A stretch of 41,437 nucleotides of DNA from a virus. The translations under genes were made by a program, and so were the position numbers. Position 1 is the stretch's first letter. The number at the start of each line of letters is the position of its first letter. The notes under the pieces are model-generated. The model was not told the origin of the DNA. It saw nothing but the letters and a program-made list of their open reading frames with translations, and made no database searches. Shown here piece after piece: positions 1 through 41,437 of this stretch. The DNA is taken from positions 1 to 41,437 of the IMG/VR virus record IMGVR_UViG_3300018080_000058, one strand, 5' to 3'.

Positions 1-123
1 CCGCGCCCACGGGTATACGCCTGCCGCTGCCATTCGCTCCTGGTGTTGTTCAATCTCCGCCCTCGCCCTGATTAGCAGCCCGATCAGCTCGTCCACAGCT
101 TCCTGCTCGACGTACACCGTGGC
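1..123. repeat. Direct terminal repeat, left copy
   Basis: The first 123 bases are identical to bases 41315-41437. A small gene reads without interruption across the joint, so the true molecule is circular or terminally redundant. The repeat may be an assembly overlap of a circular or circularly permuted genome, or a genuine short terminal repeat. The sequence alone cannot separate these. Confidence 0.95.
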
Positions 124-252
124 ATAGGCGTCCCGTAAATGGATGGTGCCAGAGGGGTTCTGTTTGGAGCAGTGGGCTATGACCCCCGCGCCGCCCCCGC
201 CCATCTGTCCTATCCGTCGTGACATCACCGTCCGCTCGCCGTCCGCTGCCAT
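1..252 (-). CDS. Small protein spanning the genome junction (5' part)
   Basis: The ATG at 252 is preceded by a strong AGGGAGG ribosome site. The frame is open for 84 codons to base 1 and continues at base 41314 into six more codons (ending A-L-D-E) and a TAA at 41294-41296, giving a complete 90-residue protein. The N-terminal half is glycine- and arginine-rich with one Cys. The C-terminal half is predicted helical and acidic (V-E-Q-E-A-V-D-E-L). I recognise no family. It is translated downstream of the recombination-type gene at 309-1307, separated by a GC hairpin. Confidence 0.75.
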   Translation of the reverse strand, partial: MAADGERTVMSRRIGQMGGGGAGVIAHCSKQNPSGTIHLRDAYATVYVEQEAVDELIGLLIRARAEIEQHQERMAAAGVYPWAR

Positions 253-273
253 GTTTGCCTCCCTATAGGCCAG

Positions 274-295
274 GGGCGGGGTCAAAGCCCCGCCC
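274..295 (-). other. Intercistronic GC hairpin
   Basis: GGGCGGGG (274-281) pairs with CCCCGCCC (288-295) around a 6-base loop. It lies between the stop of the 309-1307 gene and the AGGGAGG site of the junction gene. There is no T-run after it, so it is more likely a stability or processing element than an intrinsic terminator. Confidence 0.6.
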
Positions 296-308
296 TCCCC
301 TGCCGTGT

Positions 309-1307
309 CTAGAATGCCAGCTCCTCATCATCCTCTTCCTGGGTGTCTGCCGCATCTTGGGTGGCGTGCGCTTCCACGTATGCCTGCAGCCGCTGCAGAG
401 CATCGTCCAAGCTGCCGCCAAAGTCCTTGACGTGCTTCACCCCGAGCGCCTCGTGCGCTTCGGCAGCCGACAGCCCCAGCGTCCTCCGTGCGGTGCCCCA
501 GAATCTGTTACGGCTGTCATTGTCGTCGATCCAGTGTTCGCCGCTGCCGCTGCCGCCTGCAGCGCGCCGTTCCGTGCTGCCACTTTGTCGCTGTTGCGGC
601 GGTGGGGTCACGTCCGTATAGCTGCCGTCGACGGGCAGGTCTTCCAGATCCTGGGTGAAGTAGTCACTGGCATTTACCGCGATCAGGCAGGCCGCGACCA
701 GCGCCCTCTTCTGGGCCATCTTCAGCACAGTGTTCACTAGGTCCGCTGGATCGGGGTTCAGCACCTTGCCGCGCGGCTGGTCCACGATTCGCGGATCGTC
801 GTCCCCGAATTTGGCACCACAGCCATCCCGCTTCTGCCAGCACAGCCAGCCGCCCCCATATTCGGGCCGCCCCTTGATGATCGAGCCAGAGCGTCCGCAT
901 TCTGGGCACTTCAAGTCGGCCTGTCTGTAGCGGTACTTCGATTCCCAGCTGTTGCAGCTACCGTCCGCCTCTGCGATCAGCAGGTCCGCCCGCCACAGCT
1001 GGCAACGGAACCAGTAGCTGAAAAACGGCTCGTCGCCGTGTTCAGCCCCCGTCCAGTCCTCGTCTCGCTCGATCAGCTGGAAGCGCACGGTCAGCCCAAA
1101 GAGCGTCGTCAGCTTCTCCGCGCCAGGTTTGAGCAGCACGCGCTTGTCGCCCGTTCCAGGGATCACTCCATAGTCTATCCCCTCCCGCATTTCAGCGGCA
1201 ATGAAGCTTGCCAGCGCCACGCTCCTTTCGTGCGCTTGGCCCAGCCCCAGGGCGGGCATATACGCCGAGCCCGCCGTCTGTACCAATGCCCTCTCCTCAG
1301 TCCCCAT
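309..1307 (-). CDS. Putative phage recombination / ssDNA-annealing-type protein with Zn ribbon
   Basis: 332 residues. The N-terminal part holds a motif I associate with phage recombination-type proteins (G-I-D-Y-G-V-I-P-G-T-G-D-K, then L-L-K-P-G-A-E-K-L, about residues 42-66). A four-cysteine Zn ribbon follows (C134, C137, C156, C163). Next come N-T-V-L-K-M-A-Q-K-R-A-L and F-T-Q-D-L-E-D (about 192-224), also common in such proteins. After a low-complexity Q/S/G linker, a C-terminal helical domain (about 265-315) ends in an acidic tail. The Gp157 homologue in the same downstream direction fits a recombination/DNA-metabolism role. The start follows AGGGAGG and lies just after the stop of the preceding gene. 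The precise function is inferred, not demonstrated by a catalytic motif. Confidence 0.6.
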   Translation of the reverse strand: MGTEERALVQTAGSAYMPALGLGQAHERSVALASFIAAEMREGIDYGVIPGTGDKRVLLKPGAEKLTTLFGLTVRFQLIERDEDWTGAEHGDEPFFSYWFRCQLWRADLLIAEADGSCNSWESKYRYRQADLKCPECGRSGSIIKGRPEYGGGWLCWQKRDGCGAKFGDDDPRIVDQPRGKVLNPDPADLVNTVLKMAQKRALVAACLIAVNASDYFTQDLEDLPVDGSYTDVTPPPQQRQSGSTERRAAGGSGSGEHWIDDNDSRNRFWGTARRTLGLSAAEAHEALGVKHVKDFGGSLDDALQRLQAYVEAHATQDAADTQEEDDEELAF

Positions 1308-1308
1308 G

Positions 1309-1569
1309 TCATGCCTCCCTTTCGATCCGATCCAGATCCTCCACGTCCGCCTCGGCCGCAGCCGCGCTCAGCGCGGCGCATACCCTGTTCAGCACCGGGG
1401 CCGTCCGCTTGCTGGGCAAAATGTACCCCGAGGCGATCAGCCCCACAATCACCCGCCACGTGTTGTAACTGAGCATGCCCCCGCCTGCCTCGGCTAGCAT
1501 AGCGCCCAGCCCCTCATTGGTCTCGCGCGCTGCCGCCTTCACCATACGGATTTTCGTCTCCCATCCCAT
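1309..1569 (-). CDS. Small helical protein, possible DNA-binding
   Basis: 86 residues, predicted mainly helical. The middle part (S-Y-N-T-W-R-V-I-V-G-L-I-A-S-G-Y) has the spacing of a helix-turn-helix but is not a clear match. The ATG at 1569 was chosen because it follows AGGAGGGGG and lies about 30 bases from a good promoter (1603-1631); the longer upstream extension overlaps that promoter. Being first in its transcription unit and next to a recombination-type gene, it could be a regulator, but this is inference only. Confidence 0.65.
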   Translation of the reverse strand: MGWETKIRMVKAAARETNEGLGAMLAEAGGGMLSYNTWRVIVGLIASGYILPSKRTAPVLNRVCAALSAAAAEADVEDLDRIEREA

Positions 1570-1602
1570 CGTCCCCCTCCTTCGCCTATCGTCCACAGGT
1601 CC

Positions 1603-1631
1603 ACTATACACCATGCCAAGCGCACGGTCAA
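1603..1631 (-). promoter_or_regulatory. Sigma-70-type promoter P5
   Basis: On the minus strand, TTGACC (1626-1631) and TATAGT (1603-1608) are separated by exactly 17 bases. The predicted start is about 1596, leaving a short leader that carries the AGGAGGGGG ribosome site of the 1309-1569 gene. It lacks the palindrome and the 19-bp box seen at the four cassettes between 5.3 and 8.7 kb. Confidence 0.7.
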
Positions 1632-1909
1632 GGGGTCGCGCAAGCTCCCCTCGCCCGCGCCAAGCGCGCCTCCCGCTCTTGCCATTCCTGCAGCCCATCG
1701 GAGTCGTCCACGATCAGCGGGCGCTGGCCTGTCTCCTGTTCCAGCCGCTTTGCCTCCAGGACGGCCAGCTTGCGCGCTGCAGCCTGCGTCCAGCATGTCC
1801 AGCTGTCCCTGCCAGTGTCAGCCCAGCCCAGGGACACGCGCCAATAGGGTACGGGCTGTCCGTCCAGCGCCTGGGCCGTGTACGCCCCTTCCACATAGAT
1901 CTTCGTCAT
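1628..1909 (-). CDS. Hypothetical protein, 93 residues
   Basis: No family recognised. The N-terminal half looks like a small beta-rich unit (T-K-I-Y-V-E-G-A-Y, P-Y-W-R-V-S-L-G-W-A). A long charged helix follows (A-A-A-R-K-L-A-V-L-E-A-K-R-L-E-Q-E). The start at 1909 overlaps the end of the transglycosylase gene (1906-2304), which supports this frame and translational coupling. The gene end lies directly beside promoter P5. Confidence 0.65.
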   Translation of the reverse strand: MTKIYVEGAYTAQALDGQPVPYWRVSLGWADTGRDSWTCWTQAAARKLAVLEAKRLEQETGQRPLIVDDSDGLQEWQEREARLARARGACATP

Positions 1910-2304
1910 GCTGCCTCCTCTATCCTGTATCCTGCCAGCCGCCAACCCGTCCACAGCCGTCCCCAGCCCCGCCCGATCATATCCACGGCTACGATGCTGG
2001 CCTTCACGGGGTCCAGCCGGTTCACTGGGTCGCTCCACTCCCCATATCCACAAAGCTCGCACGCCCAGCGCCAAGTGTCGGGCCACCACTGCCACAACCC
2101 CACAGCCTGTCCCTCATCGCCCACGGCCGACGGGTCCCATTGGCTCTCCAGCCGCACAGTCTCCAGCGCCCGCTCCACGTCCACGCCCTGCTCCACTGCC
2201 AGCATGCGGACCATCTCCTGCAGCCCCACAATGGGGCCATGCGGTTGCGTGTCCCCCGCGCACGGGGCGACCACCACTAGCAGCGCCAGCACAGCATAGC
2301 TCAT
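1906..2304 (-). CDS. Exported lytic transglycosylase-like protein (SLT fold)
   Basis: 132 residues. The ATG at 2304 gives a hydrophobic N-terminal segment (about residues 2-17) that looks like a signal peptide or signal anchor. The core R-L-E-S-Q-W-D-P-S-A followed by G-Q-A-V-G-L-W-Q-W is the SLT pattern, in which E53 is the expected catalytic glutamate and the G-L-W-Q stretch lines the saccharide groove. Such enzymes cleave the MurNAc-GlcNAc bond of peptidoglycan outside the membrane. The domain is short, so it may be a minimal exported endolysin or an early wall-modifying enzyme. It lies more than 6 kb from the M23/glycosidase cluster and in a different transcription unit. Confidence 0.72.
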   Translation of the reverse strand: MSYAVLALLVVVAPCAGDTQPHGPIVGLQEMVRMLAVEQGVDVERALETVRLESQWDPSAVGDEGQAVGLWQWWPDTWRWACELCGYGEWSDPVNRLDPVKASIVAVDMIGRGWGRLWTGWRLAGYRIEEAA

Positions 2305-2624
2305 GGCGCGCCGCCAAAGTCTGCAGCCCATTCCGTCCGCCAGCGCGCCCTGCAGTCGGGGCATATCCCGTGCGATACGGTGCCAGCTGGCAGATCGGCG
2401 TCAAACCGCAAATGCTTGTTACACCAGGCGCATATCACGCGCCCACAGTCCTCCCGCACAGCCACAAAGCGCCCGCAGGCAGGGGTGTCCACCTTCACCA
2501 CTAGAGCCATAGGTAGCGCCCCTGGTACGTCTGTCCCCAGCTCGCACCATCCCGTCCCTTCTGCTGTCAGGCTGGGCACATAGTGGACACAGCGCGCACA
2601 GCATGCCGCAAGCTCGTCAGCCAT
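2301..2624 (-). CDS. Cysteine-rich Zn-ribbon protein
   Basis: 107 residues. The N-terminal part has three cysteines in C-C-A-R-C-x-x-Y spacing. The C-terminal part has C-A-W-C-N-K and C-P-D-C-R-A-R-W, a typical four-cysteine Zn ribbon (about residues 65-93). Two metal sites are therefore likely. It overlaps the transglycosylase start by four bases (ATGA type). No enzymatic motif is visible, and a role in nucleic-acid or protein binding is only a guess. Confidence 0.65.
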   Translation of the reverse strand: MADELAACCARCVHYVPSLTAEGTGWCELGTDVPGALPMALVVKVDTPACGRFVAVREDCGRVICAWCNKHLRFDADLPAGTVSHGICPDCRARWRTEWAADFGGAP

Positions 2625-2886
2625 TGTTCCTCCACAGTATGCAGCCCACGGTTAGCAGCCCCAGCGCAAAGCCCACCAGCCCAGCCCAGAGCCATGCCAG
2701 CCGCGCTCCCGTCACATAGGTGATCCCAGCGCCCACTAGCAGCCCCACTAGCATCAGTCCCAGCCCTATGCCGCCATAGGCGATCAGCGCCCCAGTGGGG
2801 TCGGCTGCCATAGGGGTCTGCAGGGGCTGCGCGCCGCCTGCATCCCGTCGGTCTTGCCCAGCACGCGGGTCATACCAACTGCTCAT
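2617..2886 (-). CDS. Small membrane protein with two transmembrane segments
   Basis: 89 residues. The cytosolic-looking N-terminus is rich in charged and polar residues. Two hydrophobic segments follow (about residues 33-55 and 62-82), and the protein ends in W-R-N-N-G. The start ATG at 2886 shares bases with the TAA of the preceding 32-residue gene, a translational-coupling arrangement. Near an exported transglycosylase it could belong to an auxiliary lysis or envelope set, but there is no family match. Confidence 0.65.
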   Translation of the reverse strand: MSSWYDPRAGQDRRDAGGAQPLQTPMAADPTGALIAYGGIGLGLMLVGLLVGAGITYVTGARLAWLWAGLVGFALGLLTVGCILWRNNG

Positions 2887-2984
2887 TATTCGCCTCCCCC
2901 CAGTAGGCCCAGGATAATCCCTATGATGCTCATGGCACACACAAAGATGCCAGCCGCCCGCACGAATCCCAGTAGGTCCTCCAT
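2886..2984 (-). CDS. 32-residue single-span membrane peptide
   Basis: A very short gene with ATG at 2984, preceded by a strong GGGGGGAG ribosome site. It encodes one hydrophobic span (about residues 12-28) ending in three glycines and a glutamate. Its TAA overlaps the next ATG as TAATG. The ribosome site, the overlap and the membrane character of both neighbours support it as a real coding sequence. Function unknown. Confidence 0.6.
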   Translation of the reverse strand: MEDLLGFVRAAGIFVCAMSIIGIILGLLGGGE

Positions 2985-3005
2985 ACTCACTCCCCCCTTG
3001 GCTAG

Positions 3006-3030
3006 GGGGCGCGGTGCTGTCCCGCGCCCC
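3006..3030 (-). other. Intercistronic GC hairpin
   Basis: GGGGCGCGG (3006-3014) pairs with CCGCGCCCC (3022-3030) around a 7-base loop. On the minus strand it follows the stop of the 3044-3559 gene and the repeated word CGGCAAAGCTG, and precedes the ribosome site of the 32-residue gene. There is no T-run. Confidence 0.6.
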
Positions 3031-3043
3031 AGCTTTGCCGCTG

Positions 3044-3559
3044 TCACGACGATTTGTCGATCACCCCAAACGATGCCAGCTCGCCCAGTGTGGTCTCTGC
3101 ATTCAAGATGGCGGCGTTGAGATTCGGGTTATCGCATGCTTGAGGTTCGCCCCAGACATGCTCCAAGCTGAGAGCCTCCTGAGCGGTTTGCCACAAAAAG
3201 GCCAAGGAGCATGCCGCGCTCCACAGAAGCCATCGCTCCGTGATGCGATCCATGGGGCCCCAGTCCTTCTCCTCATTAGCCTGGGCAGCAGGCCTCGGCA
3301 CAGCGCCGTCCTCGATACGGCCAGCGTCCGCGTCCCCTTGTCCCCGCAGCGCCACAGTCCCCGCCAGGCGGTCCGCTCGGTCACGCTGCAGCTCCCCCTC
3401 CATCTCCGAGTCATGCAGCTGCTTCTGCAGCCGCGCGATCTCGCGTCGCCGTTCCTCTACCAAAGCTGCCGCAGCGCGCTCCTTGTCGCGGATCTCGCCC
3501 AGCTGCTCCGCCATTGCCCACAGAGCCATTTCTGCCACAAACTCGTCCACCACTGCCAT
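3044..3559 (-). CDS. Hypothetical coiled-coil protein, 171 residues
   Basis: The ATG at 3559 follows AGGGAGG. Residues about 20-70 are highly charged and heptad-like (E-I-R-D-K-E-R-A-A-A-A-L-V-E-E-R-R-R), indicating a coiled coil. The middle is acidic and the C-terminal third is more hydrophobic (W-L-L-W-S-A-A-C-S-L-A-F-L-W), possibly an amphipathic or membrane-proximal helix. No family recognised. Confidence 0.65.
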   Translation of the reverse strand: MAVVDEFVAEMALWAMAEQLGEIRDKERAAAALVEERRREIARLQKQLHDSEMEGELQRDRADRLAGTVALRGQGDADAGRIEDGAVPRPAAQANEEKDWGPMDRITERWLLWSAACSLAFLWQTAQEALSLEHVWGEPQACDNPNLNAAILNAETTLGELASFGVIDKSS

Positions 3560-3560
3560 G

Positions 3561-4046
3561 TCAGCCTCCCTGTAGCTCTTCGCGCCACACTAGCTCGTCA
3601 AAGCGCATCAGCGCCTTCTCCCGCGCGTCCCGGTCGAGGTCGGGGCTGCTGGCGATCCACGCGCTTTCGCAGCCCCGCTTCACCTCATAGTTGCCCTGCA
3701 GCCCATAGCGCTCCACCACGCGCTCCGCTGCAGCCTGCAGCGTGGCCGGGGTGTACCCGCGATGGCACATGATCCAGTCAGCGCCGCTGGTCACGTTCTC
3801 CCCTCGCCATTCGAACTCGCCGTTGTACGTCTTGAGGTCGATCATGCCGTCAAAGCTGGCTCCCTCAAAGCGGCGCACTAGCTTCAGCACAGCGGCCTCA
3901 GAGGGGCCATCCTGCCAGCGGATGTCTATGCTGGCCCCGCCCGCATACTTGGATGTTCGCACGCTGAACTTCGTGCCGTCGAACCAGCGGCGCAGTATGC
4001 CGCGAACCTCTTTGGCCACTTCCACCGCATCCATACGTCGCGCCAT
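3561..4046 (-). CDS. LPD29-like domain protein
   Basis: 161 residues. The region F-S-V-R-T-S-K-Y-A-G-G-A-S-I-D-I-R-W (about 27-44), followed by a helix and F-D-G-M-I-D-L-K-T-Y, matches my recollection of LPD29 (large polyvalent protein-associated domain 29), found in phage and conjugative polyvalent proteins. Here it stands alone with a helical C-terminal extension. The start at 4046 lies just before a GGAGGCAAC ribosome site. The molecular role of LPD29 is not established; it is thought to be delivered or expressed early in mobile elements. Confidence 0.6.
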   Translation of the reverse strand: MARRMDAVEVAKEVRGILRRWFDGTKFSVRTSKYAGGASIDIRWQDGPSEAAVLKLVRRFEGASFDGMIDLKTYNGEFEWRGENVTSGADWIMCHRGYTPATLQAAAERVVERYGLQGNYEVKRGCESAWIASSPDLDRDAREKALMRFDELVWREELQGG

Positions 4047-4054
4047 GTTGCCTC

Positions 4055-4420
4055 CTAGATCAGCCCCAGCTTGAGCAGCCAAGAGGGGCAGCCGTGTTCG
4101 CAGTACCCGTCTGGCTCGACCCAGCACCCGTCAGTGGCCTCGCACCCGCCCTCAGCATGCCAGCGTTGCAGCTGTTCCATGCTGGGCGGTTCGTGCTGCT
4201 CCGGCGGGCTCGGCGGGATGCACATATCCAGGAACTCGCCCATGCCCGAGCATTCCACCGTTCGCCCCTCAAAGATGTAGTCGATCTCTGGCCCTGGCAG
4301 CTCCACCACATAGCAGTGGCCGATCATCCAGCCAAGTTGGCAGCACGCCTCCTGAGCCGATTCCGCCTGGATGCTCGCGCTGTCGCCCGTCGCCCGCTCC
4401 GTGATTCTGTACCGTTTCAT
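4055..4420 (-). CDS. Hypothetical protein with cysteine-rich C-terminus
   Basis: 121 residues, ATG at 4420 after AGGGAGGCAAAC. The N-terminal half looks like a compact alpha/beta unit (M-K-R-Y-R-I-T-E-R-A-T-G). The C-terminal half has clustered cysteines (G-G-C-E-A-T-D-G-C, Y-C-E-H-G-C-P-S-W), suggesting metal binding. No family recognised. It belongs to the P1-driven small-gene operon. Confidence 0.6.
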   Translation of the reverse strand: MKRYRITERATGDSASIQAESAQEACCQLGWMIGHCYVVELPGPEIDYIFEGRTVECSGMGEFLDMCIPPSPPEQHEPPSMEQLQRWHAEGGCEATDGCWVEPDGYCEHGCPSWLLKLGLI

Positions 4421-4433
4421 GTTTGCCTCCCTG

Positions 4434-4461
4434 GGCAGGGGCGCTCCGTGCCGCCCCTGCC
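4434..4461 (-). other. Intercistronic GC hairpin
   Basis: GGCAGGGGCG (4434-4443) pairs perfectly with CGCCCCTGCC (4452-4461) across an 8-base loop, between the stop of the 4472-4819 gene and the AGGGAGG site of the 4055-4420 gene. There is no T-run. Confidence 0.6.
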
Positions 4462-4471
4462 GCCTCTAGTG

Positions 4472-4819
4472 TCACCGCTCCCACTGATCCGTCGCGGCCC
4501 TGGTCACAGCCAGGTCCTCGCGCCGATTCCGCATGTCCCGTATCAAGCGGGCGCACGTGTCCATCTGAGCGCTCACTGCCAGCCCCTGCGTCCACAGCAG
4601 GTAGGTCAAGGCCGCTTCCTCTGGATCGTGCTCCAAAGTCGCCAGCTGCCGATGCAGCTGCCGCAGGTGGCTCTCCATATACGACAGCCGCTCTAGCGTC
4701 CACTCGTACAGAAGCAGCTCGCTCTGCTCGAGCCGGTCTTTGGCGGCCACCAGAGCCTTCTCTGGATCTGCAGCCGCCGCCCGCGCCTTCCTGTAGGCCC
4801 GCTCCTTGTCCTCGCCCAT
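4472..4819 (-). CDS. Hypothetical helical protein, 115 residues
   Basis: Almost entirely predicted helix with heptad-like leucines (L-E-Q-S-E-L-L-L-Y-E-W-T-L-E-R-L) and a basic C-terminus, so probably a coiled-coil protein. The ATG at 4819 follows AGGGAGGCAAAC. No family recognised. Confidence 0.62.
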   Translation of the reverse strand: MGEDKERAYRKARAAAADPEKALVAAKDRLEQSELLLYEWTLERLSYMESHLRQLHRQLATLEHDPEEAALTYLLWTQGLAVSAQMDTCARLIRDMRNRREDLAVTRAATDQWER

Positions 4820-4838
4820 GTTTGCCTCCCTGTTTTGC

Positions 4839-4862
4839 GGGCGGGGGCCAGCGCCCCCGCCC
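4839..4862 (-). other. Intercistronic GC hairpin
   Basis: GGGCGGGGGC (4839-4848) pairs perfectly with GCCCCCGCCC (4853-4862) around a 4-base loop. It follows the TAA of the 4876-5286 gene and the CGGCAAAGCTG word. In the transcript, TTTT lies 2-5 bases beyond the stem, just before the next ribosome site. It could therefore act as an attenuator or weak terminator. Confidence 0.65.
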
Positions 4863-4875
4863 TGCAGCTTTGCCG

Positions 4876-5286
4876 TTAGCCGTATCGCTCCACAGCCTCG
4901 TCCAATCCCTCCAGCTCGAGCGTCAGGTAGTATCCCACGCGGCTGATCTCGTCGCTCAGCACGTTCAGCATCTCCAGCCGTCGCGCGCCCTTCGCCTCCG
5001 CTGCAAAGCTCTCCCGCACAGCCTTCTGGTAGGCCACCAGCCCAGCGAGCGCCGGGGCGGGGCGGGCTTGCGCCCGCTCCCGCTCGATCTCGCCCATCGC
5101 AAAGGCCTCAGCCCTGTCTACCTTATGGAGCAGCTCGCGTCGGAAGTACACTGCCGCCGTCCGCGTCTCTGCCAGTATCTCGTCCCGCAGCGCGTCGGCC
5201 AGCTCTGCCACGGTCTCCTCTGCCGTGGCGCTCTTGATTTCCCGGTACCTGTTGTCATACTTGTGGGCCCATCTGTTGCTCGCCAT
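4876..5286 (-). CDS. Hypothetical helical protein, first gene after promoter P1
   Basis: 136 residues, mostly helical and charged, with a central basic segment and a C-terminal helix (L-T-L-E-L-E-G-L-D-E-A-V-E). The ATG at 5286 follows GGGAGGCAAAC. A longer version from 5328 would begin at the edge of the -10 element of P1, so it is rejected. No family recognised. Confidence 0.62.
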   Translation of the reverse strand: MASNRWAHKYDNRYREIKSATAEETVAELADALRDEILAETRTAAVYFRRELLHKVDRAEAFAMGEIERERAQARPAPALAGLVAYQKAVRESFAAEAKGARRLEMLNVLSDEISRVGYYLTLELEGLDEAVERYG

Positions 5287-5328
5287 GTTTGCCTCCCGTG
5301 TCTGTCTGTCCCCGTCCACTGCGCTCAT

Positions 5329-5360
5329 AGGGTAGCATACACTTGACAGCGTGTCAAGTG
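5329..5360 (-). promoter_or_regulatory. Promoter P1 with palindromic operator over the -35
   Basis: On the minus strand, TTGACA (5352-5357) and TACCCT (5329-5334) are separated by 17 bases. The -35 lies inside a perfect palindrome, CACTTGACA-N3-TGTCAAGTG (5340-5360). A protein binding there would compete with RNA polymerase, so repression is the simplest reading. This is one of four near-identical cassettes. It drives the small genes from 5286 leftward. Confidence 0.85.
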
Positions 5361-5377
5361 TTCTTCAAGGAATCTCA

Positions 5378-5396
5378 GGCATATTTACGGATGGCA
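5378..5396 (-). promoter_or_regulatory. Conserved 19-bp upstream box, copy 1
   Basis: GGCATATTTACGGATGGCA (plus-strand reading) is identical in all four cassettes. It lies 17 bases upstream of the palindrome, centred near -65 from the predicted start, a position typical of class I activator sites. Confidence 0.8.
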
Positions 5397-5417
5397 TTCC
5401 ACTCCTTCACGGATAGC

Positions 5418-5448
5418 AGCTGGGGCGCCGCCTGCCAGCACCCCAGCT
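5418..5448 (-). terminator. Hairpin upstream of cassette 1
   Basis: AGCTGGGG (5418-5425) pairs with CCCCAGCT (5441-5448) around a 15-base loop, between the end of the 5473-5682 gene and the 19-bp box. It occupies the same place as the stronger terminator-like hairpins of the other cassettes but has no T-run. Confidence 0.45.
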
Positions 5449-5472
5449 TGCGAGCCACGGCCTGTCCCCCTC

Positions 5473-5682
5473 CTACGGCACACGAGCCATCTGTTTCGGT
5501 TCAGGCTTCCCGTCCCGCGCGTCCACCCAGTTTGGGCAGTCGTGCCACGCGCGCGTATAGGTGAGGTGTGTCCACAGCAAACGGTCGGTAATCCGCAGCT
5601 CAAAGCGGCAAAAGCCGCCGTCACCGTCGCCGTCGCGCTCCCAGCGTGCACAGTGCTCACAGGTATGCGGTACTGCCGTCAC
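5473..5682 (-). CDS. Small Cys-rich (Zn-binding type) protein
   Basis: 69 residues from a GTG at 5682 that overlaps the stop of the upstream gene as GTGA. Cysteines are arranged as C-E-H-C (8, 11), F-C (25) and D-C (49), with histidines nearby, which suggests one metal site. No family recognised. It is the last gene before cassette 1. Confidence 0.6.
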   Translation of the reverse strand: MTAVPHTCEHCARWERDGDGDGGFCRFELRITDRLLWTHLTYTRAWHDCPNWVDARDGKPEPKQMARVP

Positions 5683-5960
5683 AGCACGCCTCCTTCGTCG
5701 CGGTACAGCGCCTCGAGGTGACCGGTCTCGCCGTGGTCATCGGCCTCCTCCCACGCGGTGTTGAAGATGTTCTCAAAGGTGTCCTGTAGCGCATGCGCCG
5801 CGCGCGTGATCCGTGGGTCACTGCCAAAGTGTCCCCGCTGCAGCGCCGCCACAGCGCGCTGAGCCTCTGCTACCTTGGCGCAGGCCTCAGCCACGGGGCC
5901 ATAGGCGTTGCGTCGTCGCTCCCGATCCAAGTCTGTTCGGTCTCTCTGGTACACTGCCAT
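5679..5960 (-). CDS. Hypothetical helical protein, first gene after promoter P2
   Basis: 93 residues, helical. The N-terminus is basic and highly charged (Y-Q-R-D-R-T-D-L-D-R-E-R-R-R) and the C-terminus acidic. The ATG at 5960 follows AGGGAGGCAGAC, about 30 bases downstream of the predicted P2 start. No family recognised. Confidence 0.62.
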   Translation of the reverse strand: MAVYQRDRTDLDRERRRNAYGPVAEACAKVAEAQRAVAALQRGHFGSDPRITRAAHALQDTFENIFNTAWEEADDHGETGHLEALYRDEGGVL

Positions 5961-5997
5961 GTCTGCCTCCCTTGTCTTGCCCGTCCAGCGTGACACC

Positions 5998-6029
5998 ATG
6001 GTAGCATACACTTGCCACAATGTCAAGTG
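5998..6029 (-). promoter_or_regulatory. Promoter P2 with palindromic operator
   Basis: TTGACA (6021-6026) and TACCAT (5998-6003) with a 17-base spacer. The palindrome TGTCAAGTG / CACTTGCCA spans 6009-6029 and covers the -35. Second of four cassettes. Confidence 0.85.
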
Positions 6030-6046
6030 ATTATAGGGCAATGTCA

Positions 6047-6065
6047 GGCATATTTACGGATGGCA
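6047..6065 (-). promoter_or_regulatory. Conserved 19-bp upstream box, copy 2
   Basis: Identical to the other three copies. It starts 17 bases upstream of the palindrome and is centred near -65 of P2. Confidence 0.8.
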
Positions 6066-6085
6066 TGGCGGAATCCTAACGCATA

Positions 6086-6115
6086 GCAGGGCGGGGCTAT
6101 GTCCCCCCGCCCTGC
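6086..6115 (-). terminator. Strong hairpin upstream of cassette 2
   Basis: GCAGGGCGGGG (6086-6096) pairs perfectly with CCCCGCCCTGC (6105-6115) around an 8-base loop, 13 bases after the stop of the 6129-6296 gene and 20 bases before the box. No T-run, so termination is probable only by position. Confidence 0.55.
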
Positions 6116-6128
6116 CAGCGGTGCCTCC

Positions 6129-6296
6129 CTATAGCATGCAGGCGCGCAAGAGGCCCATCAGCACGCCCAGCGCCACACAGGCTAGCGCCCCGCCCAGTAT
6201 GCCCATCATTATCCGCCCCAGCTTCCACGCCGTCTCCCTGGGCGTGGGCGGGTCTTCCCACCACCACGGCATTGTCCGCTCTTTGCGCCAGCGCAT
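6129..6296 (-). CDS. 55-residue membrane protein
   Basis: The ATG at 6296 follows GGAGGTAACT and overlaps the region of the upstream stop. The N-terminus is basic and tryptophan-rich (M-R-W-R-K-E-R, P-W-W-W-E). One long hydrophobic segment follows (about residues 28-50, possibly a helical hairpin), and the end is R-A-C-M-L. Last gene of the P3 operon. Function unknown. Confidence 0.6.
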   Translation of the reverse strand: MRWRKERTMPWWWEDPPTPRETAWKLGRIMMGILGGALACVALGVLMGLLRACML

Positions 6297-6298
6297 AG

Positions 6299-6592
6299 TT
6301 ACCTCCACGCCCGTTTGTAGTCAGCCGGCAAGCTGCAGCGCCCCGTCACCCATGCCGTCCAGCCCGTCGGCATCGCATAGCAGCGCAAGCGCGGCGGGGT
6401 GTCCACCGATTCGCAGCGCCCATAGTTCACGAGCCGCTGCAGCCGTCGCATGCTTGCCGGTGTAGGATTCGCATGGCAGCGCCGTCGCAGCTTGCCGTCT
6501 GGCCGATTGTCCAGCACGGTCACGAGGTCGCCCTCTGTCGTGCCCGTCCACCAATGCACCCATCTTTCCCTGTTTGCCAGTATGCTCGCCAC
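6299..6592 (-). CDS. Hypothetical basic protein, GTG start
   Basis: 97 residues from GTG at 6592, chosen because GGGGAGGCA lies directly upstream and no ATG fits. It is rich in Trp and Arg (R-W-V-H-W-W-T-G; C-H-A-N-P-T-P-A-S-M-R-R-L-Q-R-L), with several cysteines. It may bind nucleic acid, but no family is recognised. Confidence 0.58.
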   Translation of the reverse strand: MASILANRERWVHWWTGTTEGDLVTVLDNRPDGKLRRRCHANPTPASMRRLQRLVNYGRCESVDTPPRLRCYAMPTGWTAWVTGRCSLPADYKRAWR

Positions 6593-6614
6593 AGTGTTGC
6601 CTCCCCTGGTATAG

Positions 6615-6638
6615 GGGGCGGGGGCAGCGCCCCGCCCC
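6615..6638 (-). other. Intercistronic GC hairpin
   Basis: GGGGCGGGG (6615-6623) pairs with CCCCGCCCC (6630-6638) around a 6-base loop, between the 6661-6849 gene and the ribosome site of the 6299-6592 gene. Confidence 0.6.
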
Positions 6639-6660
6639 GATCTAGCTACAGGGCCTGGGC

Positions 6661-6849
6661 CTATGCCCAGCCCTCCCCCCACAGCTCCCGCCCAGCCTTC
6701 ATGTCCCGCAGCTCGTGCTCCACAGCGCGCATTCGGTCCTGAGTCCGCTGCAGCGCCTCCCCGTCGCACGCCGCGGCCTCGTCTTTGGCCTTCCTCTCCA
6801 GCCCAGCCCAGAGCAGCACTAGCTCGCGCGCCTTCTCGTATCTGTTCAC
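6661..6849 (-). CDS. 62-residue helical protein, GTG start
   Basis: The GTG at 6849 follows GGGAGGG. The protein is wholly helical and charged (N-R-Y-E-K-A-R-E-L-V-L-L-W), probably coiled-coil. No family recognised. Confidence 0.55.
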   Translation of the reverse strand: MNRYEKARELVLLWAGLERKAKDEAAACDGEALQRTQDRMRAVEHELRDMKAGRELWGEGWA

Positions 6850-6859
6850 GTCGCCCTCC

Positions 6860-7165
6860 CTATAGGTTGTGCTTCTCGCGCAGGTAGCGCCGTTCGATTG
6901 CGTCCGCCCAGTCATACAGGTTCGCATAGCCTGGCTCCACCGAGCCGTCCCCTGCCAGTATGAGCAGCCGCCCTATGATCTCGCCGTGGGCGTCCTGCTC
7001 TCGCACGTATCCGCTGTCGTCCCTCTTGGCCACCTCCTGCAGCGCGTGGGCGCAGTCGATCAGCTGGCTTCTGATCTTGCGCAGCTCCCCCGCCCTCTCC
7101 GCAGCCGCGTCCATGCAGCTGTCCCGATACGCCCCAGCCCACATCTCCCGCTCTGCTTCCGTCAT
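6860..7165 (-). CDS. Hypothetical helical protein, 101 residues
   Basis: The ATG at 7165 follows GGGAGGGCAT. The protein is predicted mostly helical, with a C-terminal Y-D-W-A-D-A-I-E-R-R-Y. It lies within the tightly packed P3 operon. No family recognised. Confidence 0.6.
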   Translation of the reverse strand: MTEAEREMWAGAYRDSCMDAAAERAGELRKIRSQLIDCAHALQEVAKRDDSGYVREQDAHGEIIGRLLILAGDGSVEPGYANLYDWADAIERRYLREKHNL

Positions 7166-7176
7166 GATGCCCTCCC

Positions 7177-7389
7177 CTATTCCAAGCTGCAGGCGTCATA
7201 CATGGCGTCCGTCACCATATCCTGCAGCTCTTCCACCGTGCTGTCCCGCAGGCCTTTCACAGCTGCCATACGCTCGATCTCGCCCCAGGCTTCGTCCTGC
7301 AGCCGCTCAGCCTCTGCCAAGTCGCCAGCCATCACGATCCGCTCGCAGTACGTCCAAATTCGCGCTCTGGGGTGTAGCAGTTTCGCCAT
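7177..7389 (-). CDS. 70-residue helical protein
   Basis: The ATG at 7389 follows AGGGAGGCCAAC, placed directly after a 14-bp perfect hairpin. The N-terminus is basic and the rest is an acidic amphipathic helix (E-E-L-Q-D-M-V-T-D-A-M). No family recognised. Confidence 0.6.
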   Translation of the reverse strand: MAKLLHPRARIWTYCERIVMAGDLAEAERLQDEAWGEIERMAAVKGLRDSTVEELQDMVTDAMYDACSLE

Positions 7390-7404
7390 GTTGGCCTCCC
7401 TGTT

Positions 7405-7437
7405 CTGGGGGGCGCTGGAACGGCCAGCGCCCCCCAG
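7405..7437 (-). other. Intercistronic hairpin with a perfect 14-bp stem
   Basis: CTGGGGGGCGCTGG (7405-7418) pairs with CCAGCGCCCCCCAG (7424-7437) around a 5-base loop. In the transcript it follows a stop codon and the word CGGCAAAGCTG, and is followed within a few bases by AGGGAGG. It is the strongest of the intercistronic hairpins and lacks a T-run. Confidence 0.75.
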
Positions 7438-7446
7438 CTTTGCCGT

Positions 7447-7722
7447 CTAGCGGTACGCGTCGATCCGGTAGCTCTTGCCGTGGAGTTCGATGTGCGGCTT
7501 GCCCGAGCCGATCCCCCCCTTGGAGTAGAGCCCGTCCATCGCGCTGCAGCGCACAGTGTAGCCTGCAGCCCTCAGCTCGCGCGCGCGTGCGTTGCGAGCC
7601 TTCATCGCCGCCTTCGCGCCCGCCTTCATGTCCCAGCGGTACCATCCGTCGGCGGTCCACTCAAAGCCAAAGTCCACGCTGTCAAAGTGCTCCTGGCTTC
7701 GGTCGCTGGTCACTTGCCACAT
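7447..7722 (-). CDS. Hypothetical protein, first gene after promoter P3
   Basis: 91 residues. The N-terminal part has a small beta-rich look (D-F-G-F-E-W-T-A-D-G-W-Y-R-W). A basic helix (A-M-K-A-R-N-A-R-A-R-E-L-R-A-A-G) and a strand-rich end (H-I-E-L-H-G-K-S-Y) follow. The ATG at 7722 follows GGGGGGCAAC. No family recognised. Confidence 0.62.
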   Translation of the reverse strand: MWQVTSDRSQEHFDSVDFGFEWTADGWYRWDMKAGAKAAMKARNARARELRAAGYTVRCSAMDGLYSKGGIGSGKPHIELHGKSYRIDAYR

Positions 7723-7767
7723 GTTGCCCCCCTCGGGTGCTTGCCTTCCCCTGTCCATCACGCCCCT

Positions 7768-7799
7768 AGGGTACCATACACTTGCCAGCGTGTCAAGTG
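7768..7799 (-). promoter_or_regulatory. Promoter P3 with palindromic operator
   Basis: TTGACA (7791-7796) and TACCCT (7768-7773) with a 17-base spacer. The palindrome TGTCAAGTG / CACTTGCCA spans 7779-7799. Third of four cassettes; its 19-bp box is 11 bases further upstream than in the others. Confidence 0.85.
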
Positions 7800-7827
7800 A
7801 TTATCCAGCAGATTCGGCCATCTGTGC

Positions 7828-7846
7828 GGCATATTTACGGATGGCA
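7828..7846 (-). promoter_or_regulatory. Conserved 19-bp upstream box, copy 3
   Basis: Identical to the other copies, but 28 rather than 17 bases separate it from the palindrome. The 11-base difference is one helical turn, so the box stays on the same face of the DNA (centre near -76). Confidence 0.8.
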
Positions 7847-7866
7847 TGGCACTCCCTGAACAGCAC

Positions 7867-7893
7867 GGAGGGCACCCGTCTGGGGTGCCCTCC
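7867..7893 (-). terminator. Hairpin upstream of cassette 3
   Basis: GGAGGGCACC (7867-7876) pairs perfectly with GGTGCCCTCC (7884-7893) around a 7-base loop, between the end of the 7916-8254 gene and the box. No T-run; terminator role inferred from position. Confidence 0.55.
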
Positions 7894-7915
7894 TGTCCCG
7901 CGTCTATGCTGCCTC

Positions 7916-8254
7916 CTATCCCTCAGTGGCCTCCCGCGTCAGCGCCACAATCACGCCGTGCTCCCAGCGCGCCTCATGCAGCGCGTTCAGCTCGCGCACA
8001 GCGCCCATCGTGTTCACGGCGCTCTTCAGGCGCTCGCCCCAGTCCATATAGGCGATCAGCGCCTGCTCCACGTCATCCTCAGCTGCCACAGCCTCAATCA
8101 GCCGATCCGCTTCACGGTGCAGCTCTCGCAGCTGCTCCTCGATCCAGCGCCGCGATCCAGCCTCCGCGCGCTCGATCCGGCCCTCGCCATAGCTCCGCGC
8201 CAAAGCTGGCTTCCACCCGTCCAAGGCCCCCATCAGCTGCTCCACGTTTGCCAT
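7916..8254 (-). CDS. Hypothetical helical protein, 112 residues
   Basis: Almost entirely helical, charged and leucine-rich (W-I-E-E-Q-L-R-E-L-H-R-E-A-D-R-L-I). The ATG at 8254 follows AGGGAGGCAAAC. It is the second gene of the P4 unit and resembles the other helical small proteins of this region in style, not clearly in sequence. No family recognised. Confidence 0.62.
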   Translation of the reverse strand: MANVEQLMGALDGWKPALARSYGEGRIERAEAGSRRWIEEQLRELHREADRLIEAVAAEDDVEQALIAYMDWGERLKSAVNTMGAVRELNALHEARWEHGVIVALTREATEG

Positions 8255-8268
8255 GTTTGCCTCCCTGC

Positions 8269-8532
8269 CTACCGTGCGCTCTTGTGCTGCCGGCACCGGC
8301 GGCACACTAGCTTTTCGCCCATCCACTCGTTCGCAAAGGCCACTCTCACCGCGTCCCGCAGCCAGTCGGCGGGCACCTTGTCCACGTGCGTCATGTTGCA
8401 GCGGCTGCAGCGGTATCGCACTTCCACCAGCCCGTCCGCGTCCGCCTGCGGTTTCTCCGCAAGCGCCGCGTTGCCCAGCGCGCGAGCCATCTGCTCTGTC
8501 AGCGCGTCTTTGGTCACCGTGGTCCCCAGCAT
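8269..8532 (-). CDS. Zn-ribbon protein, first gene after promoter P4
   Basis: 87 residues. A helical N-terminus is followed by a two-knuckle metal site: C-S-R-C-N-M-T-H (about 42-49) and C-R-R-C-R-Q-H (about 77-83). Four cysteines in two CxxC pairs separated by about 30 residues fit a Zn ribbon or HNH-like knuckle, but no nuclease H-N-H pattern is seen. The ATG at 8532 follows AGGGAGGCAAGA. Confidence 0.65.
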   Translation of the reverse strand: MLGTTVTKDALTEQMARALGNAALAEKPQADADGLVEVRYRCSRCNMTHVDKVPADWLRDAVRVAFANEWMGEKLVCRRCRQHKSAR

Positions 8533-8567
8533 TCTTGCCTCCCTGTCCGCTCCCTCAGCCTGACGTA

Positions 8568-8599
8568 ATGGTAGCATATGCTTGCCATATTGTCAAGTG
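8568..8599 (-). promoter_or_regulatory. Promoter P4 with palindromic operator
   Basis: TTGACA (8591-8596) and TACCAT (8568-8573) with a 17-base spacer. The right arm TGTCAAGTG (8591-8599) is invariant; the left arm is degenerate here (TGCTTGCCA, 8579-8587). First promoter after the late-operon terminator. Confidence 0.85.
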
Positions 8600-8616
8600 A
8601 TTATAGGCGATTCATG

Positions 8617-8635
8617 GGCATATTTACGGATGGCA
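8617..8635 (-). promoter_or_regulatory. Conserved 19-bp upstream box, copy 4
   Basis: Identical to the other three copies. It lies 17 bases upstream of the palindrome and ends only 7 bases before the terminator stem. Confidence 0.8.
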
Positions 8636-8639
8636 AGGC

Positions 8640-8665
8640 AAAAGGCGGGCCACAGGCGCCCGCCT
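8640..8665 (-). terminator. Intrinsic terminator of the late operon
   Basis: In the transcript, stem AGGCGGGC (8658-8665) pairs with GCCCGCCT (8643-8650) around a 7-base loop, followed directly by TTTT (8643-8640). It lies 40 bases after the stop of the last lysis gene. A second small inverted repeat (CTAGGG/CCCTAG) precedes it. This is the best intrinsic terminator in the genome. Confidence 0.8.
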
Positions 8666-8705
8666 CGGAGAGGGCCGCCCTAGGGTGGCGTGCCCTAGAG
8701 CGCGA

Positions 8706-8987
8706 TCATTGCGAACGACGCTTGGCCACCGAGAACACGCCACACGCCCCAAAGCCGGCCAGCAGGCCCTGCAGCACGCGCTCCAGCCAAGCCTCAAACG
8801 TCACGTCCCCTGCGATCACCCCAGCGCATGCAGCCAAGACCAGCCCCATGACCACCGCCGCCAGCACAGCCCAGCGGTCGCGGATCGGGGTTTGCCCGTC
8901 GTCACCCTTCGTCAGCGCCTTCAGGCCCTCCAGGAGCAGGGCCACTAGCGCCGACCCCGCGAGACCGTATAGTTCGAAATCTAGCAT
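8706..8987 (-). CDS. Holin-like membrane protein
   Basis: 93 residues with two hydrophobic segments (about 9-25 and 38-60) separated by a polar loop containing K-G-D-D-G-Q-T. A third, weaker hydrophobic stretch (about 68-86) is followed by a basic tail K-R-R-S-Q. Size, topology and location beside M23 and glycosidase genes fit a phage holin, which would permeabilise the inner membrane at lysis. Its start overlaps the end of the preceding membrane/coiled-coil gene by 86 bases. No specific holin family assigned. Confidence 0.65.
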   Translation of the reverse strand: MLDFELYGLAGSALVALLLEGLKALTKGDDGQTPIRDRWAVLAAVVMGLVLAACAGVIAGDVTFEAWLERVLQGLLAGFGACGVFSVAKRRSQ

Positions 8988-9351
8988 CGCGCCCCTCCAG
9001 TACGCTTGTCAGCGTCGCCATTAGCTCCAGCTGCTTCTCGATCTCCAGCACTGCCTCTTTCACGCCCTGCAAACACTTGCCCTGCTCTTCCATGATCCGC
9101 CCCTGGGCGGCGATCATGTTGTCCATACGCTCCACCATCAGCACGACCAGCGCCTCATACGCTTTGCGCGCCTCGCCCGCATCTTTCCGAGACGTGACAT
9201 AGATCAGCACAGACAGCAGGCCGCCAATGCCGCCCACAGCCCCCGCCAGACCAAAGAGCGATTCGTTGCCCGACACCGCTCCTGCCGTCATGCCTACGAT
9301 GCTGATGATGCTCAGAATCAGGGCGTAGGCGCCCGTCAGCGCCGGTTGCAT
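8902..9351 (-). CDS. Membrane-anchored coiled-coil protein of the lysis module
   Basis: 149 residues. Two hydrophobic segments come first (about 8-25 and 32-53). A long charged coiled coil follows (about 57-115, V-E-R-M-D-N-M-I-A-A-Q-G-R-I), then a basic, glycine- and proline-rich tail. The ATG at 9351 follows GGGGGGAG. The layout resembles holin-associated or spanin-like membrane proteins, but there is no motif to decide. It may form a holin pair with the overlapping downstream protein. Confidence 0.6.
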   Translation of the reverse strand: MQPALTGAYALILSIISIVGMTAGAVSGNESLFGLAGAVGGIGGLLSVLIYVTSRKDAGEARKAYEALVVLMVERMDNMIAAQGRIMEEQGKCLQGVKEAVLEIEKQLELMATLTSVLEGRDARFRTIRSRGVGASGPAPGGPEGADEG

Positions 9352-9392
9352 GATTGATCTCCCCCCAAAGCGCACGCGCTGCGAACGCTGGA

Positions 9393-10580
9393 TTATACGG
9401 CGTCCTCGGCCCACACAATCCGCACGCCGCCCGACGCCGTCCACTCCCACAGGTGCCATCTGTTCGTCCTCGGGTCAAACCCATACTGCCGCGCTCCAGC
9501 GGGCGTCGCGTCAAATTCGTGACTGGCGCAGTACTGGCCCGCTGCCTCGATGGCATTCTTCAACGCCGCGACAGGATTCAGGCGCAGCCTATGCTGGCGC
9601 GTGCTGTCCAGATACGCCTGCGTCAAGGGGGGGAGTCCCGATCCTGGATCGGGTTGGCTGACCGGCGGCGCCCCCTCCTGCCAGCGTGCCACGTCATAGA
9701 CGGCGGCGGCAGGGGCCTTCCCATCGTGCCAATGCCCGTTATGGCCCATGCCCGTGCCCAGCATCCACAGCGCAACCCCGCCGACCATGGGGTCCTGGGC
9801 TACCATCCGCAGCCATAGCGCGATCCGTTCCCCCGCTTTGCTGGGCCAGAAGCCCGGTGACGGGTAGCCTGCCTCTGTCATATACAGTACCTTGTCGGGC
9901 CACAGCTCCCGAATCTTGCGGTAGCGCGCCCCGTAGAATTCGTCCATGATGTTCGTCGTCCAAGCCGTCGCGCCCTGCTCCCCTCGGCGGTGCAGGTAAA
10001 TGTGGCAGCCGATCACGTCGCCCGCTCGTATAGCGTCCGCTGTCAGCGCCGTCGCCCCCGTGCCGTCCCAGCCATGCAGCCAATAGGGGGCGTCATGAGG
10101 ATCGCCTGGACAGCGCACGTCATGATAATCGGTCAAGCTCAGCACGTGTAGGCGCACTCCTGGAGCATGGGCACGAATGCGATCTGCCAGCCTGCAAAAC
10201 GCCTCGTTATAGTGGCGCAGATCGTCCACGTGCTCGCCAAACCCCTCCCATTGTGCCCAGCGCGGCTGATTCGGCTCGTTCCAAGGCTTCAGGTGCAAGC
10301 TGCCAGCAGGCCAGACCTGCAAAGCCTCGTCCAGGGCGCGCCTGCAGTCGTCAATGTAGCGGTCCACAGCGGCTAGGTTGTACTCCTGCGGCACATAGTA
10401 GGGGCGCACCACCGCCTCACCCTGCGGTGCCAGCTGCCGCACAGCGCGCAATTCCTTCAGCCCTATGGCCTCGAACGGGATATAGACGAACAGGTCTGGT
10501 CTGACCAGCGCCATGATCCGCCAGTCCACGTCGTCAATCGGGTTGATGTTCCCAGCATGCCAGCCCAGCCGCAGGCCCAT
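9393..10580 (-). CDS. Clan GH-A-like glycoside hydrolase (TIM barrel)
   Basis: 395 residues. The pattern fits a clan GH-A (beta/alpha)8 retaining glycosidase. L-K-P-W-N-E-P-N (about 98-104) carries the N-E-P acid/base glutamate E102, and L-Y-M-T-E-A-G-Y-P (about 232-240) carries the nucleophile E236. H193-Y195 fits a substrate-binding strand. There is no signal peptide. A small C-terminal domain (about 315-395) could bind wall or sugar. The start overlaps the M23 gene's stop. In this context it is either an endolysin cleaving cell-wall polysaccharide or a virion depolymerase. Confidence 0.75.
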   Translation of the reverse strand: MGLRLGWHAGNINPIDDVDWRIMALVRPDLFVYIPFEAIGLKELRAVRQLAPQGEAVVRPYYVPQEYNLAAVDRYIDDCRRALDEALQVWPAGSLHLKPWNEPNQPRWAQWEGFGEHVDDLRHYNEAFCRLADRIRAHAPGVRLHVLSLTDYHDVRCPGDPHDAPYWLHGWDGTGATALTADAIRAGDVIGCHIYLHRRGEQGATAWTTNIMDEFYGARYRKIRELWPDKVLYMTEAGYPSPGFWPSKAGERIALWLRMVAQDPMVGGVALWMLGTGMGHNGHWHDGKAPAAAVYDVARWQEGAPPVSQPDPGSGLPPLTQAYLDSTRQHRLRLNPVAALKNAIEAAGQYCASHEFDATPAGARQYGFDPRTNRWHLWEWTASGGVRIVWAEDAV

Positions 10581-11251
10581 TATTCGCCTCCCCAGTCTGC
10601 AGGGGCGTCGCCGCCCAGAATGATCTCCGTGCGGTATGCCAGCCCGTCGGTTCTGTTCACCAACGCCTTCAGCTGGCGACGCACCGAGTCCCGTACCCGC
10701 ACAGCCTCCGCCTCTAGCTCGTCCGCACGTGCCAGCGCCCGCACGACCCGCTCCTCCAGCGTCCAGCGTAGCTCAGTCGCCGCCTGCCGCCCTGCCTCGA
10801 TTTGCCCTTCTGCGTCCGCCATGTTCGCCTCCAGATATGCCATCGGATCATACCGCGCGCCCTCCACGGCTAGTTCCCAGTGAAGATGGGCTCCCGTCAC
10901 CATGCCCGTCGCCCCCGTCCAGCCCAGCACTTCTCCCCTCTTGACGTAGCGAGTGGGCATGCTGGCGCTGAGATGCGCATAGTAGCAGACAGCCGCCCCT
11001 GCCAGCGTATGGCCGTCCCAGTCACAAAGCTCGATCCAGCCCATCTCCAGACGGACATAGCGCCCAAACCCATACTGGTACTGATTGCATTCCACCGCCT
11101 TCCCGTCTGCCGCTGCCAGCACGGGCGTCCCCAGATCGGCCCGCAGGTCAACGCCCTGATGGACAACGCCTGCCAGCCGTGGATCGTCGCTGGTCGCGCC
11201 GAAAGGCCAGGTCACAAACAGCCGCGTGTCCAGCGGCCTATGCAGCCGCAT
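10580..11251 (-). CDS. M23 (LytM-type) metallopeptidase
   Basis: 223 residues. The peptidase domain fills residues 1-140. Zn ligands of the M23 family are visible: H31 and D35 (H-Q-G-V-D-L-R), with H124 as third ligand in H122-L-H124, plus catalytic H93 in Y-Y-A-H-L-S. M23 enzymes cut peptide cross-bridges of peptidoglycan. A coiled coil (about 145-200) and a short C-terminal segment follow. There is no signal peptide, so export needs the holin, or the protein rides in the tail. It sits between tail-tip genes and holin-like genes. Confidence 0.85.
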   Translation of the reverse strand: MRLHRPLDTRLFVTWPFGATSDDPRLAGVVHQGVDLRADLGTPVLAAADGKAVECNQYQYGFGRYVRLEMGWIELCDWDGHTLAGAAVCYYAHLSASMPTRYVKRGEVLGWTGATGMVTGAHLHWELAVEGARYDPMAYLEANMADAEGQIEAGRQAATELRWTLEERVVRALARADELEAEAVRVRDSVRRQLKALVNRTDGLAYRTEIILGGDAPADWGGE

Positions 11252-11272
11252 GCCGCCCCCTATCTGCCGTCG

Positions 11273-11449
11273 CTACAGGCAGCACCGCATCTCCAGCTCC
11301 ATGATGCGGCTCAGCCCCCCGCCCTCATCCGGCGGCAGCAGGTTTTCGTCATAGTCCACTTCTAGCAGCACCTGGGTGAACCGATGCACTTGGTCCTCGT
11401 CCAGATGGTCCGCCTCGAGCAGCCCCTGCGTTACCCTCCTGTCTGTCAT
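11273..11449 (-). CDS. Short repeat protein, paralogue A
   Basis: 58 residues. The ATG at 11449 overlaps the upstream TGA as TGATG. It is closely related to the 13411-13668 protein, with a near-identical N-terminus (D-R-R-V-T-Q-G-L-L-E-A-D-H-L-D-E-D-Q) and L-L-E-V-D-Y-D-E afterwards, but one repeat unit instead of two. The R-x-T-Q-x-L-L-E-V strand-like repeats resemble small proteins in the tail regions of other phages. Structural role probable, exact place in the virion unknown. Confidence 0.65.
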   Translation of the reverse strand: MTDRRVTQGLLEADHLDEDQVHRFTQVLLEVDYDENLLPPDEGGGLSRIMELEMRCCL

Positions 11450-11838
11450 CAGCCGAACCGCCCATACCCGACCACCACGAACGGCACAGCCGCCGTGGTG
11501 ACCTTGTCCAGCTGCAGCCGAATCAGCTGGCTACCATAGGCGTGCGTCAGCACAAAGCTGCAGGACACCGCCGTGTCAGGCGGGGTCTTTGCCCAGATCG
11601 TCTCAGGGTCGTTCTCCTCGTACAACGCCCGCAAGTTCGCGGGGTCCGCTGTCGGGGCCACAGCCGCGCCCAGCGTGCTGTCTGCATCAAACCCCGCACA
11701 GTTGGGCACGATGATGCGGAGCATCTTATACGTCGCGCCCAGGTCCACGACCGCGCTGTCGGTCTCGCCGCTGTCTATGCTGCCAGCCCGCAGCACAGGG
11801 GCCTCTTCCACTGCTTCCACTGGTGTCCGTGGGGGCAT
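11449..11838 (-). CDS. Hypothetical tail-region protein (beta-rich)
   Basis: 129 residues. The ATG at 11838 was chosen over 11856 because AGGAGG lies 6 bases upstream. An acidic, proline-containing N-terminus is followed by alternating hydrophobic strands (Y-K-M-L-R-I-I-V-P, S-C-S-F-V-L-T, V-P-F-V-V-V-G-Y), suggesting a beta-sandwich. Its place between two tail-associated genes suggests a tail or fibre accessory protein. No family recognised. Confidence 0.6.
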   Translation of the reverse strand: MPPRTPVEAVEEAPVLRAGSIDSGETDSAVVDLGATYKMLRIIVPNCAGFDADSTLGAAVAPTADPANLRALYEENDPETIWAKTPPDTAVSCSFVLTHAYGSQLIRLQLDKVTTAAVPFVVVGYGRFG

Positions 11839-11859
11839 GTCGTCCTCCTTGCCCACAGC

Positions 11860-12384
11860 CTACAGAATCTGATAGAAAGCTGCCGAATGATGGTGCATGT
11901 TTGGTGGCGCTGCCGACGCGGTGATTTGCGGAGCGCCGCTATGCTGAACAGCCCAGAATTCCACAAAGTTTCCAGCGGTCAAGACCACCTCGCCGCTAAC
12001 CGCGGTGAGCACGCTGGCCGCCGCTGGGTTGTCCTGATTCTGTTGCATATACTCCCAGTTGACCCCGTTTACCCGAATCGCCGCATAGAAGCGATTCCCT
12101 ACGCCTCCGCCGCGTGGCAGCTGGATGCTCATGCTGCAGCTCCACGTCCCGTCACGGTCTGCCGTGAACCGCGTTGGGTTGCCTGGACTCCAGAAGCCGC
12201 GCGTGTCCTGGATCACCGTGTCATAGATGCACGCCGTCCAGACGCCATTCGCAAACGGTTGCCCAGCGATGTTGAAGAGGCGCGCCCCGCCCTGCGGCCC
12301 CAGCTCCACAGCTTCCAGCCGCTGCAGCCGCTGTTCCAGCGCCACAACCCGCGACACTAGCTCGCGCGATACGTCACTCGACAT
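11860..12384 (-). CDS. Fibre-like protein with C1q/TNF-type jelly-roll candidate
   Basis: 174 residues. A short coiled coil (about 8-25, V-S-R-V-V-A-L-E-Q-R-L-Q-R-L) is followed by a beta-rich domain. Segments such as T-A-D-R-D-G-T-W-S-C-S-M-S-I-Q-L and F-Y-A-A-I-R-V-N-G-V have the look of trimeric C1q-like heads that cap phage fibres. The end is histidine-rich (M-H-H-H-S-A-A). A trimeric receptor-binding tip or head decoration is likely. The gene overlaps the Gp37-like gene by 11 bases. Confidence 0.6.
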   Translation of the reverse strand: MSSDVSRELVSRVVALEQRLQRLEAVELGPQGGARLFNIAGQPFANGVWTACIYDTVIQDTRGFWSPGNPTRFTADRDGTWSCSMSIQLPRGGGVGNRFYAAIRVNGVNWEYMQQNQDNPAAASVLTAVSGEVVLTAGNFVEFWAVQHSGAPQITASAAPPNMHHHSAAFYQIL

Positions 12385-13414
12385 AGTCCAGCCTCGCCAC
12401 GATCCGCTCCCCATCTGGCCCAAACGAGCCTGTCACGGCTTTGATTTCGCAGTCGTAGATCTCGTCCCCATATTCCGCCTCGATCAGGTCGCCCAGATCC
12501 CATTCCACTTGAAAGCGCGCCCCAGGCCGATCTTCCAGCACAGCCTGGAAGCGCCGCTGCAGCCCGTGTTCCTCAAGCGCGCCGTCCGCATAGTCCGTCA
12601 GCGCCGCCCCGGTCCTGCAGTGACGGGCGTCCGCAAGCGCCTCGCGCCGCCCCCACGGGCTAAGGGCCAATCGCGCCGCATTGGACACTTCCACCACAGA
12701 CCGCAGCTCTTCCTGGCCTTGGCCTGCCACGTAAACATAGGTGGCCTCGTCGGTAGCGTCATCTTCCAGCACAGCCGCTGTCAGCGTGCCACGTCGCAGC
12801 GAGAACGGCGTCATGGTGCCGCGCCTGTCCAGCCCCCGCTGGCCCTGGAACGTGCGAAACTCCATAGTGGTGCGCGTGACCCAGCACAGATCGAAATAGG
12901 TTGGGTCGTCCAGCGTGACCGATTCCTCGCTCAAGCTCTGCAGCACGGACAGCAGGTTGTGTCGGGGCGCGCTCTTGGTCACGCTGGTGCCCAGCGATAG
13001 ATCGGCCTGGACTGCCAGCCCATTGCCAGACCAGTCACGCGCTCCAGCTGCCAAACCGCCCAAGTTCTCCCTGACATATGCCTTCATGAGATCGTCTATG
13101 GTGCCCGTCTTCACGGCCCCCGTGCTGCCTGCCGCAGCATCCACGATTCGCCCAGCCAGCAGGCTGTTCCGCCCCAGCCCCGTCAGCACGACCTGCTCAT
13201 CCCCCGTCTCGTTCACGCTGCGGCGCAGCGCGCGCAAATAGTAGCTGTCGATGAGCCGCGACATGCCATCGCTGCCGCGCCGCCACAAATCGACGCGGCG
13301 ATCCACAGCGTAACGGGCAGGGTCAAAGTCGGCTCGGTCATAGACCAGCTGCAGCTTGCCATACCCGTTCAGCACCGTGGTCCACTGGATGCGCGCTGCG
13401 TTGCTGATGATCAC
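12374..13414 (-). CDS. Siphovirus ReqiPepy6 Gp37-like tail protein
   Basis: 346 residues. The N-terminus (N-A-A-R-I-Q-W, G-K-L-Q-L-V-Y, R-R-V-D-L-W-R), the central L-L-A-G-R-I-V-D-A-A-A-G and the C-terminal segment with G-D-L-I-E-A-E-Y-G-D-E fit the ReqiPepy6 Gp37-like family. These proteins sit at the tail tip beside Dit and probably form part of the baseplate hub or tail-associated lysin scaffold. No catalytic motif is visible here. Four-base overlap with its upstream neighbour. Confidence 0.75.
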   Translation of the reverse strand: MIISNAARIQWTTVLNGYGKLQLVYDRADFDPARYAVDRRVDLWRRGSDGMSRLIDSYYLRALRRSVNETGDEQVVLTGLGRNSLLAGRIVDAAAGSTGAVKTGTIDDLMKAYVRENLGGLAAGARDWSGNGLAVQADLSLGTSVTKSAPRHNLLSVLQSLSEESVTLDDPTYFDLCWVTRTTMEFRTFQGQRGLDRRGTMTPFSLRRGTLTAAVLEDDATDEATYVYVAGQGQEELRSVVEVSNAARLALSPWGRREALADARHCRTGAALTDYADGALEEHGLQRRFQAVLEDRPGARFQVEWDLGDLIEAEYGDEIYDCEIKAVTGSFGPDGERIVARLDYVE

Positions 13415-13668
13415 AGTAGCTCCCCCAGCGGCCCCAGCAGGTGGATCTCGTAGGTGGGCGGCCTTGGCGTGCCAATGATGAGCGGCGGCTCTGGTGCCGG
13501 CACTAGCGCCGCATCAAAGTCCACCTCTAGCAGCACCTGGGTAAAGCGGTGCTCCTGGTCCTCGTCTAGATGATCGGCTTCCAGGGCCACCTGGGTAAAG
13601 CGGTGCTCCTGGTCCTCGTCTAGATGATCGGCCTCTAGCAGCCCTTGGGTTACCCGCCGATCCGCCAT
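13411..13668 (-). CDS. Short repeat protein, paralogue B (two repeat units)
   Basis: 85 residues. The N-terminal half contains an 18-residue unit (L-E-A-D-H-L-D-E-D-Q-E-H-R-F-T-Q-V) in tandem, followed by L-L-E-V-D-F-D and a proline-rich tail. It is a paralogue of the 11273-11449 protein with one extra unit. The unit is probably a beta-hairpin in a fibrous or collar-like assembly. The start overlaps the stop of the 13668-14675 gene. Confidence 0.65.
   Translation of the reverse strand: MADRRVTQGLLEADHLDEDQEHRFTQVALEADHLDEDQEHRFTQVLLEVDFDAALVPAPEPPLIIGTPRPPTYEIHLLGPLGELL
13534..13641. repeat. Tandem 54-bp repeat inside paralogue B
   Basis: Two head-to-tail copies of 54 bp (starting at 13534 and 13588). 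The first 45 bases are identical and the last 9 differ. The repeat keeps frame and encodes 18 residues, so it is a recent unit duplication. Confidence 0.85.
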
Positions 13669-14675
13669 CAGCTGATCTCCATGCCCGCCTCAAGTGCGTT
13701 GACCTTGGCGATGGTCCAGGCGGTCCCGTCCAGGCACGTGTCAAAGATCTCGCTGAAGTATTTGTAGCTCACGTCCACCGCCAGATCGCCCCCGTTATAG
13801 TCGGCCCCACTGTACCGAATCAGCCGCTGGAAGTTGCCAGCGCCTGCCGATTCCAGCTTGGCCCGCGCGAGCCATTGCACAGCCGTCACCCCGCCCACAA
13901 CGGGCACCAGGTCTTCCATCTCGTAGGTGTCCTGGTCGGTTACCGTGCCGCTCTGGACATAGTCCGTGTCGTCGTTCGGCGGCTTTTCGTCCACACACTG
14001 CCAGTTTGCGCCCGCGCTGGGCGTGAAGTCGGTGTAGGTGCCAGCGCCCTCTGGAAACAGCCCATAGATGCCGCCCCTGCCGATCCAGCTGTTGTTGTCG
14101 GAGCCAGTGGTGTCGTTGATGGCGATGTCGTCGTAGTAGCCGGCGGCGTTTCTGTCATTCTCGTCAAGTCCCAGAAGGAACTTCGTCACCTCGGAGTAAC
14201 TGGTAGCCTGCGTATCAGTGGAGTCGATATCAATATCAGACTCTCCATCGACTTTCGTTTCTACTTCTCCGACTGAATTGTCTATGACTACGTGAATTTC
14301 GTGACAGTACCAGGCGCCCGGCGGGCACGCAATGGATCCGGTAGCTAGCAATGTGCCGCCCTCATCGCCGCGACGGACCTCGACGAGGTTGGTGGCCTTG
14401 TTATACATAAACGTCAATTGGTTGGCCTCATCGCGATCATAGAGCGACAGGAACACGGCAGTATAGTAACCCGCACTAGAGTAATAGTGGGGAATCCGCA
14501 GAAAGATTTCGGACGGGGAGCCGCTCAACGAATTTCCGATTCCCTCACTGCCATTAACATAAACGGATGCGCTTCCGGTGCGCTTGGTGCCAGTGTTAAT
14601 CTCTGGGCTGTTCCGAATCCAATCACATACATAAATAGACTGAGCCTCGAACCCTGTCATGAAAATCCTAGCCAT
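13668..14675 (-). CDS. Lectin-like (LamG/concanavalin-type) tail protein, receptor-binding candidate
   Basis: 335 residues. The order of strands and motifs (S-P-S-E-I-F-L-R-I-P; Y-T-A-V-F-L-S-L-Y-D; A-W-Y-C-H-E-I-H-V-V-I-D; A-G-Y-Y-D-D-I-A-I-N-D) is typical of phage proteins with a jelly-roll lectin fold, where D-D-I-A-I is the final strand. The C-terminal third (about 215-335) is a second domain. The DNA coding for the N-terminal half is noticeably richer in A+T and codon-atypical compared with its neighbours, suggesting acquisition by recombination. The ATG follows AGGAGG. A role in sugar receptor binding is inferred. Confidence 0.65.
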   Translation of the reverse strand: MARIFMTGFEAQSIYVCDWIRNSPEINTGTKRTGSASVYVNGSEGIGNSLSGSPSEIFLRIPHYYSSAGYYTAVFLSLYDRDEANQLTFMYNKATNLVEVRRGDEGGTLLATGSIACPPGAWYCHEIHVVIDNSVGEVETKVDGESDIDIDSTDTQATSYSEVTKFLLGLDENDRNAAGYYDDIAINDTTGSDNNSWIGRGGIYGLFPEGAGTYTDFTPSAGANWQCVDEKPPNDDTDYVQSGTVTDQDTYEMEDLVPVVGGVTAVQWLARAKLESAGAGNFQRLIRYSGADYNGGDLAVDVSYKYFSEIFDTCLDGTAWTIAKVNALEAGMEIS

Positions 14676-14726
14676 CGTTCCTCCTTGTCACGCCTTGATC
14701 GGTACAGCTGCCGCCCCGCCTGCCGC

Positions 14727-16610
14727 CTAGTCTATGCCCATCCACGTCTCATCCCACGTGATCGTCACCGTGGTACTGCCAGGCCCGTTCACAGCATCCC
14801 AGACAAAAACGCTGATGGCATTGTAGCCTGGTGCCAGCGTAAACAGGCTCAGCTGACTTCCTGGCAGCGGATTATCGCCTACCATGCGCCCCCGCCAGTC
14901 GCTGGTGAGCCCCGCCCCGCTGGGCCTGCAGTCTATGGTCAATGTCTCGCCCTCCTGCAGCAGGTAGTTGAACCACATACGGTGGCCGGTCGTGTCGTTG
15001 TGGATGCCCATAACAATCGGCTCAGGTGCGCCCACCTGGGCGGGGCATTCGATAGTGATGACGGGATGCACTTCGGCCGACCCGCCATTATGGACGATGG
15101 TCTGCCGCGAAGCCAAGGCCGAAGGAAATGCTCCCCCCACGTATAGCGCGCCGTCAGACGCTTCACACACGGCGGAGACCCACGGCCCCCACGGGGAGAC
15201 CGATAGGTTCACTAGCGGGCTGACGAAGGAGTACCCGTTCCACAGCGCCAGCCCCAATAGCGGCTGGCCGGTGGCATTGGCCTCCCCGAAATAGCCTCCC
15301 ACGAGCAGGGTCCCGTCCGATAGAGGGGCCAAACAGCTCGCATCGTCGTCCAGCCCCCCCGCTAGTTCGATCCACAGCTGTTGATAGCGCGCCGCGTGGC
15401 GCATGGGCGCAGCTCCATCCAGCGCAAACAGCCCCGCCCCATACATTTGCCCATCTGCTCCCCATGCCACGTCCAGCGGCCGATCATCCAAGGTGCCGCT
15501 CAGGGCTTGCCAGTTCGCCCCGTCCCACACCGCGATCCTGGTAGCTGGGTTCCCCCCTGCGGTCGTGAAATCGCCATAGGCATAAACATCCCCGTCAGGG
15601 CCGACACTGATGCCGAACACCGACAGGTTCATGCCCGCTCCCACTGGCCCCCACGCTGCTCCATTCCACACAGCGATGAAGTCCCCAGGGTCGCCAGCTG
15701 CGACGAAAAAGTCGCCGCCCGCATATACGAGACCATCATGCCCAACGGCGATCCCCCTGACAATGGCGCTGAACCCCGCGCCCAAAGCTGCAAAGGTATC
15801 GGTCACTGGGTCATAGCTGGCGATCCGGTTATAGGTGCCGCCTACACCGCCCGCCACGTCGGTAAAAGTCCCGCCAATGTACAATCTCCCGTCGGGACCC
15901 CATGCCTGACTATAAACGGGGCCATCCATGCCCGCTACGCCCCCCAGCTGCGACCATGCCGAGCCATCCCAGGCGGCGATCCCTTCCATGGCCGCGCCGC
16001 CTGCCGTTGTAAACGTGCCGCCCACATAGATCCGCCCGTCTGGTCCCTCTGTAATGGTGCTCACATAGTGCGGATCGACACCCCCGTCCAGGTCGGACCA
16101 TTCGCCGTTCTGGTACACTATGATATGATTCAGGGCTAGGTCTTGCGCGTCGTCCAGCGTATCGCTGTCGGCCTCGCCGTAGAAGAAGGGGTCCGCTGCC
16201 AGCAGGCGCAGCACAAAGCGCTCCTGGCCGGCCTCCTCCGCGTCCAGCTCCATGCCGCTGTCATAGTGGCAGTGGACGGTTCGCAGCCCGTCATATCCAT
16301 AGTAACGCAGCTCCAGGGGCAGGACCGCCCGATGCGGCGAGACCGCGTCTAGCAGCGCGCGCCGAAAAGCATAGTAGCTGGATCGTTGCCCAGCGCCCGC
16401 TATGCCCATCACCATCTGGATGACACGTGGCTGCACCTTCGCCCGCTGCCAGCTTGCCCCGTCTAGCAACGCATAGGATGTCAGTATGTTGTCCACAGGC
16501 GGCATTCCGACCCCCGTCACCGTCATCAGCGTGATCCCGTTCTGGGGCCCCAGTATAAATTCGGTGTCGTCGGGCAGCACGATTGCCCAGTAGGGCCGCT
16601 CTACCTTCAT
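14727..16610 (-). CDS. Distal tail (Dit-like) protein with inserted beta-propeller
   Basis: 627 residues. Residues 1-145 look like a phage distal tail protein N-terminal domain (ring-forming, ending in L-R-L-L-A-A-D-P-F-F-Y). About 165-520 is a run of repeats of the type G-P-D-G-x-x-Y-V-G-G-x-F-T-T-A-G-G followed by I-A-x-W-D-G, a kelch/delta-60-like propeller. About 525-627 resumes a Dit-style beta-sandwich with G-E-T-L-T-I-D-C-R and a final T-V-T-I-T-W. The propeller thus interrupts the Dit fold like the carbohydrate-binding insertions of evolved Dit proteins. Four-base overlap with the tape measure gene. Confidence 0.75.
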   Translation of the reverse strand: MKVERPYWAIVLPDDTEFILGPQNGITLMTVTGVGMPPVDNILTSYALLDGASWQRAKVQPRVIQMVMGIAGAGQRSSYYAFRRALLDAVSPHRAVLPLELRYYGYDGLRTVHCHYDSGMELDAEEAGQERFVLRLLAADPFFYGEADSDTLDDAQDLALNHIIVYQNGEWSDLDGGVDPHYVSTITEGPDGRIYVGGTFTTAGGAAMEGIAAWDGSAWSQLGGVAGMDGPVYSQAWGPDGRLYIGGTFTDVAGGVGGTYNRIASYDPVTDTFAALGAGFSAIVRGIAVGHDGLVYAGGDFFVAAGDPGDFIAVWNGAAWGPVGAGMNLSVFGISVGPDGDVYAYGDFTTAGGNPATRIAVWDGANWQALSGTLDDRPLDVAWGADGQMYGAGLFALDGAAPMRHAARYQQLWIELAGGLDDDASCLAPLSDGTLLVGGYFGEANATGQPLLGLALWNGYSFVSPLVNLSVSPWGPWVSAVCEASDGALYVGGAFPSALASRQTIVHNGGSAEVHPVITIECPAQVGAPEPIVMGIHNDTTGHRMWFNYLLQEGETLTIDCRPSGAGLTSDWRGRMVGDNPLPGSQLSLFTLAPGYNAISVFVWDAVNGPGSTTVTITWDETWMGID

Positions 16611-19390
16611 CCCAACGCCTCCAGCGCCGCAAAGTCGGCCAGAATAGGCTCAACCGGTGCGGCCGTGTTCACCGTCAGGTTCAGGTTGCGATTGACAGTT
16701 GTGGTGCGCCCCGCCTGCGACATGGGCTGTCGCGCCACAGCCATCGCCCGCGCCGTGTCCAGTTGCAGCGCCGCCTGCAGCCTGGGCACCTCTGTTGCTG
16801 CCAGCTGCCGCATCGCGTCACTGATCCCTCGCAGCCCCAGCTCAAACGGGGTCGGGCTCCCAGGCGTCAGCCAGCCTGGAAGCGACAGCCCCGCGATCTT
16901 GTCCTTCAGCGTGCCCAGCCAGCCGATCACGCCCTCGATGGCAATCTTGATGCCCTGGAAGGCCAGCTTCCAGCTGAGGAGTACGTTGTCGGCAAACCAC
17001 TGCAGAGCCTTGCCGAACTCCCCCTTGACCCAGCTTCGCAGCTTTTCGAACAGCGGCAGGATATGCTTGCTCAGGTACGCCCCTACCGCCTGGAACTTGT
17101 CCAGCACCCATTGGATGGCCGGGGCTAGGAAGTCGTTCAGCTCGCCGCCCACTTCCTCGCTCTTTGCAAACAGGCCCTCGAACATGGGGCGCACGAGATT
17201 CTCCCAGACGCCCACTAGCGCCTCCAGAGCTTTGCTTATCAGCGCGATATACACCTCGGCCAGCGCCTGGAACAGCGGCACGACGAATTCTTGGATGAAG
17301 TTGACGACGCCCTGGATCACGGGCAGCAGGTGCTCCTGGAACCAGCTGACCAGCACGCCTATGGCTGCGGGGATGGTCTCCCCGAAAAAGGTGCCCATCG
17401 CCTGCAGCACGGGCTGCACGTTGCTCTCCCAAAATGCCTTCAGTGCTGCCATAGCTGCAGGGATATTCGTCCGCAGCCATTCCCCTATGGCCTGGAATGT
17501 CGGCTGCAGCGTGTTCTGCCACAACTCTGTCAGGAACGTGCGAATGCCGCCCCAGTCCTCTGTCCATGCTGCCGTCAGCACGCCCACAGCCGCGCCTATG
17601 GCAAGAATCACTCCGCCCACGCCCGACAGCGCCGTGGCTATGCCAGCGATAGCGGCTGCAATGGCCGCCCCCGCTAGAATGGCTCCGATAGCTATCAGCG
17701 CGGCCTTGAATCCCTCGGAATGTTCGTTTACAAAGACCGCGACGCGCTCCACAAAGTCCCCCACTGCGTCCGCGATCTCCAGGATGCGCGCCCCCACTTC
17801 CTCTCCGAACATGGTCGCCAAAGCGCCGCCCACGTCCCCGCCCACTAGCTGCCTGATAGCCTCTGCCGCCGTCTCTAGGGCGGGGCCGATCTTGTCCTCG
17901 AATAGATCCACCAGAACGGGGCCATACTTCTCGGCCAGATCGGTGACCAGGGTTATCATGGCCTTCAGTGCTGGGTTGAGGGCCGTGCCGATGGAGTCTT
18001 TGGCGTTGCGCCACTGATTGCGCAAGATCGCCATTTGCGACTCCGTGGTCGCATACCGCTGGCCCGCTTCCTCGGCCAGAGCCGTGTTCTCCGCCCATGC
18101 GTCAGAAGCGCCGTCCATGCTCCGCGTCAGCAGGTCGCCCGCATTACTGACCGACAGGAATGCCCGCACGAGCCGCTGATCGCCAAGCTCCAGCGCCTCC
18201 AGCGTGCCGAGGGCCTCGTCACCTTGCGCGCCCAGCCCCAGCACAAAGCGCTCAAACGCCGCCCCTGCATCGCGCTCCCATAGCTGGGTGAACTCGTCGG
18301 CGGTCATGCCCGCCACTTGCGCAAACGTGTCCAGCTGCGTCGCCGCCTCTTCTGCCGTGGTGCCATGCGCTGCCGCCAACGCTTCCAGTGACGCCTGTTC
18401 CTTGGCTATGTCCTGTTGCAGATCGCGCACAGCCTTTTCGCGTGCCATGCGCGTCGCTTGGCTGGCATTCGCGCTGGTCTCGGCCAGCCGCGTCTCAGCG
18501 ATGGCCAGCCGCTCCGCCAGATCGCCAAGCTCCTCCTGGCTCTTGGCCATGGCCTCGCTGTTGTCAATCACCGTGCCAGCCGCCTGTTGCGCGCCTGCCG
18601 CAGCCGTGTTCATGGCGATCAGCACCTTCTGCACAGCGGTGCCGCCCGCCTCCGCCTGGACGCCCACGCTCGCCATTGCCGTCCCTATGCCCAGCACGTC
18701 CGCCTCTGTCAGCCCCGCGATAGCGCCCGCGCCCGCTATGCGCTGGGCAAAGCTCAGAATCTGCGGCTCGTTGGTGGCAAAGTTGTTGCCCAGGTCCACA
18801 ATGGCCGACCCCAGCCTGTCCACATCCTCCTGGGCTGTGCCCATCACATTCATAAACTGGGCAAAGCCCACAGCGGCCTCGTCCGTGGTCAGATCGGTTG
18901 CGGTGCCTATGTCTGCAATCACGCTGGTAAAGTCGAGCAGCCCCTCCTTGGCTATGCCAAGCTGTCCGCCCAGCTCGCCAATGCGCATCAGTTCCTCTAC
19001 CGATACGGGCACCGTCGCGGCCAGATCTTTGAACTCCTGTTTCAGGGCTTGCCCAGCCTCGTTCAGCACGCCAAAGTCGCTAGTCAGGCCCTCGGTTGTC
19101 TTCACCACGCCTGCAAAGGCCGTCTCCACGCTGTTCGCTGTCTTGACGCTATCTACGCCCAGCGCCGCCAAAGAGCCGCCCACAGCTGTTGCAGCCGCCC
19201 CAGCTGCCAGCCCAGCGACGCCTAGTCCCTTCATGACGGTGCCGCCAACGCCAAGGAACTTCTGGCCCATGGTCTGCGTCGCGCGCCCCGTCTGGGCCAC
19301 CGCATCATCCACCAGCCGCCCATAGCGACCCATGGCTCGGTTGAAGCCCGCCATGTCGAAAACGGCCTCTAGACCTATCTTCTGGACCAT
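16607..19390 (-). CDS. Tail tape measure protein
   Basis: 927 residues. The N-terminal third has the TP901-type core (about 95-260: T-E-G-L-T-S-D-F-G, L-M-R-I-G-E-L-G-G-Q-L-G-I, A-T-D-L-T-T-D-E-A-A). A coiled coil lies near 285-345, and very hydrophobic segments (about 545-610) are consistent with membrane insertion during DNA ejection. Repeated W-x-x-x-V-x-P-x-L-Q-A helices follow. Using about 0.15 nm per residue, the tail would be near 140 nm long. It follows the chaperone pair, the standard order. Confidence 0.93.
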   Translation of the reverse strand: MVQKIGLEAVFDMAGFNRAMGRYGRLVDDAVAQTGRATQTMGQKFLGVGGTVMKGLGVAGLAAGAAATAVGGSLAALGVDSVKTANSVETAFAGVVKTTEGLTSDFGVLNEAGQALKQEFKDLAATVPVSVEELMRIGELGGQLGIAKEGLLDFTSVIADIGTATDLTTDEAAVGFAQFMNVMGTAQEDVDRLGSAIVDLGNNFATNEPQILSFAQRIAGAGAIAGLTEADVLGIGTAMASVGVQAEAGGTAVQKVLIAMNTAAAGAQQAAGTVIDNSEAMAKSQEELGDLAERLAIAETRLAETSANASQATRMAREKAVRDLQQDIAKEQASLEALAAAHGTTAEEAATQLDTFAQVAGMTADEFTQLWERDAGAAFERFVLGLGAQGDEALGTLEALELGDQRLVRAFLSVSNAGDLLTRSMDGASDAWAENTALAEEAGQRYATTESQMAILRNQWRNAKDSIGTALNPALKAMITLVTDLAEKYGPVLVDLFEDKIGPALETAAEAIRQLVGGDVGGALATMFGEEVGARILEIADAVGDFVERVAVFVNEHSEGFKAALIAIGAILAGAAIAAAIAGIATALSGVGGVILAIGAAVGVLTAAWTEDWGGIRTFLTELWQNTLQPTFQAIGEWLRTNIPAAMAALKAFWESNVQPVLQAMGTFFGETIPAAIGVLVSWFQEHLLPVIQGVVNFIQEFVVPLFQALAEVYIALISKALEALVGVWENLVRPMFEGLFAKSEEVGGELNDFLAPAIQWVLDKFQAVGAYLSKHILPLFEKLRSWVKGEFGKALQWFADNVLLSWKLAFQGIKIAIEGVIGWLGTLKDKIAGLSLPGWLTPGSPTPFELGLRGISDAMRQLAATEVPRLQAALQLDTARAMAVARQPMSQAGRTTTVNRNLNLTVNTAAPVEPILADFAALEALG

Positions 19391-19650
19391 CAGAAGCCCC
19401 GCCCTACACTAGCGCGCCGTCGCGCGCGTTCCGCTGCCGCATGCTGCTCCCGCTGCTCTACCGCTTCCCGCATGCTCTCGCAGCGGTACACTGCCAGCAT
19501 CTCCGCCCGCACGTGGACGGGCTTTTCTTCCCATACGTCGGGCGATACGCCCCAGAAGCGCGCTGCCAGCCGCTCCTGATACGGCAGCGCGTAGCTCCAT
19601 TCACCCCCCGTCGGGGCTACCATTCTTAGGGGCTTGCCCTTCCACCTCAC
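19390..19650 (-). CDS. Tail assembly chaperone, second frame (GT-type partner)
   Basis: 86 residues, helical and basic at its end (R-A-R-R-R-A-S-V-G). It overlaps the upstream chaperone by 50 bases in another frame and ends overlapping the tape measure start, the classical place of the T part of the G/GT pair. A GTG at 19650 could start it alone, but no good ribosome site precedes it. A slippery T6C run at 19654-19660 lies immediately upstream in the correct register to make a fusion by +1 or -2 frameshift. Confidence 0.78.
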   Translation of the reverse strand: MRWKGKPLRMVAPTGGEWSYALPYQERLAARFWGVSPDVWEEKPVHVRAEMLAVYRCESMREAVEQREQHAAAERARRRASVGRGF

Positions 19651-20176
19651 GTCGAAAAAACTGCTCCATCTCCTCAGCCGCCCGCTGCAGCTCTTTGCTG
19701 CCTTCGGCAGACAGCGCCATGATCCGCTGCAGCAGCATGACCGTGTCCTTGGGCGTGCGCGTGTACTCGTACGTCAGATATTGCTCGCGGCGCTCCAGCG
19801 GGTCGTCGCTGATCTCCAGCCCCAGCGCGTCCATACGCTGCAGCCATGCGTCGTCTGGGCCGTCCAGCACAACGCCCTCCGACAGCATATACCGCACGCC
19901 CCGAATGCCCGTTCGTTGTTGTAGCTCCTCCCGAGCAGCTTGGTACGCCTGCCAAGCTGCTCGGTCCTCGTCTGATTCCAGCGTCTCCTCCGTATGCTCG
20001 TGCTCCTCTAGGGTGCCTGCCACAGTGCGAACCGTGTAGGTAGGCGGGTCCAGCGGGGCGCCGTTGTCCCGCATCTCCCGCTCTACCCGCACGCGCAGCT
20101 GATTGAAAGCCTCCATAGAGACAGCGCGCAGCTGCAAAGGCCCGCCGCTGGTCTCATAGATGTCCTTGGCCGCCAT
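19601..20176 (-). CDS. Tail assembly chaperone (G-type)
   Basis: 191 residues, acidic and helical, located between tail tube and tape measure genes. Such chaperones coat the tape measure while the tube polymerises. F173-F174 are encoded by TTTTTT, the candidate slip site. Frameshifting there would replace the last 17 residues with D plus the 86-residue downstream frame, giving a 261-residue fusion. The ATG at 20176 follows GGAGGGGGCAA. Confidence 0.8.
   Translation of the reverse strand: MAAKDIYETSGGPLQLRAVSMEAFNQLRVRVEREMRDNGAPLDPPTYTVRTVAGTLEEHEHTEETLESDEDRAAWQAYQAAREELQQRTGIRGVRYMLSEGVVLDGPDDAWLQRMDALGLEISDDPLERREQYLTYEYTRTPKDTVMLLQRIMALSAEGSKELQRAAEEMEQFFRREVEGQAPKNGSPDGG
19654..19660 (-). 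promoter_or_regulatory. Candidate programmed frameshift site TTTTTTC
   Basis: In the zero frame the site reads TTT-TTT-CGA, codons 173-175 of the G-type chaperone. Moving one base forward gives TTC-GAC-GTG, the frame of the downstream chaperone; moving two bases back reaches the same frame with perfect tRNA re-pairing on T6. It sits four bases before the downstream GTG. Confidence 0.65.
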
Positions 20177-20195
20177 TTGCCCCCTCCGCTATCCG

Positions 20196-21647
20196 TTACG
20201 ATCCGTAGATCACGACGCCGCCATTGCCTGCCGCCCACACCCTGTTCGGGTCGCCTGCCAGCACCGCCGTCAGGCCAGTGTTGTCAGCCGTAGCGAAAGG
20301 CTCCCACGTGTACCCGCCGTCCCTGGTACGGAAGATCGTGCCTTCGGGTGTGCCGTCGTCGTGTACCATGAAGCCGATCATCTCGTTCAGGAAATGCAGC
20401 CCGTTCACTTCCCCCGCGCCGCTGCCGGTGAACCCGCGCTCACCCCAGTTGTCGCCCGCGTCCTCCGTGAACCAAAGCTCGCCGTCGTCGTACCCGCAGA
20501 ACCAGCGCCATTCCGTCACCATCTGGACAGCATAGATGTCCTGGCCCGCTTGCGCGGCCGGGGCACCTGCAGCCGCCCATGTCAGCCCCCCGTTTGCCGT
20601 GCGCGCGATCACGTTCCCATCGCCCACGGCGATGCCGTTCTCGCGGTCCACAAAGTCAATGGCATAGTAGGGGTTGGCGTGAATCACGCCTTCCTCGTAG
20701 GCCGTCCAGGTCTCGCCGCCATCCGTGCTCTTGTAGATATACCCGTCGTCCGTGACAGCGAACACACTGTAGCGGTCGTGGGCATACATGGCCAGGATAT
20801 ACTGGCCGACGGTCGCGCCGACGTTGACGGTCGTCCAGGTCGCGCCGCCATCGTCGCTATAGGCTACCTCAGCTGGGTTGGCACCATCGGTCACGGATCG
20901 CGCGACCAGAATGCGTCGCACGCCCGCGCCCATGACGAAATAGCAGACAGCGCCGATATCCTCGTCCACTGCAAACGGGTCTGCCGCCGCTGCGGTCCAG
21001 GTCACGCCTGCATCTTCCGTGATATATAGCTCTGCCTCTGCCGCCACAGCGCCTTCCCCCGTGGCAACCATATGGTCCCAAGGCTTGGTCAAAGCGCCGC
21101 CATCGCCCGCACAGCGGCTGTCATCGCACATTGCCAGCGCCAGCAGGTTCTCAGTCGCGCCGATGGTCTGGGCCAGCCCCTCTAGCGCCTGCAGCGTGTA
21201 GAGATTCTGGAACGCGAACGGCACCTCTAGCAGCGATTCCGCGTCGTCCCCTGGCGTCCTGGATGCCAGAGCACTATAGGTCCGTCCGGTCCTCATGGCG
21301 TGGTACAGCACAAAGGTGCGCTCCGTGTTGGTAAACAGGTCGCGCCGCCCCCGTGCCATCTTGTTCAGGATGATGTTGCCTGGGCAATCCCACTCCTCCA
21401 GGTAATCCAGCACTGGCCCCACTGGGGCCGTGATGGACGTGGACGGAACGTCGGGTTCGCCCCGCATGAGCTTGCTCAGCTCATAGGCCCCCACCTTGGT
21501 CTTGTCAGGGCAAAACAGCGGCGTCACGTCGCCCTCTGGCACCTCGATGTCGCCGTGCCCGTGACAGCCCAGATACTGCGGCATCGTGTTGGGTCCGTCA
21601 GGCTGGACCCAGATCGCCGCCTCGCCTGCCACATAATAGTCACTCAT
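20196..21647 (-). CDS. Major tail tube protein with C-terminal BNR/Ycf48-like beta-propeller
   Basis: 483 residues. Position (after connectors, before chaperones) and the N-terminal 170 residues (Y-Y-V-A-G-E-A-A-I-W-V, G-D-I-E-V-P-E-G-D-V-T) suit a tail tube subunit. From about 208 there are six Asp-box-like motifs of the type S-x-D-G-G-x-T-W (E-D-A-G-V-T-W, D-D-G-G-A-T-W, T-D-G-G-E-T-W, A-N-G-G-L-T-W, E-D-A-G-D-N-W, R-D-G-G-Y-T-W), one per blade of a BNR/Ycf48-like propeller. No sialidase catalytic residues are evident, so binding or decoration is more likely. If correct, hundreds of propellers would stud the tail. Confidence 0.72.
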   Translation of the reverse strand: MSDYYVAGEAAIWVQPDGPNTMPQYLGCHGHGDIEVPEGDVTPLFCPDKTKVGAYELSKLMRGEPDVPSTSITAPVGPVLDYLEEWDCPGNIILNKMARGRRDLFTNTERTFVLYHAMRTGRTYSALASRTPGDDAESLLEVPFAFQNLYTLQALEGLAQTIGATENLLALAMCDDSRCAGDGGALTKPWDHMVATGEGAVAAEAELYITEDAGVTWTAAAADPFAVDEDIGAVCYFVMGAGVRRILVARSVTDGANPAEVAYSDDGGATWTTVNVGATVGQYILAMYAHDRYSVFAVTDDGYIYKSTDGGETWTAYEEGVIHANPYYAIDFVDRENGIAVGDGNVIARTANGGLTWAAAGAPAAQAGQDIYAVQMVTEWRWFCGYDDGELWFTEDAGDNWGERGFTGSGAGEVNGLHFLNEMIGFMVHDDGTPEGTIFRTRDGGYTWEPFATADNTGLTAVLAGDPNRVWAAGNGGVVIYGS

Positions 21648-21763
21648 CGCTCGCTTCCCTCCGTGTAGCGTCCCTGCAGGGCCGTACGGTTATTCACTTG
21701 TCGTCCCGAACTATGCGATTTGTACCGAGCCAGCCTGCCACGGCGTGACACGCGCCAAGCGGC

Positions 21764-22276
21764 TCAGATAGCATGCCCCGATTCCTTGCCAGCCTCCACC
21801 ATAGCGTCCTCCATGCGGCGCTTGAAAGCGCCATCCCATTCCTCGGCTATGGTCACGTCAAACTCGCGAGCCTCCGTGCCTGGGTGATTGACCATGATCG
21901 GATAGACCAGATCGCCAGACGTGCCGCCTGGACCGCTGCCTATGACCCTGGGCTGCGTCTTTGGCGTATGCCCTGTTCGGAAGGCCAGCGAGGTCTTGTC
22001 GCTCTTGCCCGTGTAGGCGCCCGCCCAGATCTCATGCGGCCGCGTCCCCTTGTCCACATAGGCGTAGATCTTGTCGTCGGTGCCTACGAGCACCACGGGG
22101 CCAGGGCCTGTCAGTGACACTAGAGACTCGAACTTGGGCTTGTGCTCCCAGGTCTCGGTGGTCTTCTCGAAATCCTTCTGGATGTCCCGCGCGGCCTTGC
22201 GCACAGCGTTTAGCAGCGTGAGCCGCATCTTGTCGTCCCGCAGCCGCTGCGGCTTGATGAGCTTGAAGGTCATCAT
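21764..22276 (-). CDS. HK97 gp10-like tail completion / head-tail protein
   Basis: 170 residues. The pattern V-R-K-A-A-R-D-I-Q-K-D-F-E, then I-Y-A-Y-V-D-K-G-T-R-P-H and V-N-H-P-G-T, fits HK97 gp10-like proteins, which join head and tail or terminate the tube. The ATG at 22276 overlaps the upstream stop (ATGA). About 115 bases separate it from the tail tube gene; that gap contains only a weak possible promoter and the tube gene's GGAGGGAAG ribosome site. Confidence 0.75.
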   Translation of the reverse strand: MMTFKLIKPQRLRDDKMRLTLLNAVRKAARDIQKDFEKTTETWEHKPKFESLVSLTGPGPVVLVGTDDKIYAYVDKGTRPHEIWAGAYTGKSDKTSLAFRTGHTPKTQPRVIGSGPGGTSGDLVYPIMVNHPGTEAREFDVTIAEEWDGAFKRRMEDAMVEAGKESGHAI

Positions 22277-23307
22277 GCCAGCACGCCCCCCTTCACAACC
22301 CGCTGCCGTGTCGCAAAGCGCCAAGCCATCCACGCCCCGTCGCTGATCCCAAACGGACAGTTCAGCCTGTCCCTGGTCAGCACGTTGGGCACCGTGCGGT
22401 CGCGCGCCCACAGCCGCTGCGTCACGTCGCACCCGCACGGCTCGGTTGGCATGTTCGCATGGGCCAGCCGTATCACCGTGTCCTCCGCTATCCTAGACAC
22501 CGTCTCCTCGCCCGCCCTATAGTATAGATCGGCAAAGTCCCAGCACCCGCAGTCCAGCGCACAGCTGTTCCATTCCTCGTCGTCGTCGTCCCAGTTGGCC
22601 GGTGTCACCACTAGCAGCCCCAGCCGCCCGTCCCTGACCCGTATGCAGGCGGTGTCCGTCATATCGTCGCAATCGTCACACCACGACGGCCCGCGCAAGA
22701 CGGCGTTGGTACTGGGGTCGTTGACAATCGCGCGCACGTCCACCGTTGCCGCCCCCCACGTCGCCACGTCCGCATAGTCCCAGCCCGTCACTGGGTTCAC
22801 CCAATAGTCAGGGTCCACTAGCCTGCAGCGCGGCACCTCAAACGTGGCATTGCCCGCCGCTATGGTCACGTCGGTATAGGGCACCTCTACGTCCCGCCCA
22901 GCATAGAATAGATGGAGATCGTCTGCCGTGTAGTCGCCCACAGCCACAGGCCCCACGATGGCTGGGTCGCCCGTATGATCCACAGCCGCGCCCGCTTCCA
23001 CCATCACGTCGCTCATGATCCCGGCCTCGATCACCCTTGCCCAGCGCGCCTGTATCAGCCGTCTGTACCGCTGCCGGTCCTCAGTGATCCAGCGCGCCGC
23101 CAACGGATAGCCGATCACGTCCTCGATCATGCCCTGGGCCAGGAGCAGCTGGTGCCAGATCTCGTCCCGCTGATCCTGCGTCCACATCTCCCTGCAGGCA
23201 TACGTCGGGTTGTCTGGATGATGGATGCCGTAGAAGGCGCATTCGGTATACCCGATGCGCGCCGCATAGCGCGGCAGCGTCAGTGCTGGAAACTCCACAG
23301 CCATCAT
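22273..23307 (-). CDS. Putative head-tail connector protein, cysteine-rich
   Basis: 344 residues. By position it should be an adaptor/connector between portal and tail. The N-terminal 75 residues look like a helical adaptor (D-Q-R-D-E-I-W-H-Q-L-L-L-A-Q-G-M-I-E-D-V-I-G-Y-P-L). The remainder is beta-rich with clustered cysteines (W-C-D-D-C-D-D-M, S-C-A-L-D-C-G-C-W, P-C-G-C-D), which may be disulfide-bonded or metal-binding. Larger than typical adaptors. Confidence 0.6.
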   Translation of the reverse strand: MMAVEFPALTLPRYAARIGYTECAFYGIHHPDNPTYACREMWTQDQRDEIWHQLLLAQGMIEDVIGYPLAARWITEDRQRYRRLIQARWARVIEAGIMSDVMVEAGAAVDHTGDPAIVGPVAVGDYTADDLHLFYAGRDVEVPYTDVTIAAGNATFEVPRCRLVDPDYWVNPVTGWDYADVATWGAATVDVRAIVNDPSTNAVLRGPSWCDDCDDMTDTACIRVRDGRLGLLVVTPANWDDDDEEWNSCALDCGCWDFADLYYRAGEETVSRIAEDTVIRLAHANMPTEPCGCDVTQRLWARDRTVPNVLTRDRLNCPFGISDGAWMAWRFATRQRVVKGGVLA

Positions 23308-23318
23308 TGCCTCCTACG

Positions 23319-23645
23319 CTACCCGCGCAACCGCTTCCCCCACTTGGCCTCTAGGATGCTTTGCGCGCCCGCTAGTCCCCAAGCTGCCAGCACAAGATCG
23401 CCCGCCCATCCAGGCCACAGCGCCAAAGCGCCCAGCCCCAGCGCCGCCCACTTGCCGACGCAGTGGGTACAGGCCACAAAGCGCCCCAGCGCCGTCACCG
23501 GCTCGTCGTGCTCGTCGAGCCGATAGCGCCCGAGCAGGATGCGGAGCCGTAACATGAGATCGAACGGCCCGTCGTCGTACACCACAAACTGGGCCAGCCG
23601 CCATGCTGCCAGCGCCGCCAAGACCCAGCGCGCCGCCTCACGCAT
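23319..23645 (-). CDS. DUF1360-like membrane protein
   Basis: 108 residues. The N-terminal A-W-R-L-A-Q-F-V-V-Y-D-D-G-P-F-D and the following C-T-H-C-V-G-K-W (C-x-x-C) between hydrophobic segments match DUF1360, common in phages and Gram-positive bacteria and often located near head genes. Two or three membrane-associated segments. Function unknown. The start overlaps the tandem glycosyltransferase stop by 8 bases, indicating co-translation. Confidence 0.7.
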   Translation of the reverse strand: MREAARWVLAALAAWRLAQFVVYDDGPFDLMLRLRILLGRYRLDEHDEPVTALGRFVACTHCVGKWAALGLGALALWPGWAGDLVLAAWGLAGAQSILEAKWGKRLRG

Positions 23646-25341
23646 CACTGCTCGACACCTCAAGCGCCTCGCTATCCTCCAGTGAAGGCACGATGGCCGA
23701 GTCCTCTTCTGGCACCGCCCGCGCCTGTTTGGACAGCCTGAACATGGGCGCATGGTCCTGCACCATGCCCAGCATATCGTCCACGTCTAGAGGGTCCGCA
23801 TTGAACGCCCGCTGCCGCCCCGAATATTTGTAGCGCCGTCCTGTCACAGGGCCATGCAGATACTGCCGCCCGGTGTTCGCGCCCACATACTCGAGCAGCA
23901 CCATGCCGTTCACGCTGTTTACGCTGATGGCCTTGACGCCTGGGCTGGTGCGCTTGGCGTTTGTGAGCAATCGGCTGGATCGGCTACCGCAGCACCCTGG
24001 CATAGGATTCCCCTCCTGGTACAGCTCTGGAAACGTCTCTTCCATCTGGTCGCGAAACTCGGCCCGAGCGACAGGGTTGGTGTTGGTCAACGATCTGTTC
24101 TGGCCCTCGCGCCGATACAGGTACAAGGCTTCTGGCACGCGCCGCCCCCTATGCCCAGCTGCAGCCATCGCCACAGCAAAGGCCCAGTCCTGCCGCCCAC
24201 GCGCAAAGCTCTCAGGAAACCCGCCTGCGTCCCGCCAAGCCTGCCGCGAGCATACGGTGCCAGCTGGCACCATGTTACGCTCGAGTAGCTCGTCATAATC
24301 CCACTCGCGCGCGTGCCAGACAGCCTTTCGCTCACCGCCCCCAAAGCGCCGCAAGTCCGAATAGAGCAGCTGTTGCGGCGAACGCTGGATCTCTTCCACC
24401 ATCCGTTCCACAGCCTGCGGCTCCAGCATGTCGTCCGCGTCCACAGCGTAGATATAGCGCCCATACGAGCGCCGCACAGCGGTGTTCAGCGCCCGTGCCG
24501 TGCCGCCATTCTCGTGCCGCCTGTAGGCATGGATGCCCGCCCAGGGGTCCGCTAGTTGCTGGGCCAGCTCCCAGCTGTCGTCGGTTGAGGCATCGTCCAC
24601 CATGACCAGCTCCCAGCCTGCAAACGTCTGGCCTGGATGCTCCCCTATGCTGGTCTCGCCTCCGCGCAAGCTGGCGACAAGATCGCCCAGGTAGCGCCCA
24701 TAGTTGTAACAGGCCGTCACCACTGAGATCAGAGGCGGCGTGCGGATATACAACCCCCGTCGCTCTGGCTGTTCGCGGAGCAGCTGTCTGATGGCGCTGC
24801 CATACTGCCGCTCCCCGCGCTCGTGCTGGAACCAACGGGTATGGCGGATAGGGCGCACCGCGAACCCCAAACGGCACGCCCTAACCTGCCATTCCGCTGT
24901 TGCTCCCCACAGCGGCCAATGATGCTCGTCTAGCAGCCCCACAGCGTCCAGCGCATCGCGCCGCATATACATCAGTGTCCCCTGGACATACCCGTAGGGC
25001 CACGCTGGGTGACCAAAGACGCCGTCCCCAAACAGGGCATAGTCCTCTGCCAGCACAGCCGCGTCGTCCGTCCAGCCTTCGTTCGTGATCTCGATGTCCT
25101 GATTCATGACCACCACGTCGCTGTCGGGGGCAGCCGCCTGGATGCCCGCGTTCACAGCGCCGCTGAAGTAGCCTCGCTGCTCCAGGCGCAGCACAGTCAC
25201 GTTCTGCCGCCTCAGCCGAATCGGGTCCGGTGACGCGTCGTCCACCACGATCACCTGCAGCCGCTCCAGGTCCAGGCTGGACAGCAGGCGCCGCACGCCA
25301 TCAGGATGCGAGCGGTACGGTATGACGACAGTGACGGTCAT
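23638..25341 (-). CDS. Tandem GT2 (GT-A) glycosyltransferase with virion-protein-like C-terminal segment
   Basis: 567 residues. The first GT-A domain (about 1-195) has V-V-I-P-Y-R and V-V-D-D-A-S-P-D. The second (about 203-425) has I-S-V-V-T-A-C-Y-N-Y, V-D-D-A-S-T-D-D-S, the metal-binding D-A-D-D and a later G-R-Q-D-W. Both fit inverting family 2 glycosyltransferases using nucleotide-sugars. The C-terminal 130 residues differ: V-L-L-E-Y-V-G-A-N-T-G and H-G-P-V-T-G-R-R-Y-K-Y resemble a small module I associate with phage head-region proteins. The gene lies with GT4 and sulfotransferase genes inside the virion operon, suggesting sugar modification of virion proteins. The ATG at 25341 overlaps its neighbour's stop. 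Confidence 0.78.
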   Translation of the reverse strand: MTVTVVIPYRSHPDGVRRLLSSLDLERLQVIVVDDASPDPIRLRRQNVTVLRLEQRGYFSGAVNAGIQAAAPDSDVVVMNQDIEITNEGWTDDAAVLAEDYALFGDGVFGHPAWPYGYVQGTLMYMRRDALDAVGLLDEHHWPLWGATAEWQVRACRLGFAVRPIRHTRWFQHERGERQYGSAIRQLLREQPERRGLYIRTPPLISVVTACYNYGRYLGDLVASLRGGETSIGEHPGQTFAGWELVMVDDASTDDSWELAQQLADPWAGIHAYRRHENGGTARALNTAVRRSYGRYIYAVDADDMLEPQAVERMVEEIQRSPQQLLYSDLRRFGGGERKAVWHAREWDYDELLERNMVPAGTVCSRQAWRDAGGFPESFARGRQDWAFAVAMAAAGHRGRRVPEALYLYRREGQNRSLTNTNPVARAEFRDQMEETFPELYQEGNPMPGCCGSRSSRLLTNAKRTSPGVKAISVNSVNGMVLLEYVGANTGRQYLHGPVTGRRYKYSGRQRAFNADPLDVDDMLGMVQDHAPMFRLSKQARAVPEEDSAIVPSLEDSEALEVSSSDA

Positions 25342-26069
25342 GATACCCCTCCCCAGTCCCGAGCGAGCGCCCAGCGCCAAAGTTGTAAATCGAACGCCTG
25401 CCGCTCCTCCACCATACGGATCACGCGCGCCGACAGGTCCTGCCGTCGCCTTCGGTCTGGCTGCCGTAGTTTATACTCATAGGCAGTGCTCCCCCAGCCA
25501 TACAGTTTTGCCCAGCGGTCTATCGTATCGTCGAACCGCTCAGTGATGCCGATGACCTGAACGCCGCCCAGATTGGTCTGGGCCGTGCGAAAGTCCTTGC
25601 CGGTCACGGTATAGTCGTACCCGCCCCCGCCCCGCATGCCGCTCACCCTGCGAACTTGGTCGTTGTCCAGGAACGGCCAGTCCCGCCTGGAGGCCATGGC
25701 GAACTCCTCAAAGCTCATGCCGCTGATCGCCTTCTGCCAGCGTTGCGGATTGGTCTTCCAGTAATGGTAGAGCGATAGCAGCCTGTCCACAGGGTTGCGG
25801 AGCAGCACCAGCACGTTTGCGGCGCGCGCCTCCTGTTTGCGCTCCTTGGGCAGCGCATCCCGTACCATGCCGATGAAGGCCCAGTGATAGTGGCCTGTCA
25901 GACACGTGGCCCCCTGCAGCTTGTCGGGCATCCACCAGTCCCGATGCCAGCTGTTCGGGGTCCGCTGGCTCCAGCTTGGAATCAGCCTGTATCCGCCCTC
26001 ATATTCGCGCCTGAGCAGCGTCTCCAAGCTGCTCCCCCCGCTCTTGGGTATATGCAGGTGAAAGATCAT
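25338..26069 (-). CDS. Sulfotransferase (family 2-like)
   Basis: 243 residues. The N-terminal H-I-P-K-S-G-G-S-S-L-E (residues 6-16) is the 5'-phosphosulfate-binding loop of PAPS-dependent sulfotransferases. V-L-L-R-N-P-V-D-R-L-L-S-L-Y-H (about 88-102) is the 3'-phosphate-binding motif. H60-Y-H-W in the strand before it may take part in catalysis. The acceptor is probably a sugar hydroxyl, given the two flanking glycosyltransferase genes with 4-base overlaps on both sides. Cytosolic, no membrane anchor. Confidence 0.85.
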   Translation of the reverse strand: MIFHLHIPKSGGSSLETLLRREYEGGYRLIPSWSQRTPNSWHRDWWMPDKLQGATCLTGHYHWAFIGMVRDALPKERKQEARAANVLVLLRNPVDRLLSLYHYWKTNPQRWQKAISGMSFEEFAMASRRDWPFLDNDQVRRVSGMRGGGGYDYTVTGKDFRTAQTNLGGVQVIGITERFDDTIDRWAKLYGWGSTAYEYKLRQPDRRRRQDLSARVIRMVEERQAFDLQLWRWALARDWGGVS

Positions 26070-27043
26070 GCCAGCGCCCTCTCCAGCCAACTCTCCAGCC
26101 GCCACGCCGCGCGCCCGTAGGTATAGTAACGGGCTTTGCGCACAGCCGCCTCGCCCAGGCGCTCAATCCGTGGTGCGCTGCCGAGCAGCCATTCTACCGC
26201 GTCCGCCATGCCAGCCGCATCGTCCATGGGCACGACCAGGGCCGTCTCGCCGTGTACGGCCAGCGGCTGGACCGCCCCTATGTCGGTGCAGACCACTGCC
26301 GCCCCGCATGCCATAGCCTCAAAGACGGGGTTACACCATCCGCCCCGCCTATGCCCGTCCAGGAACACGTGTCGCCGCTGATACCATTCGACCAGCTGAT
26401 CTTGGTCCAGCCTCTTGCCCCAGTAGGTTGCCAGCTGCAGCCGTGGGTGTCGCGCCCGTACAATCCGCATCGCAGCCTGTACCGTGTCCGTCCCCTTCCT
26501 GTCCCGTGGGTCACCACTAGCGCCGATGCTGATGGGCCCCCTCTTTGCAGGATCGGGCGTGAACATGGTCGTGTTCACGCCCCCCAGCCATGTCGCCGTC
26601 TGACAGGCTGTTTGCTGCTCGATCCATTCCAGCTGCCACGGGCCGTCGGCAAAAACAGCCACGTCCTCGCGATGGAGCGCGTCTGCCAGCACAGCCCCGC
26701 CGTTGCTAGGCGTGTGAGGCCATCCGTCTAGCAACTGGGCGAAATCATCTGTAGGGGTGAAGCCCATGACTACGACCCCTCGCACGCGCGCGTCTGCCTG
26801 TAGCAGCCGCTCATAGTCCGAGCGCCGCCATTCCGTGACCAGGAGCAGGAGATCATAGCCTGCCGCAAGCGCCGCGTCCGTCGGCCCCACTGCCGCCTGG
26901 CAGGGGAGCCAAGCGCACGGGGTGCCCTCCTGGTGGTGTATCGTTACCGCGTGCCCACGATCTATGAGGGCATTGCTCAGTTCCACAACCTCACGGATGG
27001 AACCAAAACAGCCCAGATGGGGCACCATCCAGCCGATGCGCAC
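26066..27043 (-). CDS. GT4-like (GT-B) glycosyltransferase
   Basis: 325 residues from GTG at 27043, chosen because CAGGAGGCTGCC precedes it. The N-terminal Rossmann unit holds G-C-F-G-S-I-R-E-V-V-E-L-S-N-A-L-I-D-R-G. The C-terminal half has the retaining GT-B signature N-P-V-F-E-A-M-A-C-G-A-A-V-V-C-T-D (about 243-259), with the nucleotide-sugar-binding glutamate in F-E-A-M. First gene after the capsid gene and first of the GT-sulfotransferase-GT cassette. Confidence 0.82.
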   Translation of the reverse strand: MRIGWMVPHLGCFGSIREVVELSNALIDRGHAVTIHHQEGTPCAWLPCQAAVGPTDAALAAGYDLLLLVTEWRRSDYERLLQADARVRGVVVMGFTPTDDFAQLLDGWPHTPSNGGAVLADALHREDVAVFADGPWQLEWIEQQTACQTATWLGGVNTTMFTPDPAKRGPISIGASGDPRDRKGTDTVQAAMRIVRARHPRLQLATYWGKRLDQDQLVEWYQRRHVFLDGHRRGGWCNPVFEAMACGAAVVCTDIGAVQPLAVHGETALVVPMDDAAGMADAVEWLLGSAPRIERLGEAAVRKARYYTYGRAAWRLESWLERALA

Positions 27044-27100
27044 GGCAGCCTCCTGGATGCAGGGGCAGGGCGCAGGCCCCGCCCCTGCCATACTGCGTCG

Positions 27101-28414
27101 TTACTGCAGCGGCTCTTCCTCTTCCTCGTCTTCAGCGCATTCAGCCGCGCTGAAAGAGGTCTCAGGGAAGAAGCTGGTGTCGCACGGGTCAGGCGAGATT
27201 ACAGGCCCAGGCCCGCCGCAACGCACGTCCTCAATACGGATTTGCGCCCATGGCGCCCAGCTGAGGATTCGTGGTCGCATCTCGACGCGCTGGTGGATAC
27301 AGGTCTCGTCCGACTCGCTCCAGGTTAGCAGCCTGCCGCCGTCAAGGTACTCGAACTTCTGCCGCGCACCTGGATACCCGCTGGCCCCTGGCGCCCGCAT
27401 GTCTAGATACTGGCCGTTGATGAGCCGCATGCCGCCAAGCTCGTTCGTCAGCATCATGATGGTGCCGCGCGTAGGCCCATCAATCAGGCCCCAGTCATAG
27501 GCGATCACCGGGATGGTGTCGCCGTCCAAGCTGATCTGGCCAAAGCCAAACAGCCCGCCGTTTAGCGTCTCACGGAACTGCCGCCCCTCATACGTTAGAA
27601 TGGTCGAGTCCGGGCACACCGACCAGCACGTATAATGGTCCAGCAAACAGTGGGCCAGGAAGCCTGGCATGACCAGCACGGTGTTCCCTGGGCTCCATGC
27701 CCTGCTCGCCAGTGCTGAGGACCAGCTGATCCGACGCTTGACCTGCCGCCATGCAGCGAGCAGGACATCCACCAGATCGAACCCGGCTCCCACTGCCGCC
27801 CCGTTCCACGTGATCCCAGCGCCGCCGCCCATGTCGTTCTGATTCCAGTCGATGACGATGCTATCCATCATATGGCATGGGCGCCCGGTCGGATCGACAT
27901 AGTTGGTGCGGTGCAGCCGCAGCAGGCCGTCAAACTGGCCGCCTGTCGCCGCGTTACCCGTGACCACCAACCGCTGCAGGGACTGGATGAGGATCTCGGT
28001 TGCTACCCGCACATCCCATTCCCGCACGTCCTCGATCAGGCTGCCGTCCAGCCTATAGCGCGGCTGGGCCGCACAGTACTGAACGTCATTGAACGTGATG
28101 TCCCGCACAGGGCTTGTCGCTCGCAAGCGCCCAAAGTCCTCCAGTAGGAAATCGCACGTGCCAAACTCCCCCTGGATCGGATCAGCGCATGGGTCTGCCA
28201 GATACGCCTCCGCGCATTCCTCTGGCCTGACCCAGCTGATGAAGCTCTTGCGCTCGATGCACTGATTGCTGGCCTGCCAGCCCAGCCAGTCCAGGAAGGG
28301 CTGTTGCCCCTCGAACGACAGGCTCATCAGGTCGCGGTCGGTGCACAGATCGAACAGCCCGCAGCACGCATACATCGTGGCTGCTTCGCTCACGGACGAT
28401 CGTCGCTTCTCCAT
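27101..28414 (-). CDS. Major capsid protein, cysteine-rich (probable)
   Basis: 437 residues, right after the protease/scaffold candidate, the usual place for the capsid subunit. Features fit an HK97-fold capsid: helical N-terminus, central segment with W-D-V-R-V-A-T-E-I-L-I-Q-S-L and M-P-G-F-L-A-H-C-L-L-D, then strand-rich C-terminus. Unusual are about sixteen cysteines, including Y-A-C-C-G-L-F-D-L-C near the N-terminus and C-W-S-V-C centrally, and an acidic glutamate-run tail (E-D-E-E-E-E-E). The start at 28414 follows GGGGGACGACC. Confidence 0.78.
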   Translation of the reverse strand: MEKRRSSVSEAATMYACCGLFDLCTDRDLMSLSFEGQQPFLDWLGWQASNQCIERKSFISWVRPEECAEAYLADPCADPIQGEFGTCDFLLEDFGRLRATSPVRDITFNDVQYCAAQPRYRLDGSLIEDVREWDVRVATEILIQSLQRLVVTGNAATGGQFDGLLRLHRTNYVDPTGRPCHMMDSIVIDWNQNDMGGGAGITWNGAAVGAGFDLVDVLLAAWRQVKRRISWSSALASRAWSPGNTVLVMPGFLAHCLLDHYTCWSVCPDSTILTYEGRQFRETLNGGLFGFGQISLDGDTIPVIAYDWGLIDGPTRGTIMMLTNELGGMRLINGQYLDMRAPGASGYPGARQKFEYLDGGRLLTWSESDETCIHQRVEMRPRILSWAPWAQIRIEDVRCGGPGPVISPDPCDTSFFPETSFSAAECAEDEEEEEPLQ

Positions 28415-28468
28415 GGTCGTCCCCCTAGATCGCAAAGCCAACCGCCCCTCCTAGACGCACGCCCGTGT

Positions 28469-30337
28469 CTAGTGGTCGAGTGCGGCCAGCGTGCCCTTGG
28501 CAATATCTGTAGACGAACGCGCCTCGCCCTCGGTCTTGTCATCGTGCGCTTCCTTCGGTCGGTACAGCGCCACGCGCCGCGCTGGGAGGTCCGCAAGCCA
28601 TTGCTCGCGCTTCTCCGCATCGCTACGCTCCAGCTCCTTGATGCGCGCCGTCAGCTGCTCCCTCTCCTGCCTATCGCGTTCCCGCGCTGCAGCCACTTCG
28701 TCCACCTTGGCCTTCAGCTCCTCGATCCCGGCAAGGATCGCGTCGCCGTCCACCTTAGGCAGCCGTGCTGCCAGCGCATCGAGTAGCTCGTCGGCAACCT
28801 GGATCGTTTCCACGGCCTCTTCAGTTGTTGCTGCCACGCCCTGCTCTGCGGCAGCGTCGGTCTCGGTCCCGGTCTCTTCAGTTGTCTGGTCGCCGTCGGC
28901 CTCGCGGGTAATCATACCCCGCGCCTCGATTTCGCGGTTGGTCTCGTCCACTTGCGCGATAAACGCATCTGCGGCCTCTTCGTCACCGAACAGCCGCTGC
29001 AGCGCCTCCGCTACCTCTGTCCGCATACGTCCCACCTCCTGCCGCGCTCCTATAACCGTGAACCAGCTTGCCGCCCGTTCCTCTGGCAGCACGCTGATCT
29101 CTTGGAGGTATCCCCGCTCATAGACGGGGACTGTCACGCCCTCCGCGATCTCCCACAGCACTGGCGCGTCCAGCGCGTGAAAGCCATTACTCGTTCCCCA
29201 TACCTCGCCACGTGCGCACGATTGCGCAAACGCCTCGGCGAGTGGCCCGTCGTCCAGCGTGCCGCTTGCCAGCATGCAGTTGCCCTCGCGTGCCAGCCAG
29301 TCGCTCGGCCCCAGCACTAGCCTGTCGTCATGGAAGAAGCAGAGATCGGGATACCCGCGCTCCTCTGCCTCTGCCACAAAGCTGTCGAACAGCGCGCGGC
29401 TGTCAAGCTCGCCCACCCGGAGCAGCACTGCAGTCTCGGTCAGTGCGAACCAGCGCCAAGCGCCGTCCGCCTGCCGCACAACCCAAACGCTACGCTGCCG
29501 CTCCCCTGCAGGAACATGCTCCACCTCGACCGCAACCCATTCGCCCAGGTGAACGCCTTGAGCGTCCACGCCCAGCCGCGACTGGTACAGCTGGCCCTGG
29601 TCGGACACGATCACATAGAGGTCGCCCGCGTCGTCCAGGTACAGATCATGGACCCATGGCATTTCCAGCTCTGGGTCTTCGCCCAGCATGGCCCACACCC
29701 GTTCCCAGATGTCGTTCATGGACACCGCTCGCGCCTCCTCAGGCGGTTCCCTTCCAGCCGTATTATAGACACTGGCAGGGGCGGCTTCATCCATTTGCCC
29801 ATAGGCCGCTATGATGCGGTTAGCCGCTGCCGTCACAGCGCTCTCCCAGTCGTCCGCTGGCACGTCGTCTGGCCGCTCTACCCTGGTGATGCCGCGCCCG
29901 CCTGCCGCAGCATAGACCGCCTGCCTCACATAGACATCGCTGTCGTCATCTGGTCGCCGTATAGGCAGCATGCAGTGGCTTTGGGCCTTCTCCTCCCGCC
30001 CCGCTGCCGCGTTTACGTCGATCAGACAGTCCGCACAGTATGCAGCGGTGTCGGGCCACTGGCTAGCGGCCCCATCCCAGCTGTCCACGTCCACGATCCG
30101 ACGCGCCACAGCCCCCGCCTCCACAAACACCGCCCGCACGCGCTCCCATAGCTCCTGCAAAGCCCCCATGATCCCCTTCCTCTCGCTCTTGCCCGCTGCA
30201 GCGATGCAGGCGTAGATAGCGTCCTCGTCCGTGCCTCCCTCTGCCAGCACAGCGTTGGCCGCCTCGACGCACGCCGCCTGCTCAGCTGCCGTCCAATTCA
30301 AGGCCACCGCTGGCGGATCGTCCACCGTCCACGGCAT
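28469..30337 (-). CDS. Prohead protease/scaffold-type protein (probable fusion)
   Basis: 622 residues. The N-terminus M-P-W-T-V-D-D-P-P-A-V-A-L-N-W-T-A-A-E-Q and the following C-V-E-A-A-N-A-V-L are a module often found at the start of phage head maturation proteins. The middle (about 215-470) is beta-rich. The C-terminus (about 530-600) is a long charged coiled coil typical of scaffolds. It sits between the Mu F-like and capsid genes, where phages encode protease and scaffold. I cannot assign catalytic residues with confidence, so the protease part is inferred. Confidence 0.6.
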   Translation of the reverse strand: MPWTVDDPPAVALNWTAAEQAACVEAANAVLAEGGTDEDAIYACIAAAGKSERKGIMGALQELWERVRAVFVEAGAVARRIVDVDSWDGAASQWPDTAAYCADCLIDVNAAAGREEKAQSHCMLPIRRPDDDSDVYVRQAVYAAAGGRGITRVERPDDVPADDWESAVTAAANRIIAAYGQMDEAAPASVYNTAGREPPEEARAVSMNDIWERVWAMLGEDPELEMPWVHDLYLDDAGDLYVIVSDQGQLYQSRLGVDAQGVHLGEWVAVEVEHVPAGERQRSVWVVRQADGAWRWFALTETAVLLRVGELDSRALFDSFVAEAEERGYPDLCFFHDDRLVLGPSDWLAREGNCMLASGTLDDGPLAEAFAQSCARGEVWGTSNGFHALDAPVLWEIAEGVTVPVYERGYLQEISVLPEERAASWFTVIGARQEVGRMRTEVAEALQRLFGDEEAADAFIAQVDETNREIEARGMITREADGDQTTEETGTETDAAAEQGVAATTEEAVETIQVADELLDALAARLPKVDGDAILAGIEELKAKVDEVAAARERDRQEREQLTARIKELERSDAEKREQWLADLPARRVALYRPKEAHDDKTEGEARSSTDIAKGTLAALDH

Positions 30338-30339
30338 AG

Positions 30340-30939
30340 CTACCTCCGATATTCCAGATGGCACTGGCAGTTGGTGAGGCACGCCGTCTCACCCGCCCCT
30401 GGCACCGTGCCATGCCCGCCGATCTCGGTCCAGCCCATCGCTGCCAGCGCCACACAATCGTCACAGTGTTCTGCAGCCCCCAGCACCCAAAGCTCTTGCG
30501 TCTTGCCCGCGTCCAGCTGAACCTCGCTGTTGCTACGCTCGAACGCCTCGCGCTGACTGTTGATATACATGCGCGCCCGTGCCGCTATCTGGCCCTCGGA
30601 CAGCGTCCCCATGTCGTCCACAAAGGCATCCAGGTAGCGATACTGGTCGCGTAGCATGCCGCCCACGCGCCCCCAGTCGGCGCTGGTCATCTGCTCCAGC
30701 CCCCCACGGCCCACCACATACTGGCGGATATACGCCTCTTTCAGCTCTTGACGCATAGCAAGGTGGAACTGGCTCGGCGTCATCCAGTCAGCCGCCACAG
30801 CCTCCGCCCAGCTCTCCACCGTGCGCTCCCCATGCAGGATGCTGGTATCCATCCAGCCCCGCACGCTGTCCGCGCTGATCCAGCGCCCAGTCTCGTTGTC
30901 CCTGAACCGCTTTGCCCGCGCGCTCCATACTGGGTCCAT
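30340..30939 (-). CDS. Mu F-like minor head protein
   Basis: 199 residues, shorter than full-length Mu gpF. The C-terminal signature is present: E-H-C-D-D-C-V-A-L-A (about 157-166) followed by C-L-T-N-C-Q-C-H-L-E-Y (about 187-197), the cysteine/histidine pattern of the phage Mu F-like domain. The N-terminal half is helical. Such proteins are few-copy head components near the portal. Its start overlaps the portal stop. Confidence 0.85.
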   Translation of the reverse strand: MDPVWSARAKRFRDNETGRWISADSVRGWMDTSILHGERTVESWAEAVAADWMTPSQFHLAMRQELKEAYIRQYVVGRGGLEQMTSADWGRVGGMLRDQYRYLDAFVDDMGTLSEGQIAARARMYINSQREAFERSNSEVQLDAGKTQELWVLGAAEHCDDCVALAAMGWTEIGGHGTVPGAGETACLTNCQCHLEYRR

Positions 30940-32570
30940 CAGGCTTCCTCGTCCACCGTGGGCGCCAGCATTAGCTGGGCGACTTCTTCCTCCCCGCGCG
31001 CCGCAGCTTTGCGCACCGCCTCTTCCACGTCATGCTGGGTGATCGTCAGCCCGTCGCCCTCATAGAGCACGCCCCCTTCCTGCCGCACAGCGCGCCCCAT
31101 GACGTAGCTTCGCGCCGCGCGCTCTGGATCGTAGAGCACTTCCAGGCGGTTGATCGGCCAGCGGTAGCGCACGATCCGCTCGTCAGGAAATCGCGCCTGG
31201 GCCGCCCGCGCCTGCCACGTGTCCATGATGCGCTCTGCAGCGCGCCGCAGGCGAACCTCGCCGCCCTCCCCCGTGTCGGTCTCGGTGATCTGTTCCTGGA
31301 TCTCGGTCCACTCCTCAGGGATCAGCCCCGCCTCCGCCATTAGGGAGCGCGCCTCCTCCCGCGACAGCAGCGGCGCGCCTTCGGTCAGCCCCGCCTCGTA
31401 TGCGGCCGTCACTACGTCCAGCTTGGCCTGTTGCACGGTAGCCTGGGTTAGCTCGCCCTCATCATCCCGCTCCTCAAACTGGAACAGGATCGTGTCGGGC
31501 AGCTCCCGCTGCAGCTGGTCCTGCAGCTCCAGTGGAAATGCCATCTGTCCCTTGGCCGTGGCCTTGGCGTGCTGGACCTCGGATTCCGTGCCGCGCCCCA
31601 AGCTGCCAAACTGCACGGGCCAGAACTCAGACGGATCGTACCCGAAACAGAGCGCGTAGGTGTAGAGGCACAAGTCCGTGAACACCTTGGCGTCAAAGTT
31701 CTGCGGCAGCTGCGACAAAGCCACGAGCGACGCTTGCGGGTTGTCCATGCCCGCGCTTGCCAGCACTTGCACGCCCGCATAGTAGCGCCGCTCCAAGCTG
31801 TCCAGCGTTGCATCCCTGGCCGTCAGGCTGTCCTGCCACTGCTCCTCCGTGATGCCAGACAGAAGGAGCAGGCCACGAGGTGCCCGCGCTGCCGTCAGCT
31901 CCTGGTCATGGACCAGCACAGCATAGAGCAGCCTGGCAACCTCCACCGCCCGCGACACAGCGCACCAGCCCAGATCGGCATACGCCTCGTCGTCGCTTGG
32001 CGTGCTGACCACGCGCACAAAGTCATCCGGAGCCCATCGCTGCATCCCGCCCTGCGACGGGTGATATTCCAGCGGCTCGTCTATGTCCCCTGTCATCCTG
32101 CAGCGCGCGCTGTCCACGTGGTACAGCCCTGCCAGCGGTCCGCCGCGCCCGTCCCTGCCAAGCTCGATCACAGCGCCCATGTCCGTCGTCCAGAACGACA
32201 GGCTGGCTTTGCGGGCAAACCGCCGCCAGCCCGCGCCCCCGTCTGCCTCTTGTAGCAGCCCCGTGACCCAGCTGACTTGTCGCTGGCCGCCCGACACCTC
32301 CCAGCCCCGGTTCGAGTCGATCAGCACGACGCTTGACACAACGCCCGACAAGTGCGGCTCGTTGCGCCATGCTTTGCGCAGCCATCTGTCGCGCCGCATG
32401 CTGTCGGGCTGGTAGGGCGGAGGCTCGCTGTCTGCCAGCAAAGCCATGGGCAGATAGTCCCATGGCAGCCTATACTTCTGGGCAAAGCGCGGCTGACGGC
32501 TGCCGTCGTCCGTTTGCCGCCCTATGATGTCCGCTACCCGCTGGACCATGCCCTCGTTGTCGTCGCCCAT
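30939..32570 (-). CDS. Portal protein
   Basis: 543 residues, between terminase and Mu F-like genes. Portal-like features: an N-terminal region with R-W-L-R-K-A-W-R-N-E-P-H-L-S-G-V-V, a wing domain, and a helical stem/crown containing T-Y-A-L-C-F-G-Y-D-P-S-E-F-W-P and E-V-Q-H-A-K-A-T-A-K-G. These match the Q-x-A-x-x-K-A stem signature of HK97-type portals. A dodecameric ring at the head vertex is expected. Confidence 0.85.
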   Translation of the reverse strand: MGDDNEGMVQRVADIIGRQTDDGSRQPRFAQKYRLPWDYLPMALLADSEPPPYQPDSMRRDRWLRKAWRNEPHLSGVVSSVVLIDSNRGWEVSGGQRQVSWVTGLLQEADGGAGWRRFARKASLSFWTTDMGAVIELGRDGRGGPLAGLYHVDSARCRMTGDIDEPLEYHPSQGGMQRWAPDDFVRVVSTPSDDEAYADLGWCAVSRAVEVARLLYAVLVHDQELTAARAPRGLLLLSGITEEQWQDSLTARDATLDSLERRYYAGVQVLASAGMDNPQASLVALSQLPQNFDAKVFTDLCLYTYALCFGYDPSEFWPVQFGSLGRGTESEVQHAKATAKGQMAFPLELQDQLQRELPDTILFQFEERDDEGELTQATVQQAKLDVVTAAYEAGLTEGAPLLSREEARSLMAEAGLIPEEWTEIQEQITETDTGEGGEVRLRRAAERIMDTWQARAAQARFPDERIVRYRWPINRLEVLYDPERAARSYVMGRAVRQEGGVLYEGDGLTITQHDVEEAVRKAAARGEEEVAQLMLAPTVDEEA

Positions 32571-32579
32571 CGCGTCCCC

Positions 32580-33899
32580 CTATGCTGCCGGTCCTCTAGA
32601 CCAGCCGCTTTGCGCCAAGCCATTGAACGCCCCCCCAGCGGAGTCCCATCGGTCGTCATGCGGCACGTCGGTGCCGCCCACAGCCGTTATCTCGTCCAGC
32701 CACCCCAGGTTCCAAGCGCCCCGCACGATCCGCACATTGCCATTCTGGGCCTGCCGTATGAAGGGCATGCCGCGCGTGATCTTGTTTCCGGTTGCGGGCC
32801 AGGGCTTCACATTGTAGCCTGCCATAGCGGTGATCATGGTATGGACGAACAGCTTCCCCGATGCCCCGCCCTCCTGCTCAATCCCGATGGGCACCCGCCG
32901 CCCGTCTAGCTCGGCAGTGTGCTTCATCACGCGCTCCACGTCGCCTGGGCCCCAGCGCCCGCGAACCACGTCCATGACATAGTATAGCTTGTCCGCGCCC
33001 AGCCCGATCAGCGTCCCCACAGTGTAGTCTGGATCTCCCTTGGTCTTTTCCCCCGACGCTGCCAAGTCCCAGAACCGATGCTGTTTGATGATGCGGCACG
33101 GCACCGCGTCCACCACTGGAAACCATTCCCGCTTGGCTATGGCGCCGCCTGGACGTGCATCCCAGTTACCCTCCTCGTACCATTGCCTCTCTAGCTCGGT
33201 GAGCAGCCTCAGGGCCTGCCTATACTCCTCCTGGTCCAGGTGCGGGTTGTCCTCCAACGTGGCTGGAATGTAGGGCCGCTCTGGATTGCCCGGCTTCACA
33301 AAACGCAGCTTGACCCATTCGTGCCCGATGCCCCCTGGGTTGCCCGCGCTCCGCATCCGCAACGGGACGTTCGCCCCCTGCAGCTTGCGCAAGCGGCTGA
33401 ACAGGTAGCGGTACTGCGCTTCCCCGAACTGGGTCAGCTCGTCAAAGCCTATAAACTGGAAGGCCGCGCTCTGATAGCGGTTCTGGCTCCGTGGCGTGTC
33501 CAGATACCCGAACGTCAAGGTCGCCCCAGATGGAAACTGCCACTGGTGCCTGTTCGCCTGCCAGTGCGCGTCCGTGTTCCGCAGCCAGCCATCCGCGCGA
33601 TCCATCAGCGCCTCGGGCAACTTGAGATCCTCGTAGGTCTTGCGCAAGAGCAGGGCCGCATAGCCTTTCACGTCCACATACTGCAGCGCCGCCATGAGCA
33701 GCGCGTCCGACTTGCCGCCCCCTGCAGCGCCGCCGTAGAAGGCCTCCATATGCGGCAGCCACAGGAACGCCTGTTGCTTCGGCGTGGGCACGTGCGGTAT
33801 ATACTTACTCCACTTCGGTACCGTCAGGGGCTTCAGGCGGGGCTTCGAGCGCACCTGCCGCAGCCAATATCCTGAGGACCTCTGCAGCCCTATCGTCAT
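32580..33899 (-). CDS. terL: Terminase large subunit
   Basis: 439 residues. The ATPase has a Walker A G-G-A-A-G-G-G-K-S (56-64), Walker B F-I-G-F-D-E (149-154) and coupling S-A-G-N-P-G-G (184-190). The RNase H-like nuclease has D278 (R-F-W-D-L-A-A-S), E341 (G-I-E-Q-E-G) and an aspartate cluster near 415-419 (P-H-D-D-R-W-D). The start at 33899 (ATG, weak GGAG upstream) overlaps the small subunit gene by 95 bases; an in-frame GTG at 33854 is a shorter alternative without a ribosome site. Confidence 0.95.
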   Translation of the reverse strand: MTIGLQRSSGYWLRQVRSKPRLKPLTVPKWSKYIPHVPTPKQQAFLWLPHMEAFYGGAAGGGKSDALLMAALQYVDVKGYAALLLRKTYEDLKLPEALMDRADGWLRNTDAHWQANRHQWQFPSGATLTFGYLDTPRSQNRYQSAAFQFIGFDELTQFGEAQYRYLFSRLRKLQGANVPLRMRSAGNPGGIGHEWVKLRFVKPGNPERPYIPATLEDNPHLDQEEYRQALRLLTELERQWYEEGNWDARPGGAIAKREWFPVVDAVPCRIIKQHRFWDLAASGEKTKGDPDYTVGTLIGLGADKLYYVMDVVRGRWGPGDVERVMKHTAELDGRRVPIGIEQEGGASGKLFVHTMITAMAGYNVKPWPATGNKITRGMPFIRQAQNGNVRIVRGAWNLGWLDEITAVGGTDVPHDDRWDSAGGAFNGLAQSGWSRGPAA

Positions 33900-34290
33900 C
33901 GTTCTCGATCTCCACCTTGGTCCGCACGTCCACGCCGTCTGGCATTCGCAGCTCCGCCCGTTCTGGCGCGTCTATGCCCCACAGCCGCGCGCGCCGCTCC
34001 ATGATGCGGAGCACCCTGTCCACAGCCCCCTGAGACCCATTCTTGGCCTGCCGCATCATGGGCATTAGTAGCTCGTCCAGCCGCTGCGATTCTAGCAGGC
34101 GCAGCTCTGCCGCGCCCTCCTGCTCCCGCTTGCCGATGTTCTTCAGCGCCCGCTGGATGTCGCGGTACGCCTGCGTCTTGGAGCAGCCCAGCGCCTCTGC
34201 GATCTGCGAATAGCTTGCCCCAGCTTTGCGGAGCCGCAGCGCATTCAGGCGTCGTTCTGCCGCCCGTGCCCGTGCCCCCTTGTCCGCCAT
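33805..34290 (-). CDS. terS: Terminase small subunit
   Basis: 161 residues. An N-terminal helix-turn-helix (about 17-50; A-S-Y-S-Q-I-A-E-A-L-G-C-S-K-T-Q-A-Y-R-D-I) is followed by an oligomerisation helix and an acidic tail. Located directly upstream of the large subunit, it should recognise the packaging site. The ATG at 34290 follows GATAGGCGATC, a weak site. Confidence 0.85.
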   Translation of the reverse strand: MADKGARARAAERRLNALRLRKAGASYSQIAEALGCSKTQAYRDIQRALKNIGKREQEGAAELRLLESQRLDELLMPMMRQAKNGSQGAVDRVLRIMERRARLWGIDAPERAELRMPDGVDVRTKVEIENDDDRAAEVLRILAAAGALEAPPEAPDGTEVE

Positions 34291-34320
34291 GATCGCCTAT
34301 CGTTCCTCTCCCATCGTTCC

Positions 34321-36219
34321 TCAATTTCGTTCCGTTTCGAGCGCCTCAGCGAAACGTGGCGGCAGGGCTACCTCGATTGGCCCGCAAGCCTCCACAGCGC
34401 GCCGCCAGTCGCCCTTCACAAACACCAGCACGTTCTGATGGGTCTTGCCCAGCTTGCGCCCGCCCGCGAACAGCTTTGACGTGCGGATGGGCAAGCTGCC
34501 TACGGCTGTCACTAGGATGGCCTCGTTGTATAGCTCGCAGCCCGCGTCCCTGAAAGCCTGGATCGTGTCGCTGACGAAGTTGCGGTACACCCCGTTCTGA
34601 TCGCGCAAGTCGCCCACGACAAAACAGGCGAACCGGTCCTGGCGCAGCTTTGCCACAGCATCCGCCACGATATGCCGGTATGCCTGCAGGAAGCCGTCAT
34701 ACGTCGGGATCGCTGATAGCTCCCCTGGCAGATCGGAGTAGACTTCCAGATCATAGTAGGGGGGGCAGCTGAACAGGAAGTCACACTTCCCGTCGACCAG
34801 CTTCCCAACCTCGTGCCCGTCGCCCACGATCCATCGCGGCCGATCCACCGCCCCCCCAGCCTGCGGTCTGATGCCCACCTCCCACAGACAGTCCCCCGCC
34901 TGCAGCCAAGGAATCGTCTTCGCCTCATAGATCGGGTCAAGGGCCACTCCGCGCCAGCTGGTCGTCCCTGCCGCATCATGATAGCTGCCGTCTGCATCCA
35001 CCAGCTTCACCATCTCCGCCCAGCCCGGCGGGGCCCATTTGTTGAGCCTCTTGGTAGGGTCCGCCCCCACGACCACGCCCAGCACCGGCACGTCCCGCCC
35101 CACATCCTGCAGACCCCATAGGATGCCGGCAAGGGACATGGCCGATCCAACCGGAACGACCAGCCGCTCCATATCAGCCGGCAAGTTCCGCGTCTGCAGC
35201 CGTGTCAGCGCCACAGCCTTTTGGCACTCCATGCCGAACGGGATCTCTCGCCAACCCCGTTCCGCCGCATCGTCTCGCGCCCGCGCGATCAGCACGCTGT
35301 TCCGCCCAGGATGATGTTGCACCACGTCCGCGCCCAGCGCCCGCGCCTGCTCCAGCTCTGCGGTCAGCTCTCCTGAGGGCACGTGTACCCGACAGGGTAT
35401 GCCCATAGCCCTCGCCAAGTGAGCGATGATGAGCACTTGCGGCGATTCGCGCGCCCCTGCCGTGACTAGCCCTGGCGCGCCCTCAGCCAACGCCGCTGCC
35501 GTTCGAACCTTCCCCCCACATACTCCCGCCACAGCAAAAGCCGAGTCCCGTTTGATCCAGCAGTCGTCCAGCTGCAGCACGGGCGTCAACGCCTCAGGGT
35601 CGCTCGTTACGTCCCCTCCAGGGCCAAAGATCATGTCGGATTGACGCCGATTCTCCTCCACTTGCTCAGGCCGCAGGTCTATGCCCACATATTCGCGCCC
35701 CAGGTAGGCGGCCACCACGCCCCGCACGCTGCCGCCCGCGAACGGGTCCAGCACTCGGAATCCTGGTCCCGTCCACCACGTATAGGCACATTCGCACAGC
35801 ACGGGGTCAAAGATCGACGTTCCTGTCTGTTCGGTCAGCTTGCCCTCCGTGCTGAAGGCTGGCTGATAGTGGGTCCGTACCTCGTGCGAAAAGCCCAGTA
35901 GATTCTGATCGCGCTCCCCGTTCCCGCCTGGACGGAGCACGCGCTCATTCGGCGGTATAGCGCCCAGCGTCCCCTGGGTTTGCCTGTCGAACCGCCGCGC
36001 TTGCCCTGGACTGCCGCTATAGTCCAGCGTGCCGTCGGGAGCCCGTCGGACCCCTGGCGGATGCGGCGGTATGGTCTTTGGTGCAGCCCCGCGCCCTACC
36101 TCGCTCCGAATCCCAAGGTCAATCCATGCCCTCTTCCGCCGCTGCCAGTACCCTTGGCGCGCGTCCAGAACGGAGAAGGGCGGCACCACAAAGCGCTCGC
36201 GCAAGGTGTCACGCGCCAT
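34321..36219 (-). CDS. DNA methyltransferase split by an inserted PLP-dependent (fold type II) enzyme-like domain
   Basis: 632 residues. The SAM-binding motif I D-P-F-A-G-G-S (158-164) and acidic motif II G-I-D-L (179-182) lie in the N-terminal half. Catalytic motif IV C-P-P-Y-Y-D (485-490) and the rest of the amino-methyltransferase fold lie in the C-terminal half. Between them, about 214-440, is a domain like ACC deaminase/tryptophan-synthase-beta type PLP enzymes. I-K-R-D is followed by C-G-G-K-V-R-T with K237 as likely Schiff-base lysine, then V-T-A-G-A-R-E-S-P-Q-V in place of the usual Q-S-N-H loop, and V-V-P-V-G-S-A-M-S. Neighbours are ParB-like and glycosyltransferase genes. A combined base-modification enzyme is inferred. 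Confidence 0.82.
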   Translation of the reverse strand: MARDTLRERFVVPPFSVLDARQGYWQRRKRAWIDLGIRSEVGRGAAPKTIPPHPPGVRRAPDGTLDYSGSPGQARRFDRQTQGTLGAIPPNERVLRPGGNGERDQNLLGFSHEVRTHYQPAFSTEGKLTEQTGTSIFDPVLCECAYTWWTGPGFRVLDPFAGGSVRGVVAAYLGREYVGIDLRPEQVEENRRQSDMIFGPGGDVTSDPEALTPVLQLDDCWIKRDSAFAVAGVCGGKVRTAAALAEGAPGLVTAGARESPQVLIIAHLARAMGIPCRVHVPSGELTAELEQARALGADVVQHHPGRNSVLIARARDDAAERGWREIPFGMECQKAVALTRLQTRNLPADMERLVVPVGSAMSLAGILWGLQDVGRDVPVLGVVVGADPTKRLNKWAPPGWAEMVKLVDADGSYHDAAGTTSWRGVALDPIYEAKTIPWLQAGDCLWEVGIRPQAGGAVDRPRWIVGDGHEVGKLVDGKCDFLFSCPPYYDLEVYSDLPGELSAIPTYDGFLQAYRHIVADAVAKLRQDRFACFVVGDLRDQNGVYRNFVSDTIQAFRDAGCELYNEAILVTAVGSLPIRTSKLFAGGRKLGKTHQNVLVFVKGDWRRAVEACGPIEVALPPRFAEALETERN

Positions 36220-36920
36220 GTCCTGCCGCCCCGCGTCACGCGCCGAATGTAGCCTGGATACATGCCCATCAAGCGCCGTATGGCCGTCTCTTCCATGGCC
36301 TGCGTCCGATACGTTTTGCAGCCGCCCTCCGTGTCCCAGTGGGCGTTCTCCCAGTATAGGTATTGCGCGCTCACGATCAGGCCGTCATCCCGCAGGCACC
36401 GCAGGCACAGCTCATAGTCCTCTTTCACCGGAAATGACGGGTCAAACCGCAGCCCATGCTCAAGGCATATGCCCATGCAGGAGGCCGTGACGTAGCTATG
36501 CCAGCGAAAGGGCTTCCACGGGTAAACGCTCCTGGATGCGCTCTGCGTTGCCAACCCCCAGATGCGCGCGCCCACGCCCCGCGCCACGTCAAAGATCTTT
36601 GCAAACTCTGCCAGCCAGACGCGCTCTGGCAGCGGATTGTGGCTGGTCTGCGTCGGTAGCAGCTGGACCCAGCCTGCAGCTTTCACGTCGTCATCCACAA
36701 AGACAAGATCGGCCTCGCCCTGTTCCTCCGCCCAGCCCAGCACCCAATTGCGCGTGGCCGTGATCCCTGTCACGTCCGCGGGCACGGGCACCACAGCCCC
36801 GCCGTCCAGCCGCTGATAGTCCCGTGCTTCCCCAGCAGGCACAAACAGCGTCGCCGTGGTCAGGATCTCCCGGCTTCGAACGTGCCCCGCGCGCCCCTTA
36901 CTCGGTATCGCTATCAGCAT
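36096..36920 (-). CDS. TET-associated-type glycosyltransferase (TAGT-like), GT-A fold
   Basis: 274 residues from ATG at 36920, where the family-like N-terminus M-L-I-A-I-P-S-K-G-R-A-G begins; an upstream extension would be shadow sequence of the ParB-like gene. G-I-T-A-T-R-N-W-V-L-G-W-A precedes the metal-binding D-D-D (in V-F-V-D-D-D-V). Later K-E-D-Y-E-L and G-G-C-K-T-Y-R fit the TAGT acceptor/catalytic region. TAGTs are predicted to add sugars to oxidised DNA bases in phages. It overlaps ParB-like (23 bases) and methyltransferase-PLP genes (124 bases). No TET/JBP dioxygenase is seen in the genome. Confidence 0.75.
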   Translation of the reverse strand: MLIAIPSKGRAGHVRSREILTTATLFVPAGEARDYQRLDGGAVVPVPADVTGITATRNWVLGWAEEQGEADLVFVDDDVKAAGWVQLLPTQTSHNPLPERVWLAEFAKIFDVARGVGARIWGLATQSASRSVYPWKPFRWHSYVTASCMGICLEHGLRFDPSFPVKEDYELCLRCLRDDGLIVSAQYLYWENAHWDTEGGCKTYRTQAMEETAIRRLMGMYPGYIRRVTRGGRTWRVTPCASALWCRPSPFWTRAKGTGSGGRGHGLTLGFGAR

Positions 36921-37581
36921 CCGCGCTCTCCAGCATGTCCAGCAGGTCTGCAGCATAAACCACGCGGTTGACGCCCTTGGCGTCGAAAGGGCTGCCGATC
37001 TTGTACCCGCCCCGCCTGGACATGCGCAACCCCAGGGCCTCCTGCAGCCGCGACCATTCCATATCGCTTTGGCACATGACCACCACATACTCGCGCGCTG
37101 GCCGCAACTGCACAGCCTGCTCTAGCAGCACCTCGTCCGTCGCGCTGGTCTCCACGCCGCGCCCGTTGCCCTTCTCTTCGGGTAGCAGCTCGCCCAGAAG
37201 CTCAGCCACGCCTACCTCAGACGTCTGGACGCCCTGTAGCAAATCGCGCAAGGCTGCCTCATCGGTCTGGGCCATAGCAGCCACAGGGTCCAGCGTGGCC
37301 AGCATGTAGCGCTCCTCCTGCTCGCTCAGCTCCACTTCCAGATAGGGCACGTCCTCATCGCCGTTCTGCAGCGCCTGCCAGACCCGTTCATGCCCGTCCA
37401 GTAGGTATCCCGTGGTCACGTTTACGATCACCCGCTGGACCCAGCCTATCTCGTTCAGAATGCCCCGCATGGCCTCCCTCTGGCCTTGCGGGTGTACCCG
37501 CCAGTTCTCAGGATGGGCCAGGAACTGGCTTGCGGGCTGTACGCCTTCGCCCACTATGCGGTTCTTCCAGCTGGGTGCCAT
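36898..37581 (-). CDS. ParB N-terminal-fold protein
   Basis: 227 residues. ParB/Srx-like core at about 20-100: H-P-E-N-W-R-V-H-P at the beginning, then I-G-W-V-Q-R-V-I-V-N, L-L-D-G-H-E-R-V-W-Q-A-L (the G-H-x-R nucleotide-binding motif) and V-P-Y-L-E-V-E-L-S. After an acidic linker, a C-terminal domain (about 150-215) contains M-S-R-R-G-G-Y-K-I-G-S-P-F. There is no ParA gene and no helix-turn-helix. In phages such domains often accompany DNA methyltransferases, so a targeting or nucleotide-dependent role in modification is more likely than partitioning. Confidence 0.75.
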   Translation of the reverse strand: MAPSWKNRIVGEGVQPASQFLAHPENWRVHPQGQREAMRGILNEIGWVQRVIVNVTTGYLLDGHERVWQALQNGDEDVPYLEVELSEQEERYMLATLDPVAAMAQTDEAALRDLLQGVQTSEVGVAELLGELLPEEKGNGRGVETSATDEVLLEQAVQLRPAREYVVVMCQSDMEWSRLQEALGLRMSRRGGYKIGSPFDAKGVNRVVYAADLLDMLESADADSDTE

Positions 37582-37599
37582 ACGCCCTCCCCCTCTATT

Positions 37600-38448
37600 C
37601 TAGTCACTGCCGCCGTTATGTTCACCCGCCCCGTTCCAGCTTGCCAGCGTGTCGTCATGCGACAGCCGACGGAGCCCTTCTTTCACTAGCTGCCGCGCCC
37701 TTTCCCCAGACAGCCCCAGCACAGCCCCGACCTCATTCAGCGATGGGGTAGGGTCCGTCAGATAGTAGAGTTCCACCGCCCGCCGAATCCGCAGCGGCAA
37801 TCTGCTCAGCGCCTCGGTTATGTCGTCCTGCAGCATGCGCTGCCGCGCCGCTGCCTCAGCTGACGGTTGCCCCAGCTCCCCCATCTGCTCGTGTAGGGGC
37901 CGATCCCGCTCCCCTACGTCGTTCACTGCCTCATATTCCAGTGACAGCGGATGCCGCCGCATGCGGTCCGAATATTCCACCTCGGCCACCGTGGTCTGCA
38001 GCATGTCCGCGATCTCCAGATCGGTGATCCCTGGGTTCTGATCCCGTAGCTGCGTCACGCGCGCGCACAGCTGGAACACTGGGTACGGCGCCCGTATGGT
38101 CCGCCCGTCCTCTGCAAACGCCCGGTGTACGCCCTGTCTGACCCAGTAGGTTGCATAGGTGCTGAACCGATACCCGCGCTCTGGGTCGAATTTCTCCGCT
38201 GCTCGTAACAGCCCCATGTTGCCCGCCTGGACAAGGTCCTCCACGGGCACGCATTCCCAGCGATACTTCAGCGCCTCGGCCAGCACCAGACGCAGATTGC
38301 GGGCCACGAGCTCGTTCCGCGCCTCCGTGTCACCTGCCTGCACAGCATGCCCTAGTTCCTGTTCCTCCTCTGCCGTGAGCAGCTCGCCCTGCCGCCCAAC
38401 GTCCACCGCATACTCCTCCATCCGTCGCAGCCCTCGTGGTGCATACAT
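37600..38448 (-). CDS. Phage sigma-70-family sigma factor
   Basis: 282 residues. Region 1.2-like start (L-L-T-A-E-E-E-Q-E-L, 23-32). Region 2: A-R-N-E-L-V-A-R-N-L-R-L-V-L (43-56), D-L-V-Q-A-G-N-M-G-L-L-R-A (71-83), and Y-R-F-S-T-Y-A-T-Y-W-V-R-Q (93-105), the -10-recognition and melting helix. Region 3 at about 118-165. Region 4 helix-turn-helix near 236-262 (S-L-N-E-V-G-A-V-L-G-L-S-G-E-R-A-R-Q). All parts for promoter recognition are present, as in primary-type or group 3 sigma factors. It probably redirects host RNA polymerase to phage promoters. Confidence 0.93.
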   Translation of the reverse strand: MYAPRGLRRMEEYAVDVGRQGELLTAEEEQELGHAVQAGDTEARNELVARNLRLVLAEALKYRWECVPVEDLVQAGNMGLLRAAEKFDPERGYRFSTYATYWVRQGVHRAFAEDGRTIRAPYPVFQLCARVTQLRDQNPGITDLEIADMLQTTVAEVEYSDRMRRHPLSLEYEAVNDVGERDRPLHEQMGELGQPSAEAAARQRMLQDDITEALSRLPLRIRRAVELYYLTDPTPSLNEVGAVLGLSGERARQLVKEGLRRLSHDDTLASWNGAGEHNGGSD

Positions 38449-38451
38449 ACC

Positions 38452-38802
38452 TCAGCCCTCCCCTGCCAGGTACGATTCCAGCGTAGCGCGTGCCTCGTCA
38501 AACCCGTGACAAACGGCCGTCCTATACCCTTGGCCTGCCAACGCCTCCAGCCATGCATCTTGCGCGTCCGTCGTCGTGTTCCGGCCGGCCTTCATCTCCA
38601 CAAACAGCCCGTGCCATCCGCCACACGGCACGGGCAGGAACAGATCGGGCACCCCCGCCTTGACCCCCTCCTCCTTCAGCCTGCGAGCGGTTGCCACGTG
38701 CCGCCAACCCCCATTGGGTATGGCGAACAGCATGTCCAGCCGCGCGTCAGGGTGGTAGGCAGCCCATCGGACCAGGGCAGCCTGCTCCGTATGCTCAGAC
38801 AT
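38452..38802 (-). CDS. VRR-NUC domain nuclease
   Basis: 116 residues. The nuclease motifs of the VRR-NUC family are present: I-P-N-G-G (28-32), G-V-K-A-G-V-P-D-L-F-L-P with the metal-binding D, and F-V-E-M-K-A-G (E-x-K). Stand-alone phage VRR-NUC proteins are thought to act as Holliday-junction or structure-specific nucleases in recombination/packaging. Start at 38802; the stop lies 4 bases from the sigma gene start. Confidence 0.85.
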   Translation of the reverse strand: MSEHTEQAALVRWAAYHPDARLDMLFAIPNGGWRHVATARRLKEEGVKAGVPDLFLPVPCGGWHGLFVEMKAGRNTTTDAQDAWLEALAGQGYRTAVCHGFDEARATLESYLAGEG

Positions 38803-38989
38803 ACATATCCCCCCACTGCAGCACCCGCTCCGGTGCACAGACAGGGTGCTCCCTATGCGATCCGTGCTGTTGCTCCCTGCAGACAGGGTGTCTCCCATGG
38901 GTGCTGCTATATCCTAGGGCCAATGCTCCATATCGTGCTGCAAAGGCTTCTATCCCAGATAGGGTGTGAAAGTTCTGTCCAGAGGTCAT
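38795..38989 (-). CDS. Hypothetical 64-residue protein
   Basis: The ATG at 38989 overlaps the upstream stop as ATGA, and the reading frame ends overlapping the VRR-NUC start. These two overlaps are the main support, since the sequence (H- and C-rich, M-T-S-G-Q-N-F-H-T-L) looks like no known family. Its DNA contains two near-identical CAGACAGGGTG blocks (38838 and 38880). It may instead be an untranslated spacer. Confidence 0.4.
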   Translation of the reverse strand: MTSGQNFHTLSGIEAFAARYGALALGYSSTHGRHPVCREQQHGSHREHPVCAPERVLQWGDMYV

Positions 38990-39867
38990 GGTGCCACGAC
39001 CCCTTCCACCACAGCGACAGATTGGCCGCCATGGGGTCTGCGGTACTGCGTCCATATCGCGCCGTGGTCTCCGGTGGTCGAGCCCTCTGTCCGCACGTAA
39101 ATGCTCTCGCCCGGCTGCAATGACCGCACAGCACGCGCCGCTCCGGCCGGTTCCCCGTGGAAGACCCTGCGGTAATCCCGCTCCCCAGTAGAGCAGGCCC
39201 TCAGTACGCTCTTGGCCATTCCACGCGATCCCTGGGTCCAGGGCACGCGGTAGGTGTTCGGTAGCTGCCGCGCCACATAGACAGCCCCGCCCATGCTGAT
39301 GCGCCTATACCCTGCAGCCGCAAGCTCAGGGGCTAGCGCCTCGCCTGGACGGGCTGGGGCAGCCGTGATCTCATAGTTGGGTCGTGATCCAGCGTCTATG
39401 CGCTGCAGATGGGTGATGATCGTTCGGCGGGTGCAGCCGGCAAAGCCTGCCAGCTTGCCGTTGCTCACGGTGCGGGGTTTGCCGGCAAGCCATGCGCCAA
39501 CGCATGAAGCACGAAAGGGGCCGATACTGCCAAAGTGCTCAAGGGGTACGTCTACCGGCCGTCGCCGTGGGGCCGCCTGCAGCCGCCTGCAGACGCGCTC
39601 CAGGCTGGCATAGCAGATCTGTCCGTGGCGGTTGAACCACCATTCGCGCTCCCAGCGCGCAAGTGTCCGTCTGGTCGTGCGGTCAGACCATAGCTGCCAA
39701 GCCTGGATCTGGTCTCGTAGCCTGCGCTCCTCGACCCAGCCGCAGCCACGATCATCCAGCGCCCGAATCAAGAGCCAAAGCCTGTAGGCGGTCTCTTCGC
39801 CCGCATGATAGGCCGCCAGCCCTATGTCAGGGTATCCCTTGATGGTCGTGGCTGCGTCGCTGGGCAT
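38986..39867 (-). CDS. Helix-turn-helix protein, possible replication initiator or regulator
   Basis: 293 residues. The N-terminal third is tryptophan- and arginine-rich and contains a winged-helix-like stretch (T-R-R-T-L-A-R-W-E-R-E-W-W). A second helix-turn-helix-like element is in the middle (S-N-G-K-L-A-G-F-A-G-C-T-R-R-T-I-I-T-H-L). The C-terminal part is beta-rich and ends in V-A-V-V-E-G-V-V-A-P. It lies in the first gene block after the structured leader, where phages place replication or control genes. No replication enzyme is recognised elsewhere, so a DnaA/DnaD-type initiator role is plausible but unproven. Confidence 0.55.
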   Translation of the reverse strand: MPSDAATTIKGYPDIGLAAYHAGEETAYRLWLLIRALDDRGCGWVEERRLRDQIQAWQLWSDRTTRRTLARWEREWWFNRHGQICYASLERVCRRLQAAPRRRPVDVPLEHFGSIGPFRASCVGAWLAGKPRTVSNGKLAGFAGCTRRTIITHLQRIDAGSRPNYEITAAPARPGEALAPELAAAGYRRISMGGAVYVARQLPNTYRVPWTQGSRGMAKSVLRACSTGERDYRRVFHGEPAGAARAVRSLQPGESIYVRTEGSTTGDHGAIWTQYRRPHGGQSVAVVEGVVAP

Positions 39868-39870
39868 CGC

Positions 39871-40023
39871 CTATCGTCCTTCCCGTTCTGCAGCCTGCCA
39901 GATCATAGCAGCCGCGACCATGAGGATGAAGGCCGCGCCCGCGCAAATGGGTCGAGAGGGGGAGCATAGCAGCACGATGCTGCCGAGTAGCAGTACCGCC
40001 CAAAATGCCAGCCGTGATTCCAT
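39871..40023 (-). CDS. 50-residue membrane protein following structured leader
   Basis: The ATG at 40023 follows CTGGAGATCGTC. Two adjoining hydrophobic segments (about 5-22 and 28-43) make a membrane hairpin, ending in R-E-G-R. It is the first gene downstream of promoter P6 and of a leader with strong secondary structure, so its translation may be controlled by that RNA. Confidence 0.6.
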   Translation of the reverse strand: MESRLAFWAVLLLGSIVLLCSPSRPICAGAAFILMVAAAMIWQAAEREGR

Positions 40024-40043
40024 GACGATCTCCAGATATGCGA

Positions 40044-40196
40044 AACGGATTGCAGGGGCGCCCAGGGAGGCAAGCCACACACCTAGGCTCGCGCGGCGTT
40101 GGCAGCGCCGCAGCAGGCGCCCCTGCAATCCGTTGGTGTGTCGTGCCCTCCCCCGTGCGGTCCTTATCACGGGGTCGCCAACCCCACCGCACGGGG
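40044..40196 (-). ncRNA. Candidate structured leader / small RNA with pseudoknot
   Basis: Transcribed leftward from P6. A 5' stem joins 40186-40196 with 40151-40161 (ACCGCACGGGG / CCCCGTGCGGT) and encloses a smaller GGGGT-ACCCC hairpin (40171-40185). A 19-bp perfect stem joins 40116-40134 with 40044-40062. Within its loop are a GCGGCG/CGCCGC hairpin and a second hairpin whose loop carries ACACACC (40077-40083), complementary to GGTGTGT at 40135-40141 just outside the long stem. That pairing would cross the stem as a pseudoknot. No known riboswitch recognised. Confidence 0.6.
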
Positions 40197-40198
40197 TT

Positions 40199-40227
40199 AT
40201 TATAGCAGCTGCCGCTGCCAAGCGCAA
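40199..40227 (-). promoter_or_regulatory. Sigma-70-type promoter P6
   Basis: TTGCGC (40222-40227) and a perfect TATAAT (40199-40204) with 17 bases between, plus an extended TGC before the -10. The predicted start near 40192 places the whole 40044-40190 structure in the transcript. It is the only good promoter upstream of the regulator, modification and structural genes, so it may start the long late operon. Confidence 0.78.
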
Positions 40228-40232
40228 GGCCA

Positions 40233-40586
40233 TCAGCCCTCGCTGCCGTCCGCATAGAGCGGGGGCAGCACTTTCACCTGATGCAGCGGGCGCATGCCCT
40301 CCACAGCCTCGTCCAGCTCCGCCTTCGCCTCGCCCAGCGTCGCCCATTCCGTGCCGCTATAGATCAGCTGAACGCGGTCCGCGTCCTTCCGTCGCGTGGC
40401 CCACGGGCGCACGAGGCTGGACAGCATGATCTTGTCGATCTCCTCGCCCAGCCCAGCCGGCATCTGGACGCACCGCACGTCCACAAAGAGGGCTAGCGCC
40501 ACACTGTTCTGGCCATTGTCCGTCGGAATCACGTGTTCCGTCATAGTCCGCATGCCGACCAGCCGCCATGCTAGTTCTGTCACCAT
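40233..40586 (-). CDS. Hypothetical protein, 117 residues
   Basis: The ATG at 40586 follows AGGGGGCA. The N-terminal half is a mixed alpha/beta unit (A-L-A-L-F-V-D-V-R-C-V-Q-M). The C-terminal half contains V-Q-L-I-Y-S-G-T-E-W-A-T-L and an acidic helix. It lies after the Gp157 gene and before P6. No family recognised. Confidence 0.62.
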   Translation of the reverse strand: MVTELAWRLVGMRTMTEHVIPTDNGQNSVALALFVDVRCVQMPAGLGEEIDKIMLSSLVRPWATRRKDADRVQLIYSGTEWATLGEAKAELDEAVEGMRPLHQVKVLPPLYADGSEG

Positions 40587-40597
40587 TGCCCCCTATG

Positions 40598-41083
40598 CTA
40601 CCGCAGCACCAGATATTCTGACTCTGCCAGCCGCGCCCCAGGCACGCTGTCCCCAGCGTCAAGCGCCGCTTTGAGCGCCCGCTTGTCCACCGATACGGAG
40701 ATCCGTCGGTACTGCTCTGGTATTTCTTCTGGCGACACGTCCACCTCTACCCGCGTGCTCCTGCCAATGTAGGCCGTCACGATGGGCAGCCTGACCCGGT
40801 GTAGGTTTGCGCGCCGCAGGCACTGCAGCGCATACTCCTTCAGCCGGTGGACGCGGTTGTCAATCGCGCTTTGGCGGTTGCGCAGCCTCACGATCTCGTC
40901 ATGTAGCGCATCGCTCTCGGCCTCCCAGTTGCAGATCAGGCGCGCGATCCCATCCATCTTCTGTTCCACGGCGTCGCCTATAGCATCCAGCGCCGCCTGC
41001 AGCCCAGCCTCGTCCAGCTGGTCCTCCTGCAGCAGTTGCTCCACCACTAGCAGGCTAGCATCCGTCAGCTCGTATAGCTTCAT
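40598..41083 (-). CDS. Siphovirus Gp157-like protein
   Basis: 161 residues. The N-terminal M-K-L-Y-E-L-T-D-A-S-L-L-V, a long helical region with K-M-D-G-I-A-R-L-I-C-N-W-E-A-E, then L-K-E-Y-A-L-Q-C-L-R-R and the beta-strand end (I-P-E-Q-Y-R-R-I-S-V-S-V-D-K-R-A-L-K) match the Gp157 family. It is usually adjacent to single-strand annealing genes in siphophages, and the recombination-type gene at 309-1307 lies just across the junction. Overlaps the upstream gene by 4 bases. Confidence 0.88.
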   Translation of the reverse strand: MKLYELTDASLLVVEQLLQEDQLDEAGLQAALDAIGDAVEQKMDGIARLICNWEAESDALHDEIVRLRNRQSAIDNRVHRLKEYALQCLRRANLHRVRLPIVTAYIGRSTRVEVDVSPEEIPEQYRRISVSVDKRALKAALDAGDSVPGARLAESEYLVLR

Positions 41084-41289
41084 TCGTCTGCCCCCTGTTC
41101 CAAGATGCGATCACGCGCGCGCTCCAGCTTGTTCAGCCATTCCTTCTGGCGCCGCCAGTGCTCCCGCAAAGATTCCTTCTGCGGCGACCCCTCGCGTGCC
41201 GCGCGCCCACGCTCCTCGATGTCCTGCAGCGTGCGCTGGGCGTCGCGTATGCGCCAGCACAGCCATTCATAGTCGCTGGGGCTGGGCAT
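41080..41289 (-). CDS. Hypothetical basic helical protein, 69 residues
   Basis: The ATG at 41289 is just downstream of the junction gene's TAA (41294). The protein is helical, rich in Arg, Glu and Trp (W-L-C-W-R-I-R-D-A-Q-R-T-L, H-W-R-R-Q-K-E-W-L-N-K-L). Translational coupling with both neighbours is likely. No family recognised. Confidence 0.62.
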   Translation of the reverse strand: MPSPSDYEWLCWRIRDAQRTLQDIEERGRAAREGSPQKESLREHWRRQKEWLNKLERARDRILEQGADE

Positions 41290-41293
41290 GAAG

Positions 41294-41437
41294 TTACTCG
41301 TCAAGCGCCCGCGCCCGCGCCCACGGGTATACGCCTGCCGCTGCCATTCGCTCCTGGTGTTGTTCAATCTCCGCCCTCGCCCTGATTAGCAGCCCGATCA
41401 GCTCGTCCACAGCTTCCTGCTCGACGTACACCGTGGC
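41294..41437 (-). CDS. Junction-spanning small protein (3' part)
   Basis: This is the distal part of the gene that starts at base 252. Bases 41315-41437 duplicate 1-123, and the frame continues to a TAA at 41294-41296. On the closed molecule the whole gene is 90 codons plus stop. Confidence 0.75.
   Translation of the reverse strand, partial: ATVYVEQEAVDELIGLLIRARAEIEQHQERMAAAGVYPWARARALDE
41315..41437. repeat. Direct terminal repeat, right copy
   Basis: Exact 123-base copy of bases 1-123; see the left copy. Confidence 0.95.

Follow-up and report, generated by a model that had tools for sequence, protein, structure and literature searches.

Why would a virus carry a pyridoxal phosphate (PLP) enzyme in the middle of a DNA methyltransferase? 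The question is raised by one gene in the stretch of virus DNA analysed here (‘the window’: all 41,437 nt of IMG/VR record IMGVR_UViG_3300018080_000058). The first-pass annotation, made from the letters of the window, had placed this gene at 34321–36219 and described it as a methyltransferase whose SAM-binding motif I (DPFAGGS) and catalytic motif IV (CPPYYD) lie more than 300 residues apart, with an intervening segment resembling a fold-type-II PLP enzyme and with the two chemistries coupled. The open reading frame is real and encodes a protein of 632 residues (P0001); like all called genes of the window it reads on the minus strand, a point on which the annotation was silent. The separation of the motifs was borne out, motif I (D158–S164) and motif IV (C485–D490) being 327 residues apart, and for the PLP-like segment we prefer boundaries at approximately residues 213 and 447 over the 214–440 given originally (Table 1). 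The chance that the fusion is an artefact of assembly or annotation is negligible: this explanation is refuted by independent records, since dozens of independent contigs show the same architecture, as do the cultured phages Pam4, R6L and ZS04.

Table 1. Features of the methyltransferase–PLP locus and its neighbours (residue numbers refer to P0001).
Feature	Position (nt)	Strand	Basis
Virus DNA window, IMGVR_UViG_3300018080_000058, 41,437 nt	1–41,437
Methyltransferase (ParB-associated) with inserted PLP domain, P0001, 632 aa	34321..36219	-	ORF, Pfam, PHROGs phrog_498 and phrog_12517, AlphaFold2 model
Conserved ‘PPFSVLDARQGYWQ’ peptide, residues 1–50	36070..36219	-	tblastn segments
Methyltransferase first half, residues 131–199, motif I DPFAGGS (158–164) and motif II	35623..35829	-
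Fold-type-II PLP domain, residues ~213–447	34879..35583	-	Pfam, AlphaFold2, Foldseek, conservation
PLP-domain landmarks: CGGK 234–237 with putative Schiff-base lysine K237, ESPQ 258–261, phosphate loop VGSAMS 357–362, YEAK 431–434
Methyltransferase second half, residues 460–632, motif III and motif IV CPPYYD (485–490)	34324..34842	-
TAGT-family (TET-associated) glycosyltransferase	36096..37088	-	PF20691 (E 1.7e-11), PHROG phrog_842
ParB-like protein	36898..37581	-	phrog_620 and N-terminal part of phrog_498
Terminase	32580–33899

A methyltransferase in two pieces and the PLP domain between them

The SAM-binding motif I and the Rossmann core are both present in P0001, as judged by the Pfam match and the AlphaFold2 cores: the end of N6_N4_Mtase (PF01555) matches residues 152–189 with an E-value of 1e-7, above the gathering score, and a phmmer search of the PDB aligns residues 462–538 and 141–188 with the methylase 2zie in reversed order. 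By sequence the nearest enzymes are beta-class N4/N6 methyltransferases, but with their halves the other way round: the beta-class order is motif IV before motif I, and in P0001 motif I comes first. Motif IV is itself unusual, for its leading Cys departs from the (D/N/S)-P-P-(Y/F/W) pattern of amino DNA methyltransferases, and C-P-P-Y replaces the usual D/N/S-P-P-Y in 155 of 158 family members. When the insert-less methyltransferase was used for a fold search, generic class-I methyltransferases only were returned. A model of an insert-less viral methylase aligns across the P0001 insert (TM 0.82 of target, rmsd 2.3, 486 columns), indicating that the insertion leaves the surrounding methyltransferase fold intact. 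In the AlphaFold2 prediction for P0001, which used an alignment including 74 relatives, pLDDT is for the most part ~90–98 in both the PLP domain and the methyltransferase core, and residues 49–133 are predicted to be disordered; the two outer pieces are modelled as one SAM-dependent methyltransferase, so that an intact methyltransferase and an intact PLP fold, for which the first-pass annotation had suggested looking, both appear with high confidence. The N-terminal ‘PPFSVLDARQGYWQ’ peptide is strongly conserved; in the window it belongs to the methyltransferase, and in many relatives the ParB gene ends with it instead.

The segment between the two pieces belongs to the PALP family (PF00291; residues 218–391, E-value 1e-13, 51.7 bits against a cut-off of 35). 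Residues 219–278 and 349–387 match D-cysteine desulfhydrase in a phmmer search of the PDB, and the HMMER alignments put K237 on the PLP lysine of that enzyme and ESPQ on its QSNH loop, in agreement with the earlier proposals that the CGGK lysine forms the Schiff base and that ESPQ is an altered QSNH. A Foldseek search of the PDB likewise returned D-cysteine desulfhydrase first (E-value 2e-12, probability 1.00), with ACC deaminase next, and then threonine deaminase and O-phosphoserine sulfhydrylase. The best matches to the ACC deaminase and D-cysteine desulfhydrase equivalogs of NCBIfam reach ~20–35 bits against cut-offs of ~290–610; since no named equivalog reaches its cut-off, the PLP part is by membership a PALP enzyme, and neither an ACC deaminase nor a desulfhydrase.

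Has this domain retained its active site? The first-pass annotation had named loss of the lysine and of the phosphate-cup residues in homologues as the observation that would speak against a PLP enzyme, and the reverse was found. Across 80 relatives of the subfamily that we call PLP-A, K223, R224, K237, R239, Y431, E432 and K434 are invariant, and S259, G358, S359 and D428 each vary at most once (G358 is kept in 80/80 and S359 in 79/80). It is improbable, then, that the domain has lost catalysis and been retained for a structural, DNA-binding or ligand-sensing role. Such retirement would fit the trimming of the domain, which has ~235 residues against 320–340 in full-length relatives, and the fact that an unrelated Cys-rich domain can occupy the insertion site instead; it sits badly with the near-invariance of the lysine, the flanking Arg/Lys, Ser259, the phosphate loop and the Tyr-Glu pair in 80 divergent sequences, with the many PLP copies that are free-standing genes, and with the retention of lysine and phosphate loop in PLP-B, a second, sister subfamily homologous to PLP-A (hhalign probability 99.5). 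The inserts of loci L009 and L083, considered as possible unrelated domains, are PALP by Pfam and belong to PLP-B.

The Tyr-Glu pair also bears on a possible role in sulfur chemistry. In DNA phosphorothioation DndA supplies sulfide from cysteine, and by analogy the sulfur for a DNA modification could come from (D-)cysteine, with the PLP part freeing it as sulfide. D-cysteine desulfhydrase is indeed the best fold match, and a PAPS-reductase-like gene lies near the system in Erythrobacter phage R6L. Y431-E432, however, lies in the motif LDPIYEAK (80/80), which matches the DPVYEGK of ACC deaminase and differs from the DPVYTGK of D-cysteine desulfhydrase: the pair is of the ACC-deaminase type, and not the desulfhydrase Tyr-Thr. 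PAPS-reductase/DndC-type proteins (PF01507) occur in 6 of 45 related records and are absent from the window, and we consider this explanation highly improbable; membership in the Dnd phosphorothioation system is rejected for want of the PP-loop DndC-type partner in the window. We read the insert as a trimmed fold-type-II PLP enzyme of the ACC-deaminase/D-cysteine-desulfhydrase branch that is predicted to be catalytically competent and is probably active.

The insertion site

In the AlphaFold2 secondary structure the insert lies between the helix at 184–198 and the strand at 462–465, i.e. in the alpha-B to beta-3 loop. A helix-to-strand loop of this kind normally lies at the edge of a Rossmann-type methyltransferase that faces away from the SAM site, and this modelled placement argues for the fusion tethering two active sites rather than forming one shared site. 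Homologues on viral contigs that lack the insert mostly have just 2–8 residues here, as compared to ~260 in the window and ~190–296 in inserted relatives, and since these insert-less proteins are close relatives, the boundaries of the insert are clear. The closest methyltransferase core, that of locus L011, is 75% identical and has no insert: its junction reads GREYTGVELRAEQIEANETQAQALGLS-PR-WIHGDS, that of the window GREYVGIDLRPEQVEENRRQSDMIFGP-[insert]-PRWIVGDG.

On the methyltransferase tree the window groups with L011 and L014, both insert-less (SH-aLRT 96). The PLP-A insertion label requires 20 changes on this tree, at least five of them on well-supported branches, which indicates that the methyltransferase–PLP pairing arose or was lost repeatedly. 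The site also accepts a Cys-rich domain, which has weak Pfam matches to CxxCxxCC and DUF3109: it is found alone at the PLP insertion site in L010, L037, L073 and L075, and inserted together with the PLP domain in L100, L133 and L147. L156 and L160 also belong to the Cys-rich set, in which the domain replaces or accompanies PLP at the site or is fused C-terminally. This distribution suggests a third enzyme or a metal-binding component of the system. That one methyltransferase site accepts PLP-A, PLP-B or an unrelated Cys-rich domain is an unusual case of repeated domain insertion.

Pairing of methyltransferase and PLP enzyme across viruses

We searched viral contigs with the PLP alignments alone. 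A scan with single-sequence PLP patterns, which proved too specific, had found none, and the alignment-based scan succeeded. The PLP-A alignment recovered 79 new loci, and 72 of these carry a CPPY methyltransferase – in 57 cases in the same ORF – while for PLP-B the methyltransferase is present in 76 of 77 loci, within 100 bp in 73. Because the seeds for both searches were drawn from methyltransferase-linked loci, and because several loci are near-duplicates or lie on the same contig, the coupling percentages are upper estimates. As a control we took 80 viral loci picked by the window's terminase, and none (0/80) has the methyltransferase or the PLP enzyme. The partner methyltransferase lies in the same ORF, in an overlapping gene or nearby, and the architectures comprise insertion (55 ORFs), C-terminal fusion, a separate gene before or after, and insertion of PLP together with the Cys-rich domain. 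The variety of topologies in which the two are paired, set against 0 of 80 in the control, is strong evidence for the methyltransferase and the PLP enzyme acting in one pathway; the coupling put forward in the first-pass annotation thus gains a recurrent fusion and a near-obligate co-localisation.

The pairing also bears on a simpler explanation, namely that the methyltransferase is an ordinary N4-methylcytosine or N6-methyladenine enzyme and the PLP part a metabolic helper acting on a small molecule – for example, making or removing a SAM-derived by-product or a D-amino acid – so that no hypermodified base is formed. In its favour, the PLP enzymes most closely related are small-molecule lyases, the methyltransferase also occurs with no PLP part, and the insert, judging by the predicted topology and general knowledge of the fold, sits at the edge remote from the usual active site. 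A general metabolic enzyme, however, could do its work without being integrated into, fused with or adjacent to a single DNA methyltransferase family in ~95% of its occurrences. PLP-A is, moreover, nearly absent from bacterial genomes: a pattern scan of ~85,000 bacterial and archaeal genomes, which misses divergent loci, gave four PLP-A matches, three of them with the methyltransferase. We regard the helper explanation as rather unlikely, and favour a shared pathway.

The pairing is not universal. No PLP partner was seen nearby for 36 of 85 methyltransferase loci, many of them on short contigs where absence is weak evidence, and the genomes of Listeria phage B054 and Enterococcus phage phiFL3A, isolates with the methyltransferase, gave no PLP match; PLP is thus not needed for every function of the methyltransferase family. 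Conversely, seven PLP-A loci lack the methyltransferase. PLP-A genes without a CPPY methyltransferase are seen in L120 (5585–7747), L121 and L123, and those of L120 come after a NUDIX-like gene and a gene for a ThyX-like thymidylate synthase. ThyX was rejected as a partner, being present in just 2 of 14 records, the methyltransferase-less contigs of L120 and L121. On the 257-kb contig of L122 (6953–10457) a PLP-A gene precedes an LPG_synthase_C-like transferase and two similar proteins, of which the first is class-I methyltransferase-like; the group may represent a different system of amino-acid transfer.

Proposed function and comparison with known systems

Upstream of the methyltransferase the window encodes a sigma factor, a ParB-like protein and a TAGT-family glycosyltransferase. 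The ParB-like protein is a separate gene here and is fused to the methyltransferase in many relatives; a ParB-like ATPase has been reported in deazaguanine DNA modification (PMC12839542). The glycosyltransferase, which has a DDD motif, lies between ParB and the methyltransferase, its ORF overlapping the 5' end of the latter by 124 bp. In T6-like phages, TAGT proteins have been proposed to attach a second glucose to cytosine that is already glucosylated (PMC13390438). None was found in the 49 other records searched, and TAGT is ruled out as a core partner, the window being the one record of 50 that has it. The terminase follows downstream in the window, and of the 15 related records in which it was located, 13 have it within 4 kb downstream and on the same strand; the gene for the large subunit usually follows the methyltransferase/PLP genes directly.

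We consider it probable that P0001 is a bifunctional DNA-modification enzyme whose methyltransferase and PLP parts serve a single pathway of phage DNA modification, which most likely operates late, ahead of packaging. Of the two, the methyltransferase would act on the base, and the PLP part would make, transfer or remodel an amino-acid-derived group that is incorporated into the final modification. A hypermodified base, as the first-pass annotation had suggested, would be a plausible product of such a pair. PLP-dependent steps are known from thymidine hypermodification. We infer DNA hypermodification, with DNA as the substrate of both steps, and also the order of the steps; for hypermodification we rely on the DNA-methyltransferase-type partner found next to ParB-like proteins, the packaging-side location and the window's glycosyltransferase. 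More broadly, it is possible, and we propose it tentatively, that a DNA methyltransferase and a tethered PLP lyase form a widespread system that attaches an amino-acid-derived group to a DNA base or remodels one there, and thereby yields a class of hypermodified base yet to be described; in some cases a third domain, Cys-rich and possibly metal-binding, sits in the same insertion site. If true, a large set of environmental phages has the amino-acid chemistry of a B6 enzyme firmly wired to a DNA methyltransferase, and their DNA should hold a new modified base, ready to be measured. That many related viruses keep both enzymes, fused or side by side, suggests an uncharacterised chemical alteration of viral DNA, and the question is directly testable in cultured carriers: Vincenzo and AlanGrant (on M. 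smegmatis), Pam4, R6L, ZS04 and Mae-JY30.

A literature search with partial coverage found no paper on a methyltransferase–PLP fusion, which suggests that the system is an apparently undescribed variant of phage DNA modification. Pam4_70 of Pseudanabaena phage Pam4 is, like P0001, a single protein with methyltransferase, PLP and methyltransferase segments in that order (46% identity over 97% of the query), but has a longer N-terminal extension (~830 aa in all) and no glycosyltransferase match; its record names the PLP half only, as a ‘pyridoxal-phosphate dependent enzyme’. Gp1 of Erythrobacter phage vB_EliS_R6L and gene 7 of ZS04 have a PLP domain at the identical insertion site, but of the PLP-B subfamily, and are annotated as DNA methylase, the methylase half only. 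In Mycobacterium phage Vincenzo the CPPY methyltransferase (gp1) and an overlapping PLP gene (gp2) are two genes and not fused; gp2 (L085:1406–2275) is annotated as a nucleoside or carboxylate deaminase. The PLP enzyme of Microcystis phage Mae-JY30 (L086:7111–7821) is annotated as a DNA modification methylase.

Among characterised enzymes, ACC deaminase and D-cysteine desulfhydrase have in common with the PLP part the fold, the Schiff-base Lys, the conserved Ser and the phosphate loop, but the viral domain is ~90 residues shorter, has SPQ for SNH and is tethered to a DNA methyltransferase. The best sequence relatives of the methyltransferase halves, the TTHA0409-type methylase (PDB 2zie) and other beta-type N4/N6 enzymes, have these halves in the opposite order (a circular permutation), lack the insert and have SPPY in place of CPPY. 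A further comparison is with CmoX/CmoY of Synechococcus phage S-B43, which carry out cytosine carboxymethylation followed by ligation of an amino acid (PMC12783734). CmoX-type carboxymethylation as such was set aside, as the motif there is SPPC and here CPPY; the S-B43 genome gave no match, which is weak evidence since that search had no positive control. CmoY, moreover, is an AMP-forming ligase, and no PLP is involved (PMC12783734). What is shared is the logic: a phage enzyme of the DNA methyltransferase type, frequently found close to ParB, adds a handle to which an amino acid can be joined (PMC12783734), and by analogy CmoX/CmoY could serve as a model of how the methyltransferase–PLP pair works.
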